From NCBI GenBank assembly GCA_020630975.1, contig JAHDID010000011.1:1-64000 (forward strand): a stretch of DNA of 64,000 nt. Reading direction: 5' to 3'. Made by a program: the position numbers and the translations under genes. The stretch comes from Verrucomicrobiota bacterium (lineage in GTDB: Bacteria; Verrucomicrobiota; Verrucomicrobiia; Verrucomicrobiales; DEV007). The notes under the pieces are model-generated. The model made no database searches, had not been told where the DNA came from, and worked only from the letters and a program-made list of their open reading frames with translations. Below are positions 1-64,000 of the stretch, piece after piece. Within the stretch, counting starts at the first letter, position 1; every line of letters starts with the position of its first letter.

Positions 1-40
1 AAAATTGATTCATCATATTTCCCTCCAAACAGATCCATCA

Positions 41-66
41 TCACTGGTAACTTACACCACCAGTGA
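41..66. other. Short hairpin at window edge; no gene in 1-117
   Basis: TCACTGG (41-47) and CCAGTGA (60-66) form a 7-bp stem with a 12-nt loop, followed on the plus strand by TTTT. It lies past the 3' end of tatC and could end a plus-strand transcript coming from outside the window. A direct repeat GGTACAGTCCC follows near 93-115. I see no gene in the first 117 bases. Confidence 0.25.
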
Positions 67-117
67 TTTTGGTTCCGGCTCCGCCGGGATAGGGTACAGT
101 CCCGGTACAGTCCCCTA

Positions 118-1914
118 CTACCCGAGCATCAGACGCTCCATCCACTCATTGACCTTCTCTTCGCCGACGATCTCCTCGAGCTGCTCAAAGCTCTCGTATG
201 GACGATGATCAACGATCATGTCAGCCATCCAGTCATCGACGCCAGGCAGATCCATGAGTTCCTCGCGGGTGGCGTGGTTCATGTCCACGACGGGGCCGCT
301 AGGCTCGCAGTGATCATCCACATCGTGATCATCACTCTGATGGCTCTCATCATCATCGGATGCTTTCTCATCGGCGGCATCACTGTCAGACTGATCTTGG
401 GCCCCTGGCACCGAGGAAGTTGAGGAAGACTCTTTGCCCTCATCATCCTCGCTATCAGGCTTATCATGCTCGGGCTCGATCGGCTCGTCGCCTTCCTCCT
501 CACCATCGTGGTAGTAGTGGTGCTCATCGTGCCAGCTATCGTCATGATCGTGATCATAATGATCGCCACCCTCCAGGCTCTGATCATGATGCGGATCGTA
601 GCCGATCAGGTGACCATGCTCATCGTACTCGTGCCCATCGTCATCGTAGCGGTTGGCATGCTCACGCTCGTAGGTCTCGATCTCGTGCTTGTGCAGCTCT
701 TGCTTCTCGTCCTCGGAGAGATCGCTAGGCGACTTGGAGTAAAGCTTATCGAGGCGGGCACGGCGCTCCTCTTCCTCGGCCAGCTCTTTCTTCTCTCGGC
801 TACGTTCCATCACCGAGGCGATGATCACGCAGATCTCGTAGAGGATGATCATCGGTCCAGCGAGTAGCGCCAGTGTCATGAGGTCTGGCGGAGTCAGCAC
901 CGCCGCGGCCACCATGATGATGACCCAGGCATAGGTCCGTGTCGATCGCATGACTCGAGCTGTGAGTAGCTCTAGCTTCACTAGGATCGTCACGATCACC
1001 GGCAGCTGAAAGCTCAGACCAAACACCAACATCAATCGGGTGATGAACACAAAATACTTACCAATCTGGTACGACACAGTTGCCCCTTTCGAATGCGCTA
1101 GGATGATTTTGTCGCGCTCTTCATCATAGCGTAGCACCATGTTTTTCCCCTCCTGCACAGCGAGCAGATCGATCATGTAGCTGCGGATCGCCAGCTTCAT
1201 ATCTGCAGATAGTGGGTCATTCGCGGCCACAGTCGCCTCGCCCCCTTCTGTTGCGGGTTTGGCTTTGGCATCCTTCTTGGGCTCTTTGCCCACTGGGGCG
1301 ATCTTTACGCCATCGACACCGAGCAGCGGCATAGAGCCGATCTCTTTCTCCAGCGCACTATCGGCAGGGTTTAGATTGCCGATTCGTTCATTCTGAAAGA
1401 CGTAGAAAAACTTGAGGGCGATCGGAGCTGCCAAAAAATAAGCAAACGACACACCGATCAAAAACAGGATAAAACCAACCCCTGCGCCCGGGATGATCAT
1501 CTTTTTCTCGACCTGACGCAGCCCTGGGAGGATGAACTGGAAGGCAAAATAGACCAAGGCCGGCATCGATAGCACCACTGCCGTAAAGAATGACAGCTTG
1601 AGCATGAGGATGATGATCTCTGGTGGATCGAGCGTGAATAGCTCCAGATTGTCCCACAGACGGCTACCATCATCCAGCTTCACGAACTTCGCTGGCAACT
1701 GCAGCAGCTCAAAAATCTGCATGTGAAAGGCAAAACACAGGATAGTCACGACAGCCAGAGTCGCTCCCATCCTGATCAGTGTCTGGCGCAGATCCTCGAG
1801 ATGATCGAGGAATGGCTTCTCGTGAGGATCGAACCCGCTGTCTGCACCTGGGCGCTTGCGAGCGGCATCTTCCCTCATCTTGAAAAGCTTATTGGCGGCA
1901 TTTTTCAGTATCAT
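118..1914 (-). CDS. tatC: Sec-independent translocase TatC with long acidic/His tail and C-terminal helix-hairpin-helix
   Basis: TatC is the membrane receptor of the twin-arginine translocase, which exports folded proteins. The family signature FLDHLEDLR is at residues 35-43, followed by six predicted membrane segments, the first at about 50-70. Usual TatC is about 250 residues; this one is 598. Two parts are extra. One is a polar insertion of about 100 residues in the periplasmic loop after the third membrane segment (about 175-285). The other is a cytoplasmic tail from about 375, very rich in Asp, Glu and His (about 430-545). The tail ends in a ComEA-like helix-hairpin-helix (MNHATREELMDLPGVDDW...). 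No TatA/B gene is present here, but a protein with a twin-arginine signal is encoded at 21382-22101. The TatC core is secure; the role of the tail is unknown. Confidence 0.93.
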   Translation of the reverse strand: MILKNAANKLFKMREDAARKRPGADSGFDPHEKPFLDHLEDLRQTLIRMGATLAVVTILCFAFHMQIFELLQLPAKFVKLDDGSRLWDNLELFTLDPPEIIILMLKLSFFTAVVLSMPALVYFAFQFILPGLRQVEKKMIIPGAGVGFILFLIGVSFAYFLAAPIALKFFYVFQNERIGNLNPADSALEKEIGSMPLLGVDGVKIAPVGKEPKKDAKAKPATEGGEATVAANDPLSADMKLAIRSYMIDLLAVQEGKNMVLRYDEERDKIILAHSKGATVSYQIGKYFVFITRLMLVFGLSFQLPVIVTILVKLELLTARVMRSTRTYAWVIIMVAAAVLTPPDLMTLALLAGPMIILYEICVIIASVMERSREKKELAEEEERRARLDKLYSKSPSDLSEDEKQELHKHEIETYEREHANRYDDDGHEYDEHGHLIGYDPHHDQSLEGGDHYDHDHDDSWHDEHHYYHDGEEEGDEPIEPEHDKPDSEDDEGKESSSTSSVPGAQDQSDSDAADEKASDDDESHQSDDHDVDDHCEPSGPVVDMNHATREELMDLPGVDDWMADMIVDHRPYESFEQLEEIVGEEKVNEWMERLMLG

Positions 1915-2163
1915 AGTGTCGCGATCCGTTCGGTCTCGGATACGGATGGGATTCTAGCGCGGATTTTTGAAAGCTCAAAGAGACGCAGATGGAGTTGACG
2001 TTTTTTAAAAAACACGCTATCTCACACCGTCATTGCGGGATCAGACACGGAAAGCGTGCCATGATCTCACCTCGGATAGATCACCTCCAGGATACATTCG
2101 TGAGCAATCGCGAGCCATCTGATGGAAGCATGACTATTTGACTAGCAACGAGGAAGAAGGACT

Positions 2164-2403
2164 ATGATAGGATACGGAGACGGAGACGATCGAAGGCGGG
2201 CGGACAATGAGCCGATTCACACGGAAAAAGTTTTTACCGACAGGAAGACTTTTTTCATGGATCTGAAGGAAAACGACCGCGGTCGATTCGTAAAAATCAC
2301 AGAAGACGTGCGGGGACGTCGCGACACCATCATGGTGCCAGCAGATGTTCTCGACGATTTTGTCGAAGCACTCAAAAACGTGCAAACAGCGGCCGCTGAG
2401 TAA
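2164..2403 (+). CDS. PUR-alpha-like ssDNA/RNA-binding protein (DUF3276 family)
   Basis: A 79-residue cytoplasmic protein. The core from about residue 22 (KVFTDRKTFFMDLKENDRG, then a beta-rich segment and a closing helix VPADVLDDFVEAL) matches the small bacterial PUR-type proteins grouped as DUF3276. Relatives bind single-stranded DNA and RNA; the specific role here is not known. The start is supported by a strong purine-rich Shine-Dalgarno (GAGGAAGAAGGA) just upstream of ATG 2164. It lies divergently from tatC, with a 249-bp gap that holds its promoter. Confidence 0.75.
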   Translation: MIGYGDGDDRRRADNEPIHTEKVFTDRKTFFMDLKENDRGRFVKITEDVRGRRDTIMVPADVLDDFVEALKNVQTAAAE

Positions 2404-2417
2404 TGTTTTTTGAGGGG

Positions 2418-2458
2418 GTGCCGAATTTTTGACTCACGCAGTCATTTCCCTTCGGCAC
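2418..2458 (+). terminator. Possible terminator after the PUR-like gene
   Basis: GTGCCGAA (2418-2425) pairs with TTCGGCAC (2451-2458). A small inner hairpin GACT/AGTC sits at 2431-2443, and TTT follows the outer stem. The position, 15 bases after the stop codon, fits a terminator, but the U-run is short, so it may be only a structured spacer before yicC. Confidence 0.35.
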
Positions 2459-2516
2459 TTTCCAAAAAGCCCCAGGCCCCTACCGTTCCTCACACACCCT
2501 TTTATTATCCCTAGCG

Positions 2517-3392
2517 ATGCGCAGCATGACAGGCTTCGGTGCCGGTGAGTCAGTCGACTCTCACTGGCAAGTCTCCGCCGAGATCAGCGGAGTGAACCGC
2601 AAACAACTCGATGTGGCTTTCGGCATGCCACAGACGATATCGGCCATGGAGTCCGATATCCGCAAGTCGATCGCCGCCCACGTATCCCGCGGTCGCATCC
2701 ATGTGCGCATATCGATCAAGTCGCTGGCAGATCGTGCCAGTGTGCTGACAGTCGATACCGATCTCGCGCAGCAGTATCTAGACGGCGCGCGCCAGATCGC
2801 TGAGCAGACCGGACTCGAGTGCAATGTGACTGTCGCGGACATGATGCGCAGTCCTGGCCTGTTCCAGCTGGAGGATGTCGAGCTGGATCTAAAGGATGTG
2901 CAATCCACTGTAGAGGCAGCCGTAGAGCAGGCCCTACAGCGCCTAGTCACCATGCAGAGTGAGGAAGGCCAACACCTGCGAGACGATCTGGAGAAACGCC
3001 TTTCCACCATCGAAGCCGAGATCGCCAAAGTCTCAGCAAACTCACGCGACGTCGTAGATCGCTACCGGGAGTCGCTACACTCCCGCCTATCCGACTGTGG
3101 GCTGGAGATCGATCTGGACGACGATCGAGTCCTACGCGAGATCGCGCTCTACGCAGAGAAAAGCGACATCAGCGAGGAGATCACTCGTATCGCCAGTCAT
3201 GTCGCCCAATTCCGCAAATACTTTGCCAGCGATGAACCTATCGGTCGTTCGCTCGATTTTCTCTGCCAAGAGCTCAATCGCGAGCTGAATACCATCGGCA
3301 GCAAGTGCAATCACGCCGTGATCGCCCAGAGCATCGTCGACTCCAAGACCGAACTGGAAAAAGTCCGCGAGCAGGTGCAAAACGTGCAGTAA
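2517..3392 (+). CDS. yicC: YicC family endoribonuclease
   Basis: A 291-residue cytoplasmic protein, the usual YicC length. It begins with the family hallmark MRSMTGFGAGE and ends with the conserved C-terminal domain (FLCQELNRELNTIGSK, then a helix ending KVREQVQNVQ). The middle is largely coiled helix. YicC-family proteins have been shown to be RNases that act in RNA decay; that role is taken from the family. In many bacteria yicC precedes gmk, but here it is followed by a small unknown protein. ATG 2517 gives the hallmark N-terminus directly and is secure. Confidence 0.93.
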   Translation: MRSMTGFGAGESVDSHWQVSAEISGVNRKQLDVAFGMPQTISAMESDIRKSIAAHVSRGRIHVRISIKSLADRASVLTVDTDLAQQYLDGARQIAEQTGLECNVTVADMMRSPGLFQLEDVELDLKDVQSTVEAAVEQALQRLVTMQSEEGQHLRDDLEKRLSTIEAEIAKVSANSRDVVDRYRESLHSRLSDCGLEIDLDDDRVLREIALYAEKSDISEEITRIASHVAQFRKYFASDEPIGRSLDFLCQELNRELNTIGSKCNHAVIAQSIVDSKTELEKVREQVQNVQ

Positions 3393-3473
3393 AGCGCCTC
3401 TGCAGCCCGCTTTTTCGAGTTTTCGGGCGAAATCCCGAACTCTTTTTCGAAAAATATCACCGTTTTCCTAGGG

Positions 3474-3914
3474 GTGACCCCGAAGGTGACCCACCCCGGT
3501 CGTCTTATGGGTATGAAGACGACCACTCCGCCTCACACACCGGTGACCACCAAGGCTACCGATAGACCCACTGGCGGCCAATCCGAACCAGAGACGGCTG
3601 CCGAAAAGAATCTGGTGAACCAGATCTTTCAAGCGGGCAATGGCCAAGGCCTCATCGATTTTTGCCGCCAGCTCTCCCAGATCCTCATCCGCGCCTACAT
3701 CGCTGAAACCGATCTCGACAGCCTGCGCACCAGAGTCTGCGCCAGCCTAGTCACCACCCTGCAGTGCTCCCACCAGCAGGCGGTGTGCCTAGTGGAGCTA
3801 GCACTCGAGCTGATCCACTCGCGAGTCCATGGCGAGTATCGCCGATCCACGGTGGAACTGAGCTACCTCATCACCATGGCCTCTGGTGCGATACGCGACG
3901 TTAGTGCCAATTAG
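3474..3914 (+). CDS. Hypothetical cytoplasmic protein downstream of yicC
   Basis: The longest frame starts at GTG 3474 (146 residues). ATG 3507 or 3513 is at least as likely, because the first residues are low in information and cover a short DNA repeat (GGTGACCC...GGTGACC). After a Thr/Pro-rich N-terminus, the segment from about residue 44 looks like an alpha-helical domain of roughly 100 residues (NQIFQAGNGQGLIDFCRQLS...). I see no signal peptide, membrane helix or catalytic motif and do not recognise the family. It lies 81 bases after yicC and may be co-transcribed. Confidence 0.55.
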   Translation: MTPKVTHPGRLMGMKTTTPPHTPVTTKATDRPTGGQSEPETAAEKNLVNQIFQAGNGQGLIDFCRQLSQILIRAYIAETDLDSLRTRVCASLVTTLQCSHQQAVCLVELALELIHSRVHGEYRRSTVELSYLITMASGAIRDVSAN

Positions 3915-4035
3915 CAAAAAAGTATTTACACACAAACAAGAATCCGGTATTCGTGGGGACCCGTTTTAGAACAAATCTCCCACAATGATAAACAGACAGA
4001 CCACTCAACTCTGTCTCTAATTCCGTCACAAATAG

Positions 4036-4070
4036 AATGGGCGTCGGCTTCCGAAAGGTCGACGCCCATT
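4036..4070 (-). terminator. Hairpin between convergent genes
   Basis: AATGGGCGTCG (4036-4046) and CGACGCCCATT (4060-4070) are perfect 11-bp arms around a 13-nt loop. The hairpin lies 17 bases past the stop of the minus-strand AraC-type gene and 121 bases past the plus-strand unknown. On the minus strand it is followed by CTATTT. It is probably a terminator of the AraC-type gene and may act in both directions. Confidence 0.6.
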
Positions 4071-4087
4071 TGCGTCTCCGCTATCTA

Positions 4088-5722
4088 CTAGGAGATCGGG
4101 TCTCCCAACGTCCGAAATCTCTCGCGATACTCTCTGGGATCGATGCCATTGCGCACCTGAAACTGGTAGCTCATCTCATGCACATCGTGAAAGCCCGCCA
4201 AGTAAGCGATGTCCACCATATCATGATCTGTGCAGGCCAGAAGCTGGCGACTACGCTCCACTCGATATGCCTCGAGGAAGCTATTGATCGTCATCCCCAT
4301 CAGCTCACCAAAACACTGCTCCAGCTCAGCCACGCTCAGCCCTGCCACACTAGCGAGATAGGCAGGGACGGCAGGCTCGCGGTAGTGAGCCTCTAGGTGC
4401 TGGATCACCGGATAGAGATCCTGAAACTGGTCGCGCATAGCATCCTCGCTATCCAGCGCATGGCGATAGCCGATGACTCCGACTACCCCGCCATCAGCAT
4501 CGTGCAAGGGTGCTTTCTGACAGGCAAACCAATGCGCTCTACCAGCCCGGTCCATGGCAAACCAAGTCTGCTCAGTCTGCGGCTCGCCAGTAGCCAGCAC
4601 GCGCTGATCTTCTGCGATATGGTGCGCTGCCACAGATGGCGGGAAGAAATCATAATCATCACAGCCGAGGATCTCCGCTGCGTCATGGGCATTTTTGGCA
4701 GAGATCATCTCCTGATTCACTGCCACCAGATGCCCTTCGCGATCTTTGGCGAAAAATACCGCCCTAGGCGTGAGGGTGATCGACTCTAGCATCTCTCCTA
4801 CAGAGGGGTGCCGACGCTGAAAATCTGCATCGAAAAATATCGCCACACTGCGCCCATCTACCTGAGTCTGCTCGACCACAGGCTGCACACGTGGCATCTC
4901 GACTGGCTGCGGAGAGATCTCCGGATGCGGGACTTCATACTCAGCCTCGACTCGCTGGTAGACAGAGGCATAGCTGGCAGGACGACGGCCTGCTCGATAG
5001 GCAGCGATACTCTCGCGATAGCCCGCCTCATACGGAGAGTAGTCCGACAGCCGGTGGCGGTAGCCTCTAGAGTAGGCACTGTGCGGATCGACTAGGGCAC
5101 GAGAGTGCACGCGAGCCTCGGACGACGCTACATAGCTCGGTGACACAGGAGCTGAAGGCTTGGTGCTGGGCTCAGCGGGTACAGACACCACGTGCGTCTT
5201 TTGATCTGGCTCGTAGTAGTCTCGCGCCTCCTCATAGTCATCATCATTAGCCTCGTAGAGGGTGCGATCGTAGGCACTATCATAGGTCACACGGTACTTT
5301 GGCTCCGCCTGCTCAAATCGCTCCCCATCCTCCTGATAGATCGGCACAGGCAGATCGTCGAACTCATCCGGACTCGCCGTCCGCTTGCTCTCCACCGGAT
5401 CGTCTGTCTCCAGACCATAATCCATCTCCTTCCACAGATCACGATTCTTGCGATTATAGGGGTAACGCTCGTCGAAGTCGCTATCACTACGTCGTGGGTA
5501 CTGTCGAGCCTCTGTAGGCTCCTGCTCTTCTAGGTTGGGGAGCCGAGTCACATAGACACGCCGACGTGGGCTAGCCTCTTCCTCATACTGATCACGAGTC
5601 TGTAGATAGCGCCCGTCGCGCTGATAGCCCAGCTCTCGCCTGCGGGTGTATTCACGCTGCGGTCGGGGACTATCCAGCCTAGGCACATCCTCGTTGTGAA
5701 GCCGTGTTTCGTCTCTGTGCAT
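4088..5722 (-). CDS. AraC-family transcriptional regulator with PAS domain and long Arg/Tyr-rich N-terminus
   Basis: A 544-residue protein in three parts. Residues 1-290 are a low-complexity region rich in Arg, Tyr, Asp, Glu and Pro with no visible fold. About 310-425 is a PAS domain (AVFFAKDREGHLVAVNQEM ... WFACQKAPLHDADGGVVGVI). About 435-540 is a two-helix-turn-helix AraC DNA-binding domain (SLEAYRVERSRQLL-type helix, then DIAYLAGFHDVHEMSYQFQ). The PAS domain presumably senses a ligand or redox state. The gene is divergent from the sulfatase at 5852 across 129 AT-rich bases that contain a palindrome, so control of the sulfatase is a reasonable inference. The Arg/Tyr-rich N-terminus is unusual for the family. 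Confidence 0.8.
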   Translation of the reverse strand: MHRDETRLHNEDVPRLDSPRPQREYTRRRELGYQRDGRYLQTRDQYEEEASPRRRVYVTRLPNLEEQEPTEARQYPRRSDSDFDERYPYNRKNRDLWKEMDYGLETDDPVESKRTASPDEFDDLPVPIYQEDGERFEQAEPKYRVTYDSAYDRTLYEANDDDYEEARDYYEPDQKTHVVSVPAEPSTKPSAPVSPSYVASSEARVHSRALVDPHSAYSRGYRHRLSDYSPYEAGYRESIAAYRAGRRPASYASVYQRVEAEYEVPHPEISPQPVEMPRVQPVVEQTQVDGRSVAIFFDADFQRRHPSVGEMLESITLTPRAVFFAKDREGHLVAVNQEMISAKNAHDAAEILGCDDYDFFPPSVAAHHIAEDQRVLATGEPQTEQTWFAMDRAGRAHWFACQKAPLHDADGGVVGVIGYRHALDSEDAMRDQFQDLYPVIQHLEAHYREPAVPAYLASVAGLSVAELEQCFGELMGMTINSFLEAYRVERSRQLLACTDHDMVDIAYLAGFHDVHEMSYQFQVRNGIDPREYRERFRTLGDPIS

Positions 5723-5815
5723 GAGGAAAGTTACCAGCTAACGGCATCATCTCAACAATAAGTAGTAAAAATTATTAAAAATGCCACTCGTTATAAAAAA
5801 TAAAATCACCCTTGC

Positions 5816-5835
5816 GTGACTTGAATCACAGTCAC
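5816..5835. promoter_or_regulatory. Palindrome in the divergent AraC/sulfatase intergenic region
   Basis: GTGACT and AGTCAC form perfect 6-bp arms around 8 bases, 17-20 bases before the sulfatase start. The position suits an operator for the divergently encoded AraC-type protein or another regulator. AraC-family sites are more often direct repeats, so the assignment is speculative. Confidence 0.3.
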
Positions 5836-5851
5836 ACAGGCGACACGATGA

Positions 5852-8053
5852 GTGATGTTAAGATCTCTTTTGACCTGTCTCGCATTGATCTGCTCCAGCA
5901 TCGGCGGGCTATCCCTCGCTACCGAAAAGTCTCAGCCAAACATTGTCTTCTTTTTCACAGACGATCAGACGAGCTCTAGCTTAGGCTGCTATGGCAATAC
6001 TATCGTGCAGACGCCCCACATCGATGCTCTGGCCGCTCGTGGCACCCGCTTTGACAATGCCTGTGTCAGCCAATCGATCTGCTGGATCAGCCGCACCACC
6101 ATCCTCACTGGCCTGACGGGGCGCAGCTTTGGCACCCCTGGCGATCCCGAGGCTGCCACACCCGAGGCTGCCGAGACGCTCTACACCGATCTGCTCCGCG
6201 AGGCAGGCTACCGCACCGGATTTTTCGGCAAATGGCACGCCAAAATGCCCAAAGGCTACAAGCCAGAAGAGCACTTCGATGTTTTTGAAAAGATCGGCCG
6301 CAATCCCTTTTACAAACCCCAGCCCGATGGCTCGCTGCGCCACGAGACTGAGCTGATCGTCGATGGCGGAGTCGAGTTCATCAAAAACCAGCCCAAAGAC
6401 CAGCCTTTCGCTCTGAACCTATGGTTCAATGCCTGCCATGCCGAAGACCGCGATCGCCGCCCAGCGATTGGCCACTTTCCCTGGCCACGAGCAGTCGATG
6501 GCCTGTATGACGATGTCGAGATTCCTCGACCCCGCCTAGACGATCCCGAGATATTCGAGGCGCAGCCCTACTTTCTCCAAAACACCATCAACCGCGAGCG
6601 CTACTACTGGCGCTGGAATACCCCCGAGAAATACCAGGCCAACATGCGCGCCTACTACCGCATGGTCAGCGGTATCGATGGTGCCATCGGTCGCCTCATC
6701 ACTGCTCTCGAGGAGGCCGGCATCGCCGACAACACCATCATCGTCTACTCCGCCGACAATGGCTACCACATGGGCAACCGTGGCTTTGCTGGCAAATGGT
6801 CGCACTACGAGGAGAGCCTGCGGGTACCACTGATCATCTGCGACCCTCGCGTCGACCAGGCAGCCCGAGGCCAAACTACCGATCTATCTGCGCTCAATCT
6901 CGACTTCCCCGCCACCTTCCTCGACTGGGCAGGAGTCGACATACCTGAGCACTACCAGGGTTTCAGCCTGAGCAGCATCGTATCTGGCGACACACCAGAC
7001 GACTGGCGCGAGGAGACTTTCCACGAGCACTTTGCCGTGCGCCAGCGCATCCCTGCCTTCGAGGGGCTTCGCAACAGCCAGTACAAATATGTGCGCTACT
7101 TCGACAATGGTGGTGCAGAATTCCTCCACGATCTGCAAGCCGATCCTGACGAACTCGTCAATCTCGCCAACCACCCTGAACATGCAGAGACTCTCCAGTC
7201 GATGCGCCAGCGGACAGACGCCGCCGTCGAGGAATACGGCGGCTCCCTAGGCACACGCGAAGGCCAATCCCCCTCCACCGATCCACACCCACAGGCATCC
7301 GCTAATGTCAGCGCCAAACCCGCCGGTGATGGCTATGTATCCCTATTCGATGGCAAGCGGATGAACCAGTGGGAAGGCGACTCAAAATACTGGTCCGTGA
7401 AAGATGGCGCTATCGTCGGACGCGCAGACGGCACTCTCAAAAACAACCGCTTCCTCACCTGGATCGGCTCTACCGTGCGCAACTTCGACCTGCACATGCA
7501 GGTAAAAATCTCGAAGGGCGGCAATAGCGGTATCCAATACCGTGGCACCTGTCGGCCTGACCTCGGGCTAGATATCGTCACCGGCTACCAGTGCGATGTC
7601 CTCGCCAACGTGCCGAAATACAACGGCATGCTCTACGAAGAGCGCGGCCGCCGGATACTCTCAAACCACGGGGACAAAGTCATCATCGATACCGATGGCC
7701 AACCTTGGGTAGTCGGCAGTTTCAAAAAACACGAATTCGCCCCCGGCGAGTGGCGCGAGTATCGCGTGCAGGTACGCGGCAATCATCACCAACACTGGAT
7801 CGACGGCCACCCCGTGACCGATGTCATCGATCTCGATGAAAACGGCCGCTCTCTCGAAGGCGTGCTAGCCATGCAAGTCCACGTAGGCCCAGAGATGACC
7901 GTGCAGTACAAAAACATCCGTATCAAACACCTACCCGACGACCTACCACTAATTACGAGAGATGAGGTAGAGATCCCGGCCGATGCCTATTTAGTCCGGC
8001 CGCAGAAGAAGCTACCGAAAGATTGGGTAGCACCAGTGTATGGCGAGCAGTAG
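5852..8053 (+). CDS. Secreted sulfatase fused to a DUF1080 (3-keto-disaccharide hydrolase-type) domain
   Basis: A 733-residue protein with a signal peptide (residues 1-23). Residues about 28-470 are a type I sulfatase: metal-binding FFTDDQ, then C77-W-I-S-R81, where Cys would be converted to formylglycine, then the metal-site YSADNGYHMGNRG region. Residues about 490-705 form a concanavalin-like DUF1080 domain beginning GDGYVSLFDGKRMNQWEGD. Sulfatases of this type release sulfate from algal or animal polysaccharides; the DUF1080 family includes 3-keto-glycoside hydrolases and may also bind sugars. Starts GTG 5852 and ATG 5855 are equivalent. Maturation needs a formylglycine-generating enzyme or anSME, not seen here. 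The substrate cannot be read from the sequence. Confidence 0.9.
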   Translation: MMLRSLLTCLALICSSIGGLSLATEKSQPNIVFFFTDDQTSSSLGCYGNTIVQTPHIDALAARGTRFDNACVSQSICWISRTTILTGLTGRSFGTPGDPEAATPEAAETLYTDLLREAGYRTGFFGKWHAKMPKGYKPEEHFDVFEKIGRNPFYKPQPDGSLRHETELIVDGGVEFIKNQPKDQPFALNLWFNACHAEDRDRRPAIGHFPWPRAVDGLYDDVEIPRPRLDDPEIFEAQPYFLQNTINRERYYWRWNTPEKYQANMRAYYRMVSGIDGAIGRLITALEEAGIADNTIIVYSADNGYHMGNRGFAGKWSHYEESLRVPLIICDPRVDQAARGQTTDLSALNLDFPATFLDWAGVDIPEHYQGFSLSSIVSGDTPDDWREETFHEHFAVRQRIPAFEGLRNSQYKYVRYFDNGGAEFLHDLQADPDELVNLANHPEHAETLQSMRQRTDAAVEEYGGSLGTREGQSPSTDPHPQASANVSAKPAGDGYVSLFDGKRMNQWEGDSKYWSVKDGAIVGRADGTLKNNRFLTWIGSTVRNFDLHMQVKISKGGNSGIQYRGTCRPDLGLDIVTGYQCDVLANVPKYNGMLYEERGRRILSNHGDKVIIDTDGQPWVVGSFKKHEFAPGEWREYRVQVRGNHHQHWIDGHPVTDVIDLDENGRSLEGVLAMQVHVGPEMTVQYKNIRIKHLPDDLPLITRDEVEIPADAYLVRPQKKLPKDWVAPVYGEQ

Positions 8054-8071
8054 TATTGTTTAACTTTAGCT

Positions 8072-8479
8072 GTGAGCTCAATGACTCTTGGAAAGAAGCT
8101 AGGCAAGAGAATTCTAATGATTTTTGTTGGCCTTGGCATAGGCCTGATGATCCACATGTACCTCGAAAAGCGGGAAGAAGAACGCTTTCCAATGGAAGAT
8201 GAATTTTCAATACTCGCAAAAGAGTTCTATCGGTACTACTTGATCAACCAAGAATTCCCTACCGACCTTTCGTTTCTATCCGAAACCTCAAAACAAATAC
8301 TTCAAATCCATAGTGACCAATTCACCTGGAAAGGACCGGAGGAAGGTCTTCATCTTGAGTTTCAGACACCTCAAAAAATAGGCTGGCGAAATCAATGGGA
8401 AATGAAAGGCCTAACCATCTCGCCTAAAACCATTGATAATAATGCTAATTTATTCCGAGATTCAGGCATTCTCTTTTGA
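8072..8479 (+). CDS. Hypothetical small membrane-anchored protein
   Basis: 135 residues from GTG 8072, or 132 from ATG 8081. One membrane helix near the N-terminus (ILMIFVGLGIGLMIHMYL) is followed by a charged domain of about 100 residues (EREEERF-type linker, then Tyr/Phe-rich helices). I do not recognise the family. It lies 18 bases after the sulfatase and could be its last co-transcribed gene. It is somewhat more AT-rich than its neighbours and converges on the dehydrogenase gene 21 bases away. Confidence 0.6.
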   Translation: MSSMTLGKKLGKRILMIFVGLGIGLMIHMYLEKREEERFPMEDEFSILAKEFYRYYLINQEFPTDLSFLSETSKQILQIHSDQFTWKGPEEGLHLEFQTPQKIGWRNQWEMKGLTISPKTIDNNANLFRDSGILF

Positions 8480-8500
8480 GTAAGGTTCGGGACATTACCC

Positions 8501-9529
8501 TCAACCTCCCACATCAATCACAGCCTTAATCACCCCAGTCTCAGGTCGAGTGAAAGTCTCAAACTCCTCCACCACTTGATCAAAACTGGTCCGATGCGTG
8601 ATCCATGGATTGGTGTCGATCTGCCCATCCTCGATCAATCCGATGATCCGAGTGAAATCAGCAGGCAGGGCGTTGCGAGAGCCTTTGATAGTCATCTCAG
8701 GGCGGTGCATCTGCGGATGCGGGTAGGCGATGGTCTCCGTCGTCACACCGAGGTAGAGCAGTTGTCCACTGTGCGCGACATAGCTGAGAGCCCCCGACAT
8801 GGAGTGCTGATTCCCCGTAGCATCAGCGACGATCGCGTAGCGATCGCCTCCGGTGATCTGATGGACCCGCTGCAGGTCGCTCTCAGGATCGACTGACAAA
8901 ATCGTGTGATCGATACCATAGGTCTCTCGACAAAACTCCAACCGCGACTCGACTCGATCCATGACGGTGATCTCCGCCCCTGCGAGTCGAGTAAACTCCA
9001 GCATCGCCATACCGATCGGCCCTGCACCGATGATCAGGACATGATCCCCAGCCTGAGGCGCTACTCGAGCCGTACCATGACAGCCGATCGCCAATGTCTC
9101 TACCAAAGCTAGCTGCTCGTAGCTGAGCGAGGCCGATGGGTGTAGCTTCTCCGCTGGTATCAAAAACTCTTCGCACAAGCCGCCATCGCACATCACACCG
9201 ATCACCTGCAGTTTCTCACAGCAATTACTCAAACCACGCCGGCAGGGATAGCACTCGCCACAATTCAGGTAGGGCTCGACACTGCAGCGATCGCTAGGTT
9301 TCACACGGTCGACTCCATCGCCGACGGCTACCACTTCCACCCCCAACTCATGCCCCGGGATGCGTGGGTAGTCGAAAAAAGGGAACTTCCCGAGATAGCT
9401 GCTGACATCCGTCCCGCAGATACCCATGCAGTGAGTGCGCACCAGTACCTGCCCGGGTGCTGGTGAGCCTGGGTGCTCGATGTCGATCTGCTCCAACTGA
9501 TGAGGCTTAGCAATGGTGATGGCGCGCAT
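8501..9529 (-). CDS. Zinc-dependent sugar-acid dehydrogenase, L-galactonate 5-dehydrogenase (LgoD)-like
   Basis: A 342-residue medium-chain dehydrogenase. It has the catalytic-zinc motif GICGTD, the GHE motif, a structural-zinc cluster CGECYPCRRGLSNCC and the Rossmann loop GAGPIG. By memory of the family, segments such as DATGNQHSM and GSRNALPADF closely resemble E. coli LgoD/YjjN, which oxidises L-galactonate to D-tagaturonate with NAD. It is divergent from a tagaturonate-epimerase-like gene with only 54 bases between starts, so a joint role in hexuronate/aldonate breakdown is likely. The substrate could also be L-gulonate or another aldonate. Confidence 0.8.
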   Translation of the reverse strand: MRAITIAKPHQLEQIDIEHPGSPAPGQVLVRTHCMGICGTDVSSYLGKFPFFDYPRIPGHELGVEVVAVGDGVDRVKPSDRCSVEPYLNCGECYPCRRGLSNCCEKLQVIGVMCDGGLCEEFLIPAEKLHPSASLSYEQLALVETLAIGCHGTARVAPQAGDHVLIIGAGPIGMAMLEFTRLAGAEITVMDRVESRLEFCRETYGIDHTILSVDPESDLQRVHQITGGDRYAIVADATGNQHSMSGALSYVAHSGQLLYLGVTTETIAYPHPQMHRPEMTIKGSRNALPADFTRIIGLIEDGQIDTNPWITHRTSFDQVVEEFETFTRPETGVIKAVIDVGG

Positions 9530-9583
9530 AGTGGTACTACATTGGACCTTGCGCGGCTAGCCGACAGACAAAAAGGTAGCGCT

Positions 9584-10852
<1,269 letters not shown>

Positions 10853-10911
10853 CCCGATCGCGAGGAGTCGTCAGCTTGCCAAAGATCTGATCTTCTGCTC
10901 GTAGTAGAGGT

Positions 10912-11796
10912 ATGATCGGCAGGCTTCTTTCTCTACTACTCGTCACCACGCTCACCGCCACGATGACTCAGTCAGCCGAGCCCATCCCGCTGTGGCCAGA
11001 GGGTGCCGTGCCCGGCGAAGCCGACCTCGAACTACCGGCACAGAAAATCGAACTCAAAGGCAACTACCAGATCGAGATCATGTCACATGTCTCGGTGCCT
11101 ACCCTCACCTGGTACCCCGCCCCAAAAGATAATAACACAGGCGCCACCGTAGTGGTCTGCCCCGGTGGTGGCTACAATATCCTGGCCTACTCTCACGAGG
11201 GAAAAGATGTCTGCACCTGGCTCAATAGTATCGGCGTGAATGCCGCCTTGCTGAAGTACCGCATCCCCCGCCGCGACGGTCTGGAGAAACACCACGCCCC
11301 TCTGCAGGATGCCCAGCGCGCGATCAGCATGGTCCGCTCGCGTGCCGACCAGTGGCAGATCGATCCTGAGCGCGTCGGTATACTCGGCTTTTCCGCAGGT
11401 GGGCATCTATCCACCATGGCCCTCACCTCCGATGGTTCGCGCACCTATCCTACCGATCCCGCGATCGATTCCGTCAGCTGTGTGCCAGACTTTGGCATCC
11501 TCATCTATCCCGCTTACCTTCAGTCAGATGACGATATCGATGCCCTTTCAACAGAAATAAAAGTCGATGCTAATACCCCTCCTGCCTTCGTGGTCGTCGC
11601 ACATGGCGATCGCAAGTGGGTCGAGGGTGCCGCTCTATTTTATCTCGCCATGCGCAGGCACGACCGATCATGCGAGCTGCACATCTTCGCCAAAGGCGGT
11701 CACGGCTTTGGTCTGGAGAATACCGAGGAAGTCATCAAGAGCTGGCCACAGCAAGCTGGCACCTGGATGGAGACCATGGGGTTTCTGAAAGATTAG
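10912..11796 (+). CDS. Secreted alpha/beta hydrolase, acetyl-xylan-esterase/BD-FAE-like
   Basis: 294 residues with a signal peptide ending near TQSAEP. The fold is alpha/beta hydrolase of the esterase/lipase type. It has an oxyanion segment CPGGGYNILAYSHEG, nucleophile elbow GFSAGG, and a C-terminal KGGHGFGL carrying the catalytic His. A charge-relay Asp is expected near VVVAHGDRKW. Relatives deacylate hemicellulose or other acylated carbohydrates in the periplasm or outside. AGAGGT precedes ATG 10912. It follows uxaE by 59 bases and probably belongs to the same carbohydrate-use neighbourhood. Confidence 0.85.
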   Translation: MIGRLLSLLLVTTLTATMTQSAEPIPLWPEGAVPGEADLELPAQKIELKGNYQIEIMSHVSVPTLTWYPAPKDNNTGATVVVCPGGGYNILAYSHEGKDVCTWLNSIGVNAALLKYRIPRRDGLEKHHAPLQDAQRAISMVRSRADQWQIDPERVGILGFSAGGHLSTMALTSDGSRTYPTDPAIDSVSCVPDFGILIYPAYLQSDDDIDALSTEIKVDANTPPAFVVVAHGDRKWVEGAALFYLAMRRHDRSCELHIFAKGGHGFGLENTEEVIKSWPQQAGTWMETMGFLKD

Positions 11797-11845
11797 TAAT
11801 TCTCGCAAAAATTGCCGAGAAATTTAACTAATCTTAACCTTTCAC

Positions 11846-11875
11846 TTGCCAGGGTACTTGGGGTCAGGGTATAGT
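11846..11875 (+). promoter_or_regulatory. Candidate sigma-70 promoter of the dcw cluster
   Basis: TTGCCA (11846-11851) and TATAGT (11870-11875) are separated by 18 bases, near-consensus for a vegetative promoter. It would give a leader of about 80 bases to ATG 11963, or about 240 to ATG 12122 of rsmH. No mraZ gene, the usual first gene and regulator of this cluster, is found between it and rsmH. Confidence 0.45.
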
Positions 11876-11962
11876 ACCTCTCGCCATCTGCTGATAATTA
11901 TAGTCAGCTCAATCAGGGTGGTGTTCCTCTTCCATTTTTACCCCCGATTGACTTAATTTTTT

Positions 11963-13042
11963 ATGATTATCTCCATCAAACCATGGCTCGAGAACGCTGA
12001 AGCTGGTCAGCGCGATTCTGACCGCGAGGGTCTAGCATTGTCGAGTGATGCCGAGATGGAGGAACTCCTGAAGGAAGGTGATCGCCTTGGCGATCTCATT
12101 TGTTTCGACTCCTACAATCGCATGGATTTTTACCACGAGCCCGTCCTAGCCAAAGAAGTGCTCGATGCGCTACAGCCAGCCGAAGGTAAACAATTCTACG
12201 ACGGCACGCTGGGAGGGGGAGGCCACACTGGACTGCTCCTCGCTAATGGCGCACACGTCATCGGCAGCGATCAGGACCAGGAGGCCATCGAGTATGTGTC
12301 CAACAAACTAGCTCGCTACGAGGACCGCTTCCTCCCACTGCACGGCAATTTCTGCGAAATGGATCGACTGCTCAGCGAGGTCGGCATCGATCAGGTAGAT
12401 GGTGTGCTCCTCGATCTCGGCGTCTCATCCCACCAGCTAGATGAGGCAGGTCGCGGCTTCTCCTTCATGAAAGATGGTCCGCTCGACATGCGCATGGACC
12501 AAAATAGCGACGGCCCCACCGCAGCCGATCTAGTCAATACCGCCTCTCTCGATGAGCTGATCAATATCTTCCGAGAATACGGCGAAGAACGCTCTGCCGT
12601 AAAAATAGCCAAAGCCATCGTAGCCGAACGCGAAAACAAACCATTCGAGCGCACCTCCGAACTGGCCAACCTGATCGAAAAAACCGTCCACAAAACCGGC
12701 AAGAAGCACCCCGCTACCAAAGTCTTTCAAGCCCTGCGCATCGCTGTGAACAATGAGCTAGGAGTCCTAGAGGAAGTCCTCGAAAAAGCCCTAAAAATGC
12801 TCGGCCCAGGCGGTGTGCTAGCCGTCATCACTTTCCACTCACTGGAGGACCGTATGGTAAAACAGTTCATGCGCAGCCGCAGTGAAAAATATGTCGATCG
12901 CCCTGAGTGGCCAGAACCTCGCCCCAACCCCGACTACGAGGTCGACCTGCCATTCCGCAAACCTGTCGGCCCCACCGACGACGAAGTCGACGCCAACGTC
13001 CGATCCCGCAGCGCCAAACTGAGAGTCGCTACTAAGGTATAA
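11963..13042 (+). CDS. rsmH: 16S rRNA (cytosine(1402)-N(4))-methyltransferase RsmH
   Basis: RsmH (MraW) methylates C1402 in the decoding centre of 16S rRNA using SAM. The canonical N-terminus is MDFYHEPVLAKEVLDAL at ATG 12122, giving 306 residues, the normal size. The SAM motif DGTLGGGGHTGLLL follows, then LLDLGVSSHQLDE and ITFHSLEDRMVKQF. The frame is open further upstream to ATG 11963, adding 53 acidic residues; it may be used or may be an upstream leader. The gene heads a short dcw cluster, with ftsL-like and ftsI genes next. Confidence 0.93.
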   Translation: MIISIKPWLENAEAGQRDSDREGLALSSDAEMEELLKEGDRLGDLICFDSYNRMDFYHEPVLAKEVLDALQPAEGKQFYDGTLGGGGHTGLLLANGAHVIGSDQDQEAIEYVSNKLARYEDRFLPLHGNFCEMDRLLSEVGIDQVDGVLLDLGVSSHQLDEAGRGFSFMKDGPLDMRMDQNSDGPTAADLVNTASLDELINIFREYGEERSAVKIAKAIVAERENKPFERTSELANLIEKTVHKTGKKHPATKVFQALRIAVNNELGVLEEVLEKALKMLGPGGVLAVITFHSLEDRMVKQFMRSRSEKYVDRPEWPEPRPNPDYEVDLPFRKPVGPTDDEVDANVRSRSAKLRVATKV

Positions 13043-13090
13043 ACCGGACAACGACAAAGAAAAGCCCCCACTCTCTTTTCGAAATCCAGA

Positions 13091-13402
13091 ATGCCTCTCC
13101 GCAGCCGCTACCGCAATCCAATCAAAACCGGGCTCATCGCTCGCCTCGTCATCTACTGCATACTGACAGGCGCACTGGGCGGGGGCTTCGTCTGGGTGCG
13201 CAATGAGCAGGTCAAGACTGGCGACCAAATCCGCCAACTGGAGAATGAACTGGCCGACCTCGAGTCGCAGGCGCAACTCTGGCAGATACGAGTGGCCAGC
13301 GCCAAAGACCGAGTGGAGCTAGCCAAACGTCTGAAGTGGAGCGGCAGCGATCTGCAGCCCATCGACCCGCAGCGAGTGCTACAGCTAGCCCGCACCGAAT
13401 AA
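13091..13402 (+). CDS. FtsL-like cell-division protein
   Basis: 103 residues, bitopic: a short basic N-terminus, one membrane helix (LVIYCILTGALGGGFVWV) and then a periplasmic coiled coil (QIRQLENELADLESQAQLW). That architecture, and its position between rsmH and the class B penicillin-binding protein, match FtsL, which bridges FtsB/FtsQ and FtsI/FtsW in the divisome. FtsL sequences are poorly conserved, so the call rests on topology and position. Confidence 0.7.
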   Translation: MPLRSRYRNPIKTGLIARLVIYCILTGALGGGFVWVRNEQVKTGDQIRQLENELADLESQAQLWQIRVASAKDRVELAKRLKWSGSDLQPIDPQRVLQLARTE

Positions 13403-13420
13403 CTATTTCTTTTCTCACCA

Positions 13421-15259
13421 GTGGATAGAGGCATACAAAAACGAGTGATCGGAGCAGGCTTATTTCTAGGTCTGCTTCTCAGCGTACTCGCCATCCGCCT
13501 GATCACCCTGCAGATCTTCGACAGCGACGAGCTGGCAAAACGCGCTCGCGCCCACTACGAGCACGAGCAGCCACTAGAGGCCAGACGCGGCAGGATATAC
13601 GATCGCCACGGCGAGCTACTCGCCTGCGATCAGGTCATCTACACGCTCGTCGCCGACTGCCGCCATCTGCGCGACCCTGGCCTAGCCAGCATAGGTCTGG
13701 CAAAGAAAGAGAACGCCGGTCCCAGACACCTGCGCAATACTTATCAAAACGGCGAGCTTCAAGAGCGCTATCTCGACTACGTCGTCGAGGTCCTATCTAA
13801 AGCCAGCCAACTCTCCCCAGACAAGCTTTCCGCCAAACTCCGCAGCAAAGAAAAAGGCGAGCTGGTACTCGCCCGTCACATCGAGGCCGACTATCGCCGC
13901 CAGCTAGAGGAGATCCTAGATAGCCACGCCATCGGTGGTATCTATCTGCGCAAAAGTCATCAGCGTATCTACCCCAGCCCCAGCTCGCTCACCCAGGTGC
14001 TCGGCTACGTCTCATCCGAGCACGAGGGCAAAGCCGGTGTGGAGAAAGTCTTCGACCAAGCGATGCGCGGCATCGATGGGCTCAAAGTCTGCGAGCGCGA
14101 TCGCCAGCGCCGCGAGATACTAGCCTACCGAAAATCAAAAATCGATCCCGTGCCTGGTCGAGATGTCCACCTGACCATCGACATGGCTCTGCAGAGCGAG
14201 ATCGAGCTGCAGCTCGATAGCCTCATGGCTACCTACCAGCCAGAAAAGATCTCCACCATCTGGCTGCGCCCACAGACCGGAGAGGTACTGGCCATGGCCA
14301 GCCGCCCCCACTTCGATCTAGAGACCCGGGTCGGCACCCGCAGGAATATCGCCGTGACCGATCTCTACGAGCCCGGCTCCACCTTCAAAGTCGTCGCCTT
14401 TGGCGCCGCGCTAGACCGCGGCATCATCAGCAGAGACACCCTCATCGATTGCCACTACGGGGCCTATGATGCCGAGGGCTTCGCCATGAAAGACCACGCC
14501 CCCTACGGTGAGCTCACCGCCGAGATGGTGCTGGCCAAATCCTCCAACATCGGCACCTACCTCGCTGTGAAACCTCTCGGCGAGCAGGTCTTTCACCGCT
14601 ACATGTCCCTTTTTGGTTTTGGTAAAAAATCCGGCATCGCGCTGACTGCCGAAAGCGCTGGCGCGATTTACCCGGTCAATCAGTGGAATCAGACCTCCTT
14701 TTCCTCCAAAGCCATCGGCTACGAGGTCATGGTCACTCCGCTACAGATGGCTGCCGCCTGCGCCGTAGTCGCCAATGGGGGCATCTACCGCTCCCCCGTG
14801 CTCATCCAAGGCCTATCCGATGGCGACAACGCACCACTCGAACCCGTCGCCCGCAGCTCGACCCGCCGCGTGATCAGTCAGCATGCCGCCAAAGAGCTAA
14901 CCGAGTACCTAGTGACCGCCGCCCGCGATGGCACAGGTCGCCGCGCCGCCATCCCTGGCTACACCGTAGCCGGTAAGACCGGTACAGCCCGAAAGCACGT
15001 CGAAAACGTCGGCTACGTCGAGGGCCGCTACGTCGTCTCCTACATGGGCTTTCTCCCCGCCCACGATCCCCAGCTAGTCGGCTTGATCGTCATCGACGAT
15101 CCCCAGTCCAAAGACAAAAATCTCTACGGCGGCACCATCGCCGCCCCAGCCTTCCGCTCCATTGCCGAAGAGGCCGTAAAGATCCTGCGTATCGAGCCTG
15201 ATCAGGCCGAAAAGCTCACCGCCATCTCCGCGGCTGACAAAGTCGCTGCGGTACGCTAA
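13421..15259 (+). CDS. ftsI: Class B penicillin-binding protein, septal transpeptidase FtsI (PBP3)
   Basis: 612 residues from GTG 13421. One N-terminal membrane helix (GLFLGLLLSVLAIRLITL) is followed by a pedestal domain (ARRGRIYDRHGELLA) and the transpeptidase domain. The active-site motifs are S320-T-F-K323, S373-S-N375 and K519-T-G521. It cross-links septal peptidoglycan with FtsW. There is no PASTA domain. No good Shine-Dalgarno is visible before the GTG, only 18 bases from the ftsL-like stop, so translational coupling is likely. The frame ends 11 bases before a lipoprotein gene. Confidence 0.95.
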   Translation: MDRGIQKRVIGAGLFLGLLLSVLAIRLITLQIFDSDELAKRARAHYEHEQPLEARRGRIYDRHGELLACDQVIYTLVADCRHLRDPGLASIGLAKKENAGPRHLRNTYQNGELQERYLDYVVEVLSKASQLSPDKLSAKLRSKEKGELVLARHIEADYRRQLEEILDSHAIGGIYLRKSHQRIYPSPSSLTQVLGYVSSEHEGKAGVEKVFDQAMRGIDGLKVCERDRQRREILAYRKSKIDPVPGRDVHLTIDMALQSEIELQLDSLMATYQPEKISTIWLRPQTGEVLAMASRPHFDLETRVGTRRNIAVTDLYEPGSTFKVVAFGAALDRGIISRDTLIDCHYGAYDAEGFAMKDHAPYGELTAEMVLAKSSNIGTYLAVKPLGEQVFHRYMSLFGFGKKSGIALTAESAGAIYPVNQWNQTSFSSKAIGYEVMVTPLQMAAACAVVANGGIYRSPVLIQGLSDGDNAPLEPVARSSTRRVISQHAAKELTEYLVTAARDGTGRRAAIPGYTVAGKTGTARKHVENVGYVEGRYVVSYMGFLPAHDPQLVGLIVIDDPQSKDKNLYGGTIAAPAFRSIAEEAVKILRIEPDQAEKLTAISAADKVAAVR

Positions 15260-15270
15260 AAAAGTGGTCA

Positions 15271-15759
15271 ATGATCAGACTACATTCCGCCCTCGTCTGC
15301 CTACTCGGCATCAGTCTACTCGCCTCCTGCAACGATGGCTTCCGAGACGAATTCACTGTAGAAGACCTGATGCGGGCCAACGACGTCAACGACTTCATGA
15401 TCAGGCTACCAAAAGATCTCAAGCCCACCGACTCTGTCGGGCTCGAATTATTTAACAAAAACGGCGTAGTCGACTCCTCCTTCGTGTACACCAACTTGGA
15501 GCCTAGCGAACTGATAAAAGTATTCATCACTAAAGAAGTCGAAGACTATCGATACTCGATCGTCCGAGCCAAATCAGCGATATCCTCCGTCTATCTAGAC
15601 GAAAAAGGTGCCACCTTGCGAATGTGGGAAGGCAATAGCTTCAGCGAGATCATCCCTACTGGAGAGGCCTTTGCGGTATTCTCCGCAGATGGCACCTCAT
15701 CGCTACCCCACCCGAGCGGCGACGATATTGCACTGAGAGTAGCAGTGAAACTCCCGTAG
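15271..15759 (+). CDS. Hypothetical lipoprotein inserted between ftsI and murE
   Basis: 162 residues with a clear lipoprotein signal (LLGISLLASC; Cys at about residue 21). The mature part is a small beta-rich domain (RLPKDLKPTDSVGLELF ... IPTGEAFAVFSADG) without catalytic motifs I can name. It lies 11 bases after ftsI, so it is probably co-transcribed with the division genes. Its role is unknown, but its place suggests something in the cell envelope. The stop codon falls inside the left arm of a REP hairpin. Confidence 0.7.
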   Translation: MIRLHSALVCLLGISLLASCNDGFRDEFTVEDLMRANDVNDFMIRLPKDLKPTDSVGLELFNKNGVVDSSFVYTNLEPSELIKVFITKEVEDYRYSIVRAKSAISSVYLDEKGATLRMWEGNSFSEIIPTGEAFAVFSADGTSSLPHPSGDDIALRVAVKLP

Positions 15760-15842
15760 AGGTGGCTTTCCAGCCGCCTCATCAAGCTGAGCCAAAAACT
15801 CCAGCGCAACAACCCTGAGGCGGCTGGAAAGCCGCCTCTACG
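15755..15842. repeat. REP/BIME-like double hairpin (family A)
   Basis: Arms at 15755-15781 and 15816-15842 are 27-base inverted copies with one mismatch, separated by 34 bases. The right arm is itself a near-perfect hairpin: GAGGCGGCT, loop GGAA, AGCCGCCTC. The left arm carries the T in GGTGGC. This is the layout of a bacterial interspersed mosaic element: two REPs in opposite orientation. It covers the lipoprotein stop codon and sits before murE; it may also act as a transcription or mRNA-stability element. Confidence 0.75.
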
Positions 15843-15928
15843 ATCATCGCAACTCTATCGCTCCATGTTAGTAGACTCCGCCATCATTGGCATTATCTTA
15901 CCGGTCTCACACTCGCTCACTCACTCCT

Positions 15929-17428
15929 ATGACTCTTGCCGACCTTATTGCTTCGATCCATGTCCAATCCGTAACTGGCTCCCTCGATATCGAGGTCGAT
16001 CAGGTGATTTTTGACTCACGCCAGGCTCGCGAGGGCTCGGTGTTTTGCGCTCTGCCGGGCGTGCAGGCCGATGGCAATGAGTTCGTGGCCTCGGCCGTGG
16101 AGCAAGGTGCCTCGGCTGTGATCTCTCAGGAGGCTTTTCCCGCCGACTCTGACGTCACCTGGATTCAGGTGAAAAACGCTCGCGAGGCGATGGGCCTAGC
16201 TGCCGCCAACCTGCACGGTCGCCCGGCGCTAGAGATGCCTGCGATCGGGGTGACCGGTACCAATGGCAAAACCACCACAGCCCTGCTCATCCACCACCTC
16301 ATGCAGTGCAGCCTACGCCGCGCTGGCATGATCGGTACGATCCACTACGTGCTCGGCGAGCGCACCGAGCCTGCCCCACACACCACACCAGAGTCGCCAG
16401 AGCTGCAGCGTATGCTCCGTGAGATGCGCGATGAAGACTGCCGTGGCGTGGTGATGGAGGTCTCCTCGCACGGCCTGTCGCAGCACCGCACCACCGGCAC
16501 TCACTTCGATGTGGGCATCTTTACCAATCTGAGCCAGGACCATCTCGACTACCACGGCACGATGGAGAACTACTTTCTGGCCAAAAAGCTGCTGCTAGAC
16601 CGCATGGAGAGCGATCCCAAGAAAGAGGGCGTCATGGTCATCAATCGCGACGATGCCTATGGCGACCGTCTGATGAAATCCATCGGCATCGAGCGCACCC
16701 AGCTGGTCAGCTACGGTCAGTCGGCCAATTGCGACTTCCGCGCTTCGAATATCTCCAGCCACTTCGATGGCACCCAATTCACCCTAGAAATGAAAGGCCG
16801 CAAGTGCCTGGTGAAGACGCCTCTGATCGGTCTGTTCAACGTGTACAACACGCTAGCCGCTCTCGCCGCAGCCAAGGGCATTGATCTAAACATGCGCGAA
16901 GCCATCAAAAACATGGAGACCTGCCCACAGGTCCCAGGCCGCCTCGAGGCTGTCGATGATGGCCGCCAGCTCAACTACCGCGTCTATGTGGACTACGCCC
17001 ACACTCCAGACGCGCTGAAGAATGCGGTCGAGACACTCCGCGAACTCAAGCCCAACCGCCTGATCACCGTATTTGGCTGTGGTGGCGATCGCGACGCGAC
17101 CAAGCGCGCCCCCATGGCCGCCGCCGCCGAGGCTGGCAGCGACCTCTGCATCCTCACTTCCGACAATCCTCGCACTGAGGACCCAGAACAGATCCTAGCT
17201 GATGCCCAAAAAGGCTTCACCAAGAGCGCGCACGAAGTCATCGCTGACCGCCGCGATGCGATCCGCCGCGCCATCAACCTGGCCGACTCTCGCGACATCG
17301 TGCTGATCGCTGGCAAAGGCCACGAGACCTACCAAGAAATCGATGGCGTCCGCCACGACTTCGACGATCGCCAAGAGGCGAGAAATGCCATCGCCTCTAA
17401 GTCGGAATCGTTCCCGAAAGATAACTAA
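15929..17428 (+). CDS. murE: UDP-MurNAc-L-Ala-D-Glu:meso-diaminopimelate ligase MurE
   Basis: Adds the third residue to the peptidoglycan stem peptide, using ATP. From ATG 15929 it has 499 residues (a longer frame starts at TTG 15887 but its N-terminus is not family-like). It has the ATP loop GVTGTNGKTTT with Lys 114, the carbamylated-Lys region near YFLAKKLLLDRM, and D412-N-P-R415, the motif that selects meso-diaminopimelate. The cell wall is therefore expected to be of the DAP type. It follows the REP element at 15755-15842 rather than directly following ftsI. Confidence 0.95.
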   Translation: MTLADLIASIHVQSVTGSLDIEVDQVIFDSRQAREGSVFCALPGVQADGNEFVASAVEQGASAVISQEAFPADSDVTWIQVKNAREAMGLAAANLHGRPALEMPAIGVTGTNGKTTTALLIHHLMQCSLRRAGMIGTIHYVLGERTEPAPHTTPESPELQRMLREMRDEDCRGVVMEVSSHGLSQHRTTGTHFDVGIFTNLSQDHLDYHGTMENYFLAKKLLLDRMESDPKKEGVMVINRDDAYGDRLMKSIGIERTQLVSYGQSANCDFRASNISSHFDGTQFTLEMKGRKCLVKTPLIGLFNVYNTLAALAAAKGIDLNMREAIKNMETCPQVPGRLEAVDDGRQLNYRVYVDYAHTPDALKNAVETLRELKPNRLITVFGCGGDRDATKRAPMAAAAEAGSDLCILTSDNPRTEDPEQILADAQKGFTKSAHEVIADRRDAIRRAINLADSRDIVLIAGKGHETYQEIDGVRHDFDDRQEARNAIASKSESFPKDN

Positions 17429-17434
17429 GCGCCC

Positions 17435-17623
17435 ATGTGGATAATCGAGTTCATTATCGACAGCTTTTTCTGCCTGACCGAGTGGAGATTCCACATCCGC
17501 TTCTGGCCATGCGTGGCACTAGCCTTCCTGCTAGCCACTTCGATCCCCCACGAGCCGACAAATCTGATCGCCGCGGGAGCCGCAGTGATTACGGGATTTG
17601 TCTGGGGGATGCGGGCTAAGTGA
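17435..17623 (+). CDS. Small hydrophobic membrane protein after murE
   Basis: 62 residues with two likely membrane segments (FWPCVALAFLLATSI and LIAAGAAVITGFVWGM) and a basic C-terminus MRAK. It starts 6 bases after the murE stop, so it is probably translated as the last gene of the cluster. I do not recognise the family. The usual next genes, murF and mraY, do not follow; a decayed transposase and REP hairpins do. Confidence 0.5.
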   Translation: MWIIEFIIDSFFCLTEWRFHIRFWPCVALAFLLATSIPHEPTNLIAAGAAVITGFVWGMRAK

Positions 17624-18288
17624 AATCCGCAGGCGCTAGGCCGCCCCCAGGACCGCCGACGTCCTCGTCGGCCATCAACCCAAGCCGCCCACTAGACCAC
17701 CGCCACTCCTCTGGCCCCTGGCATAGCCCCGCTTTCACAGGGTTATTATGAATATAAGCAACGACAGCCGAATAATGCTTTTCATTACGTACATAGCGAT
17801 CCCAGTAGTCCCGCATCCAGACTCGATAAGCGCCTGGTATTCCTAGCCCCAAATCATCATTCCGGGCCAACATCCATCGAGCGGTAAAGGATTTCCAAGC
17901 TTGAATGATCTTATGCTGCTCTTGCAGCGGATCTACCAGTACATGCACATGGCTCGGCATGATGCACTAGGCACGGAGGAAGTACTTCGATCCATGGAAG
18001 TACAACAAAGCATTCTCCATATACTCTGCGACCAGCGGGTGCTCTAGAGCACAGCACCCATACCCCGAGTCTAGTAGCTGCTCGATACGACGACGGCTTT
18101 CTAATGCTCGTTCATCATCGGGTAAATCGTCTAAGTCGCTTTCTAAGCTTTGCAGAACTTTTGTAGGGACGCTGTCAGCTAGACGGAAGGTAACCGATTG
18201 GTAGAGACCTATCTTATCTCGATGGGGAAGGTAGCCTCTGCTATACCACTCTTTGGTTTTTGGTTGTTCGTGCCGTGTGATTACTCAT
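17616..18288 (-). pseudogene. REP-associated tyrosine transposase (RAYT, Y1/HUH family), broken by a stop codon and a frameshift
   Basis: Reading the minus strand gives a RAYT: EWYSRGYLPHRD near the start, then HUH motif HVHV at about 17945-17955, then the Tyr-helix segment YSAVVAYIHNNPVKAGL and EWRWSS. The frame is interrupted by TAG at 17967-17969, where relatives usually have Trp (RAWxIMPxHVHVL). The only nearby ATG (18288) is in a different frame from YSRGYLPH, so there is also a 1-base shift near the N-terminus. The last 15 or so codons run into a REP hairpin. RAYTs move or spread REP elements as single-stranded DNA; this copy looks inactive. Confidence 0.85.
17655..17672. repeat. REP hairpin (family B) at the 3' end of the RAYT pseudogene
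   Basis: GCCGACG, loop TCCT, CGTCGGC: a 7-bp stem with a 4-nt loop. The same 18-base sequence occurs at 18340-18357 on the other side of the RAYT, and an inverted variant lies at 18386-18403. On the minus strand this copy is read as part of the RAYT reading frame (ADEDVGGPGGG). Confidence 0.75.
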
Positions 18289-18330
18289 AATTACACACGT
18301 GTTCTTATGTGCAATTTATTTTACCCTCCC

Positions 18331-18415
18331 CCCGGGAGCGCCGACGTCCTCGTCGGCAGCAAAGCATAGAGCACTCAGCCTGATAGCCGACGGGGACGTC
18401 GGCGGTCCCGGGCGC
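18331..18415. repeat. REP pair (BIME, family B) upstream of the RAYT pseudogene
   Basis: Two inverted copies: GCCGACGTCCTCGTCGGC at 18340-18357 and GCCGACGGGGACGTCGGC at 18386-18403. They are bordered by CCCGGGAGC and GGTCCCGGG, so the whole unit can also fold as one long hairpin. With the copy at 17655 it flanks the RAYT remnant, the classic REPtron arrangement. The right end lies 9 bases from the stop of the Sel1-repeat gene and may help end its transcript. Confidence 0.75.
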
Positions 18416-18423
18416 CGCCACGG

Positions 18424-20631
18424 TCACTCGCCAAACTTATCCTCTAGCATCTGTGCAGCATTGCCGAACCCACGCTCAGCGGCCGACTGCAGATATTGCT
18501 TAGCTAGCTCCCGATCTCGCGGCACGTCGAGGCGATTGCTATACAGCGTGTCTCCGAGTACATACTGAGCCAGAGACGAGTCTTCCACCGAGGCCTGCAA
18601 TAGCTTCATTCCCCGATCTCTATCCTCGGGCCAGTTCGGGCGATTGATGATCTTGCTCACCTTGTAATGAGCGATATTCACCAACAACCATCCCTTCATC
18701 GCTTGGGCAAAAGGATTACCTAGATCGGCAGAGTAACTCAGTGCTCGATCTGCGGCATCGCTGATATCCCCAGGGCTATAGCCTCGCTGACAGGCGGAAA
18801 AGTGTAGAAAACCGAGGACATTTTGAGCAAACACATGCTTTGGCATCTCGAGCTGATCAAAATCCACCTGCCTATCTGAGTGTAGATCGCGAAACAACTG
18901 CGAGATCGCCTCGACCGCAGCAGCATCAGTATTCCCCAACTCTAACGCCGCTTGGATCGCCAGATTTTCGATCTCGTCTCGCTGCGCCTGATCTATCCTA
19001 GTCAGTATTGCCCCCGCCTCGGTATAACCATCAAAGGCGGCATCCAAAATCGTCTTGCGATGCCTCTGCACTTTTTCCCGAAAGTCCTGCGTCTCGGTAG
19101 CTCTAGCTGTCTCACGCTCTTGGGCCGTGTCGGACTGAGTGCCGCGCTTGATCCAGTCGCTGACTATTTTTTCAAAATCCGCCTTCGCGAAGCCAGGCTG
19201 CAGATGCTGATACAAAGGCACCAGCGGATAGCTCGTGCGGCTCAGCGCTGTCTCGAAAAAAGGGTGCTCTGCCGTGTAGTGTAGCCAAAAGTGACAGAGT
19301 GCCAACCACTCACTGGCCAGCTGCGGATCTCGCTCGCCCACGTAGCGGGCCAGCTCGTCGCGGTCGATCTCGTAGGGCATGTAGCGAAACTGTGCACCCT
19401 CGCCTAAAGGCTGCTCCAGCAGATGCTGCCAGTCGCCCTCGCGATCGGGACCGTAGCGATTCAGTCGAGTCCAGCCATGGATCTTTAGCTCCGCCCCAGT
19501 GGTATTAGCCACTTCAAAGGCATTCAGCGCGCTATTCCGAAATGACCCTACCGCATACACCACTCCACCGCTGATCTCGATGTAGTCGGGATTCTGCGGA
19601 GTCGCGACCACAGCATTGATCGCATCGATTGCCTCGGAGACAGTGGTCGGCGCTCCGGTCGCAGGATTGTGACGCGCCACTCGCCAGGTCGTAGCATTAG
19701 TCTCAGTCTGAAATGCCAGCTGCGCTGTGCTGCTCTCGATCCGCCGCGCTGTCTGCTGACGCATCGCGATCTCATCGATTTGGTTATTCTGATTGGTCGC
19801 ACGACCATTCGACCGCTCGATGGCCAGCACCAGCTCGCCAGCCTCAAGCGCATCTAGGATCTGTTCACTCTGGGTAGTCGACAGCATCGCGCGAAATCTG
19901 ACCGGATAGCCCGATGGCCGATTCCCCGGTACCTCAAAAGTCTGGATCTGTTCCCCACCCACGTAGCACATCGCCTCCGCACGAGTCTGACGCGCAGCTG
20001 TCTGCACAGGGATAGAGAAATTGGAAAACTGATAAGCAGCATCCGTCTCGTTGAAAAACTCTACGGTAAACTCGATATGCCGATTTTTGATCGCACGCTG
20101 CTTCTCCAGCTTTTGGAAGGTCGAACGGATCTGCTTGACCGTATTGGTGCGCTCCTTGGTCTTGCTGATATCGAAGGAAGCCGCCAGATGGCTCTGAGTT
20201 TTGAAGCCATCACCTGATTTCTTCAGCAGATTGCCACCGGGAATCAGCGAGAGAAAGACCGAAGCCGGATCGGCATTGAACCCAAAACTGCCTCCACCTC
20301 CGATACCCAATCCACCGCCGATGGTGTAGGACGTCTTATTCTGCGACTGATCTTCATCCGTGGTGCTACCGCCAGATTTATCGATCTGCGACTGATCCAG
20401 ATCCCACCCCACAGTGACATCGCTCACCCACCAGGAAAATGCCGGCGCATCGGGCACCAGAGGGTGCTGATCGACATCGTCAGTGAGCCCATCGCCATCC
20501 GAGTCGGTGGCAGGAGCTACCTGCGGGGCCGGCACAGGCACTGCTAAGGCAGGACTCGTAGGTGGCTCAGCAAAAAGAGATGGCGTGGAGCACAGCAGGG
20601 CTGTAGCAAAAAGACAGGCAGAAGTCTTCAT
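18424..20631 (-). CDS. Large exported protein with Ca-binding thrombospondin-type-3 motif and C-terminal Sel1-like repeats
   Basis: 735 residues from ATG 20631 (signal peptide MKTSACLFATALLCSTPSLF; an upstream in-frame start at 20661 would bury it). Near the mature N-terminus is a Ca-binding loop DSDGDGLTDDVDQHPL. A Gly/Ser-rich stretch and a beta-rich middle of about 400 residues follow. The C-terminal 130 residues contain Sel1-like helical repeats (ALSYSADLGNPFAQAMKGWL ... YLQSAAERGFGNAAQML). Sel1 repeats are usually protein-protein scaffolds. I do not recognise the middle region. Likely periplasmic or surface-bound. Confidence 0.65.
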   Translation of the reverse strand: MKTSACLFATALLCSTPSLFAEPPTSPALAVPVPAPQVAPATDSDGDGLTDDVDQHPLVPDAPAFSWWVSDVTVGWDLDQSQIDKSGGSTTDEDQSQNKTSYTIGGGLGIGGGGSFGFNADPASVFLSLIPGGNLLKKSGDGFKTQSHLAASFDISKTKERTNTVKQIRSTFQKLEKQRAIKNRHIEFTVEFFNETDAAYQFSNFSIPVQTAARQTRAEAMCYVGGEQIQTFEVPGNRPSGYPVRFRAMLSTTQSEQILDALEAGELVLAIERSNGRATNQNNQIDEIAMRQQTARRIESSTAQLAFQTETNATTWRVARHNPATGAPTTVSEAIDAINAVVATPQNPDYIEISGGVVYAVGSFRNSALNAFEVANTTGAELKIHGWTRLNRYGPDREGDWQHLLEQPLGEGAQFRYMPYEIDRDELARYVGERDPQLASEWLALCHFWLHYTAEHPFFETALSRTSYPLVPLYQHLQPGFAKADFEKIVSDWIKRGTQSDTAQERETARATETQDFREKVQRHRKTILDAAFDGYTEAGAILTRIDQAQRDEIENLAIQAALELGNTDAAAVEAISQLFRDLHSDRQVDFDQLEMPKHVFAQNVLGFLHFSACQRGYSPGDISDAADRALSYSADLGNPFAQAMKGWLLVNIAHYKVSKIINRPNWPEDRDRGMKLLQASVEDSSLAQYVLGDTLYSNRLDVPRDRELAKQYLQSAAERGFGNAAQMLEDKFGE

Positions 20632-20711
20632 AGAAATACTAACAGGCTCAATAAGGATCACCGTTGTCAGATAACCAAACGTTCGACACGGTCATTCATT
20701 GCATATTCTCC

Positions 20712-21311
20712 CTAGGAAAATTCACCCATAGAGAGCCCGACGATCGCCAAGATGATATAAAGTATAATCATCAAAACCGTAAATCCCAAACCAATCGCTG
20801 TCATGATACCCAAAATTTTGATCGCCAGTGAGATACGCTCCTGAGCCGTTTCAAATGAGGCCTGATCGCCGCTCACCTGAGCGATCTGGAGAGAATCCGC
20901 AGCCTGCATCAAAATGCGCCCCTGCCAGATGAATACCCACCCAAATATCGCGTAGACAATCGTGACACAGTAAAGGATGCCAATGACCATCCAAACCACG
21001 CCCACGAATTTCAGCCACTTCTGGTTTTGCCCTAAGAATGATGACAAATGCCGAATCGCTGCCGGATCGACATTCTGCCGCCCTGCTGGAGCAGGCGTAT
21101 TCATCGCCCTAGGAGCTTGGTAAGGATCGCTCGCCACTGCGAGGTCTGCTTTAGGACCTGAAAAAATAGACGAATAAGGGGCCCATTCGGTCATAGTCTC
21201 GTTCCAGACGAGAGTATTAGGTATGATCCCACCTTGATCGAAAAGCTTGCGAAGCTCTTCCTCAGAGGTTTCGACTTTGTCATTGTCTGCATTTACGTAG
21301 TGCCACTTCAT
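20712..21311 (-). CDS. GYF_2/DUF4339 domain membrane protein
   Basis: 199 residues. The N-terminal 50 (MKWHYVNADNDKVETSEEELRKLF...NTLVWNETMTEWAPYSSI) match the GYF_2/DUF4339 fold, thought to bind proline-rich or partner peptides in the cytoplasm. A linker with Pro/Ala follows, then two membrane regions (FVGVVWMVIGILYCVTIVYAIF and IMTAIGLGFTVLMIILYIIL). Proteins like this are common in PVC and Bacteroidetes genomes with no assigned process. It is flanked by same-strand genes at distances that allow co-transcription. Confidence 0.7.
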   Translation of the reverse strand: MKWHYVNADNDKVETSEEELRKLFDQGGIIPNTLVWNETMTEWAPYSSIFSGPKADLAVASDPYQAPRAMNTPAPAGRQNVDPAAIRHLSSFLGQNQKWLKFVGVVWMVIGILYCVTIVYAIFGWVFIWQGRILMQAADSLQIAQVSGDQASFETAQERISLAIKILGIMTAIGLGFTVLMIILYIILAIVGLSMGEFS

Positions 21312-21381
21312 ATCAACATGATATCTCAGAGCGGAATAAGCCTATAGGCAAGAGAGAAGTTTCGCCCTTCGCAAAACTACC

Positions 21382-22101
21382 TCACACCGACATACCCCAG
21401 TCAGCCTTGCGGCCGCGAGTATCGATGTGGATGAAGCTCGAGTACACCCCGATACCTCCGGTAAAAACGCCCTCCTCGCGCAGCTTTTGCGCAGCCTTAG
21501 CCGCTTCTTTTGGGGAGCAGGCATAGACCAGGTCCAACGCCATATTCTTGGTGTGGTAAGAGTTGCTCACCGCACCGGAGCACTCCGCATTGTAGTGGCG
21601 GCTACGGTAAGCCGAATTGATCATTCGCAGTGGCACACCCAGCTCCTCCCGGATCGCGTCTGCAGCCAGCAGCGCCTCGCTCAGTCGCTTCCACGTGCGC
21701 TGAGGTGGCAGTTCATTGGGGATGCCGTTGCGGATATTCCGATGCGGGCGAATCACCTCGGTGGCAGAGATGTACTTCAAGCCCAGAGAGGCGATGAAGG
21801 CACGGTACTCATCTTCATTCTCCAGCTTACCCTTCTGCACCCCATTTTTCACTCCAGGGATCCGACGAGGGGCTTCACGGGCGATAGACTCCTCAAACTT
21901 ATCGAGCAACCGGCCCACTAGGCTGCGAGCTTTTCCCAGAAAGAAATCAAAAGCACTGACAAACACGCTCAGAATAGCCACACAAACGCCTCCCACAGCT
22001 GCAGCGCGCAAAAACTTGCGCCTGATCATCCCTGACGAGCTTTTGGCCTGCTCATCCGGTGTGGGCTCCTGTTCAGTTGATTCTTCGTCGTTGGTCTCCA
22101 T
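21382..22101 (-). CDS. Tat-exported M15-family (YcbK/DUF882-like) peptidase
   Basis: 239 residues. After about 25 polar residues comes a twin-arginine signal (MIRRKFLRAAAVGGVCVAIL), so export would use the Tat pathway (tatC is at 118-1914). The C-terminal domain is a LAS-type zinc peptidase of the M15/DUF882 kind. It has the conserved INSAYRS, then SYHTKNMALDL with the His and Asp ligands, and FIHIDTR with the last His ligand. Relatives cleave peptidoglycan cross-links or stem peptides. The gene lies downstream of the hairpin terminator at 22190-22292, so it needs its own promoter. Confidence 0.8.
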   Translation of the reverse strand: METNDEESTEQEPTPDEQAKSSSGMIRRKFLRAAAVGGVCVAILSVFVSAFDFFLGKARSLVGRLLDKFEESIAREAPRRIPGVKNGVQKGKLENEDEYRAFIASLGLKYISATEVIRPHRNIRNGIPNELPPQRTWKRLSEALLAADAIREELGVPLRMINSAYRSRHYNAECSGAVSNSYHTKNMALDLVYACSPKEAAKAAQKLREEGVFTGGIGVYSSFIHIDTRGRKADWGMSV

Positions 22102-22189
22102 CGCGGTATCTACATCAGTCGTTGCGATTCCCCGCTTCGCAACCCCCGCTATTTTGACCTAAGGCCCTGCAATTTATGCAAAATTACCC

Positions 22190-22292
22190 AAAAAAATCGA
22201 ATAGGATGCGTTTGGCACATCGGCCTCACAGACCTCTACAGGGAAGTGGGGAGACCCAGAGACCGAGTGCCAGGAACGCAAATCCTATCCGA
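22190..22292 (-). terminator. Long structured hairpin with U-run: terminator of the ECF/CsgG operon or small RNA
   Basis: Arms pair over 25 bp. TCG (22197-22199) pairs with CGA (22290-22292); then, after a mismatch, ATAGGAT/ATCCTAT (22201-22207/22282-22288). Next are GCGTT/AACGC, TGGCAC/GTGCCA and TCGG/CCGA (22220-22223/22263-22266). An inner hairpin TGGG-GAGA-CCCA lies at 22247-22258 as read on the plus strand. On the minus strand the stem is followed by seven T (22196-22190). It begins about 45 bases past the stop of the CsgG-like gene. Such a long, interrupted stem is unusual for a plain terminator and could be a stable small RNA. Confidence 0.7.
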
Positions 22293-22338
22293 GAGGAACA
22301 ACAGCCGTGTTTCCGACGGGTTGAAAAAATGAAGTCAC

Positions 22339-23274
22339 TTACCGAGCCAGGCGCTTGATCATCCGCTCGGCCAAAATCAGGCCTATCTTCTGCAGCGCCG
22401 ATTTGGCAGCCACATTCTCAGCTAGATCGACAGCCACCTCTGTCTGCCTATCGACAGACACCAGTTCGTCACTATTATCAAAATGCTTTATCTCTGCACG
22501 GGCTCGACACGAGATCAGCTGCCCACGTTGCGCAGCTCTTTCCGAAAAGGCTTCACCTATGATCCGAATAGCGGCCTCGGACTGTTCCTCAGTGATGTCG
22601 TAGCCGAGCTTCTCAAAAACCATCAGCATCTCAGTCTCCACAGCAGGGTCAGGTATGACTTGGGATAGATGCTCTTCAGATACCGACACATATACTTTTA
22701 CACCTTTACCCTTATCTCCTATCACTTCCTTTAGTCGCTCCAAAAACTCCTCTTCGGTCTCGACATCAGCTACCAGAGATTCTCGTTTATCCACCACGAT
22801 TTGGCCTATCTTTTCACTCAGCCCCATCACCGCTCCATCTAGCTCATCTTCGCTGATGAACTTGGCCGTCTCGCCAAACACACGACTGGTCTCGACTCCT
22901 ATGACCTTAGCTACGATGTAGTTCTGCTTGCCTACTGGAAAGACCCGTCCTGTCACGATGGCTTTCGCTCCGGTGATCTGTCCGATCTGGGCAGCGGACT
23001 CATTGCTCACCGTGCCGGATAGGGAGAGTTCGAGTTCGCCCAGCGAGGTCTCTAGATCGGCCCGCTCGACAATCAACAAGCCATCTTGAGCGCTCATCAT
23101 TGCACCGAGCAGGAGACTCACTTTTTCTCCCATATCCTTCACTTGGTCTCCCTTCTCATCGAAGTTCATCACCGCCACGGATAGAGGTTCTTCAAATCGA
23201 TCTTCTTCTTGGGCAAAAAGAGTCGATAGCAGCAGGGGGAAGATACTAATCGCTATTAGGTATATCAGTTTCAT
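22339..23274 (-). CDS. CsgG/LpoB-like exported protein
   Basis: 311 residues with a signal peptide (IYLIAISIFPLLLSTLFAQ). The domain at about 30-160 has the CsgG/curli-assembly-like fold pattern: SVAVMNFDEKGDQ, then SLLLGAMMSAQDGLLIVERADLE and AIVTGRVFPVGKQNYIVAKVI. The C-terminal half is a second alpha/beta region (MLMVFEKLGYDITEEQSEAAIRII). Family members form outer-membrane export channels (CsgG) or activate cell-wall synthases (LpoB). It lacks a lipobox Cys, so it is probably periplasmic. Its start overlaps the stop of the previous gene by 4 bases; it is the last gene of the ECF operon. Confidence 0.7.
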   Translation of the reverse strand: MKLIYLIAISIFPLLLSTLFAQEEDRFEEPLSVAVMNFDEKGDQVKDMGEKVSLLLGAMMSAQDGLLIVERADLETSLGELELSLSGTVSNESAAQIGQITGAKAIVTGRVFPVGKQNYIVAKVIGVETSRVFGETAKFISEDELDGAVMGLSEKIGQIVVDKRESLVADVETEEEFLERLKEVIGDKGKGVKVYVSVSEEHLSQVIPDPAVETEMLMVFEKLGYDITEEQSEAAIRIIGEAFSERAAQRGQLISCRARAEIKHFDNSDELVSVDRQTEVAVDLAENVAAKSALQKIGLILAERMIKRLAR

Positions 23275-24068
23275 TTACTGGTTAGTTGTTTTATGATGTT
23301 TGTTAATGCGAGTTGCGTTCCTGCATTGGTGGAGAAATCTTTCATCCATGTGGCCCCGAGGTGGATCACCCACCCCTGACCTCGCTGGTAGCTTATCGGA
23401 TGCACCTGAAAGCGACTTCCATCGGGCTTTTCAAATAAGATCAAAAATTGGCCCTCCATTAATTCTGTAGGCACAGTGAAATTCCTGCGGTCTTCGCCAT
23501 CGCGGAAGTAGATAAACCACAACCCCGCCCAAGCGCCCAAATCATGGATCGCTGAGGCTGGCTCCGCTATCACTCTCAGCTCCCTATCACGGAAGGCATC
23601 TGCCACAGCCTCCGCATCGGAGTGGCGAATCGAATAAACCTCAGACAACGCAGGTAGCATATCGTCTTCTACAGCGTGTATGAATATCGTTTTCTTTGCA
23701 TCACCACCATCGACTTGTGCCTGTATGGCCACTTGCGTTGGTGCCTTAAATTCCGGAACTTCTACCGATAACCTTGCTACAGACAGACCGCCACGGCGCT
23801 CGACAGTTCCTGCCTCCACGACCTGACCCAATGGCAGAAACTGCTCACCCACCCGCTGAAAAATCTGAGTCAACACCTTGGCCCCATCCAACTGAGTAGC
23901 ACCACCCGGCACGATCACATCGGCCTCATATCGATCACCGAAGAAACACGCCCTGGGCACGGCCTCCATCGAGACCGACGCGCTATCCCTAGTCACGATC
24001 ATCTCTTGCCCCGCCCCGAGGATGGGAAGCACGCAGGAGAAAAATATGGTAGATAAAGCCCGATTCAT
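23271..24068 (-). CDS. Hypothetical exported protein of the ECF sigma operon
   Basis: 265 residues with a signal peptide (LSTIFFSCVLPILGAG). The rest alternates beta-rich segments (YEADVIVPGGATQL, RLSVEVPEFKAPTQVAIQAQV) with a C-terminal region containing WAGLWFIYFRDGEDRR and WVIHLGATWMKDF. I do not recognise a family. It overlaps the CsgG-like gene by 4 bases and lies 22 bases after the anti-sigma candidate, so the four genes are almost surely one operon. A partner of the CsgG-like protein is the natural guess. Confidence 0.6.
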   Translation of the reverse strand: MNRALSTIFFSCVLPILGAGQEMIVTRDSASVSMEAVPRACFFGDRYEADVIVPGGATQLDGAKVLTQIFQRVGEQFLPLGQVVEAGTVERRGGLSVARLSVEVPEFKAPTQVAIQAQVDGGDAKKTIFIHAVEDDMLPALSEVYSIRHSDAEAVADAFRDRELRVIAEPASAIHDLGAWAGLWFIYFRDGEDRRNFTVPTELMEGQFLILFEKPDGSRFQVHPISYQRGQGWVIHLGATWMKDFSTNAGTQLALTNIIKQLTSK

Positions 24069-24090
24069 CGCAGTTAAGTTCTCAAAAAAA

Positions 24091-24699
24091 TCACATAGTC
24101 AGCGCATCAATAGTTAGCTGGTCATTCTCGATGACCGAAGCCGGCCCCGTCACGATGTAGTTGCCCCCAGCACCCTCGAGTATTTCAAACTGGCGGTCAC
24201 TACCGATCGAAAACCTACCGCCCGAGGTCGTAATGACCGAAACCGGCAAACGAGTCTGAGGATCAACAAAGTGGAACAAACGATATGGCGCTCCAGTATC
24301 TGAGCGCTGCCCATCAGCGAGGAACCACTTCACATCACCCTGATCGACGACCACTGCCTCGATCTGATTGCCAAACAGATCGCGCCCATTGGCGAGCAAA
24401 GCTGCGGCATCACCAGCTGGCAGCGCCTGGACGACAGCGAGGGATGCCGCGCTTGAGGGAGACTCTCCGGGTTGGGGGCGCAAAAGTAGTCCTGCGATGA
24501 AGCCCGTCATCACCAGCACTGCAGCCAGTAGCAGATTTCGCTGCAGGTGTACACGACGGTTGGCGTGAGTTTTGCGAAATGCATCCAGCGCTGCCGCTCG
24601 CGCCAGCTCCTGAGCTACCGGATCAGCGGCATGACTAGGCGGCTGCCCGAGCAGCTCCGCCAGTTCGCGGTTTGGGTCTTCTGGTGAATTGGCATTCAT
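24091..24699 (-). CDS. Single-pass membrane protein, probable anti-sigma factor
   Basis: 202 residues. A cytoplasmic N-terminal part (about 1-50, ending in KTHANRRVHLQR), one membrane helix (NLLLAAVLVMTGFIAGLLL) and a beta-rich extracytoplasmic domain of about 130 residues. This topology and the 4-base overlap with the sigma gene are typical of anti-sigma factors. The zinc anti-sigma motif (HxxxCxxC) is absent, and the sequence does not match a family I know, so the call rests on position and topology. The outer domain contains FEILEGAGGNYIVTGPASV, which resembles FecR-like ends. Confidence 0.6.
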   Translation of the reverse strand: MNANSPEDPNRELAELLGQPPSHAADPVAQELARAAALDAFRKTHANRRVHLQRNLLLAAVLVMTGFIAGLLLRPQPGESPSSAASLAVVQALPAGDAAALLANGRDLFGNQIEAVVVDQGDVKWFLADGQRSDTGAPYRLFHFVDPQTRLPVSVITTSGGRFSIGSDRQFEILEGAGGNYIVTGPASVIENDQLTIDALTM

Positions 24700-25265
24700 G
24701 TGGCAGATTTCCTTTCTGTTTCAGCGATCTGGCGCAGCGTTTTGACAGCCTCGGACACTCGCCAGGAGATCGTGCCCTCGGCGCAGCCCATCACTTGACT
24801 GGCCTCGCGATGGTTCAGCCCCTGCAGGTACACGAGCGAGATAGCTTCGCGGGATGCATCGTCGAGCTGGTCCATCCAGTCGTAGATAGATTCCGCCGTA
24901 TTGTGGCTCGCCGGTACTAGGTGAGGCGTGGTGGATTTCTCCTCGACCAGCGCCAGATGTAGCTTTTGGTCACGCGAGTTTTTACGCCGCGCATCATGGA
25001 TACTATTGCGGGCGATCTGGTAGAGCCAGGCCCGCAAATGCTGCGGTTGTTTCAGCTGGTGTATTTTCCTCGCGGCTTTCACAAAGATCAGTTGGGTTAG
25101 GTCAGCGATATCCAGATCGCTGTTTTCACTTTGATTCGTCACAAAGCCGAAGATCTCAGGGTAAAACCGATCAAAAATTTCGGCGAAAGCATCCTCGCAT
25201 CCCTTCTTAGCCTTTCGAGCTATATCGGTGTGGTCTGAGCTATCCTGTGGTGAGAGTTCCGGCAT
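24696..25265 (-). CDS. RNA polymerase ECF sigma factor
   Basis: 189 residues. Sigma region 2 (EDAFAEIFDRFYPEIFGFV ... LTQLIFVKAARKIHQL, then LRAWLYQIARNSIHDARRK) and region 4 (REAISLVYLQGLNHREASQVMGCAEGTISWRVSEAVKTL) are both present. It would direct polymerase to the promoter of its own operon and perhaps other envelope genes. The next gene overlaps by 4 bases and encodes the probable anti-sigma factor. I could not identify its target promoter with confidence. Confidence 0.92.
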   Translation of the reverse strand: MPELSPQDSSDHTDIARKAKKGCEDAFAEIFDRFYPEIFGFVTNQSENSDLDIADLTQLIFVKAARKIHQLKQPQHLRAWLYQIARNSIHDARRKNSRDQKLHLALVEEKSTTPHLVPASHNTAESIYDWMDQLDDASREAISLVYLQGLNHREASQVMGCAEGTISWRVSEAVKTLRQIAETERKSAT

Positions 25266-25454
25266 TTAGTGTCTTTGCAGGGGAGACAGCCTAGCATGAA
25301 AGATCCTTGGTGTTTTATCTAAGATTTTTCAGCCATAACACTCCATAAAGCCTACCATCAAAGGTTCGTCATCCCATCGACCTCCTTCTTCTCCGAGCAC
25401 AGGGTTCACAGATTGAGCTTGTTGTTGCTCATATAAGTGGGCAAGATCATTGCC

Positions 25455-26408
25455 ATGATTCGACCACTCCTTGCCCCACTGTTTCTGATCCCGTTCTGCC
25501 TAGTGACGCTCGCACAGGCCGAGCCACCCTCTACAGTAGCAGTAGACACACAGCAGCTAAAACACCCGGTGAAAGCCTGCCTCTTTGAGGTGACTGGCAA
25601 CGGACTCACCCAGCCCAGCTACCTATTTGGCACCATTCATCTAGGCCAAAAAAATGTCGTGACGCTCCACCCCACAGCACAAGGCGCATACGATACCTCA
25701 GACGCCGTCTACACCGAGATCGACATGGATACCAAGTCTCAGATGGCCATAGCGCCACTCCTGATGCGGACGGATGGAAAGACCCTGACCGAAGCCCTCG
25801 GCGCAGACCTCGCTGGCGATGTGCAGGAAGTGCTCTCCTCGATCAACCCCGCCCTCACCCTAGCCGCATTCGACCGTATGAAGACCTGGGTGCTAGCCGC
25901 CACACTACCCATCCTCGAGATGCAACTGACCCAAAAACTCCCCCTCGATGCCCGGCTCTATCAAGACGCTATAGCCGCTGGCAAGACCGTCGGCGCTCTA
26001 GAGACGGCCGAAAGCCAGGCGACGCTCTTCGACCAATTTTCGGAGGACGATCTACAAGCCATGCTCAAAGACACCGTGAAAGTGATGCAGGAAGACAGCG
26101 ATGCCGAAGTCGACTCAATCACCAAACTGCTGAATGTCTATCTGACCGGCGACATCCATGAGATAGGAGCCTTCGTCAATGCCGAGATGGCCAAAGCCGA
26201 TACCAACCCAGACTTCACCAAGCGCCTGATGAAAGCCCTGCTCGACGATCGTAACGTAAAAATGGCCGACAAGATCGATGAATTCCTCCAACAAGCCACC
26301 GACCAGAGCCACTTCTTCGCAGTCGGCGCCGCCCACTACACCGGAGAGACCGCTATCCAGACACTACTCGAAAAGCAAGGCTACCAGATAGCGCCTAAGT
26401 TTGATTGA
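25455..26408 (+). CDS. TraB/GumN family exported protein
   Basis: 317 residues from ATG 25455 (an in-frame GTG lies 18 bases upstream). Signal peptide LLAPLFLIPFCLVTLAQA. The TraB/GumN domain fills the rest. It has the N-terminal SYLFGTIHLGQ with the conserved GTIH motif, a Glu-containing YTEIDMD, and a C-terminal HFFAVGAAHYTGETAIQTLLEKQGY. The fold is related to TIKI metalloproteases; a peptidase activity is possible but unproven for bacterial members. Probably periplasmic. It is divergent from the ECF sigma operon. Confidence 0.85.
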   Translation: MIRPLLAPLFLIPFCLVTLAQAEPPSTVAVDTQQLKHPVKACLFEVTGNGLTQPSYLFGTIHLGQKNVVTLHPTAQGAYDTSDAVYTEIDMDTKSQMAIAPLLMRTDGKTLTEALGADLAGDVQEVLSSINPALTLAAFDRMKTWVLAATLPILEMQLTQKLPLDARLYQDAIAAGKTVGALETAESQATLFDQFSEDDLQAMLKDTVKVMQEDSDAEVDSITKLLNVYLTGDIHEIGAFVNAEMAKADTNPDFTKRLMKALLDDRNVKMADKIDEFLQQATDQSHFFAVGAAHYTGETAIQTLLEKQGYQIAPKFD

Positions 26409-26598
26409 ACCTGTTAGAGCTAGGACTTCACCACCTAGGGCGGCAAACAACGATTCATCAAACATTGGCAGCGGCTCCAGCCTCTATGGGACACTCGAGG
26501 CTACATTCCGCAAACAGCTACATCTCCAACTTTTAGAATTTTCTTTCCCCATTTACGTCTTTTGCAGTCAGGCCTAGCCTGCTATTACGATCTATCAG

Positions 26599-28167
26599 AT
26601 GATGAAAACGACCTATCTCACGATCATAGCACTGGTCTTCAGTGCCTGTCAGTTCTCTCAGGCAGCCGATGCCGAGGGCTTTACCTCTCTTTTCAACGGT
26701 GAAAACCTGGACGGCTGGGAGGGCGACACTTCTCTCTGGAGGGTCGAGGATGGAGCGATCGTCGGCCAGACGACAGCCGAGGCCCCCATCAAGTACAACC
26801 AATTTCTCACCTGGAAAAACGGCGAGATCGACGACTTCGAGCTGAAACTGAAGTACAAAATCGATTCGGGAAACAGTGGTATCCAGGTTCGTTCCTTCCC
26901 CAGCAAGAGCAAAAACCAATACCAACTGAGTGGCTACCAGGCAGACATCGACTCTGGCGGCAACTTCACCGGTATCATTTATGGCGAGGGCTTTCGTGGT
27001 ATCCTTTCCAAGCGCGGCGAGACCGCCCGCATGAACGAAGACAGCAAGTCAGAGAAGACAGGCGATATCGGCAATTCCGCGGAGCTGGGCAAAAAGATCA
27101 ACCCCAATGGCGAATGGAATGACTACCACATCATCGCCAAGGGCCACACCATAACCGTGATCATCAATGGTCAGAAGATGACCGAGCTAGTCGACGAAGA
27201 CACCGACGTGCGCCGCCGGATCGGTCTGCTCGGCTTTCAGCTCCACGTGGGCAAACCGATGAAAATCGCCTTTAAAGACATCCGCCTGAAGCGCCTGCCA
27301 ATCGACGATGTGAAGAAAATCGTCTTTGTAGCCGGTCCTCCGAGCCACGGTCCTCGCACCCACGAGCACAATGCTGGCTGCAAACTAGCCGCCCACATGC
27401 TAAACCAGCACCACTCCGACAAGCTGGTGGCCACTGTCTACACCAGCGGCTGGCCGAAAGACACCACGGCTTTCAAAAACTGCCACGCCGTGGTCATGCA
27501 CTCCGATGGCGGCATCCGCCACCCGGCTGCCAAGTACCTCGGCCTGCTGGAAAATTTCCGCAAAAAGGGCATCGGTGTCGGTGCGATCCACTACGCCGTG
27601 GAGATGACGCCTGGCCCGACTAATGAGGAGCTGACCCGCTGCATCGGCGGAGCATTCGAGATTCACTACTCAGTCAATCCCCACTGGGATGCCGATTTCA
27701 CCGCCATCCCAGATCACCCAGCTGCGGCTGGTGTCGAGCCATTCAAAATCCGCGATGAGTGGTATTTCAACATGCGCTTCTCTGAGGAAGGCAAAGTCAT
27801 CCCGATCCTCTCAGCTGTCCCGCCTGCCGAGACCATGAGCCGCAAGGACGGCAAGCACAGCGGCAATCCCGAAGTACGCAAAATGGTAGCCGAAGGCCTA
27901 CCTCAGCACCTGCTCTGGCTCTACGAGCGCCCAGAGGGCGGGCGTGGCTTCGGCTTCACTGGCACTCACTATCACGACAACTGGCTAAACACTAGCTTCC
28001 GCACAGCGGTCTACAATGCCATCTGCTGGATCGCCAATATCGAGATCCCAGAGGAAGGCATTGTGACTCCAGTGCCAGAGAAATCTGTGCTCGATGCACA
28101 TCTCGATCCCAAGCAGCCGCGCAAGCCTAAGAAGAAGCCTGCTCCAGCTCCCAAAAAAGCAGCCTAA
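26599..28167 (+). CDS. Secreted DUF1080 plus ThuA-like fusion protein
   Basis: 522 residues with a signal peptide (about 1-22). Residues about 25-235 form a DUF1080 concanavalin-like domain (GFTSLFNGENLDGWEGD ... VGKPMKIAFKDIRLKRL). Residues about 240-490 form a ThuA-like class I glutamine-amidotransferase fold (KKIVFVAGPPSHGPRTHEH ... GVGAIHYAVEMTPG ... RGFGFTGTHYHDNW). A Lys/Pro/Ala tail ends it (KQPRKPKKKPAPAPKKAA). Both families occur in oxidative disaccharide use through 3-keto-sugars, so a role in 3-keto-glycoside breakdown is a fair inference. The fused pair matches common PVC architecture. Confidence 0.88.
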   Translation: MMKTTYLTIIALVFSACQFSQAADAEGFTSLFNGENLDGWEGDTSLWRVEDGAIVGQTTAEAPIKYNQFLTWKNGEIDDFELKLKYKIDSGNSGIQVRSFPSKSKNQYQLSGYQADIDSGGNFTGIIYGEGFRGILSKRGETARMNEDSKSEKTGDIGNSAELGKKINPNGEWNDYHIIAKGHTITVIINGQKMTELVDEDTDVRRRIGLLGFQLHVGKPMKIAFKDIRLKRLPIDDVKKIVFVAGPPSHGPRTHEHNAGCKLAAHMLNQHHSDKLVATVYTSGWPKDTTAFKNCHAVVMHSDGGIRHPAAKYLGLLENFRKKGIGVGAIHYAVEMTPGPTNEELTRCIGGAFEIHYSVNPHWDADFTAIPDHPAAAGVEPFKIRDEWYFNMRFSEEGKVIPILSAVPPAETMSRKDGKHSGNPEVRKMVAEGLPQHLLWLYERPEGGRGFGFTGTHYHDNWLNTSFRTAVYNAICWIANIEIPEEGIVTPVPEKSVLDAHLDPKQPRKPKKKPAPAPKKAA

Positions 28168-28204
28168 AAACAAAGGCTTTCCACCAAGGATCCTATGATA
28201 TGCT

Positions 28205-28237
28205 AAGTCCTCCTTCGGGAGGACTTTTTTGTTTTTT
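28205..28237 (+). terminator. Rho-independent terminator
   Basis: AAGTCCTCC, loop TTCG, GGAGGACTT (28205-28226), with a T-rich tract to 28237. The UUCG tetraloop and U-run make it a textbook terminator for the DUF1080-ThuA gene. It also directly abuts the next start at 28240. Confidence 0.92.
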
Positions 28238-28239
28238 TC

Positions 28240-29043
28240 ATGGGCTTTCACTCACATCATCTCCACAAACTGCTGCTCGGCGCTGCACTCCTGATCGGCT
28301 GCGCCTCACTCTCTGCAGCTAATCAAACCCGGACCCTTTTCACCGCTCCATTTGAAAATCTGACCACCGATACCAGCTACCAGCATGCGGTAGCTGGCTT
28401 CAGCGACTTTGTCGGCGTGCTACTGAGCACACACGAGAGTGTTATTCTCGTCGAAAGAATGGGCAAACGAGCCATCGAGGCAGAAAGAGCACTCAGATCC
28501 AATGGCCTAGTCGCATCCGGCGATGCTTGGCACAAAAATGTGGCCCAACAACTGAAGGCCGACACGCTGCTAACCGGTGCCCTTTCGCAGAACGAAAATG
28601 GCAGCTTACTAGTGAGCCTGAAAGCCATCGACATCACCAGCGAGCGAGTCGTAGCTACGGGTACACAGGTCGTGGAGGATCACGAGTACCACCTCGCTCT
28701 GGAGGAGCTAGCTCTACGGTTTGCCGACAAACTGCAGATCCCACTGCCGGAAAGGACAGAAACCGAATTCGAGACACGCCCCTTTGCTAGCCTATACTTC
28801 GGCAAAGGACTGAGCCGATACTATTCAGGCAATTTGGATGCAGCTATCATGAACTTCACCAAAGCCCTCAGCTACGACCCCGATTATGTGGAGGCGCACT
28901 ACTATTCTGGCCTCAGCTTCCTGCAGCTGAATGAGCCCGAGCACGCCAAAATCGAGTGGAATCACCTACTGCGTAAGAAACCCGATTTTCCGCTGACTGA
29001 TGAGCAGCGTGAACTAGTCGGGATGGAGCCGAAGACGCCTTAG
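28240..29043 (+). CDS. Exported CsgG/FlgO-like protein with C-terminal TPR
   Basis: 267 residues, with an N-terminal hydrophobic signal (LLLGAALLIGCASLSAA; a lipobox-like IGC could make it a lipoprotein). The first 170 residues follow the CsgG/FlgO pattern: APFENLTTDTSYQHAV, then LLSTHESVILVERMGKRAIEAE, KADTLLTGALSQNENGSLLVSL. The C-terminal part has TPR helices (FGKGLSRYYSGNLDAAIMNFTKALSYDPDYVEAHYYSG-type, two repeats). The start at 28240 lies directly behind the preceding terminator, so its promoter must be inside or before that terminator unless a later start is used. Role unknown; outer-membrane assembly or secretion is plausible. Confidence 0.65.
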   Translation: MGFHSHHLHKLLLGAALLIGCASLSAANQTRTLFTAPFENLTTDTSYQHAVAGFSDFVGVLLSTHESVILVERMGKRAIEAERALRSNGLVASGDAWHKNVAQQLKADTLLTGALSQNENGSLLVSLKAIDITSERVVATGTQVVEDHEYHLALEELALRFADKLQIPLPERTETEFETRPFASLYFGKGLSRYYSGNLDAAIMNFTKALSYDPDYVEAHYYSGLSFLQLNEPEHAKIEWNHLLRKKPDFPLTDEQRELVGMEPKTP

Positions 29044-29108
29044 CGCCACCTCCTAAATGTACAAGCCAGCGAGCTTCAGCGAGTAACGTTACAGCAACCA
29101 AAGCCACA

Positions 29109-29978
29109 CTACCCCTTTTCCTCCTCCACCCAGCGCACCGGCTCCGATGCCTGACCCTGCACAAATCGCTCTGCCAATATATCGATGATCCCATCGTGAC
29201 GCCCCACTAGCTCAGTCATCTGCCAGCGCAGCCCCTTGTGAGCGCTGGCCGCCTCCTCACAGATCTCAGCTACATCTCCACCCGGACCAGCGTGTCGTCC
29301 CGGCGAGGCAAACAGCATCGACACGATCACCTCGTCCCGATAGCCGTCCGTGCCGATCACATTCTCCAGCAGCGGTTCATTAAAGGCATACTCATCGCCC
29401 TCGCGGCGCTCCATGGAGCAGGCCGTCACGTGAGGGAAAACCTCCTCTGGCAGTAGCTTGCGGATCTGCTCGCCCAGATGATTGCGCACCTCCGTTACCT
29501 TGATTCGCGGCGCCCCGTGGTCGACCAAGGCGATAGCTGGCCGCGAATAGCCCTGCTGCTCCTTGGCCGCCAAGATCTGATCGACCAGTATCTGAGCCAT
29601 CCGTGTGTCCTCAGGATCGAGAGGCTCCACCACACAGGGCGCTATCTGTACCTCCAGCTCATCCCAGCCATTGGTCTTCAGATCCTCGACTCGCTGCGGC
29701 ATGTACTCTTTGATCGCCGCACTAGGACCGAAAAACATCGGCGTCACCATGAATTTATGGATGCCCTCTGCGCGCTTCTTTTTGATAAACGGCTCAAAAA
29801 TCTCAGCCTTCACGCCATCGAGTTTCTCCGCATCGATCTTTGTCGAATGCAGCAGCGAAACTGGGTGGATCGTCTCACCCACCTGCTCCCCCAGCCTCTT
29901 GGCTAAGTCTCGTAGGGAAAAGGTCGCTTCCGGTCGGTAAGATCCATTATCGGTGATCAGGTAACAGCATTCGCTCAT
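29109..29978 (-). CDS. CbiX/SirB-type chelatase-like protein
   Basis: 289 residues, two chelatase-fold halves. N-terminal: LITDNGSYRPEATFSLRDLA, then MVTPMFFGPSAAIKEYMP. C-terminal: PAIALVDHGAPRIKVTEVRN, then VIVSMLFASPGRHAGPGGD. Family members insert cobalt or iron into sirohydrochlorin for B12 or siroheme. The first-half HGS that carries the catalytic His in many relatives is DNGS here; VDHGAP and GRHAGPGGD keep His residues, so the metal site may be rearranged. No other tetrapyrrole gene is nearby, so the substrate is uncertain. Confidence 0.75.
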   Translation of the reverse strand: MSECCYLITDNGSYRPEATFSLRDLAKRLGEQVGETIHPVSLLHSTKIDAEKLDGVKAEIFEPFIKKKRAEGIHKFMVTPMFFGPSAAIKEYMPQRVEDLKTNGWDELEVQIAPCVVEPLDPEDTRMAQILVDQILAAKEQQGYSRPAIALVDHGAPRIKVTEVRNHLGEQIRKLLPEEVFPHVTACSMERREGDEYAFNEPLLENVIGTDGYRDEVIVSMLFASPGRHAGPGGDVAEICEEAASAHKGLRWQMTELVGRHDGIIDILAERFVQGQASEPVRWVEEEKG

Positions 29979-30090
29979 AAATAGTCGGGACAGGGTAACG
30001 ATAGGCTCTGATCAATCGGATGCCAAACCCAGCTAATCGAAAGTCTCTTTCGATTTACTAGAGCTATTATATTTAATACCTGTAAATATT

Positions 30091-30118
30091 TGACTTTACT
30101 TAAGTTGTTTATATAATC
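30091..30118 (+). promoter_or_regulatory. Strong sigma-70 promoter of the H1-like gene
   Basis: TTGACT (30091-30096), a 16-base spacer and a perfect TATAAT (30113-30118), in an AT-rich stretch. Transcription would start near 30125, leaving a leader of about 13 bases before ATG 30138. This is the best match to a vegetative promoter that I found in the window and suggests high expression, as expected for an abundant DNA-binding protein. Confidence 0.7.
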
Positions 30119-30137
30119 AGTAAAACCCTAAGTATTA

Positions 30138-30755
30138 ATGAGCGTCACCATAACCTCCAAGAAGAAGGCGAAGGCTGCCCCAGCCAAGAAAAAAACCACC
30201 ACCGCCGCCAAGAAAAAAGCTACTACGGTGGCCAAGAAAAAAGCAGCATCCTCCACTGCTTCTAAAAAGAAGGCCTCTTCTACCGCAGCAGCGAAAAAGA
30301 AAGCGACAACTACTGCCAAAAAACGCGCCACTTCCACTGCCAAGAAAAAAGCTGCAGCGCCGAAAAAGAAGACAACGGCTGCAGCAGCTAAGAAGAAGCC
30401 CACCGCAGCGGCCAAGAAAAAGGCAACCACAGCAGCCAAAAAAAAGGCCTCTACTACTAGCGCGGCCAAGCGCAAACCTACGGCGAAAAAAGCAGCTGCC
30501 GAAAAGAAGAAATTCCGCGTCGACTACAAAAACGCCTCTTCCATGGTCGCTACCAAGATCCTGATCCGCACCACTAGCAAAGAAGACAAAGGCGACAGAA
30601 TCATACTCGACTTTGCCCCTGGTGTGCGCACCAACCCTAAGACAGGACACCACATGATCCCCGTACAAAATCGCATCGCGATCACTCCTGAGCGAGCAGA
30701 GGAGCTATCCCAGGCTCTCGAGGGCGTCCTAGCCAAGCTGAAGGAGAAAAAGTAA
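30138..30755 (+). CDS. Histone H1-like Lys/Ala-rich protein with a distinct C-terminal domain
   Basis: 205 residues. Residues about 5-120 are tandem AAKKKA-type repeats of Lys, Ala, Thr and Ser, like the C-terminal tail of eukaryotic H1 and chlamydial HctB, a composition that binds and condenses DNA. Residues about 121-205 form a separate compact-looking domain (FRVDYKNASSMVATKILIRT ... HHMIPVQNRIAITPERAEEL), which I do not recognise. A near-consensus promoter lies upstream and a strong terminator downstream, so it is a single-gene unit. A SET-domain methyltransferase gene lies in the same window (59496-60095). Confidence 0.8.
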   Translation: MSVTITSKKKAKAAPAKKKTTTAAKKKATTVAKKKAASSTASKKKASSTAAAKKKATTTAKKRATSTAKKKAAAPKKKTTAAAAKKKPTAAAKKKATTAAKKKASTTSAAKRKPTAKKAAAEKKKFRVDYKNASSMVATKILIRTTSKEDKGDRIILDFAPGVRTNPKTGHHMIPVQNRIAITPERAEELSQALEGVLAKLKEKK

Positions 30756-30795
30756 GCCAGCTCGCTCCGTGGCTGAAGAAAATTTCTGGTCATAG

Positions 30796-30838
30796 TGCCG
30801 CCTCCTTCGCATGCCTTGCGGAGGGGGTGGCTTTTTTT
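30796..30838 (+). terminator. Rho-independent terminator of the H1-like gene
   Basis: GCCGCCTCC and GGAGGGGGTGGC form the lower stem, CGCA and TGCG the upper stem around TGCCT, followed by seven T (30832-30838). It lies 41 bases after the stop codon. Confidence 0.85.
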
Positions 30839-30900
30839 ATGCCTCGGATAGCGATTGCGCTTAGCAGAGGCTGCCCTTTATTCGTCCTACTCATCAGTCT

Positions 30901-33060
30901 ATGACCGCTCTAGCTCGAACTTTTACCATTCTGCTTTCAGCCGCGCTGACAGCCCTGACCAGCACGGCCGCAGAGCCACCTTTCACCGACTACTGTGAGC
31001 GACTCGAGCACGAGGTGCAGGGTAGAAAGCATGGCTTCCTAGCGGGAAATCTAACCTACTACATCGGCGGGTATCACAGCAGCTGGCAGCTGATCGAGCA
31101 GGAGACTATCGGCCTCACCCACCCTTTCTACCACGATCTGCGCAGCCGCGGTGCAGGCCAGGTGGAGAGCATGGCCTCTGGCCCAGAGAATACTGGCGTG
31201 GGCAATGACTACCTGAGCTGGGAATTCTACAAAGACACCCGCGTGCTCTACGGTAGCGTCGTCATCAATGGCAAAAAATACCCCACTCCGGTGCCCAAGA
31301 GCATGCTCTGGCGGCCAGATCGGATGATCTGCGAGTACGAGGTCGGCGGTGTCACCATTCGCGAGGAGAAGTTCATCGGCAAAAACGACGCAGCCGCCTC
31401 CATCATCACCGCCTCGCAGCCAGTTATCCTACAGTTTGCTGGCAAAAGCTTCTTCACCCGCAACTGCGTGGAATCGACCGCAAAGATCCGTATCGACCGC
31501 CCGACCAATGCCATCGTCATCTCTGAGGGCGGCACCGCTAAATCCAAAGCCGACCCCAATGGCGGTCCCCGCGTCGGCCCCAGTGTCTACGATGGCATGA
31601 CCACTGCACTCAGTGCCTCGCGCGACATCACCCAGACCATAGTCTTCGATACCGACGAGCAGCAGGTGCAGCACTACACCTTTCTCGTGCCATGCGATAC
31701 CGAGGGCACCGTGGTCACCTGGGCGATGGCCGATGATGAGGCCACCGCTCTCGCAGCAGGTCAGGACATCCTGAAAAACGCTCGTCCCTGGCTGGCTGAA
31801 AAAACCACCGAGATGAACCAACTACTCAACGAGCAGGTCCCTTACTTCCGCTGTTCGGATGAGAAATTTGTCGATATCTATTACTACCTCTGGGCACTGC
31901 ACATCATGTACTACATCGATGTGCAGAAAGGCTGGGAGATGGAGCCACACACCCAGACTGCGGTAAACAATTTCCTCGGTATCCACCGCTACGATGCCGC
32001 CTTTCAGATAAAGGTCGGTGCCTGGATGGCGGACAAATCTCACTATGCCTACGGCAATGTGCTCACCTGGAAGCACCTCACCCAGGCCGGACGCTGGCGA
32101 CAGGTCGGCAATGGCATCCGCATGCTATCAGACAACAAAGGTATCTCTTGGCACAGCGGTGCCTATGGCAATGAAACCTCCGAGCATGTCCTAGGCGCCT
32201 GGCAGATCTATCAGCATACCGGCGATGTCGAGTTTCTGCGCGATTGCTACGATGGACACTTCCGCAAACTGTTCGAGCATGCCCTACCCAGCTTCTGGAT
32301 GAATGAATTCGACGTGGCAGCGACCCTATCGAAAATGGCCGCTCTCATCGGTGAAGAAAATGATGTCGAGCACTGGCAAAAGAAAGTGCGCCAAGACCCA
32401 GACTTCATTCGCCTGATGTTTGACCAGCGCTGGCAGAAACACGAAGTCGAAAACTACTTCGCCGCCCCAGAGGATGGTATGCTAATGACCACTGCCTTTT
32501 GGGCGATGCGCTCCAGCCATTTCCCCAAAGAATACGCACAGGCTATGGTAGAGAACTGGGCGCTGGATAAAGAAAAGGGCTTCTATGGCGAGTGGTTCCC
32601 CACGGCGATGGCACTGCAGTCATTTGAAGAGTTTTCCACCCAGGACGACAATGCCTTTGGCTACACACCCGATACTGCCTACTTCACCCTCGATGGTATG
32701 TTTTCTCAAGACATCCGCGACACCGCCAGCGAGCTGACCATCAATCATCTGGAGAACTACAACTACCACGACGAGTGGGATGTGCCTGTCGCCCCAGAGG
32801 CCTACCGCCGCGATCTTTCCCTATTTGGCGATCAATACTCCAACTTCAATGCAGGCAAGATCCTGCTCTACCTAGAGGGCCTAGCAGGGCTGGAGTATTC
32901 CCTCCCCGATCAGCAACTCACCGTGCGCCCAGCCATGCCCGAGACCTGGGACTGGATGGAGGTGCGCCTACCCATCGATGGGCAGTGGACCAGTATCCGC
33001 TACGATGCGGGCAAAGCCCCTGTCGTCACTGGCAGCCCATTGGAGGTCGTCATCGAGTGA
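30901..33060 (+). CDS. Secreted (alpha/alpha)6-barrel glycoside hydrolase
   Basis: 719 residues with a signal peptide ending near TSTAAEP. An N-terminal beta-sandwich (about 30-300) is followed by a helical barrel (about 310-620). Typical active-site-like segments in the barrel are QTAVNNFLGIHRYDAAFQIKV, HSGAYGNETSEHVLGAWQ and FYGEWFPTAM. A C-terminal beta domain ends with LTVRPAMPETWDWMEV. The order resembles six-hairpin glycosidases of the GH63/GH78/GH95 kind, but I cannot assign the family or substrate. The start ATG 30901 directly gives the signal peptide. It lies 14 bases before the next gene. Confidence 0.7.
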   Translation: MTALARTFTILLSAALTALTSTAAEPPFTDYCERLEHEVQGRKHGFLAGNLTYYIGGYHSSWQLIEQETIGLTHPFYHDLRSRGAGQVESMASGPENTGVGNDYLSWEFYKDTRVLYGSVVINGKKYPTPVPKSMLWRPDRMICEYEVGGVTIREEKFIGKNDAAASIITASQPVILQFAGKSFFTRNCVESTAKIRIDRPTNAIVISEGGTAKSKADPNGGPRVGPSVYDGMTTALSASRDITQTIVFDTDEQQVQHYTFLVPCDTEGTVVTWAMADDEATALAAGQDILKNARPWLAEKTTEMNQLLNEQVPYFRCSDEKFVDIYYYLWALHIMYYIDVQKGWEMEPHTQTAVNNFLGIHRYDAAFQIKVGAWMADKSHYAYGNVLTWKHLTQAGRWRQVGNGIRMLSDNKGISWHSGAYGNETSEHVLGAWQIYQHTGDVEFLRDCYDGHFRKLFEHALPSFWMNEFDVAATLSKMAALIGEENDVEHWQKKVRQDPDFIRLMFDQRWQKHEVENYFAAPEDGMLMTTAFWAMRSSHFPKEYAQAMVENWALDKEKGFYGEWFPTAMALQSFEEFSTQDDNAFGYTPDTAYFTLDGMFSQDIRDTASELTINHLENYNYHDEWDVPVAPEAYRRDLSLFGDQYSNFNAGKILLYLEGLAGLEYSLPDQQLTVRPAMPETWDWMEVRLPIDGQWTSIRYDAGKAPVVTGSPLEVVIE

Positions 33061-33074
33061 TATAGAGAATACCC

Positions 33075-34583
33075 ATGAGTCTACGCGACCCCTTCTCCAA
33101 GCCTTTCTGCCAACCGGAAGATCTCGGTCTGGCGCTACCCGACAGCGATCATGCCGTATCGGTATGCCTACCCACTTGGGCCGATGTCATCGGCTACGAG
33201 GAGGGCGACGACCGAGTCATCGATCAGCTCGAGTGTGGCTACCCTCGCTTTGTCGAGCACCCACTCGTGGCCGAGCTTTTCTACGCCGCCCAGGAGGAGT
33301 TCGCCAAAAAAGATGAGGTATGCCTAGTCTTCCCATCCCTAGCAGCCGCCTGGCGCTGTGCCGACTTTGCCAAAAGCCAAGGTGCTGAGGGCGCACGACT
33401 CGAGAGCTACGGCTGGAATAATCTCACCGTGCTACTAGTGAAGGAGAAAGACTACCCCATCGCCTGGAAAGGCTGGCAGCACATGGGCGAGATCATCAGC
33501 AGTCGCCAAGCCGAGGCAGCCCTATCCGATGCCCCTGTGCCCGAGGAGATCGAGACTCAGGGCGAGGAGGCACGAAAGCTCATCCGCGAGCGCCTTGCGG
33601 CTCTACACGAGGGCATCGATCCCGAGACCGATGTCTACCTATTTTCATCTGGCATGGCAGCCATCGCAGCTATCCATAGAGTGGTCTGCCAGGCCCAGCC
33701 GGATCTACCTACGATACAGCTAGAGTTTCCCTACATCGATGCGCTCAAGCTACAGCAAAAGTGCAATCGAAACGGTGCCGTCGATATGTCGATCACCGAG
33801 AATGGTGGCCTCAACCAGATCACGGAATACTTTAATTCAGGCAATCAAGCCGCCGGACTTTTCTCCGAGATCCCTAGCAATCCGCTACTACGCACAGCCA
33901 ATCTCCGAGAGATCGCCCCGATCCTAAAGGAGCACGACGTCCCACTGATCGTCGACGATACTGTGGCATCTGCTATCAACGTAGAGTCCATGCGGCTGGC
34001 AGATGCCGTCACCACCAGCCTCACCAAAACCTTTTCTGGCGAAGGCGATGTGGCAGCCGGCTCGGTGATACTCAATCCAAAGTCTCCCTACTACACAGCC
34101 TTTCGCGAGGCACTGCCCAACGAGCAAGAAAGCAGCCCTCTTTTCTGTACCGATGCCATCGCACTAGAGATCAACTCTCGTCACTTCGCCGAGCGAGTCG
34201 CCGCCATGGAAGAAAATGCCGACGCCGTGCTCGACTACCTCACCGATCACCCCGCAGTAGAGCAAATCTGGCACCCCTCGAATGTTCAGACCGACTACTA
34301 CGACGACCTACGCCGAGAGGAGGGAGGCTACGGCGCTCTATTTTCCATGCAGCTAAAGGGTGGCCCAGCGGCTGCCCAAGCCTTCTACGACAAACTACGC
34401 ATCTCCAAAGGCCCCAGCCTAGGCACCAACTTCAGCCTAGTCTGCCCCTACACCCTCCTAGCCCACTACGACGAACTCGACTGGGCCGAAAGCTGCGGGG
34501 TACCTAGGGATTTGCTACGAGTATGGATAGGTCTCGAGGATCCGGAAGATTTGGTGGAGAGGTTTGAGGAGGCGTTGGGATAG
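33075..34583 (+). CDS. PLP-dependent Cys/Met metabolism enzyme, long cystathionine gamma-synthase-like
   Basis: 502 residues, about 100 longer than bacterial MetB. The C-terminal two thirds has the fold-type I pattern: VYLFSSGMAAIAAIHRVV (cofactor phosphate-binding region), IPSNPLLRTANLREI, VDDTVASAINV with the pyridine-binding Asp, and the cofactor Lys in TSLTKTFSGEGD (near residue 318). The extra N-terminus and overall length recall fungal-type cystathionine gamma-synthases. It would join an activated homoserine with cysteine or sulfide. Isolated from other methionine genes here, so the exact reaction is inferred. Confidence 0.8.
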   Translation: MSLRDPFSKPFCQPEDLGLALPDSDHAVSVCLPTWADVIGYEEGDDRVIDQLECGYPRFVEHPLVAELFYAAQEEFAKKDEVCLVFPSLAAAWRCADFAKSQGAEGARLESYGWNNLTVLLVKEKDYPIAWKGWQHMGEIISSRQAEAALSDAPVPEEIETQGEEARKLIRERLAALHEGIDPETDVYLFSSGMAAIAAIHRVVCQAQPDLPTIQLEFPYIDALKLQQKCNRNGAVDMSITENGGLNQITEYFNSGNQAAGLFSEIPSNPLLRTANLREIAPILKEHDVPLIVDDTVASAINVESMRLADAVTTSLTKTFSGEGDVAAGSVILNPKSPYYTAFREALPNEQESSPLFCTDAIALEINSRHFAERVAAMEENADAVLDYLTDHPAVEQIWHPSNVQTDYYDDLRREEGGYGALFSMQLKGGPAAAQAFYDKLRISKGPSLGTNFSLVCPYTLLAHYDELDWAESCGVPRDLLRVWIGLEDPEDLVERFEEALG

Positions 34584-34609
34584 TGCAGCAACGCCTCATA
34601 TAACAAACC

Positions 34610-34639
34610 TTGACAATCTTTATCATCCCCCGATAGGTT
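34610..34639 (+). promoter_or_regulatory. Candidate promoter of parDE
   Basis: A perfect -35 TTGACA (34610-34615) is followed at 18 bases by TAGGTT (34634-34639). The start would then fall at or very near ATG 34645. GATAGG just before the ATG could instead act as a Shine-Dalgarno, so the -10 is uncertain. Confidence 0.35.
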
Positions 34640-34644
34640 ACACT

Positions 34645-34890
34645 ATGAATATTTCACTCACTCCTGAACTCGAATCTGCTGTGAAGAAGAAAGTGGATTC
34701 TGGGCTCTACAACAATGCGAGCGAGGTGATTCGAGAGGCTTTGCGACTTTCAATCAAGCAAGACCACGAGAATGAATGGTTAACAAGAGAGGCTGCAATT
34801 GGGTTTGCACAACTCGAAGCAGGCGAGTTCACTGCAGTAGATTCCAAAACCGAGTTCAAGCAGCTGATACGTGGCGAAAATTCTAAATAA
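34645..34890 (+). CDS. parD: ParD-type ribbon-helix-helix antitoxin
   Basis: 81 residues from ATG 34645 (MNISLTPELESAVKKKVDSG). A longer frame upstream overlaps the preceding gene and is not family-like. The N-terminal ribbon-helix-helix (ISLTPELESAVKKKV, then YNNASEVIREALRLS) binds operator DNA; the acidic C-terminal half wraps the toxin. It is followed after 10 bases by the ParE toxin gene, so it is the first gene of a type II toxin-antitoxin operon, probably autorepressed. Confidence 0.9.
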   Translation: MNISLTPELESAVKKKVDSGLYNNASEVIREALRLSIKQDHENEWLTREAAIGFAQLEAGEFTAVDSKTEFKQLIRGENSK

Positions 34891-34900
34891 CCTCTGACTA

Positions 34901-35197
34901 ATGAGGCTCGAACTCACTGATGCTGCGGTAAGCGACTTAAAGTCTATCCGCGAATACACTCTCGAAACTTGGGGGGAGGAACAAGAAGACAGGTATCTCG
35001 AAGCGATGTGGAATCGATTCGAAACGATTTTATCAAACCCACAGCAGTTTCGTTTTCGTAGAGATTTGTTCCCCGATTGCCAACTGGCTAGCCAAGGAAA
35101 GCACGTGATCTTATTTCGCATCAAGGACGATGCCCTCCAAATAGTCCGAGTCTTACACAGTGCTATGGATTTTCGAAAACAGCTATCCGATTCATAA
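34901..35197 (+). CDS. parE: ParE/RelE-superfamily toxin
   Basis: 98 residues. It shows the ParE fold pattern: LTDAAVSDLKSIREYTLETWGEEQEDRYLEA-type helices, then a beta-sheet with FRFRRDLFPDCQ and a C-terminal HVILFRIKDDALQIVRVLH. ParE toxins poison DNA gyrase, while RelE relatives cut mRNA; the helix pair favours ParE. The gene is intact and paired with ParD. Confidence 0.9.
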   Translation: MRLELTDAAVSDLKSIREYTLETWGEEQEDRYLEAMWNRFETILSNPQQFRFRRDLFPDCQLASQGKHVILFRIKDDALQIVRVLHSAMDFRKQLSDS

Positions 35198-35233
35198 TCC
35201 CAACCGAGGCTTTCTACACATTCCAGCAATCGT

Positions 35234-37240
35234 ATGCTAGAAATCGCGCACTATAAGATTCTCAGTTTACTGGGTGCATCTGTTTTACTACTTGGCGCAG
35301 CGCCCAAAACAACCGCCCACCCCGCCCATGCCGAGCCAGTTAATTACCCCTACGTGGTAGGCTTCGAGAGATTTCACACCGAGCTCGACGGACCGGAGCA
35401 TCTCGCCAAGGGCGGGCTGATCCTTCTCAATGAACTCAACTGTGTCGCCTGCCACACACCGCCTGCGCACCTGAAGACATCGCTCACTGGGCGTACGGGG
35501 ACCCGTCTGACAGGAGTCGCGGACCGCTTCGAACCTCTCGACCTGGAGATGATGATTCGCAATCCGCGCTTCGTGAAAACCGATACCATCATGCCTAGTC
35601 TGTTCGCTGGGCCGGATAGAGATCTGGAAGAGATCGAAGCTCTCAAACATTTCTTGGCCACGCTGCACGAGCCTTTACCTGGCTTCCCCGATGGCGATAT
35701 CGATACCGGCCGACTGCTCTACCACCAAGTCGGCTGTGTGTCCTGCCATGCCCCAGAGATGGATTATCGACCACCCTGGCTATCCGCCGATGAGGAAGTG
35801 TACCAGACATCGCTGCCCAGCGTACCGATGAACCTCGCCGACCGCTACCCGCGCGAAGCGCTGATCGATCTGATCATGCACCCCAACAAACATCGCCCCT
35901 CGGGACGGATGCCCCGCTTCGATTTAACCCAGGCAGAAGCCATCGATATCGGCTCCTACCTCAATTCCACGCCAAAAGTCGAACTACCCGACCCATTATT
36001 GAACGTACTCAAAGACAGCTCCGCCGCATTCAGCCCTGACACCCATCTAGTCGATAAAGGCCGCAAATTGTTCGCCAGTAAAAACTGCACAGCCTGCCAC
36101 AGTGGACTCGTCGATGCGCCCCCTACCCTGTCCAAGCCGCTACAGGAACTAAAAACCGACACAGCCCTCGGTTGTCTATCGGAAAGACCAACAGGTGGCG
36201 AGGTACCATTCTACGGTCTGGGAGAGCTACAGAAAACAGCCCTCAGAGAAGCGCTCAGTCGTATCCAACACACATCTCCCCCGCCCGCTATCGATTGGAC
36301 ACTATCGACTCAAAACTGCTACGCCTGCCATGAGCGCGGCGGCAAAGGCGGGCCTGAATCAGCTAGAGAATTTTTCTTCACCACGACCGACCTCGACTCC
36401 ATCTGCGACGAGCGATGGAGCTCGCATCCGCCAAAGCTAGATGGCGTAGGCCAAAAACTAACTGACCAATGGTGGGCCAAGACCCTCTACCAAAACTCAC
36501 AGGATAACGAACCGGTCCGCTCCTACCTATCCGCGCGCATGCCGATATACCCCACCAACTCTCTCGACAGCCTAGTGGCACAGCTAAAACAGGAAGATAA
36601 CAAAAACCCAGTAACACTACCTAAAGGTAACAAGGAACGGGGGAAACAACTTCTCTCTTTGGCAGGTAAAAATTGTGTCCTGTGCCATGGGCTAGGTACC
36701 CAGCGCCCTCCCGGAGTCGTCAGCCAGTCTCTAGACACAGTGCCCCAGCGAATAACTCCGACTCACTTCGGCACATTTCTGAGCCGCGAAGCCCCCCACC
36801 AACTATCACTACAGGAAGCCGCAGACGTCTGGCATTACTTGGAGACGATCGATCCCACTGACCTGCCCGATGGGCTCCTGAAACCCGACATCACCGAACA
36901 AATCCCCGATACCGAACCCATCGTAGTACGGGCAGGATTAAAATCCATTTCTGATGATGCGCTTCTGATCGGCCTACCAGGTGGTAAGAACCTCGCGTTC
37001 GATATCCCTAGCTGCCAGTGGGTCGCTCGCTGGACAGGCCGCTTTGTCGATCCTGGGCCTGCATGGGAAGCCGCAGGAGATATCGTACTAGAGCCCCTAG
37101 CCCCCGTGGAGCATTTGCCACTACCTAACGATCCACCGGCTCGACTCTACCGAGGCTACCGGCTCGATCCCGAACGAGGCGTGGCCGTCATATACTGGGA
37201 AGGTCGAACTCAAGTCGAAGACTACGCCGATCTCTATTAA
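35234..37240 (+). CDS. Exported five-haem c-type cytochrome protein
   Basis: 668 residues with a signal peptide (LSLLGASVLLLGAAPKTTA region). Five CxxCH haem-c motifs: CVACH near residue 70, CVSCH 169, CTACH 285, CYACH 362 and CVLCH 481. The spacing suggests repeated cytochrome-c domains. The last 110 residues have no haem motif and may be a beta domain. It would work in periplasmic electron transfer, perhaps with a sugar or polyol oxidase as in other PVC cytochrome proteins. The partner gene starts 3 bases after its stop. Confidence 0.85.
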   Translation: MLEIAHYKILSLLGASVLLLGAAPKTTAHPAHAEPVNYPYVVGFERFHTELDGPEHLAKGGLILLNELNCVACHTPPAHLKTSLTGRTGTRLTGVADRFEPLDLEMMIRNPRFVKTDTIMPSLFAGPDRDLEEIEALKHFLATLHEPLPGFPDGDIDTGRLLYHQVGCVSCHAPEMDYRPPWLSADEEVYQTSLPSVPMNLADRYPREALIDLIMHPNKHRPSGRMPRFDLTQAEAIDIGSYLNSTPKVELPDPLLNVLKDSSAAFSPDTHLVDKGRKLFASKNCTACHSGLVDAPPTLSKPLQELKTDTALGCLSERPTGGEVPFYGLGELQKTALREALSRIQHTSPPPAIDWTLSTQNCYACHERGGKGGPESAREFFFTTTDLDSICDERWSSHPPKLDGVGQKLTDQWWAKTLYQNSQDNEPVRSYLSARMPIYPTNSLDSLVAQLKQEDNKNPVTLPKGNKERGKQLLSLAGKNCVLCHGLGTQRPPGVVSQSLDTVPQRITPTHFGTFLSREAPHQLSLQEAADVWHYLETIDPTDLPDGLLKPDITEQIPDTEPIVVRAGLKSISDDALLIGLPGGKNLAFDIPSCQWVARWTGRFVDPGPAWEAAGDIVLEPLAPVEHLPLPNDPPARLYRGYRLDPERGVAVIYWEGRTQVEDYADLY

Positions 37241-37243
37241 GCC

Positions 37244-38434
37244 ATGCCTACTGAACGCCGATCACTTCGACCTAAACTAGCCCCAGAAAAAACAAGGAGG
37301 GGCTGCCTTCAGCTGCCCGGCAACCTTAGCCATTGCTTCGGCTCAGCCTGCCAAGCAGCTGAAGGCTGGCCCTCCTTGGGCCTACGACTACTCTTACCGC
37401 TACTATGGCTGTCGTGCGAGATCGCTTTAGCCAGCGATTCACCGCTGATCTGGGAGAAAATCCCCACTCGACCAGAACACAAACTCATCACCAATGCCAT
37501 CGCCGAGAAGCCAGACGGCTCGATAGCTCTATGCACCACTCGAGGAGAGGTTTGGACATTTGAAGACCAACAATGGAACAAAATCGCAACCGGTTTGCGC
37601 GCACCATCTGAAATAGAATGGATTGCTGCGGTGTCCGACCCTTTCGCGCCAGAATCCAAATCCAAATCCAAATCCAAATCCAAATCCAAATCCGTAAACG
37701 AAATGCGAGGGCACTGGATGGTCTCCCAAGCCCAAAACTTTACCACACTAGTTGATACTAATTCAGATGGGAAAATCGATCGGTTTATGGAACACCGATC
37801 CAAGAAACCTGCGCCGATAAACTCTCCCTCCCCCTTTAAGAATATCACCTGGAAGAGCAACCCAATCGGGAAAGGAATATTTACAGGACAAGCGTGGTGC
37901 GGACTAAAATCTCAAAACCAATGGTATCGCTACAGCCAAACCGGCGACACCCATCTATTAGTCCAGATACACTCAGGCAAAAATTTCGCCACCGATGCGA
38001 TACTCTCACGATCGGACGGAACATGGATCGTCGCACAATCCAACCGCTATGAGCCTAAGCGAAGCCGAACGAAATTCGAAGTTTATCAAGTCTCCTGGAA
38101 TCCCGATGCATCGCCATTCGAAGTCACCCACGTTCAGGCAAACACAAACAGTTTCGAACTCTCCTTTTCTCACCCCCTCCTGCCCGACACCGCAAAAATG
38201 GATTGGGCCTATCGTATCCAGAAAGCGAATGCAGAATCTCCGCTCGCAATCAAACAAATCACGGTCCTAGACGAGGCCTTTCAGAAAGTCGAACTCGTCC
38301 TAGCGGAGCCAGTGCAGCCAGACATCGAGTACGCGATAGCAGTCGATGGCGTCTGGTCTGCCAGTCGCAGCCCTGTAGCCAATCCCAACCTGCGGGTCAT
38401 TTACTCTCCGACTACCGCAAAACCGGCGAATTAA
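37244..38434 (+). CDS. Exported partner protein of the cytochrome, with REP-derived N-terminus and Ser-Lys repeat
   Basis: 396 residues; ATG 37244 lies 3 bases past the cytochrome stop, so translational coupling is likely. Residues about 17-45 are encoded by a REP-type hairpin (37294-37377). The signal helix follows only after that (LGLRLLLPLLWLSCEIALAS). The mature part begins with propeller-like segments (AIAEKPDGSIALCTTRGEVWTF), and residues about 138-149 are (Ser-Lys)6 from a TCCAAA repeat. The C-terminus looks like a beta-sandwich with VELVLAEPVQPDIEYAIAV. It resembles the non-haem part of PVC dehydrogenase-cytochrome proteins. No catalytic residues assigned. Confidence 0.65.
   Translation: MPTERRSLRPKLAPEKTRRGCLQLPGNLSHCFGSACQAAEGWPSLGLRLLLPLLWLSCEIALASDSPLIWEKIPTRPEHKLITNAIAEKPDGSIALCTTRGEVWTFEDQQWNKIATGLRAPSEIEWIAAVSDPFAPESKSKSKSKSKSKSVNEMRGHWMVSQAQNFTTLVDTNSDGKIDRFMEHRSKKPAPINSPSPFKNITWKSNPIGKGIFTGQAWCGLKSQNQWYRYSQTGDTHLLVQIHSGKNFATDAILSRSDGTWIVAQSNRYEPKRSRTKFEVYQVSWNPDASPFEVTHVQANTNSFELSFSHPLLPDTAKMDWAYRIQKANAESPLAIKQITVLDEAFQKVELVLAEPVQPDIEYAIAVDGVWSASRSPVANPNLRVIYSPTTAKPAN
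37294..37377. repeat. REP-like inverted repeat (family C) inside a coding region
   Basis: Arms at 37294-37316 and 37355-37377 are 23 bases long with two mismatches; the inner GCAGCTGAAGGC is perfect on both sides. The loop (37317-37354) includes smaller pairs. The core CCTTCAGCTG recurs in the hairpin at 41471-41489. The element lies fully inside the reading frame at 37244-38434, between its start codon and the signal-peptide helix. Confidence 0.7.
37655..37693. repeat. Hexanucleotide microsatellite (TCCAAA)6 encoding (Ser-Lys)6
   Basis: Six perfect TCCAAA units (37655-37690) plus TCC. As the unit is six bases, gain or loss keeps the frame and only changes linker length and charge in the exported protein. 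Confidence 0.95.
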
Positions 38435-38474
38435 TCATCGTCCTCTGCACCTGAATCCTTCAGTGTAGGTGACT

Positions 38475-40001
38475 ATGAAAATCCTATACGTAGCGAGTCT
38501 GTGTCTCCTGGCATCGTCCGCCTGGAGTGCTGATAAACCTCACAAAAAAGCCGATATCGCAGTACCCGTTCCCGAGGGAAAATCGCTACAAGAGATGATC
38601 TACAACTTTCCAGCGCCGCCCCCAGAGCAGGGATCGGCAGAGCACTTGCCCAAGCGCCCCAAACGCCAGTCCAAACCTGCCGCCACACAGCCTGCTATCG
38701 CTACCATCGGCGACTGGACTACAGCTACAGGTGAGTTTGCCGGCACAGCAGCACAGAACGGCCATCTTGTGCCGACCGAGGATACAGGTTCATACACCTC
38801 AGCTATTCACCCACTAGAGACTCCGACCCAACTCAGCTCTATCACCCTCACCCAATCCACCGAATGGATGGAGTGGAATCCCGTGGAAAATGTCGGCCCC
38901 AAAGCTGGCAATGCTCCCGTGCTACTGCCAGTCGCCGATGATGACTACTACTTCTTTGCTCAGGGAAAAGGTGGCTATCACGCTTTTCACTCTACCGATA
39001 TGAAGACCTGGAAAGATCTGGGCTCACTCGGAGGCATCACTTGGGTCACCACAGCCGAATACTCAAATGGTCACTTCTATATCTACTACGATGCTCCAAA
39101 TGACCAAGACCCTCATCTGATCATCGACGATGACCTGACCGACGATAAGTTACCCATCAAGATGGGCGTCGCTTTCCGAGATCCCTCGGCAGGCTCAGAC
39201 TGTGCTGTCTTTATCGACGATGCCGACGACGACTTTCACATCATCTACGAGGACTGGTCGCCGATCAATGCCCAGCGCAATGCCTGGGACTCACCTCTGG
39301 CCGGCCACACTTCGAGCTCCGATGGGCTGACTGGTTTCGAGCCCCACGAGCACCCTTTTCCCGTAGACCACCGGACCACTCCGACTGGCCAGCTCGGCAT
39401 CTACCACCACATCAGCTCAAAAGCCGAACCTCTCGAAGCACCTAAGGAAGGCAAAAAAAAGCGTCGTCGCGGTGCTCTATACTACGAAATCCACGAGCCC
39501 CTACAGGAAGCGTACGGTGACTGGACGGCGATCAAGGTAGGTAGTGAGTATTACCTCTTCTGTGACCACGACAAAGTGTCCGGCGAGATGGGCGTCGCGC
39601 GGTTTCACTCCAGCGACCTGATGAAAGAGGAGTTCCAGCATCAACAGACAATTGGCAAAGGTCACCCAGACCCCACAGTAGGTTTTGCCGAAGGCCAATT
39701 CTACCTCGTCACCCAGATGAGCACAGACTACACCAGCCCCGGCCCATGGGTCGATGGCGTCACCACCCGAGTCGGCATCGACAGCACTGGCGATGGTAAG
39801 ATCGATTCCCACACCGAGTGGCAGACCATTAGCGAAAGCTACCAGCTCAAACCCGGCTACAGCCGAGTCGTAGAAATCACACCTGCCTCACTGGATCTAT
39901 CAGAACTCCCCAAAGCCCACGCCTGGCAGGTCGAGATAAAGATCGACGATACAGCAGTCGAGATGGCCTCTCCAAAGATCCGCTCTGTTGAGTTGCGATA
40001 A
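38475..40001 (+). CDS. Exported GH43-like five-bladed beta-propeller protein
   Basis: 508 residues from ATG 38475 (signal peptide MKILYVASLCLLASSAWSA). A basic/proline-rich region (to about residue 80) is followed by propeller blades with the FAQGKGGYHAFHSTDMKTW pattern, DYYFFAQ, HFYIYYDAPNDQDPH, HIIYEDWSPIN, YYLFCDHDK and GHPDPTVGFAEGQFYL. Such repeats are typical of GH43/GH117-like arabinanase or galactosidase folds. Acidic residues are present in the blades, but I cannot assign the catalytic triad. Probably acts on polysaccharide outside the cytoplasm. Confidence 0.65.
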   Translation: MKILYVASLCLLASSAWSADKPHKKADIAVPVPEGKSLQEMIYNFPAPPPEQGSAEHLPKRPKRQSKPAATQPAIATIGDWTTATGEFAGTAAQNGHLVPTEDTGSYTSAIHPLETPTQLSSITLTQSTEWMEWNPVENVGPKAGNAPVLLPVADDDYYFFAQGKGGYHAFHSTDMKTWKDLGSLGGITWVTTAEYSNGHFYIYYDAPNDQDPHLIIDDDLTDDKLPIKMGVAFRDPSAGSDCAVFIDDADDDFHIIYEDWSPINAQRNAWDSPLAGHTSSSDGLTGFEPHEHPFPVDHRTTPTGQLGIYHHISSKAEPLEAPKEGKKKRRRGALYYEIHEPLQEAYGDWTAIKVGSEYYLFCDHDKVSGEMGVARFHSSDLMKEEFQHQQTIGKGHPDPTVGFAEGQFYLVTQMSTDYTSPGPWVDGVTTRVGIDSTGDGKIDSHTEWQTISESYQLKPGYSRVVEITPASLDLSELPKAHAWQVEIKIDDTAVEMASPKIRSVELR

Positions 40002-40012
40002 GCGCCCCTCCC

Positions 40013-41413
40013 ATGACCACCTACCGTACCGCTGCCAACCGCTACGCCTCCTTCAGAGACGAGGTCTTTGCCTCATCCGGCAGTCAGGTCGCCGAGCCCA
40101 GCCCTATCGACATTCCCGAGATGGAGCTACAGGCCATGTGGTTCGGTGGAGAGTTTGGCCGCCACTTCTCAGGAACACGCGGCGAGACTATAGAGATCGT
40201 CCAGTTTGGTCATTGGAATCACTCCGCCGGCCCCGACTTCACCGAAGTCGCGGTGCGCATCGATGGCCAGCTGCATAGCGGCAGTTTAGAGATCGATTTA
40301 TCCCTACACAGCTGGGAGAGCCACGGTCACGGAGCGAATACACATTTCGACGATGTGGTACTACATGTATTCCTCAACCACGATCACGATGGCGGTGATT
40401 TCTACACACGCACGTCCCAGCACCAAGAGATCACACAGCTGCGGATCGACCCAGCTTGGCTACACCACGCCAAGGCCCGAGATCTGGCCGAGGCATTCCC
40501 CGGCCGCTGCCTGACTCCTCTACAACAACTCTCCGACACCGCCGCAGAGACACTTATCGAGTCGGCCGCCCAGTACCGCCTCGAACGAAAATCCCGCCGC
40601 CTATCTGCTATGGCCGATGCCACCAGTGCCGATCAGATGATGTATCAAGCCATCGCAGAAGCACTCGGCTATCGTAAGAACAAATACGCCATGTCGATCA
40701 TGGCACAGCGAAACCCTATCAAATCCATGCTCCTCCTACCCAGCACCGCACGAGAGGCGCACTGGTATGGCACTGCCGGCTGGATGCAGACAGAAGTGCA
40801 CGACGCATCCCTATCCGAAGAAACCAGCACCTACCTAAAAGACCTCTGGCAACACTGGTGGAAAATCCGCCCCGAGATCGAGGCCAAAGACGAACGCCGA
40901 GCCATCAAATGGCACCTCGCAGGCACGCGCCCTGTCAATCATCCCCAGCGTCGGCTAGGTGCTTTAGCCGCGCTAGTTGATAGCTGGAATGCCGCTTCTG
41001 CGATATGGAAAAACCCCACCGCAGATATCACCAAACACTGGACAGTCCTACTGGAGTCGCTACAGCACGACCACTGGCAGCACCACTACACACTCCACTC
41101 CAAACGAGCCGCCAAAGCCATGCGCCTGATCGGCCAAGATCGCCAACGCGATATCCTAGGCAATGTCCTATTTCCCTACTGCCTAGCTGATCACCCAGAG
41201 CTATGGGCAGCTTTCCTTTCTCTACCAGCGGTCGATGGCAACGAAAAGCTACGCCGCGCTCAGCTACGCCTATTTGGCACAAAAAAACACCCCACGATCA
41301 AACGCTACTACCAGCAGCAAGCCCTACTACAAATCTACGACGACTTCTGCCTAGAGGATACCTCCGAGTGCGCCGAGTGCCCCTTCCCCGAGCAACTCTG
41401 CCAGTGGCAGTAG
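40013..41413 (+). CDS. DUF2851 family protein
   Basis: 466 residues, cytoplasmic. It shows the DUF2851 hallmarks: MELQAMWFGGEFGRHFSGTRG, then EIVQFGHWNHSAGPDFTEVAVRIDGQLHSGSLEIDLSLHSWESHGHG-type strand with GPDF and the H-x-H pair, then DDVVLHVFLNHD. A C-terminal Cys cluster (CAECPFPEQLCQW) could bind metal. Function is not established; the pattern of conserved Asp, Glu and His recalls nuclease-like folds, but this is only a guess. It lies 11 bases after the GH43-like gene. Confidence 0.85.
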   Translation: MTTYRTAANRYASFRDEVFASSGSQVAEPSPIDIPEMELQAMWFGGEFGRHFSGTRGETIEIVQFGHWNHSAGPDFTEVAVRIDGQLHSGSLEIDLSLHSWESHGHGANTHFDDVVLHVFLNHDHDGGDFYTRTSQHQEITQLRIDPAWLHHAKARDLAEAFPGRCLTPLQQLSDTAAETLIESAAQYRLERKSRRLSAMADATSADQMMYQAIAEALGYRKNKYAMSIMAQRNPIKSMLLLPSTAREAHWYGTAGWMQTEVHDASLSEETSTYLKDLWQHWWKIRPEIEAKDERRAIKWHLAGTRPVNHPQRRLGALAALVDSWNAASAIWKNPTADITKHWTVLLESLQHDHWQHHYTLHSKRAAKAMRLIGQDRQRDILGNVLFPYCLADHPELWAAFLSLPAVDGNEKLRRAQLRLFGTKKHPTIKRYYQQQALLQIYDDFCLEDTSECAECPFPEQLCQWQ

Positions 41414-41470
41414 CGATTCAAGCCAAGAAGAGGGAAGTCGATCAACTACAATTTGATCCTACATACGTAG

Positions 41471-41489
41471 GGTCAGCCTTCAGCTGACC
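41471..41489. repeat. Small hairpin with the family C REP core
   Basis: GGTCAGC, loop CTTCA, GCTGACC. It shares AGCCTTCAGCTG with the inverted repeat at 37294-37377. It lies 58 bases after the DUF2851 stop codon and may also help end that transcript. Confidence 0.6.
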
Positions 41490-41626
41490 AACAGGCTGAG
41501 CCACCTAAACAATCTGTCAGATCTCAGTATCCCCCTTTGGCACCTGTCGCGTAAATCCCAGATTCGGATATCCCTTTTTCGTGCGATTAACGAACGGCGA
41601 GAGCAAAGCGTAAAATGAGCAAGTAG

Positions 41627-41810
41627 TTCTAGCACCCCGCTGGGCTGCGGCTAGGCAGTTTACGAATCCGGTGGCTACGCTACCACGGGCTAACATCTAC
41701 TAGCCCCTTCGGGACTGAGTCCGCCCCGGAGGGGCGAAGAGATAGTAGCCTGGGGTGAAACCCCGGTGCAAAACCTGAAAATACTACCCACCCCAGCGGG
41801 GTGATAGAAG
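41627..41810. repeat. Composite non-coding repeat element with nested palindromes
   Basis: The outer ends CACCCCGCTGGG (41633-41644) and CCCAGCGGGGTG (41792-41803) are perfect inverted 12-mers, extended by TTCTA/TAGAA. Inside are GGGCTA...TAGCCC (about 41688-41707), AGCCCCTTCGGGACT, CGCCCCGGAGGGGCG and CTGGGGTGAAACCCCGG. No reading frame fits. It fills most of the 415-base gap 41414-41828 and looks like a dispersed repeat or mobile remnant; copies elsewhere in the genome are expected. The rest of the gap, apart from the 41471 hairpin, shows nothing. Confidence 0.65.
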
Positions 41811-41828
41811 CGCCACAATCGAGTTATC

Positions 41829-42620
41829 TTAAGGTCTGAACTGTATCTTCGGCACAGCCTCCAGCAGCTTCTTCGCGCAGTCACTCTTCGGCCTATCAAA
41901 CACCGCCTCCGCTTCATCCAGCTCCACGATCTTGCCCGCTTCCATCACTGCTATGCGATCGGCTATATACCTCACTACCGATAGATCGTGAGTGATGAAA
42001 ATCATGGTCAGATTCAGCTCGCGCTGTAGCTCGCGCAGCAGATTCAGTATCTGTGACTGGATCGATACATCCAGAGCAGACACAGGCTCGTCTGCGATCA
42101 CCAGCTTAGGCTCGGTAGCGAGAGCTCGGGCGATAGCGATACGCTGCCGCTGACCTCCAGAAAACTCATGAGGATACTTTCGGACAAAGCGCGGATCTAG
42201 CCCCACTCGCTCCATGATCTCTCCGACTCTATTCTGTAGTTCAGCCTGCTCCACCTGCCCACGAGTCTGCACCGCCTCTGCCAGCGTCGAATAGATCGTC
42301 ATCCGAGGATTCAGCGAGGCATACGGATCCTGAAAGATCATCTGAAAATCGCAACGCCGGCCTCGTATCTCCTGTGGCGATAGATCGGCCAGCCGCTCAC
42401 CCTCGAGCACCACACTACCACTGGTAGGCTCGATCAGTTGCATGATCAGGCGCGACAGCGTCGACTTGCCACAGCCAGACTCGCCGACCAGCCCCAGTAT
42501 CTCTCCTTTCTCGATCGTCAGATCCACACCATCCACTGCCTTCACCACAGTCGGCTGCGTGAACCAGCCTTCGCTCTTTTCGAAATGCTTGGTCAGATTT
42601 TCTAGCTCTAGATAGGCCAT
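41829..42620 (-). CDS. Peptide/nickel ABC transporter ATP-binding protein (OppF/DppF type)
   Basis: 263 residues. Walker A GESGCGKSTL, signature FSGGQRQRIAIARAL, Walker B LVIADEP and the H-loop FITHDLSV are present. It lacks the C-terminal oligopeptide-transporter extension seen in its partner and ends near PKIQFRP. It lies 19 bases after the OppD-like gene, so the two form one operon. They would pair as the ATPase heterodimer of a peptide importer; permeases and binding protein are not in this window. Confidence 0.9.
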   Translation of the reverse strand: MAYLELENLTKHFEKSEGWFTQPTVVKAVDGVDLTIEKGEILGLVGESGCGKSTLSRLIMQLIEPTSGSVVLEGERLADLSPQEIRGRRCDFQMIFQDPYASLNPRMTIYSTLAEAVQTRGQVEQAELQNRVGEIMERVGLDPRFVRKYPHEFSGGQRQRIAIARALATEPKLVIADEPVSALDVSIQSQILNLLRELQRELNLTMIFITHDLSVVRYIADRIAVMEAGKIVELDEAEAVFDRPKSDCAKKLLEAVPKIQFRP

Positions 42621-42639
42621 ATCAGTCAGTATCGGTAAT

Positions 42640-43623
42640 TTACATTGATGATCCCAGAGTCGCGCAGTGCTGGCAGTCCTGCACCCAGTGCCCAGGTGCC
42701 GCCTCGACTAGCTCCGGCTGGGCAGCGCCATCACCACTGTGGTCATGCCCCGAGCGTGGCCCAAAAGCACAGCCCTCGATCGGTTTGGCCAAATTGGGCG
42801 GGAGCCCCGGGATGGTGAAAAGATCCTCCCCTCGAGTACCCATAGCAGGGATCGAGCGCTGCAGCGCCCGAGTATAGGCATGCCGTGGCTGAGTAAAGAT
42901 ATCTCGCACAGCCGCCTGCTCGACCAGACGCCCAGCATACATCACATTCACCCGATCGCAGACCTCAGAGACCACCGCCAGATCATGAGTGATAAAGATC
43001 ACCGCCGTGCCAAGATCGGCCTGACGCTGCTTGATCAGGTCGAGCACCTGCTTCTGGATCGTCACATCCAGCGCTGTAGTGGGTTCATCGGCTATCAGTA
43101 TCTCGGGGCGAGCGATCATGGCCATGGCTATCATCACCCGCTGGCGCATCCCGCCGGAAAATTCATGCGGGTAGCTTTGGATCCGAGATTTCGGGTCGGG
43201 TATGCCCACCGCATCCAGCTCAGCTATCGCTCGATCGAGAGCCTCACTCTTGCTCATCCCCTGGTGCAGACGTAGCGGCTCGATCAGCTGCGTCGAGATC
43301 TTCATATAGGGATTTAGCGACGTCATCGGATCCTGAAAGATCATGCCGACCCGACTACCGCGCACAGCTCGCATTTCTCGCTCGGACAGACTCAACAGAT
43401 CCATCCCATCGAATAGAGCCTGCCCACCCTCGATCCTACCCGGAGGCTGAGGGATCAGCTGCAGCAGCGAATAGCAGGTCACCGACTTGCCAGAGCCCGA
43501 CTCACCGACGATGCCTACCGTCTCGCCTTTCTCCACCGAGAATGAGACGCCATCGACTGCTTTTACCACTCCATCTCGAGTGTGGAAGTAGGTCTTGAGA
43601 TCTCTCACGTCCAGTAGTGCCAT
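42640..43623 (-). CDS. Peptide/nickel ABC transporter ATP-binding protein (OppD/DppD type)
   Basis: 327 residues. Walker [11 protein letters not shown], signature [15 protein letters not shown], Walker [13 protein letters not shown] and H-loop ITHDLAV, followed by the C-terminal oligopeptide-transporter region ([27 protein letters not shown]) with a Cys pair (CAFGPRS ... CQHC) that in relatives may hold an iron-sulfur cluster. First gene of the two-gene operon. The permease genes are probably elsewhere, which is common in PVC genomes. Confidence 0.92.
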
Positions 43624-43686
43624 ACGGCTGACAGCCTAGCCCCGACCTGCCTCATCGGGAAGAGGAAAAATCCCTGTGTCAGTACA

Positions 43687-43730
43687 GAAAAACGGCCCGG
43701 CTTGTGAATCGAAATCCACGCACCGGGCCG
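43687..43730 (-). terminator. Terminator of the 53-aa membrane protein gene
   Basis: CGGCCCGG (43693-43700) and CCGGGCCG (43723-43730) enclose a loop with a further weak stem. On the minus strand the hairpin is followed by TTTTTC (43692-43687). It lies 30 bases past the small gene and separates it from the ABC operon. Confidence 0.8.
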
Positions 43731-43760
43731 CCCCGTTCCGCACAAAGTGTTTCTAAAAAT

Positions 43761-43922
43761 TTACTCGCTGATCAGGACTTCATTCTTGGTCAGCCCGGAA
43801 CTCTCATTCGAGTTCATGGTTTTGACCGTCACCACTGTGATCAGGGCCAATCCCATGATCACAAAAATGATCTTCTCAATCGGTAGGGCTTTATCCCTTC
43901 TTTTCACTTCTTTGAAGTCCAT
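43761..43922 (-). CDS. 53-residue single-pass membrane protein
   Basis: A short gene with ATG at 43922 and TAA at 43761-43763. The peptide is MDFKEVKRRDKALPIEK, then a membrane helix (IIFVIMGLALITVVTV), then a polar end with NSNESSGLTKNEVLISE. The basic N-terminus and acidic C-terminus predict N-in topology. A good terminator lies 30 bases downstream, which supports a real transcription unit. The Shine-Dalgarno is weak (GGAA at 13 bases). It is divergent from smc. I do not recognise the family. Confidence 0.6.
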   Translation of the reverse strand: MDFKEVKRRDKALPIEKIIFVIMGLALITVVTVKTMNSNESSGLTKNEVLISE

Positions 43923-44177
43923 ATCTGCGATTCCGTTCAAGATGTTCTAACATTTTCAAAAAAAATCAATAGATAAATCATCAAAAATCATTTTAGAGAA
44001 GCTTTTTCAATATTTTTCGCAATTTTGATATAAAAACCAGACTGCTGCTTCAGATTTATTAAAAACTAATCGGAGAGAGATTTTCACTCGACATGGGGTG
44101 GGATAGGCACACTTTAGCTTCGGGGGTGATCGCACAGTCGCCTCCAGCACCGAAACACCACCACATTCAGACACCGC
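43923..44177 (+). promoter_or_regulatory. AT-rich divergent promoter region of smc and the 53-aa gene
   Basis: 255 bases without a gene. The stretch 43955-44060 is markedly AT-rich. TTCAAT (44006-44011), 17 bases, TATAAA (44029-44034) could be a plus-strand promoter for smc, with a leader of about 135 bases. No clear hairpin or repeat is seen. Confidence 0.35.
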
Positions 44178-47100
44178 ATGCTACTCAAGACCCTTGAGAT
44201 TCATGGCTTTAAGTCATTTGCTGATCAGACAAAGCTCGAATTCCACGAAGGAGTGACCGGTATTGTCGGGCCAAACGGCTGTGGCAAATCCAACATCGTA
44301 GACGCCATGCGCTGGGTCCTCGGCGAGACTTCCGCCAAGGCACTGCGTGGTGGCGAGATGGCCGATGTCATTTTCAACGGCACTGACAAGCGCGCAGCTC
44401 TAGGCATGGCCGAGGTATGCCTGACGCTGACTGGCTGCGCCGAAGTGCTCCAGACAGACTACGACGAGGTCGCCATCGGCCGTCGTGTCTATCGCGATGG
44501 CAAGAGTGAGTACCTCATCAATCAAGCGCCCTGCCGTCTCAAAGATGTGCACGAGCTACTGATGGGCACCGGCATCGGCCGGACCAGCTACTCCATCATG
44601 GAGCAGGGCAAAATCGACATGCTGCTCAGCTCCAAGCCTGAGGACCGCCGCGCCGTCTTCGAGGAGGCCGCCGGTATCACCAAGTTTAAGCAGCAAAAGA
44701 AAGAAGCCCTGCGCAAGCTCGACTACACCGAGGCAAACCTAGTGCGCGTGCGCGACATCATCGCCGAAGAGGAGCGCCAGATCCGCTCACTCTCCCGCCA
44801 GGCATCAAAGGCCAAACGCTTTCAAAACCTGCAGGAAGAAGTCCACGTACTCGACATCCAGTTCAGCCACCGCAAGTGGCGCGAGATGCGAGCCAGTGCC
44901 TCGGAGATGGCTGTCTCCAGCCAAAACCTACGCGTCCAGCAAGACTCCCTCGAGAAAGAGATCGAGGAGAAGCAGGCCGCCATGGCCTCGGCCCGCTTCG
45001 AGCACCAAGAGCTAGAGAGCAAGCTCAGCGAGATCCAGCACAGCATCTCCACTCACGACAATGAGATCGAGACGGCTCGCAATCGCATCCAGTTTAATAA
45101 CGAACGCTCCCAGGAGCAGCGCCTACTCATCGAGAAAAACGAGGAAGACATCGATCTAACGGTGTCGAAACTCACCAACCAACGCGAGGAACTCGAGACC
45201 GCTACCGAGACCCTAGCCAATGTCGAGATCCGCATCGACGAGCAGGAAGAGATACTCGGCAAATACGAGGCCGAGATGGCCATCGCCCGCGAGAACCGCG
45301 AGAAGTACAACAGCGAGATCCGCGACTCCGAACTAGAGCGCACCACACTCAAATCGACCATCGCCACGCTATCTGCCCAGATCGCGGCGAATAGCCTACA
45401 GTTCGACACCGACAAAAATCGCCTACTCGAGCTCACCGACGAGATCGGCAGCCTGCGCCGCGAAGAGGAGCTACGCCGCAATGAGGCCGAAGAGCTGCGC
45501 CGCCATCTGGATGAGCACCGCGAGTCGATCGCTTTTCACGAGGAGGAGCTCGATAATATGGAGCTGCGCTATCGCCAGGCAAAAAGCTCCGCCATGGAGC
45601 GCCTCGAGGACCTCTCCAGCCTGCACAAGATCAATGCCGAAAAACTCTCCCGTCTCGATGTGCTCGAGCAGCTAGTGGCCGATGGCGAGGGATTTGCCCA
45701 GGGCACCCAGGCCGTGCTCAAAGGCGAGCTGACCCGAGACGACATCAACCAGCAGGAGATCCACAAACCACTGTACGCCTACATCGATACCGAGGACAAA
45801 TACGCCGCTGCTATCGAGGCAGCCCTAGGCAACCAGATGCAGACCGTGGTAGTCGATGGCGTCGACGTAGCGGAGAAAGTCATCGACGCCCTGAAAAATG
45901 ACAAACTCGGCACCGCCTCACTGATCGCGGCCGATCACCTCGGCAAGGCACCGGCGAAAAAGAAAAACGCTAGCCTACCCGATGCCGCCCTCTGCTGGGC
46001 CAGCTCCGTCATCACCCCCGCTGCAAAGGTAGAGCCTCTAGTACAACGCATACTCGGCGATGTCATCATCGCGCAGGACCTTCGCGCGGCTCTCGCTATC
46101 CGCAAATCAGCTAGCGACAAAGCCGTCGCCACGCTGAATGGCGAATTCATTTCCAAGGAGGGCGTCATCCATGGCGGCTCCTCCGCAGAAGAGTCCGGCT
46201 CTTTCCTCAAACGCCAGTCCGAGATCCGCGATCTATCACGCGTCACCGGCTCGCTCGACAGCGAGGTGAAAAAAATGCAGGAACGCCGCGATGCGCTGAA
46301 CTCCCGGGTCGGCGCACTCGAGGCTTCTCTAGAGAGCGCCCGTGCTCGCCTGCAGGATGAAAAAGTCGTCGCCTCCTCCATCGAGGGCAAGCTATCCGTC
46401 GTCGAGACCGATCTCAATGCTCTCACCCAAAAGATCGAAAGCATCCTCTGGGAACAAAAGCAGATCGAAGAGCGCGGCTCCGGCATCGAGCAGGGCATGG
46501 TATCGAATCGCGCCCAGCTCGACCACGACAACATCACCGTCTCGCAGCTAGACCAGACCATCGAGCGCGCTATCTCGCATCTCGAGGAGGCACGCACCCG
46601 CGAGGACGAGCTGAACAAACTCGTCACCGAGGCGCGCACCAGCCTAGCCGTGGAGCGCGGCTCCAAGGAGAACCTGCAAAACCAGAAAGCTCCCATGTCG
46701 AATCGACTACAGGAGTTTGAAGACCTCATCTCCCGCCGTCGCTCCGAGACAGAGGACTACAAAGAGCGCATCAAAAAAGGTGCCGAGGAAAACGAGACTC
46801 TTAAACAACAGATCGAGACCAAGACCACCGAGCGTACTCAGCTAGCCGAGAGCCAAGAGCAACTACTCGCCAAGCGCGGCGAGTACCTTGAGAAAATCGA
46901 GTCCGGCGAGGGAGAGCTCACCTCCAAGCGCAAACTGGTGCAGGAAGTCGCCGAAAAGCGCAACAAAGAGGAGCTACTCGTCTCTCAGTACGAGATCCAT
47001 GTCGAAAACCTCGAGACCAATACCCGCGAGCGCTACCAGACCGAGCTAGAGCACTACGAGCCAGATGCCCACCAGCTACTCGGCGTCATCGCTCACCAGA

Positions 47101-47891
47101 AAAAAGCCCGCGGTGTGGATACCGAGCCTACCGCCATCACCTCGCTCGATGAGAATGGCGCTCCCACCACCGATTTTCAAGACCCTAGTGAACCCGATTG
47201 GGACTTTGTAGAAGAGATCGTCGGCGAGATGCGCTCCAAGCTCGATGCCATGGGCCCAGTCAATCTCGACGCCATCGCCGAGTACGAAGAGCTCGAGGAG
47301 AAGTACAACTTCAACCTGCGCGAGCTAAACGATCTCGAGAATGCCAAAGAAGAGCTACTCAAACTTGTAGCCCGTATCAATCGCGATACCCGCCAGATGT
47401 TTTCCGAGACCTTCGAGCAAGTGCGCATCAACTTCCGCGACATGTTCAAAGAACTCTTCGGCGAAAAGGCTAAAGCCGACCTAACCCTAGTCGAGGATGA
47501 AGATCCCCTCGAGGCTGGTATCGACGTCATCGCCAAGCCTCCTGGCAAAAAGCTCCAGTCCATCACGCTCCTATCTGGTGGCGAGCGCTCGATGACTGCC
47601 GTGGCCCTACTTTTCGCCATCTTTATGGTCAAGCCTTCGCCCTTCTGCGTGCTCGACGAGCTCGACGCCCCACTGGACGAGGCCAATATCTCCCGTTTCA
47701 TCCGCGTACTAGACCGCTTCATCGGCTCCAGCCAGTTCGTCATCGTCACTCACAGCAAGCGCACCATGTCCCGCGCCGACGTGATGTATGGTGTATCCAT
47801 GGAGGAGTTTGGAGTATCGAAGACAGTAGGCGTGAAATTCTCCAAAGCCGACGAAGCGCTTGGTTTGAAGCAAGCACCGGTGGGAGGGTAG
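44178..47891 (+). CDS. smc: Chromosome segregation ATPase SMC
   Basis: 1237 residues, normal SMC length. Walker [10 protein letters not shown] near residue 32; a long coiled coil; a hinge at about 500-680 ([20 protein letters not shown] ... [16 protein letters not shown]); a second coiled coil; the C-terminal ATPase half with the signature [19 protein letters not shown] near 1130 and Walker [19 protein letters not shown] organises and condenses the chromosome with ScpA/ScpB, which are not in this window. Start ATG 44178 gives the canonical [17 protein letters not shown]. Confidence 0.97.
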
Positions 47892-48132
47892 TATATCCAA
47901 GATACTAGTCCAACTAGCAGATCTAGCCCTCCGGCCCTGCGACACCTCCCTAGTGGCATGAGTAATTCCACACGGTAGAAAGGCTGATCAAGCCTGCCCC
48001 TCCCTATTCACTCTTCTCAATAAACTCCAAAAAGGCTCGAGCTACCGAATCCCAACAAGACAAGCCAGAAAAGATTGAACGGCTGCAGGTTGGAGTAATC
48101 GCTAAAAACAGCTTCTAAAATTAAAAGCAAAA

Positions 48133-48154
48133 TTTACACTCATGTCACACATAA
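48133..48154 (+). promoter_or_regulatory. Tandem 11-bp direct repeat: probable response-regulator box 1
   Basis: TTTACACTCAT (48133-48143) and GTCACACATAA (48144-48154) are adjacent 11-bp half-sites with the shared core TNACAC/TCACAC. The preceding AAAA and the first ten bases are identical to box 2 at 52199-52220; over 26 bases only 3 differ. The box ends exactly 28 bases before ATG 48182. Tandem 11-bp repeats replacing the -35 are the hallmark of OmpR/PhoB-family sites, and the island encodes such a regulator. Confidence 0.75.
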
Positions 48155-48181
48155 AACGCCAACTATGGCATTCTAGTGCAA

Positions 48182-49990
48182 ATGAGAAATCTAATTAAAA
48201 TTTGCTTACTAATCGCCAGCCTATCTGCCACCGCTCTTCAGTCATCGGATCAACTAGAAGAAGAATCCAAGATCCAAGATCTATTCACAAACTTAACCGC
48301 AGCTGAAACCACAACACAGCGGCTACCGCTATTCTACCAATCCGACAAGTATAAACAGGAGATAGAAGCTTTCTACCAAAATACTCCTGCCCTTAGAGGG
48401 GACTTAAACCTGTCTCGTATTGCAAAAATCCCTCACTCCCAAGACCAGGTCACCCATTGGCTCTATCAGATCAAGCCAAACGGTACTCCCCCACTCCTTA
48501 TCCTAATAACGGAAGACGAAGGTAAACCGAAAATAAACTGGAACCTCTTCTCCGAATCGCGTTCCCAATCTTTCAAAAAGTTTATCGAATCAACCACCTC
48601 TGACGAAGGGACCTTCCATCTATTCATAGAGCCAATAGATGCGAACTACCGAACCAGTGAAAAACCACCAAAAGGTCACGACCGCTACTTAATCTACCCA
48701 CCTATCGGCTATCGAAAAAACCAGCAAGTGGCCTTTGTCAAAAAAGGTAGTGAGGCCAAAAAATCGATCTCAGCTTTCCGACAACCAAGCGGCCCCAAAC
48801 TCGTTTCCATCTCCCTGAAGGCAAAAAGAAACAATGATAGCAAAGAAACCCAATACTTCATCCATAGCGTCACCCCAAAATTCCAGGAAGACACCTCTAT
48901 CAAAGGCACCGAAGCCCGAGGAATCCAAACCACCACCAAGAAAAACTTTTATGGAATCACCCGTTATGAACAGCAAAAACAAAGAGAATTGACCAAGCAA
49001 AAAAAATTAACGTCCAAAGAACTCGACAAAATTTGCGAAACCTGGGACCTAGATTTCAAACCAACATCAAGCGTCACCCACCGAGACCTACTAATCAACG
49101 GGCTCCATTCAAAGTGGTCGCTAATACAAACACAACAAGTCGCAAATGAGCTAGAGTTATCGACTTACCAACGAATGCTTACCGACCTACAAATCGAGAT
49201 TAAAAACAGCACCCAGCACACTGGTACGCAAACAAACCAAAAAAACCATGACAGCATTGAAGATATTAGGGACCTCCTAGAAACCAAATTCCGCGATCGA
49301 GGCTACGAAAACAACTCGACATTACACAACCTAAAATGGATTCTCAACGACCTCGCACAGGCTCGGATGGAGGAGATAAGTCGATCCCTATTAGATCCCA
49401 ACAATAAAAATGAGGCTACAAAAGCTATAGACACAAATAGATTCCATGAACTAAACCGTATCTATAGGAGATGCAATGAAGACGACCTAAGCGATAAAGC
49501 AACTCCCTATAAATTCGCAAAATCATTCCCAACAGACAAAGATGACTACTTGCCAGTCTATCTCAAGATACCTCTACTTCAACCGAACTACTGGAGCTTT
49601 GATCAAACCGCCTTAAAGGAAGCAGAAATCACCCTCGAAATAGAAGACAGCCTAGAACCAGAGCCGAGAAAAATCGTAATCCAAAGCAATGGCAAAATCA
49701 GCCCAGGCTGGGAGTACACAGAAGAGAACGACACCACCGCATTCGCAATAAAATCAACAAATAAACTTATCCGAACCAATCAAACCAAAATCAGTCTCAA
49801 ACTAACCACTAAAATCGACATTCCAGGAACTTGGGAATCAGACTCTGCGATCCTTCCAAAAGGTGAGTACATCTCGCAAGGAACTCCGAATATTTACCGC
49901 TTTGGCCAAAATGAAAAAAGCACAAACTACGCCTATTTCGGCCGAAGCAGATGGGATACACTATGGCTACTAAAGCCAATCCAAAAATAG
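48182..49990 (+). CDS. Unknown exported protein A of the two-component island
   Basis: 602 residues from ATG 48182 (GTG 48176 is also in frame), with signal peptide LIKICLLIASLSATALQ. The protein is rich in Lys, Asn, Thr and Glu. The middle contains long helical stretches. The last 145 residues (from DYLPVYLKIPLLQPNYWSF) form a domain shared with the protein at 53419-54276. The common pattern is YLxLP-QP-W, then an ITLxI strand, GKxxxGW, then DIPGTWESDSAILPKGEYIS aligned with IHGKWQSTEAILPIGEYTS, then W-D-x-LW-x-x-PI. No known family recognised. Box 1 precedes it, and the kinase gene starts 20 bases after its stop, so they are co-transcribed. Confidence 0.65.
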   Translation: MRNLIKICLLIASLSATALQSSDQLEEESKIQDLFTNLTAAETTTQRLPLFYQSDKYKQEIEAFYQNTPALRGDLNLSRIAKIPHSQDQVTHWLYQIKPNGTPPLLILITEDEGKPKINWNLFSESRSQSFKKFIESTTSDEGTFHLFIEPIDANYRTSEKPPKGHDRYLIYPPIGYRKNQQVAFVKKGSEAKKSISAFRQPSGPKLVSISLKAKRNNDSKETQYFIHSVTPKFQEDTSIKGTEARGIQTTTKKNFYGITRYEQQKQRELTKQKKLTSKELDKICETWDLDFKPTSSVTHRDLLINGLHSKWSLIQTQQVANELELSTYQRMLTDLQIEIKNSTQHTGTQTNQKNHDSIEDIRDLLETKFRDRGYENNSTLHNLKWILNDLAQARMEEISRSLLDPNNKNEATKAIDTNRFHELNRIYRRCNEDDLSDKATPYKFAKSFPTDKDDYLPVYLKIPLLQPNYWSFDQTALKEAEITLEIEDSLEPEPRKIVIQSNGKISPGWEYTEENDTTAFAIKSTNKLIRTNQTKISLKLTTKIDIPGTWESDSAILPKGEYISQGTPNIYRFGQNEKSTNYAYFGRSRWDTLWLLKPIQK

Positions 49991-50009
49991 TCAAAAAAAT
50001 TACGTTTTA

Positions 50010-51464
50010 ATGCTACAGAGAGAAGTCGATTACCTAAAAATGGCCAATTTCCTATTGGCCACCGGTATATTGTGTCTCGCCGCCGGATGGATTCTATCAA
50101 AAGAGAAAACAATAATCCACCCCGCATTATCAGAACACGACTTTGCAGAGATCCTTTCCGAATGGGAACATTTAGGAAATCGCATCTCAACCGACCTAGA
50201 GCAATTCGCCAACTCATGGATAACAGGCAAAGGAACCCTACACCATTGCCTTCACGCAACCGAACTGATAAATCATGGTTGGGGAACCATCAACGGCCAA
50301 ACGTTCGAGTTCGGAGATACACCGAACAGATCCCCCTCCCTCGATAACGAACGAAGCAAAATAAAAGCAAAACTAATTGAAACGCCTCCTAATAGACTAG
50401 TTTGGTTCCGAGAACCCTTAACGATTACGATAAAATCCAGCTCAAATACTTTCGTTGTGTTTAGAATTTCAGATTACGCTCTGCATGAGACATTGGCCCT
50501 ACCTCTATTCGACCACCCTATTATCGAAAGCTATCAAACCATAGTCTCGCCCAAGAAAGAACACCTCAAACCGCCTCAGCATAGCTTCAAAAACCCCTCA
50601 AATCCACTACTAGAACTAAGAATCTGGACGAAACAGACCGAACAAATAAATTATAATAAGAAAATCTGGCTAACAGCCTCTTTACTATCTCTATTATTCA
50701 TAACACCGGCTATACTAATACTGTTCCGAAAAAGTCGGAATATAAAAAGGGCCAGAACCCAGATCTCGATTGCTAACACCTTATCGCACGAGTTACGCAC
50801 GCCCCTGACGAATATTGAGCTCTTAATTGACCTTCTAAATGAAGATCTAGTTCAACCGAATCAGATCGCCCAAAAGCGTCTAAGCATTATATCCCGAGAA
50901 GTCAATCAGATCGATTTCATTCTCGAAAACACTCTCCTCCTCGCATCGCTTAGCAAACGCCAGAGCAGAGCATCACTAGGCAATCAGAAAGTGAATCTTG
51001 TGAATACCATCAATAAAAGTATCGAATCATTCGATGAAGCACTAAAGGAAACAGGGATTAAAATAAATTTCACTACCACAGACAGAGAGTACCACGTAAA
51101 AATTCTTGAACCAATGCTATTGCAAGTGTTTGCCAATCTTATATCCAACGCGAACAAATATGCCGGAAAAGGTCAACATCTAGAGATCTCAATCATAGAT
51201 AAACCAAAGAAGGCGAACCTCCAGATTGAATTTAAAGATAGAGGACCAGGCATCCCAGAAACTAAATTCAAAGACATTTTCACGCCCTTTAAAACGCTAA
51301 GACAAGGCGTCTCCGAATATCGCCAAGGAACAGGACTAGGCCTTACGATCTCAAAAATGATTCTACGTGAATTTGGCGGCGACCTTTTTGTCAGACAAAG
51401 ATCCGATGGACAATCCGGGGCCGTGTTTGTAGTCGAACTTAGAAAACACCAGTCTCACTTATGA
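50010..51464 (+). CDS. Membrane sensor histidine kinase
   Basis: 484 residues. Two membrane helices (ANFLLATGILCLAAGWIL and WLTASLLSLLFITPAILIL near 215-235) enclose a periplasmic sensor of about 185 residues without a family I know. HisKA follows with the phosphate-accepting His260 in LSHELRTPLTN. The ATP-binding domain has NLISNANKYAG (N box), FKDRGPGIPE (G1) and GTGLGLTISK (G2). The stop overlaps the regulator gene by 4 bases. It probably senses the state of the envelope or a ligand of the neighbouring exported proteins, by position only. Confidence 0.92.
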   Translation: MLQREVDYLKMANFLLATGILCLAAGWILSKEKTIIHPALSEHDFAEILSEWEHLGNRISTDLEQFANSWITGKGTLHHCLHATELINHGWGTINGQTFEFGDTPNRSPSLDNERSKIKAKLIETPPNRLVWFREPLTITIKSSSNTFVVFRISDYALHETLALPLFDHPIIESYQTIVSPKKEHLKPPQHSFKNPSNPLLELRIWTKQTEQINYNKKIWLTASLLSLLFITPAILILFRKSRNIKRARTQISIANTLSHELRTPLTNIELLIDLLNEDLVQPNQIAQKRLSIISREVNQIDFILENTLLLASLSKRQSRASLGNQKVNLVNTINKSIESFDEALKETGIKINFTTTDREYHVKILEPMLLQVFANLISNANKYAGKGQHLEISIIDKPKKANLQIEFKDRGPGIPETKFKDIFTPFKTLRQGVSEYRQGTGLGLTISKMILREFGGDLFVRQRSDGQSGAVFVVELRKHQSHL

Positions 51465-52171
51465 ATATCTTAATTGTCGAAGATGATCCTCTAACTTCGG
51501 AAATCCTGAAAGAGTGCCTAGAATCCGAAGGATTCGCACCCTTCTGCGTCTCATCGGGCACAGCTGCTATCGATGCTTGGAAAACAGGCCTATACAGCCT
51601 TATCTGCCTAGACATCATGATTCCAGAACTAGATGGCTACGAAGTTTGCCGGAAGATACGAAAAAAAGACAGTTCGACTCCCATTCTGTTTCTATCTGCT
51701 AAAAACGACGAGATTGACGTAGTAGCAGGCCTCCAACTCGGTGCCGACGATTTTCTTCGAAAACCTTTTGGAAAGAAAGAGCTAATTGCAAGGATCCGAT
51801 CGGCCACCAGAAGAGTAAACACCGAATCTGACAACAACAATCACGATTCATTCGTAATGTTCGACCAATTACTCGTTACACCCAAGCAATTATCTATAAG
51901 CAACAGCGCCAACCCTGACTTGATAGAGCAGGTATCACCAAGAGAGATTGCGATCTTACAGCTCTTCCGCCTCGAAGGAACCCGGGTAGTCAGCAGAGAT
52001 GAATTCTTCGATTTCTGTTGGGGTTTAGATTACTACCCAGAGTCCCGAACTCTCGACCAATTCATTTCCCGCATCCGGAGAAAGCTCAACACTTTAAACA
52101 TAACTCGATTTGAAATTACAAGCGTAAGGGGGATTGGCTACAGAATAACTACCCATGAGCTATCCCCCTAA
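51461..52171 (+). CDS. OmpR/PhoB-family response regulator
   Basis: 236 residues. The receiver domain has the acidic pair EDD, phosphate-accepting Asp51 (CLDIMIPE) and Lys101 (RKPFG). The C-terminal winged helix (QVSPREIAILQLFRLEG ... SRTLDQFISRIRRKLN, ITSVRGIGYRI) is of the OmpR type. It is cognate to the kinase by overlap. Its class binds tandem direct repeats of about 11 bp, and two such boxes occur in this island (48133-48154, 52199-52220), one before each exported-protein gene set. Confidence 0.93.
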   Translation: MNILIVEDDPLTSEILKECLESEGFAPFCVSSGTAAIDAWKTGLYSLICLDIMIPELDGYEVCRKIRKKDSSTPILFLSAKNDEIDVVAGLQLGADDFLRKPFGKKELIARIRSATRRVNTESDNNNHDSFVMFDQLLVTPKQLSISNSANPDLIEQVSPREIAILQLFRLEGTRVVSRDEFFDFCWGLDYYPESRTLDQFISRIRRKLNTLNITRFEITSVRGIGYRITTHELSP

Positions 52172-52198
52172 CAGTCGAATTCAAAAAATAAATGAAAA

Positions 52199-52220
52199 TT
52201 TACACTCAATTCACACTTAA
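52199..52220 (+). promoter_or_regulatory. Tandem 11-bp direct repeat: probable response-regulator box 2
   Basis: TTTACACTCAA (52199-52209) and TTCACACTTAA (52210-52220), the clearest form of the repeat. A -10-like TAAGAT lies at 52235-52240, 14 bases past the box, then 7 bases to ATG 52248. The start of transcription should fall at or near the ATG, so the mRNA is probably leaderless. The box-to-ATG distance (28 bases) equals that of box 1. Confidence 0.8.
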
Positions 52221-52247
52221 TCTCAAGAGCACAGTAAGATAAAACAT

Positions 52248-53357
52248 ATGAAGAACATTTTCTTATCCATTATTGCACTCATCACATATAGCGGCAACGC
52301 TTTTTCCGAAGATTCAAACATCAACACACCGACAGCCCACATATTCCAAGAATTTGAGAAAGCTTATCAAACCTACCTCGAAAAAAGAATATCCGATCTA
52401 AGCGAAAAAAATTCTCCAACCTTCGATAGCTCCATCTACACAGATATTCTTTTACCCAAAATCGAAAAAATTAATCCTAATAAAGGCAGTGCCGACCTGT
52501 CGCTAACCGAGATAAAAAGCCAAACTTTATCCAACTGTAAAGCCCAAAACCTTAGCGACTATCAAACCAATAAAAACATCGATAATGCAATCACAAAATA
52601 CTGGGAGTTGTACGCTATAGTTTGCAATATCAACATTCAACAACAACTCGTAAAAACATTAGAATCTATTAACCTAGGGACCGTCATCCCAATCAATTCT
52701 CTAGAGTTCAACCAAGTCGAAATTAAAATCAATCAGCAAACCAATCGACTAAAACGACTAACCATAAACAGAGAGATAGTCGAAGAATCAATCCACAAGC
52801 TTACAGGCTTACCCGCACAGACCATCCAACCAACAACTCCATTAAGCTCTAAAATAGACCCTGTCAGAACGATTCAATCTCACAAAGAGTACTTCAAAAA
52901 AACAACCTATTACACTGACGGTCTTGCCCGGTTTAGAAAAAAATTCAAGACATCGGACTCTTCACATTCAAAAGCAATCAATCAAATCATCAAAATACTC
53001 AACGCTTCGGACAGTAAAGAAATAACAGAATCAGACATTAAGCATATCTCACCAAAAGAAATCCAAGATTTGTTTTTACACATTAATTCAATCACAGATA
53101 GCAACCTCCGAACCCACAACAACAGCTGCTATTTAGCCAACGCTAGACTCGCAATGTTCGAGAGTGATTTCAAGGAATGGAAGGAAACAAATGATTCACT
53201 TATGACCTTCAAAGACAGCTTGCAAAGTAATATAATCTCACTGTCCCCAGAATATTTGCTCTTTATGATTGAATGCCAAATGCAACGACAGACCGCCATC
53301 ACTAGCTTATGCAAACTAATCACCGATATCGATAAAATGAACAATAGCATATACTAA
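52248..53357 (+). CDS. Unknown exported helical protein of the island, faintly TolC-like
   Basis: 369 residues with a signal peptide (MKNIFLSIIALITYSGNAFS). The rest is almost all helical and rich in Asn, Ile, Lys, Ser and Thr. One stretch (NLGTVIPINSLEFNQVEIKINQQTNRLKRL, leading to EESIHKLTGLP) resembles the helical-hairpin repeats of TolC-type outer-membrane efflux proteins. The overall length is shorter than TolC and the match is weak. Box 2 stands 28 bases upstream, so it is a likely target of the regulator. It is AT-rich like its neighbours. Confidence 0.55.
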   Translation: MKNIFLSIIALITYSGNAFSEDSNINTPTAHIFQEFEKAYQTYLEKRISDLSEKNSPTFDSSIYTDILLPKIEKINPNKGSADLSLTEIKSQTLSNCKAQNLSDYQTNKNIDNAITKYWELYAIVCNINIQQQLVKTLESINLGTVIPINSLEFNQVEIKINQQTNRLKRLTINREIVEESIHKLTGLPAQTIQPTTPLSSKIDPVRTIQSHKEYFKKTTYYTDGLARFRKKFKTSDSSHSKAINQIIKILNASDSKEITESDIKHISPKEIQDLFLHINSITDSNLRTHNNSCYLANARLAMFESDFKEWKETNDSLMTFKDSLQSNIISLSPEYLLFMIECQMQRQTAITSLCKLITDIDKMNNSIY

Positions 53358-53418
53358 TCGAAATTAGATCGCCTTAAGTAAAACCTAGCCACCCCCCAAT
53401 GCTAATTCCACAAGAAAG

Positions 53419-54276
53419 ATGGGCATTCAAGTACGAATCCACCTAAAACCAGGACACCTCAACCATTTACATGGCAAATTATTATCCCTAGCAATATTCT
53501 GTATAACTATTCAAATTTCGATTGGGCAAACTACAACCAGTGGTCCAATACCAACCTTGGATGACCAATTAGAAAGAACGACCACCGAGTCTCCGAAAGA
53601 AAGATCAAAAATAGGCTACAAGCCAAACCAAAGACTCGAAAAACACCACAAAAATCTTCAATCCAATATTCTTTCCGGAGTCATCGAAACGATGAATCAC
53701 ATTAGTATTCAAACACACTCAAATCATAATAGAACAGTACAAATTAACCAGAACAAAAACACAAACGAAAAGAACGAAGATCATTACTATATCTACCTAA
53801 ACCTCCCAGTAAGACAACCACATTTACATTGGAACCTAAGATCCAGCGACATCCTAAGAAGTAACATAACTCTAACCATTCAAACAAAGGAACATCAAGA
53901 CGATACAACTATCAAAATAATAGATAAAGGCAAAGTCAAGACAGGGTGGAAATTCAAACTTAGACACCAGAACGATACATACTATAATCTACTAGTATCA
54001 ACACACCAATACTCAATTAGCTCTGATCAATTATTTATTATTAGCTTGAAATCCGATATACCAATTCATGGTAAATGGCAAAGCACTGAAGCAATCCTCC
54101 CAATTGGCGAATACACCTCCATAGGATCTCCCATTTTATTCAAATTGCAAGAGATCGGAACCAGCAACAGAAAACAAGTTGCCTTTATACCTACACCCAA
54201 CTGGGATTATTTATGGATAATGGACCCCATCACAAGGAAATCAGGGTCAGGTGGAACACCGCAAGGCATTTACTAA
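53419..54276 (+). CDS. Unknown exported protein B of the island, sharing a C-terminal domain with protein A
   Basis: 285 residues. A basic N-terminus precedes a signal-like helix (LLSLAIFCITIQISIGQ). A polar linker (about 50-115) is rich in Asn, Thr and Lys. The C-terminal domain (from YYIYLNLPVRQPHLHW) aligns with the end of the protein at 48182-49990: ITLTIQTK with ITLEIED, GKVKTGW with GKISPGW, HGKWQSTEAILPIGEYTS with PGTWESDSAILPKGEYIS, NWDYLWIMDPI with RWDTLWLLKPI. This is a clear paralogous domain. The gene lies 61 bases after the helical protein gene and has no box of its own, so it is probably co-transcribed from box 2. Confidence 0.6.
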   Translation: MGIQVRIHLKPGHLNHLHGKLLSLAIFCITIQISIGQTTTSGPIPTLDDQLERTTTESPKERSKIGYKPNQRLEKHHKNLQSNILSGVIETMNHISIQTHSNHNRTVQINQNKNTNEKNEDHYYIYLNLPVRQPHLHWNLRSSDILRSNITLTIQTKEHQDDTTIKIIDKGKVKTGWKFKLRHQNDTYYNLLVSTHQYSISSDQLFIISLKSDIPIHGKWQSTEAILPIGEYTSIGSPILFKLQEIGTSNRKQVAFIPTPNWDYLWIMDPITRKSGSGGTPQGIY

Positions 54277-54434
54277 TAATCTGAAGAGAGAAACAAACTC
54301 AATGATTTTCTGTCACGAGGCAGTTATCAACTAGGTAAAACAAGGATAACAACAAGCATAAATCTCCCAAGTAATTATGCAGTACAACTTAGACACTAAT
54401 ATCGTGATTCCTATTTAAGAATTACTACATAATT

Positions 54435-55838
54435 ATGAAATTGACCTTCACCTTATCCCAGTTAAAAGCAATCGCGATCTTGATTATTGTATTCAACCTA
54501 GGTCATCGAGCAAGCTCCGCTGCCGCTCCAGGCGATTCTCTAACTGAGTTTGACACCACAAAGGCCGATCCGCACTTCCCGGCCATGGCGTATTGGGCGC
54601 GAGCCGGTGTTCAGGGTGGCATACCGACAACAGAAACAAAAATTGATCAATACGAAAATATTCGATTAACCCCCGATTCCGGAGACAACAGTCAATCAAT
54701 TAACCAAGCCATAGATCACATGCATAGCAAGGGAGGTGGCATAGTGATTTTACAACCGGGGACTTACAAATTCAGCAGTCCAATCAATATGAAATCGGAC
54801 GTGATTCTACAAGGCACCGACAAAAAAGCAGTCAAGTTAGTAAGCAGTATTCGGTTCAACAGCACTCCCTCTGGCAAAAAGAGCACGAATATCTGTTTTC
54901 ATGATACCAACAACGCAGCGCTAGAGAATATTACACTTGAGTTCCATGTAAGCCTGAATGGGAAAACCTTGTACCCTCTCGACCATGACTGGGACGATGA
55001 TTTTACGGATGAGTATGAACGGCGTTCTCAGAACTGGAAAAATGGGAGGATTTATTTCGATCGGAGACGGTATAAATTTTTCGAAGCCAACGACCTCTAT
55101 GTAGACCACGTCCTCATAGACGGAACGTCAACTAATTGCTGGCTTGACAACTGCGCATTTATAAACGCCGGGTCTAACGGCCTGAAGATCATGCCTAACA
55201 CTTCACATATCACCATTCGAAACTGCGAGATCAAGGGATCATTCAATAAAGGGGAAGAGGGAAACGGTTATGGTATTGATTGCCGAGGAGACTATGTGTT
55301 AATGGTAGGAAATTATATGGAAAGAGTCCGGCACTGGGCAGTACAGCTTGGCGCGGAGTATTGCGTGATTTACAATTGCGTCAGCAAGGTTGACATTAAC
55401 TTTCATCAAAAAGACAACGGAAATAATTTGGTGGAAAATTCCGTAATTGAAATTTCTAAAGCTCATTTGTGGAAATGCTTTCAAGCTGGTGCGGATTTTC
55501 ACGCAGATCCAGGAGAGAATAATTTTTTCTATAATAATAAATGCACCGAATCTACCGGATTATCAACTTTACTTAAAAGTAATGTTTATACTTTTACCAA
55601 TAAGATGATTACAGAGGTTCAATATAAACCGAAAGGTAGATGCTTATACGCAATTAGACCTAAACAATTTGAGATTACCGAATGGGAGAACAGTGATGGA
55701 GTTATAATAAAGGCGAAATTAATTCGCCGAAACGGACCAATCGTACACCTTCAACTTCAAAACGGTCATATAACTCAGTATCCTATTGATAAACTGTCAC
55801 AAGCTAGTCAAAAGGCTTTGGTTGAATTACTGAAATAA
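54435..55838 (+). CDS. Exported right-handed beta-helix protein with C-terminal SHD1-like domain
   Basis: 467 residues with a signal peptide (ending near HRASSAAAP). The main part is a pectate-lyase-like beta-helix: AIDHMHSKGGGIVILQPGTYKF, then repeated strand turns such as TSHITIRNCEIKGSF and ENSVIEISKAHLW. The last 55 residues (WENSDGVIIKAKLIRRNGP ... YPIDKLSQASQKAL) match the SHD1-like domain common in planctomycete and verrucomicrobial exported proteins. Likely binds or cleaves polysaccharide outside the cell; no catalytic residues assigned. Separated from the previous gene by 158 AT-rich bases that show no clear box, so it may be an independent unit. Confidence 0.75.
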   Translation: MKLTFTLSQLKAIAILIIVFNLGHRASSAAAPGDSLTEFDTTKADPHFPAMAYWARAGVQGGIPTTETKIDQYENIRLTPDSGDNSQSINQAIDHMHSKGGGIVILQPGTYKFSSPINMKSDVILQGTDKKAVKLVSSIRFNSTPSGKKSTNICFHDTNNAALENITLEFHVSLNGKTLYPLDHDWDDDFTDEYERRSQNWKNGRIYFDRRRYKFFEANDLYVDHVLIDGTSTNCWLDNCAFINAGSNGLKIMPNTSHITIRNCEIKGSFNKGEEGNGYGIDCRGDYVLMVGNYMERVRHWAVQLGAEYCVIYNCVSKVDINFHQKDNGNNLVENSVIEISKAHLWKCFQAGADFHADPGENNFFYNNKCTESTGLSTLLKSNVYTFTNKMITEVQYKPKGRCLYAIRPKQFEITEWENSDGVIIKAKLIRRNGPIVHLQLQNGHITQYPIDKLSQASQKALVELLK

Positions 55839-55862
55839 TATGATTAGTCTACCTATGTATAG

Positions 55863-55884
55863 CTAGTGATCCTGCGACCACTAG
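55863..55884. terminator. Hairpin between convergent genes
   Basis: CTAGTG, 10-base loop, CACTAG, located 25 bases after the beta-helix gene and 31 bases before the end of the convergent gene. No U-run follows directly, so termination is only suggested by position. Confidence 0.3.
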
Positions 55885-55914
55885 GATTTCAGACGTCTAG
55901 TTTAGCTTTAATTT

Positions 55915-56772
55915 TCATAGCCGAATCCTCGAAAGAAACGACTGCCCACCTTCCTTCTCTCGCTGCGCCGGAATCATCAGGTGCAGGGCCTGAGGATAGA
56001 GACGGAGTGATGCGGCATCGAGATCGAGGAGCTGCGATAGGTAACTAGGAGTTTGATCGGCTACTGATATGGTATGGGATTTGGCCAGCTCCTCGGTGAG
56101 CTGACGCTGCACCTGCTTGGCACCGAAATGCTTACCGGCAGACTCTAAGACTTTGTCCACGACCTTACTGAGGCCCGCGATATCGATCTGCCCGACGTCG
56201 ACCTGACTGGAGATAGGGGTAAACTTGATATCCGGCACCGCCGCAGCGCGACTGCTACCGCTGCGACGTGCAGGAACCAACGATAAGCGATAGGTCGCTC
56301 GCACACTGACAGGGCAGGTCACATCGCCAGTATGAGTCTGCCAGTCGCCCGTGGCCGTGCGCTTTTCAGACGACTTACGCTGGCCGAGGAAACCCAGCTT
56401 CACCTTGCGCTGCTCATAGCGGATCTTACCCCGGATCTGTGCACTAGACTGCAGGGTGACTCGATCGGGCGCCTGAAAACTCAAATGTATGGAACGATCC
56501 GGCAGAGTCGCAACCGTATCCTCGATACGCAGATCCTTCCAGAGAGGGACTTTGGCGAGATTCGTCTTTCCCGGTATCGAGACCCGGTCTGGTATCTCAT
56601 GGCGCAGGATGCCCTGGACCAATTCGCGAGACACCTTAAACTCGACTGCCGTATCGCCTGTATCCTGCCCGCGCCCCTGCCGCATCGATAGTACTGCGAA
56701 CAGTGAAAAAACGAGCCATAAAGTAAATGTGTATCGAGCAGTAACTTGAGTATCGGAGATAGCGGTATTCAT
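55915..56772 (-). CDS. Hypothetical exported protein
   Basis: 285 residues with an N-terminal signal helix (FTLWLVFSLFAVLSM). The mature part has beta-rich segments (LPDRSIHLSFQAPDRVTLQSSAQI, ITCPVSVRATYRLSLVPA-type) and ends in two helices (LSKVVDKVLESAGKHF, SLRLYPQALHLMIPAQR). I do not recognise a family. GC content returns to that of the main chromosome. It is divergent from the pilin-like gene with a 224-base gap. Confidence 0.6.
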   Translation of the reverse strand: MNTAISDTQVTARYTFTLWLVFSLFAVLSMRQGRGQDTGDTAVEFKVSRELVQGILRHEIPDRVSIPGKTNLAKVPLWKDLRIEDTVATLPDRSIHLSFQAPDRVTLQSSAQIRGKIRYEQRKVKLGFLGQRKSSEKRTATGDWQTHTGDVTCPVSVRATYRLSLVPARRSGSSRAAAVPDIKFTPISSQVDVGQIDIAGLSKVVDKVLESAGKHFGAKQVQRQLTEELAKSHTISVADQTPSYLSQLLDLDAASLRLYPQALHLMIPAQREKEGGQSFLSRIRL

Positions 56773-56954
56773 ACGTGGCGGGCAAAGTGGTGCGATTATC
56801 TGGCACTGACAGATATAAAGACTCCTTAAATTTGTAGTCTTCGATTTGATGTGTCAGTCGATCCGCTCAGCCTTGGCAGACTGTGCTGGGATGCGCATTT
56901 GGACGAACCATCCTGCAGATTAAACATACCTTTTCCCCATCCTCGACAATCTTC

Positions 56955-56996
56955 TTGATTATGATAATTATTGAAATTATATTCAATCCCCCCCCC
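56955..56996 (+). promoter_or_regulatory. Promoter with C9 tract directly before the pilin-like start
   Basis: TTGATT (56955-56960), 17 bases, TATATT (56978-56983) form a candidate promoter whose start would fall near 56990, inside a run of nine C (56988-56996). ATG 56997 follows without a gap. A homopolymer of this length is prone to slippage, and it covers the transcription start and the start-codon boundary. Confidence 0.45.
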
Positions 56997-58472
56997 ATGT
57001 CTTGTTTTATTATGCACAAGCGCAACGGATTCAGCTTAGTCGAGATGCTGATCACCATCGCCGTCATCGGAGTGATCGCCGCCATCGCCGTACCTTCCAT
57101 CTCAAGTGTACGTAAAAATGCACAAGCGTCGAAGGACAAACGAAACGCACAAGAACTCGCCTCGATTTTCGAGGCTGCCAGTGCCGCAGGAGTGAATTTC
57201 AGCGGCGGCGACGAGCATGCAGTCGTGGCCAGTATCGCAGCGGGAGTGATAGCTGATGAAGGTCTGATGAAAGGCTCCTACTACGGCCTGAAAGGCTTAA
57301 CGGAAGCCGAGCGCTATCGTGCCGTGAAGTATCTGGACTTTAAAGACGGCATCCTGATCTACACAGGCGACGCCTCTGACAAGTCGCTAGACCTAGCCGT
57401 GCGTCTAGAAGGCTCGTCCGGCGAGACGATCTACGAAAAGGTCGATGTGTTTAAGGGTTCCGACAAATTCAGAATGTCCGCCACATTCAATGCCGACCGA
57501 TTCGACTCCGATACGAAGCTGACCTCTGCGACTGTCTACGCCCCAGGGGACGACCTCGGTATGTTCGTCACTGCGACCAAAGACTCAAAAATCAAAGCGA
57601 CTAAAAAATCCGATGGTGCCGGGGGCTACAAGATCGAACTGACCGGCGAGGGCTCTGTGCAGGACTATAAAGACGCCATCAAAAATGTGCAGCTATCTAT
57701 GGATAACGACCAGTGGGGAGGTCCGATGAGCTTCGGCGTGACTCTCAAAGATACAGATGGCAATACCCACAGTGAATCCTTTTCCATCGATACTAGCTAT
57801 GCCGACGCTGCCCCTTCGGGTGTGAAAGCGGAAGAGAGCGATGTAGTGGACTTTAGCGGAGCGGTGACCGGCTTTTCCAACTCGGGAGAAGAATCTATCA
57901 ACATGCGGAAGCTAGAGGAAGTGAACGTCGGTGGCCCATGGCCGGAGAAAACTCAATTCGTGCAATTCACCACTGGTGGCGATCTATCTGGCGAACAGAT
58001 GGTCTATGAGCAGGGTGGCTACGTGCGTGGCTATTCGCTTTCGATCTTACCCGACCCTGAGACCGGTGTGCCCACTATGTATGGCACTCTCTATAACCAC
58101 GTGGAATGGCCTAAAGGAACAACTGATCGCACAGCTGTGGTGAACCTCGGCGAAGTGGAGGCTAACAAAGACTACTCAGTCGTGATGGCTCATGATGCGA
58201 AAAACACTGATCCATCGAAGAATAGCTTTTCCGTCTATGTGAATGGTAAGAAAATCGGCTCTGTAAATAATGTGATGCAGCAATACGATCACCCTGGCAG
58301 TATCGGCATCGGCAGCATGCAGGGCGACACGGTAGATCCCCGCACTGGTAAGTATGTGCGCGGAAATGGGAGAGAATTCGCTGGTAAAGTACATGACGTG
58401 CAGATCCTAAACGAGCTCTGGAGTGATGAGGCTGCCATCTCGGTGACGCAAGACCAACCGGCAGGAGGGTAG
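56997..58472 (+). CDS. Type IV pilin/pseudopilin-like protein fused to a LamG-type domain
   Basis: 491 residues from ATG 56997, or 486 from ATG 57012. The prepilin signal KRNGFSLVEMLITIAVIGVI has a leader ending in Gly, Phe at +1 and Glu at +5, so it should be cut and N-methylated by prepilin peptidase. After about 150 residues comes a cadherin-like/beta region (SATVYAPGDDLGMFVTATKD). The last 200 residues are LamG/concanavalin-like (VVDFSGAVTGF ... NSFSVYVNGKKIGSV ... HDVQILNELW). Ordinary pilins are 130-180 residues. It probably displays a sugar-binding or adhesive domain on a pilus or pseudopilus. Only this pilin gene is nearby; no assembly genes. Confidence 0.8.
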   Translation: MSCFIMHKRNGFSLVEMLITIAVIGVIAAIAVPSISSVRKNAQASKDKRNAQELASIFEAASAAGVNFSGGDEHAVVASIAAGVIADEGLMKGSYYGLKGLTEAERYRAVKYLDFKDGILIYTGDASDKSLDLAVRLEGSSGETIYEKVDVFKGSDKFRMSATFNADRFDSDTKLTSATVYAPGDDLGMFVTATKDSKIKATKKSDGAGGYKIELTGEGSVQDYKDAIKNVQLSMDNDQWGGPMSFGVTLKDTDGNTHSESFSIDTSYADAAPSGVKAEESDVVDFSGAVTGFSNSGEESINMRKLEEVNVGGPWPEKTQFVQFTTGGDLSGEQMVYEQGGYVRGYSLSILPDPETGVPTMYGTLYNHVEWPKGTTDRTAVVNLGEVEANKDYSVVMAHDAKNTDPSKNSFSVYVNGKKIGSVNNVMQQYDHPGSIGIGSMQGDTVDPRTGKYVRGNGREFAGKVHDVQILNELWSDEAAISVTQDQPAGG

Positions 58473-58609
58473 TTTCCCTACCGATTTTCGGTAAATCATC
58501 ACAAAATAAACTAAACCGAAATTTCAACTTGTTTTAGCGAGTTTTTTCACACAGAGTGTCTCTTGTCATTGACCCTAAACCCAGTCGATGCGATTCGTTT
58601 TATGTGTAC

Positions 58610-59518
58610 ATGATAGGACGACCACTCTTTTCCCTACTATTACTCGCTACTTTCCTGACTCTGCCTAGCCTCTCCCACTCTGCCGAGACTGAACCCGTAG
58701 AGAAGCCCGGTATCAAGACCCTGCAGCTAGTCAGCGATCGCGATGCTGTCGTGCCTGGTCAGAAGCTAGACGTAGGCCTCTACATCCAGCACCAGCCAGA
58801 GTACCACACCTACTGGAAGGCACCCGGCATCGTCGGCGTGCCGACATCTATCAACTGGGAGCTGCCCGAGGGCATCACCGCATCAGGCATCTCTTGGCCG
58901 ATGCCGCAGCAGACCAAGATGGCGCAGTACACTGCCTACGGCTACAAGCGCGACGTCTGCCTACTATCCAGCTTGACCATACCTGCCGACATCGAGGGCG
59001 ATACCGTGCTACTGAAAGCCCGAGTATCCTTCATGTGCTGCTCGAAGAGCTGCCACCCAGGCTGGCACGACTTCGTGCTCGAGCTACCGATCGATCGCAC
59101 TAGCAAGACCGCACCTGCTGACCGTAAATGGGAAAAGATCTTTGCTGCGGCGCGCAGAGAGACCGAAGAGACTGCGCCAGAGACTTGGCAGATCGTAGCT
59201 ACCGAGACCGAGGGCGCACTCTCCCTAGAGCTGACCTCAGATAGCCGTAGCTTCGCCCTGCACGATGGCATCCAATTTTTCTGCGAGCACAACAAAGTGC
59301 ACTCTGACAAACCTCAGGTAGTCGAGCGCTCTGGCGACAAGAAGCAACTCGTCTTCACCCTAGAGCAATCCGGCTTTGGCCCGGAGGATCTCGAGCGGTA
59401 CTCGGCCATCATCTATCACCCTAGTGGCTGGCCTGGCCTTTCATCCAAGTGGCTGCGTATCGATACGCCACTCCAGACCGCCCCTGAGATCGCTTATGAG
59501 CAACAGCAGCAGCAGTAG
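58610..59518 (+). CDS. DsbD N-terminal-domain-like exported protein
   Basis: 302 residues from ATG 58610 (signal peptide FSLLLLATFLTLPSLSHSA). In-frame GTG 58556 lies upstream but is not needed. The domain at about 30-165 matches the periplasmic N-terminal domain of DsbD (HQPEYHTYWKAPGIVGVPTSINWELPEG ... FMCCSKSCHPG). The paired cysteines CCSKSC could carry a redox disulfide. The membrane and thioredoxin parts of DsbD are missing, so it may work with a separate partner or act as an independent thiol-disulfide or copper-handling protein. The SET gene overlaps its end by 23 bases. Confidence 0.75.
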   Translation: MIGRPLFSLLLLATFLTLPSLSHSAETEPVEKPGIKTLQLVSDRDAVVPGQKLDVGLYIQHQPEYHTYWKAPGIVGVPTSINWELPEGITASGISWPMPQQTKMAQYTAYGYKRDVCLLSSLTIPADIEGDTVLLKARVSFMCCSKSCHPGWHDFVLELPIDRTSKTAPADRKWEKIFAAARRETEETAPETWQIVATETEGALSLELTSDSRSFALHDGIQFFCEHNKVHSDKPQVVERSGDKKQLVFTLEQSGFGPEDLERYSAIIYHPSGWPGLSSKWLRIDTPLQTAPEIAYEQQQQQ

Positions 59519-60095
59519 TAGCCAAGCCGAAGGCAAACAAGAAGAATCTAGCGCACTACTACCGGGCGAGGCCTGCCACTCCGAGTGGTGTGAGGTGCGT
59601 GGATCGATCATCCATGGCCGAGGTGTTTTCGCCAAGAGGGACATCCCTGCGCAGACGCCTATCATCGAATATGTCGGCGAGCGCATCGACAAGGACGAGT
59701 CCGATCGCCGAGGCTGGGCACAGATGGACAAGCACAACGAAACTGGCGAAGCCGCCGTGTACATCTTTACCCTAAATGATGACTTCGACATCGATGGCAA
59801 TGTGCCGGAAAATGCCGCCCGCCTGATCAATCACGGCTGCGATGTAAACTGCGAAGCCTACATCGAGGAAGACGAGATCTGGATCTACGCCATCCGCGAT
59901 ATCGAGGAGGGCGAGGAGCTGCTTTTCAACTACGGATTCGACCTGGAAAACTGGGAAGACCACCCCTGTGTGTGCGGTGCTGACTGCTGCCCCGGCTACA
60001 TCGCCGGTATGGACTACTGGGAAGAGCTGGAAAAGAAAAAGAAAGCTCGTGATAATGCAGCCAAAGCCACGACAGAGCCTGTGGTGCTGGGATGA
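59496..60095 (+). CDS. SET-domain protein (lysine methyltransferase-like)
   Basis: 199 residues from ATG 59496. After a Ser/Gln-rich start comes a SET domain: RGSIIHGRGVFAKRDIPAQ, then EYVGERI, ENAARLINHGCDVNCEAY (the NH..C motif that binds SAM and lysine) and IYAIRDIEEGEELLFNYGFD. A post-SET-like Cys cluster (CVCGADCCPGY) may bind zinc. Eukaryotic relatives methylate histones; bacterial ones methylate varied proteins. The H1-like protein at 30138-30755 is a natural candidate substrate but this is inference. No signal peptide: cytoplasmic. The start overlaps the preceding gene, suggesting co-transcription. Confidence 0.88.
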   Translation: MSNSSSSSSQAEGKQEESSALLPGEACHSEWCEVRGSIIHGRGVFAKRDIPAQTPIIEYVGERIDKDESDRRGWAQMDKHNETGEAAVYIFTLNDDFDIDGNVPENAARLINHGCDVNCEAYIEEDEIWIYAIRDIEEGEELLFNYGFDLENWEDHPCVCGADCCPGYIAGMDYWEELEKKKKARDNAAKATTEPVVLG

Positions 60096-60262
60096 TACGG
60101 TGTTTTAGACCCTATTGAGTGAAAACTGTACCCTATTGAATGGAAGGGACAACTGGCAGAGAATCGCTCAAATCCCTCATTTTAGCCCTCAAAAACCAAA
60201 CTCGTCCGCCACTCGCTGACGCTCGCAGCCACTTTTCTTCGATACTGGGCGAGGTACAGATC

Positions 60263-60940
60263 TCACTCACGACGGTCTGACAGCTTTTCCGCCAGATCTC
60301 GATTGAAGCGGGCCTCGAGAGCATGCCTCGTGTCGGGAGCCTTCTGCAGGTGCTCGCGCAGACGGTCGTGATCAAAGGCCAGATAGCGACTGGGCTCGGT
60401 GGTGACTACGGTGGCACTGGCTGGCTGACCGGTAAGATAGCTCATCTCTGCGATGAATCCTCCGGGCTTGGCGGTACCGATGACTTTACCAAAACGCTCC
60501 ACCCGCGCCTCGCCCGAGACCAGATACTTCAGCTTGGCAGGCGTCTCACCCTGAGTGGTCAGCTCGGCATCCTCCTGCACCTCGGTCCACTCACCCAGCT
60601 TCATCAGCCGTCTGGCATGCGCGCGCTCGACTCCAGGCAGACAGGCTTTGATAAACTCGGCCTCCTCTTCAGAAAAACGGCCACGGCGATTCTCGACCTG
60701 CAGAATGATCAGCTGGGCCACATTCACCAGAGAGAACAGCGCCTCCCAAAACATCGAGACATAATCACCAAGGATGAAGTAATATGATGACGAGATCGCC
60801 CCTGCTAGGATGGCAAAGAAACGCAGCCAATTCATGCTGCGCATCATCATCGATACGATCAGCAGTACGTAGGCCACATGTCCGACGATATTCTCCGGTC
60901 TAGTGAAGTCTGCCCAGAACTCTGTAAAAAATTCGTTCAT
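60263..60940 (-). CDS. Popeye-like membrane protein with cyclic-nucleotide-binding domain
   Basis: 225 residues from ATG 60940 (MNEFFTEFWADFTRPENIVGH); an in-frame ATG at 61000 would add 20 polar residues. Three membrane helices (HVAYVLLIVSMMMRSM, FFAILAGAISSSYYFIL, FWEALFSLVNVAQLIIL) are followed by a cNMP-binding-type beta-roll (GEWTEVQEDAELTTQGETPAKLKYLVSGEARV ... GGFIAEMSYLTGQPASATVVT). The order matches Popeye/POPDC proteins, whose animal members bind cAMP. The family phosphate-binding motif is not an exact CRP-type, so ligand binding is not sure. Divergent from the next gene. Confidence 0.75.
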   Translation of the reverse strand: MNEFFTEFWADFTRPENIVGHVAYVLLIVSMMMRSMNWLRFFAILAGAISSSYYFILGDYVSMFWEALFSLVNVAQLIILQVENRRGRFSEEEAEFIKACLPGVERAHARRLMKLGEWTEVQEDAELTTQGETPAKLKYLVSGEARVERFGKVIGTAKPGGFIAEMSYLTGQPASATVVTTEPSRYLAFDHDRLREHLQKAPDTRHALEARFNRDLAEKLSDRRE

Positions 60941-61042
60941 CTGCGCGGGATGCGGTGTCTTATCTTCAGATCTTATCTCGCAATTTTCCGGCTTTTGCAA
61001 ATCTCACGACTGAGTCTAGATGTCTCTGTCACCCTGCTCGCT

Positions 61043-61510
61043 ATGCGTTCCCTGCTCATCATCCTACTCATTCCACTCCTACTGATCGGCCCCTTTGCGG
61101 TGAGCGCAGGCATCAGTATGGCTGGCGCGACTGCTGCTACGAGCCCCGGCGAGACGCCAGAGACAGCCGAGGCCACCCTATCCCTTCTCCAGCGCATCCT
61201 CGATGTCATCGCCAGCGCATGGCTCGCCGCAGGCCTAGTGACTGCCTACATTGTGTTTCGCAGCACCTTTGGTCGGCAAGTGTGCGCTACCACAGGCTTT
61301 TTGAAATTTTGCCTTTTCTCACTCTTCCCTACCATCGGCTTCGCACTCAGCTTCTTTGTCACGCCTCCGCATGCCGTCATCACGCTGCTGGGCGAGGCTG
61401 TGGGCAGCTTGGCTAGCTATCTGCTGGCAGCCACGGCTTTCATCTTCGGCATCGGCGTGCACGGCATCACCACGACCGCAGTCAGACTGCCGGATCGCAT
61501 TGACGATTAG
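61043..61510 (+). CDS. Small polytopic membrane protein
   Basis: 155 residues from ATG 61043. An upstream in-frame start at 60878 would overlap the divergent Popeye-like gene and is less likely. Four hydrophobic segments are visible, beginning MRSLLIILLIPLLLIGPFAV and ending ASYLLAATAFIFGIGVHG. No known motif. The divergent spacing to the Popeye-like gene is 102 bases, enough for two promoters. Confidence 0.55.
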   Translation: MRSLLIILLIPLLLIGPFAVSAGISMAGATAATSPGETPETAEATLSLLQRILDVIASAWLAAGLVTAYIVFRSTFGRQVCATTGFLKFCLFSLFPTIGFALSFFVTPPHAVITLLGEAVGSLASYLLAATAFIFGIGVHGITTTAVRLPDRIDD

Positions 61511-61561
61511 TCATTTTGCAAATCCTAACTATCACACTACTGTCAGGGTGCTGATCCATCT

Positions 61562-63034
61562 ATGACCATCCGACTTTCTGCTCTGCTGGCAGGCCTCTGC
61601 CTGCTGGCTCCTATCCATCTCGCCTACGCTCAGACATCGACTCCACCGGAGATCACTGCAGCTAGCGCCATCACCATCGATGCCCAGACCGGCCGTATCC
61701 TATTCGCCAAAAATATCGATGAAAAGCGCCAGGTCGCCAGCACACAAAAGCTCCTGACCGGACTGATCATCGCCGAAAGCGGTAATCTCGATGGCCAAGT
61801 GCGGGTAGAGGCCACCGACATGAAAATCGAGCCGCGCAATCTATGGATCACCACAGGTAGTCGCTACAAAAAGCGCGCCCTACTCGAGGCCATGCTGATC
61901 CGCAGCTACAATGATGTGACCAAATGCCTAGCGCGCAGCCACGCCGGTAGTCAGGCCCAGTTTGCCAAAGTAATGAATGCCAAAGCTGCCCAGCTAGGCA
62001 TGACCAACTCAAATTTCGTCAATGCCCACGGTCTGACCGAGGAAGGCCAATACTCCACCGCTCGCGATATGATGGTACTGACCATGCACGCGTGGGCGAA
62101 TCCCGAGATCCAGCGCATCGTACGCATCCGTGAGACCAATTTTAAATACCACGGCGGTAAGACGGTGCCGGTGAAAAACAGCAATGAACTGCTATTCCGC
62201 TACTCCGAATGCCTCGGCATGAAGACAGGCTTCACCAAAGCAGCCGGCCGCTGTCTGGTAGCCGCTGCGCAGCGCGGCGATAGACTGATCTTTTCTGTGG
62301 TCTTGGGCAGTGAGTTCGACGCAATATGGGACGACTCTGAGCAACTGCTGCGCTGGTCGCTCGAGCAGAACGTCGTCGACCTAGAGAAATACCGTACTGC
62401 CTCTGTGGAAAAATGGGGCAAAGACATCGCTGCTCTGCAGCAGCGCGACCAGACCGAGCGCCACCCAGACGATAGCATCCTCTTTGTCGGCAGCTCCAGT
62501 ATCCGCCTATGGGACGCCATAGCCCGCGATATGCAGCCCTATCACCCTATCCAGCGTGGATTCGGTGGCTGCACCATGTCAGATGTGGCGATTTTTGCCG
62601 ACGAGCTGGTCACTCCGCACAAATTCCGCGCAGCAGTCGTTTTCGTCGCCAATGATGTGAAAGGTAATAGCGATGACAAGACGCCTGCTGAGGTCGCCGA
62701 TCTCTTCGGGCATCTGCACTCACGTATCCGCGCGCACAATCCTGATGCACCGGTGTTTTTCATCGGCATCACCCCCACCCCGAAGCGCTGGGCTATCTGG
62801 CCTAAACAGAGAGAAGTGAATACTGCCGTGCGAGCGTTTTGCCAAAAGAACGACGAAACCTACTTCATCGGTACCGAGAGCATCTACATCACCGCCCAGG
62901 GCAAGCCTAGATCGGAACTTTTCATCGAAGATCAGCTCCACCTGAATGAATCCGGCTACCTACTCTGGTCCGCAGCGATCAAGAGCCATCTAGATCAGGT
63001 ATTCGACGGCTCGGGAGTGCAGCTAGCCCCCTAG
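61562..63034 (+). CDS. D-Ala-D-Ala carboxypeptidase (peptidase S11) fused to an SGNH/GDSL hydrolase
   Basis: 490 residues with a signal peptide (ending near HLAYAQ). Residues about 30-270 form a class C penicillin-binding domain: S-T-Q-K near residue 60, S-Y-N near 118 and K-T-G near 220. The DacA C-terminal beta domain is replaced by an SGNH domain (about 295-485). Its blocks are FVGSSSIRLWD (Ser), RGFGG, VFVANDVKGNS (Asn) and DQLHLNESG (Asp-His pair). The first part trims stem peptides; the second may deacetylate cell-wall sugars or polysaccharide. The fusion suggests two coupled steps of wall editing. Confidence 0.88.
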   Translation: MTIRLSALLAGLCLLAPIHLAYAQTSTPPEITAASAITIDAQTGRILFAKNIDEKRQVASTQKLLTGLIIAESGNLDGQVRVEATDMKIEPRNLWITTGSRYKKRALLEAMLIRSYNDVTKCLARSHAGSQAQFAKVMNAKAAQLGMTNSNFVNAHGLTEEGQYSTARDMMVLTMHAWANPEIQRIVRIRETNFKYHGGKTVPVKNSNELLFRYSECLGMKTGFTKAAGRCLVAAAQRGDRLIFSVVLGSEFDAIWDDSEQLLRWSLEQNVVDLEKYRTASVEKWGKDIAALQQRDQTERHPDDSILFVGSSSIRLWDAIARDMQPYHPIQRGFGGCTMSDVAIFADELVTPHKFRAAVVFVANDVKGNSDDKTPAEVADLFGHLHSRIRAHNPDAPVFFIGITPTPKRWAIWPKQREVNTAVRAFCQKNDETYFIGTESIYITAQGKPRSELFIEDQLHLNESGYLLWSAAIKSHLDQVFDGSGVQLAP

Positions 63035-63089
63035 TAGTGAAAGCCTTTATAAAACTGAAAGAACTACACGATCAATCGCACTGATCCGG

Positions 63090-64000
63090 CTACTCTACCT
63101 CTACCTCTACCTCTACCTCTACCGCCTCCACCGACTGATAAATCCCACCCAGCTCACGCAGCAGGTTCTCCAGCTTTCCGTAGTACTCCGCTTCGTCGGT
63201 ATTCTCTTTATTTCGGCGTAGCAGCCGTACCTCTCGCTCTAGCTCATCGCGGCGGGTGCGCTGCTCGGGGGTGAGTCTTTTCTCAAACTCATTCTTCACC
63301 AAGACCTGCTGCATGGCGCGTAGGCCATCGGGCTCGGCACCATCTTTCGCAGTCCTCGTAGCGGTAGTGCCTTCGAACCACTCGGCACGCGTGCCTAGCG
63401 CATCGCCATTGTCATCGATCAGCGCATGCTCGGTGACGAGGCGCTCCTGCTCTTCATAAAAGATCGCTACCTCGGCTGAGGCGTAGAGGAATGCCTCGAG
63501 TAGCGATACCTGATCGTCATTATCGAGATCGGCTTCAGATATACCTGTAATCGCCTCGGAAAAGTAGGTACCAAAACGAGCGAAATAGATCTCGTTAGCA
63601 CTCTTGGTAGCAGTGATGATCGTACGCCCTGGTCCTGCCAGTGCGCGCATAAAAGGTGCACTGGAGGCCGTGGTATTGACCACGACCAGCTCACTCTCGA
63701 TCCCTTTGCACCACTCACCCAGCTCGCGAGCTGTGAAGTCGCCCCCTGCGATATTAAACTTTGCCTCGCGACCATCAAACGAACCATGCCCGAGCAGGAT
63801 CAGCCACAGCGACTCGCCATCGCCACGAGGCTCTGCCAGTCGGCCCTGGATCTCCGAGCGGATATCTGCACTAGAAGAAGCCCCTTCCTCTAGATCACCC
63901 AAGACCGTACAATCAACCCCAGCGGTATCGCATGCGGTCCGCCAGTGATCGGCGCTCTTCTGAAACACTTCTCGATACTCGTCCTCGCCCTCTAGGCCAA
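63090..64000 (-). CDS. Caspase/C13-fold protein, 5' part beyond the window
   Basis: At least 303 residues; the reading frame stays open to the window edge, so the start is missing. The visible part has a caspase/legumain-like pattern: LWLILLGHGSFDGREAKFN with the catalytic-type His-Gly, then LVVVNTTASSAPFMRAL, where a cysteine is expected but Thr/Ala/Ser are found, then TIITATKSANEIYFARFGTYF and DLDNDDQVSLLEAF. The C-terminus ends in a basic coiled coil and (Val-Glu)5 from a hexanucleotide repeat. Close relatives in this phylum also seem to lack the Cys, so it may be inactive or use another residue. Probably in the envelope, but the signal region is not visible. Confidence 0.65.
   Translation of the reverse strand, partial: GLEGEDEYREVFQKSADHWRTACDTAGVDCTVLGDLEEGASSSADIRSEIQGRLAEPRGDGESLWLILLGHGSFDGREAKFNIAGGDFTARELGEWCKGIESELVVVNTTASSAPFMRALAGPGRTIITATKSANEIYFARFGTYFSEAITGISEADLDNDDQVSLLEAFLYASAEVAIFYEEQERLVTEHALIDDNGDALGTRAEWFEGTTATRTAKDGAEPDGLRAMQQVLVKNEFEKRLTPEQRTRRDELEREVRLLRRNKENTDEAEYYGKLENLLRELGGIYQSVEAVEVEVEVEVE
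63093..63122. repeat. Hexanucleotide microsatellite (CTCTAC)5 encoding (Val-Glu)5
   Basis: Five perfect CTCTAC units, read on the minus strand as GTA GAG. They form the extreme C-terminus of the caspase-fold protein, with the stop codon directly after. Changes in copy number keep the frame. Confidence 0.95.

Follow-up and report, generated by a model that had tools for sequence, protein, structure and literature searches.

A probable horizontally acquired two-component envelope module with paired candidate regulator boxes beside smc in a Verrucomicrobiota bacterium

Gene content and composition of the locus

The stretch of DNA analysed here, referred to as the window, comprises 64,000 nt of a Verrucomicrobiota bacterium (GCA_020630975.1, contig JAHDID010000011.1, positions 1-64,000, forward strand). 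Between smc and a DsbD-like gene it carries a compact set of five genes (48182-54276) encoding an exported protein (A), a histidine kinase (HK), a response regulator (RR), an exported protein predicted to be helical (hel) and a further exported protein (B). The N-termini of A, hel and B are hydrophobic segments of the export type. The features of the locus are collected in Table 1. The reading frames bear out the gene positions proposed for this set in an earlier reading of the letters without database searches (the sequence-only reading), whose base counts were also exact (16 G+C of 60 at 53701-53760 and 33 of 60 at 45001-45060).

Table 1. Features of the locus, in positions of the window
Feature	Position	Strand	Description
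Inserted block	47892-58473	no strand	Between smc and DsbD-like gene; defined by gene order in relatives
Box 1	48133-48154	+	TTTACACTCATGTCACACATAA; candidate regulator site 5' of A-HK-RR, 49 nt to ATG of A
Protein A	48182-49990	+	Exported; unnamed N-terminal domain and A/B C-terminal domain; ATG at 48182
HK	50010-51464	+	Membrane histidine kinase; no detectable relatives of its periplasmic sensor (about 190 aa)
RR	51461-52171	+	OmpR/PhoB-type response regulator; 4-nt overlap with HK
Box 2	52199-52220	+	TTTACACTCAATTCACACTTAA; candidate regulator site 5' of hel-B, 49 nt to ATG of hel
hel	52248-53357	+	Exported, predicted helical orphan, 369 aa
Protein B	53419-54276	+	Exported; C-terminal domain in common with A
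Beta-helix gene	54435-55838	+	Right-handed beta-helix protein; probable AT-rich passenger without box
DsbD-like gene	58556-59518		Downstream neighbour of inserted block
SET-domain gene	59376-60095		Beside DsbD-like gene

When base composition and codon use were computed, the five genes were found to be GC-poor: 48133-54276 has a G+C content of 41.0%, compared to 55.3% upstream and 55.6% downstream, and the GC3 values of the set (0.37-0.48) lie below those of flanking genes (0.54-0.73). Their synonymous codon-use distance to the flanking genes is also raised (0.25-0.34) but overlaps that of some short flanking genes (up to 0.29), and GC and GC3 are therefore the stronger signals. The beta-helix gene has a similarly low G+C content of 41.7%; its product scores just over the cut-off of Pect-lyase_RHGA_epim (28.1 bits against 27). 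An AT-rich island had been proposed at 48133-55838; its low GC is confirmed, but the block is longer, running from about 47892 to 58473, and its last 2.6 kb are not AT-rich. Inside the block, at 56883-58472, a gene of normal GC encodes a 529-aa fusion of a LamG-like domain with a prepilin-type N-terminal methylation motif.

Gene order at the 3' end of smc

Genus relatives carry smc in 33 of 34 genomes. The DNA 3' of smc was read in 16 genomes of the genus, of which 15 are informative, the remaining locus (L064) ending too early. In 13 of these 15 (L052-L057, L060-L063 and L065-L067) smc is followed, within about 200 nt, by the DsbD-like and SET-domain genes, whereas in the window 10.6 kb separates smc from this pair. 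In genome G005, 3.3 kb of other genes lie between smc and the pair; in G167 there is other material 3' of smc, with no DsbD-like gene within the 15 kb read. Given this adjacency in the relatives and the gap seen here, the block was most likely inserted, and the simplest account is that this lineage received the insertion at a site which also took other cargo. Alternatively, the gap could arise from a misjoin of the contig, which would need two joins, each beside syntenic genes. The deviant composition and the interrupted gene order at smc together support the horizontal acquisition that had been proposed from the letters alone.

Two further features of this site were noted by sequence reading. 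The SET-domain product is lysine methyltransferase-like, and in most of the genus its gene has stayed next to smc and a DsbD-like gene. The material 3' of smc in G167 (L058, 591-7599) is an AT-rich block of 38-47% GC that encodes metallophosphoesterase-like and trypsin-like proteins and an SbcC/SMC-like ATPase, near a Fic-like protein; it resembles a defence-type island and lies at that same position beside smc.

At both edges of the block lies a 17-nt imperfect direct repeat (15/17), the copies of which span the stop of smc (47876-47892) and the stop of the prepilin/LamG gene (58457-58473), as if integration had duplicated the 3' end of smc. The repeat was noticed after the fact; a match of 14/17 was reached by 0 of 2939 random stretches. 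Of the features of an integrative element, the interruption of a conserved gene order was found and an integrase or transposase of its own was not: neither was matched by any of the eight proteins encoded between 48.2 and 58.5 kb, and no tRNA gene was found in the block. These three absences distinguish the block from genomic islands at hot spots, which it resembles in its foreign composition, broken gene order, edge repeat and the other cargo found in relatives.

The exported proteins

Searches of Pfam, NCBIfam and PHROGs gave no credible family for A, hel or B, and no characterised homologue of A or B was found. A and B are homologous to each other over about 154 C-terminal residues (30% identity, E 1e-20), and this common domain probably gives them one and the same binding partner or ligand in the envelope. 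The domain is very rare. A profile of it matched, besides the window, G437 (E 1.7e-68) and, weakly, G222 (E 7.8e-4) among 388 genomes of the phylum, which gives three genomes of 388 counting this one, one of them weak; among 75 genomes of the family it matched G016 besides the window. The profile E-values of G016 and G437 are inflated, since both supplied sequences to the profile; with B alone as the query, the E-values were 6.4e-6 and 5.3e-9. Scans of genome contigs with A and with the A/B C-terminal domain, and a viral scan with B, returned no relatives; neither did plasmids searched with A or phages searched with B yield a match.

The N-terminal half of A is quite another matter. Single-sequence searches with A matched in 24 of 37 genomes, nearly all of the matches being to this domain, and in an iterated profile, the scores of which are partly circular because A seeded it, residues 35-235 or so align to the domain family over its full length. 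The domain has no Pfam name. In relatives it forms the C-terminus of proteins of 870-1050 aa that combine a zinc ribbon with a long proline-rich region and a single membrane span; this genome also has it at the C-terminus of a lipoprotein-like protein and of a Ser/Thr kinase. The alignment of A with the zinc-ribbon proteins of the genus includes a (K)IDWExF-like core, but the domain is terminal there, whereas in A it stands first in an exported protein, ahead of the A/B domain. Members of the zinc-ribbon family were seen at L027 7747-10692, L026 6049-8658 and L028 5032-8010, among others, with the C-terminal core KVDWEIYSEF. A is thus not wholly an orphan, as its N-terminal domain, though it has no name, occurs widely in the genus.

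In the predicted structure of A (mean pLDDT 66, 23 alignment rows) the N-terminal domain consists of an alpha+beta part and a barrel-like part, and the model has no Foldseek match with E <= 0.001. Residues 22-131 superpose on the N-terminal domains of PBP2a and PBP5 (NTF2-like/MecA_N) with Z 7.2-8.0 and rmsd 2.9-3.3 over 95-104 residues, a similarity that falls within the range of common arrangements. Residues 131-237 resemble OB folds (RPA and MCM chains; Z 6.0-7.8), but too weakly to name the part, and these modelled likenesses to PBP2a/PBP5 and OB folds are only suggestive. An Ig-like beta sandwich was considered for the C-terminal domain and likewise set aside as too weak to name (Z 4.5-4.8 only). 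Searches of PDB sequences with profiles of both domains of A gave nothing credible.

Neither 36 relatives nor a phylum-wide sample of 289 genomes yielded a homologue of hel. A single-sequence model of it was unusable (mean pLDDT 34.5), and a search of PDB sequences gave nothing credible. When scored with a profile built from 30 TolC-like proteins of the order, hel ranks above all 30 of its own shuffles, but its score is not significant against a background of other frames (E 1.3), and the resemblance therefore stays a lead. Like TolC-like (OEP) proteins, hel is exported and predicted to be helical, and one short stretch of it resembles the helix before their L..L.G.P turn, at which the alignment ends; it differs from them in having no significant match, in being shorter, and in having no recognisable second repeat or beta barrel. 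It may be that the block encodes a regulated efflux or secretion module, in which hel would be a reduced TolC-like outer membrane component with A and B as periplasmic partners, switched by HK and RR. The shuffle result and the L..L.G.P alignment would fit such a role. However, hel has no Pfam OEP match and no usable model, its profile score does not exceed the background frames, and the block has neither an inner-membrane pump nor an adaptor, so that we regard an efflux function as unlikely. None of A, hel and B can be recognised as a pump, an enzyme or a surface anchor.

The two-component pair and the paired boxes

HK and RR have the domains and motifs of an OmpR/PhoB-type two-component pair. 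In HK, hydrophobic segments at residues 11-29 and 221-239 flank the presumed periplasmic part, and complete HisKA and HATPase_c domains follow with H, N and G boxes present (SHELRTPL, NLISNANK, DRGPGI and GTGLGL). RR is likewise complete, its receiver, with the phospho-acceptor Asp and the conserved Lys, being followed by a Trans_reg_C winged helix. HATPase_c matches number about 50 in this genome. In 190 genomes of the order, neither the first 250 residues of HK nor, at 1e-40, the whole protein had a match, and a search of plasmids with HK gave none either. PADLOC returned weak matches to HK only, which were rejected. In the loci read in other genomes, no kinase or regulator gene was seen beside A-like or B-like genes.

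The sequence-only reading had called the system possibly undescribed and its exported proteins unlike any family known to it; this holds for hel, for the kinase sensor and for the A/B C-terminal domain, but not for the N-terminal half of A, which belongs to a recurring, if unnamed, family of the relatives. A characterised homologue of A and B, or a kinase-regulator pair common without them in close relatives, would have spoken against that reading; A and B have no such homologue, and the sensor and hel were found in no other genome searched.

The strongest support for self-regulation is a pair of boxes that formed no part of the earlier argument. A repeat search returned a 38-nt pair at 48117 and 52183 matching at 30/38 positions, compared to 25/38 for the best match among 400 sequences of 8 kb that were simulated at the same composition. 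Its 22-nt core, TTTACACTCAnnTCACACnTAA, has exactly two matches with up to 3 mismatches in the 64-kb window, with 0 expected in shuffles. The boxes start at 48133, the first position of the island as proposed, and at 52199, each 49 nt from the ATG that follows (48182 for A and 52248 for hel), and so give the units A-HK-RR and hel-B one box each. Tandem half-sites are what OmpR/PhoB-subfamily regulators bind to, and boxes arranged in this way would usually be assigned to the neighbouring regulator. Within each box the half-sites TTTACAC and (G/T)TCACAC are offset by 11 bp, the best lag tested in both, an arrangement that agrees with the tandem direct half-sites about 10-11 bp apart of OmpR/PhoB-type sites. 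In PmrA, a member of this subfamily, the half-sites occupy base positions 5-10 and 16-21, head to tail and 11 bp apart (PMC3973317), and the binding consensus of RstA is TACATNTNGTTACA (PMC4117788).

From this arrangement we infer that RR binds both boxes, and the two matching sites suggest that it controls its own operon and a second one. The self-regulation that had been proposed is supported to this extent by two near-identical boxes in the same placement before both units. No promoter elements could be placed at a fixed distance from both boxes, which could also serve another regulator. An origin of the boxes by gene duplication was rejected, since A and B are the homologous pair, but it is A and hel that have a box in front of them. 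The boxes might instead be repeats with a promoter or structural role in the donor genome, for instance a promoter motif common there, the appearance of self-regulation being then an effect of composition. Two copies only are known, within the 64-kb window, as such a reading would allow; against this, no third match with up to 3 mismatches occurs in 64 kb, none precedes the equally AT-rich beta-helix gene, and the internal 11-bp direct repeat fits OmpR/PhoB-type sites. A donor repeat thus seems improbable to us. The beta-helix gene, for its part, has a GC skew of +0.02, compared to -0.11 to -0.31 in the five genes; with this and with no box within 3 mismatches 5' of it, it is probably cargo outside the regulon.

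It could further be argued that the locus came together by chance, as a foreign fragment on which a two-component pair travels with unrelated exported genes and has no function in common with them. Consistent with this, the beta-helix gene, a gene for a 285-aa protein on the minus strand and the prepilin/LamG gene look like mixed cargo of other composition, and no genome searched has the five-gene set other than this one. The two boxes, however, tie both units to one regulator, and A and B have a rare domain in common, so that a chance gathering is also quite improbable.

We consider it likely that the block was acquired horizontally and is a two-component envelope module that regulates itself. 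In the scheme that we infer, which covers the signal, RR-box binding, the direction of regulation and complex formation, HK would read a signal through its periplasmic domain and phosphorylate RR, which would bind the tandem boxes and adjust the A-HK-RR and hel-B operons together. The outputs would be the three exported proteins, A and B with the same C-terminal domain and hel as a helical partner. A stronger version, in which A, hel and B would assemble into an undescribed envelope complex based on the new A/B domain, switched by a dedicated pair with a new sensor and moving between lineages of the phylum as one cassette, is possible but on balance doubtful. The module as proposed amounts to a self-contained, testable regulon: a sensor, a regulator and two boxes, with three exported proteins of no named family as the outputs. 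Its regulation is predicted from sequence alone and could be checked by a single binding assay. The locus also draws attention to two unnamed domains, the widespread one that opens A and the very rare one that A has in common with B.

Among known systems the module is most readily compared to those of the RstAB, PmrAB and CpxAR type. As in these, a membrane kinase with one periplasmic domain and a winged-helix regulator are encoded by overlapping genes, and boxes of tandem half-sites lie 5' of the system's own operon and of a second operon. It differs from them in a sensor without a relative in 190 genomes of the order, in targets that are unnamed exported proteins, and in having no CpxP-like or other known partner; no CpxP-type match was found among A, hel and B, and the CpxAR equivalogs score far below their cut-offs (CpxA 77.8 bits against 486, CpxR 121.7 against 341). 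An autoregulated two-component module on an island is a well-known kind of system; it is the sensor and the outputs that are new.
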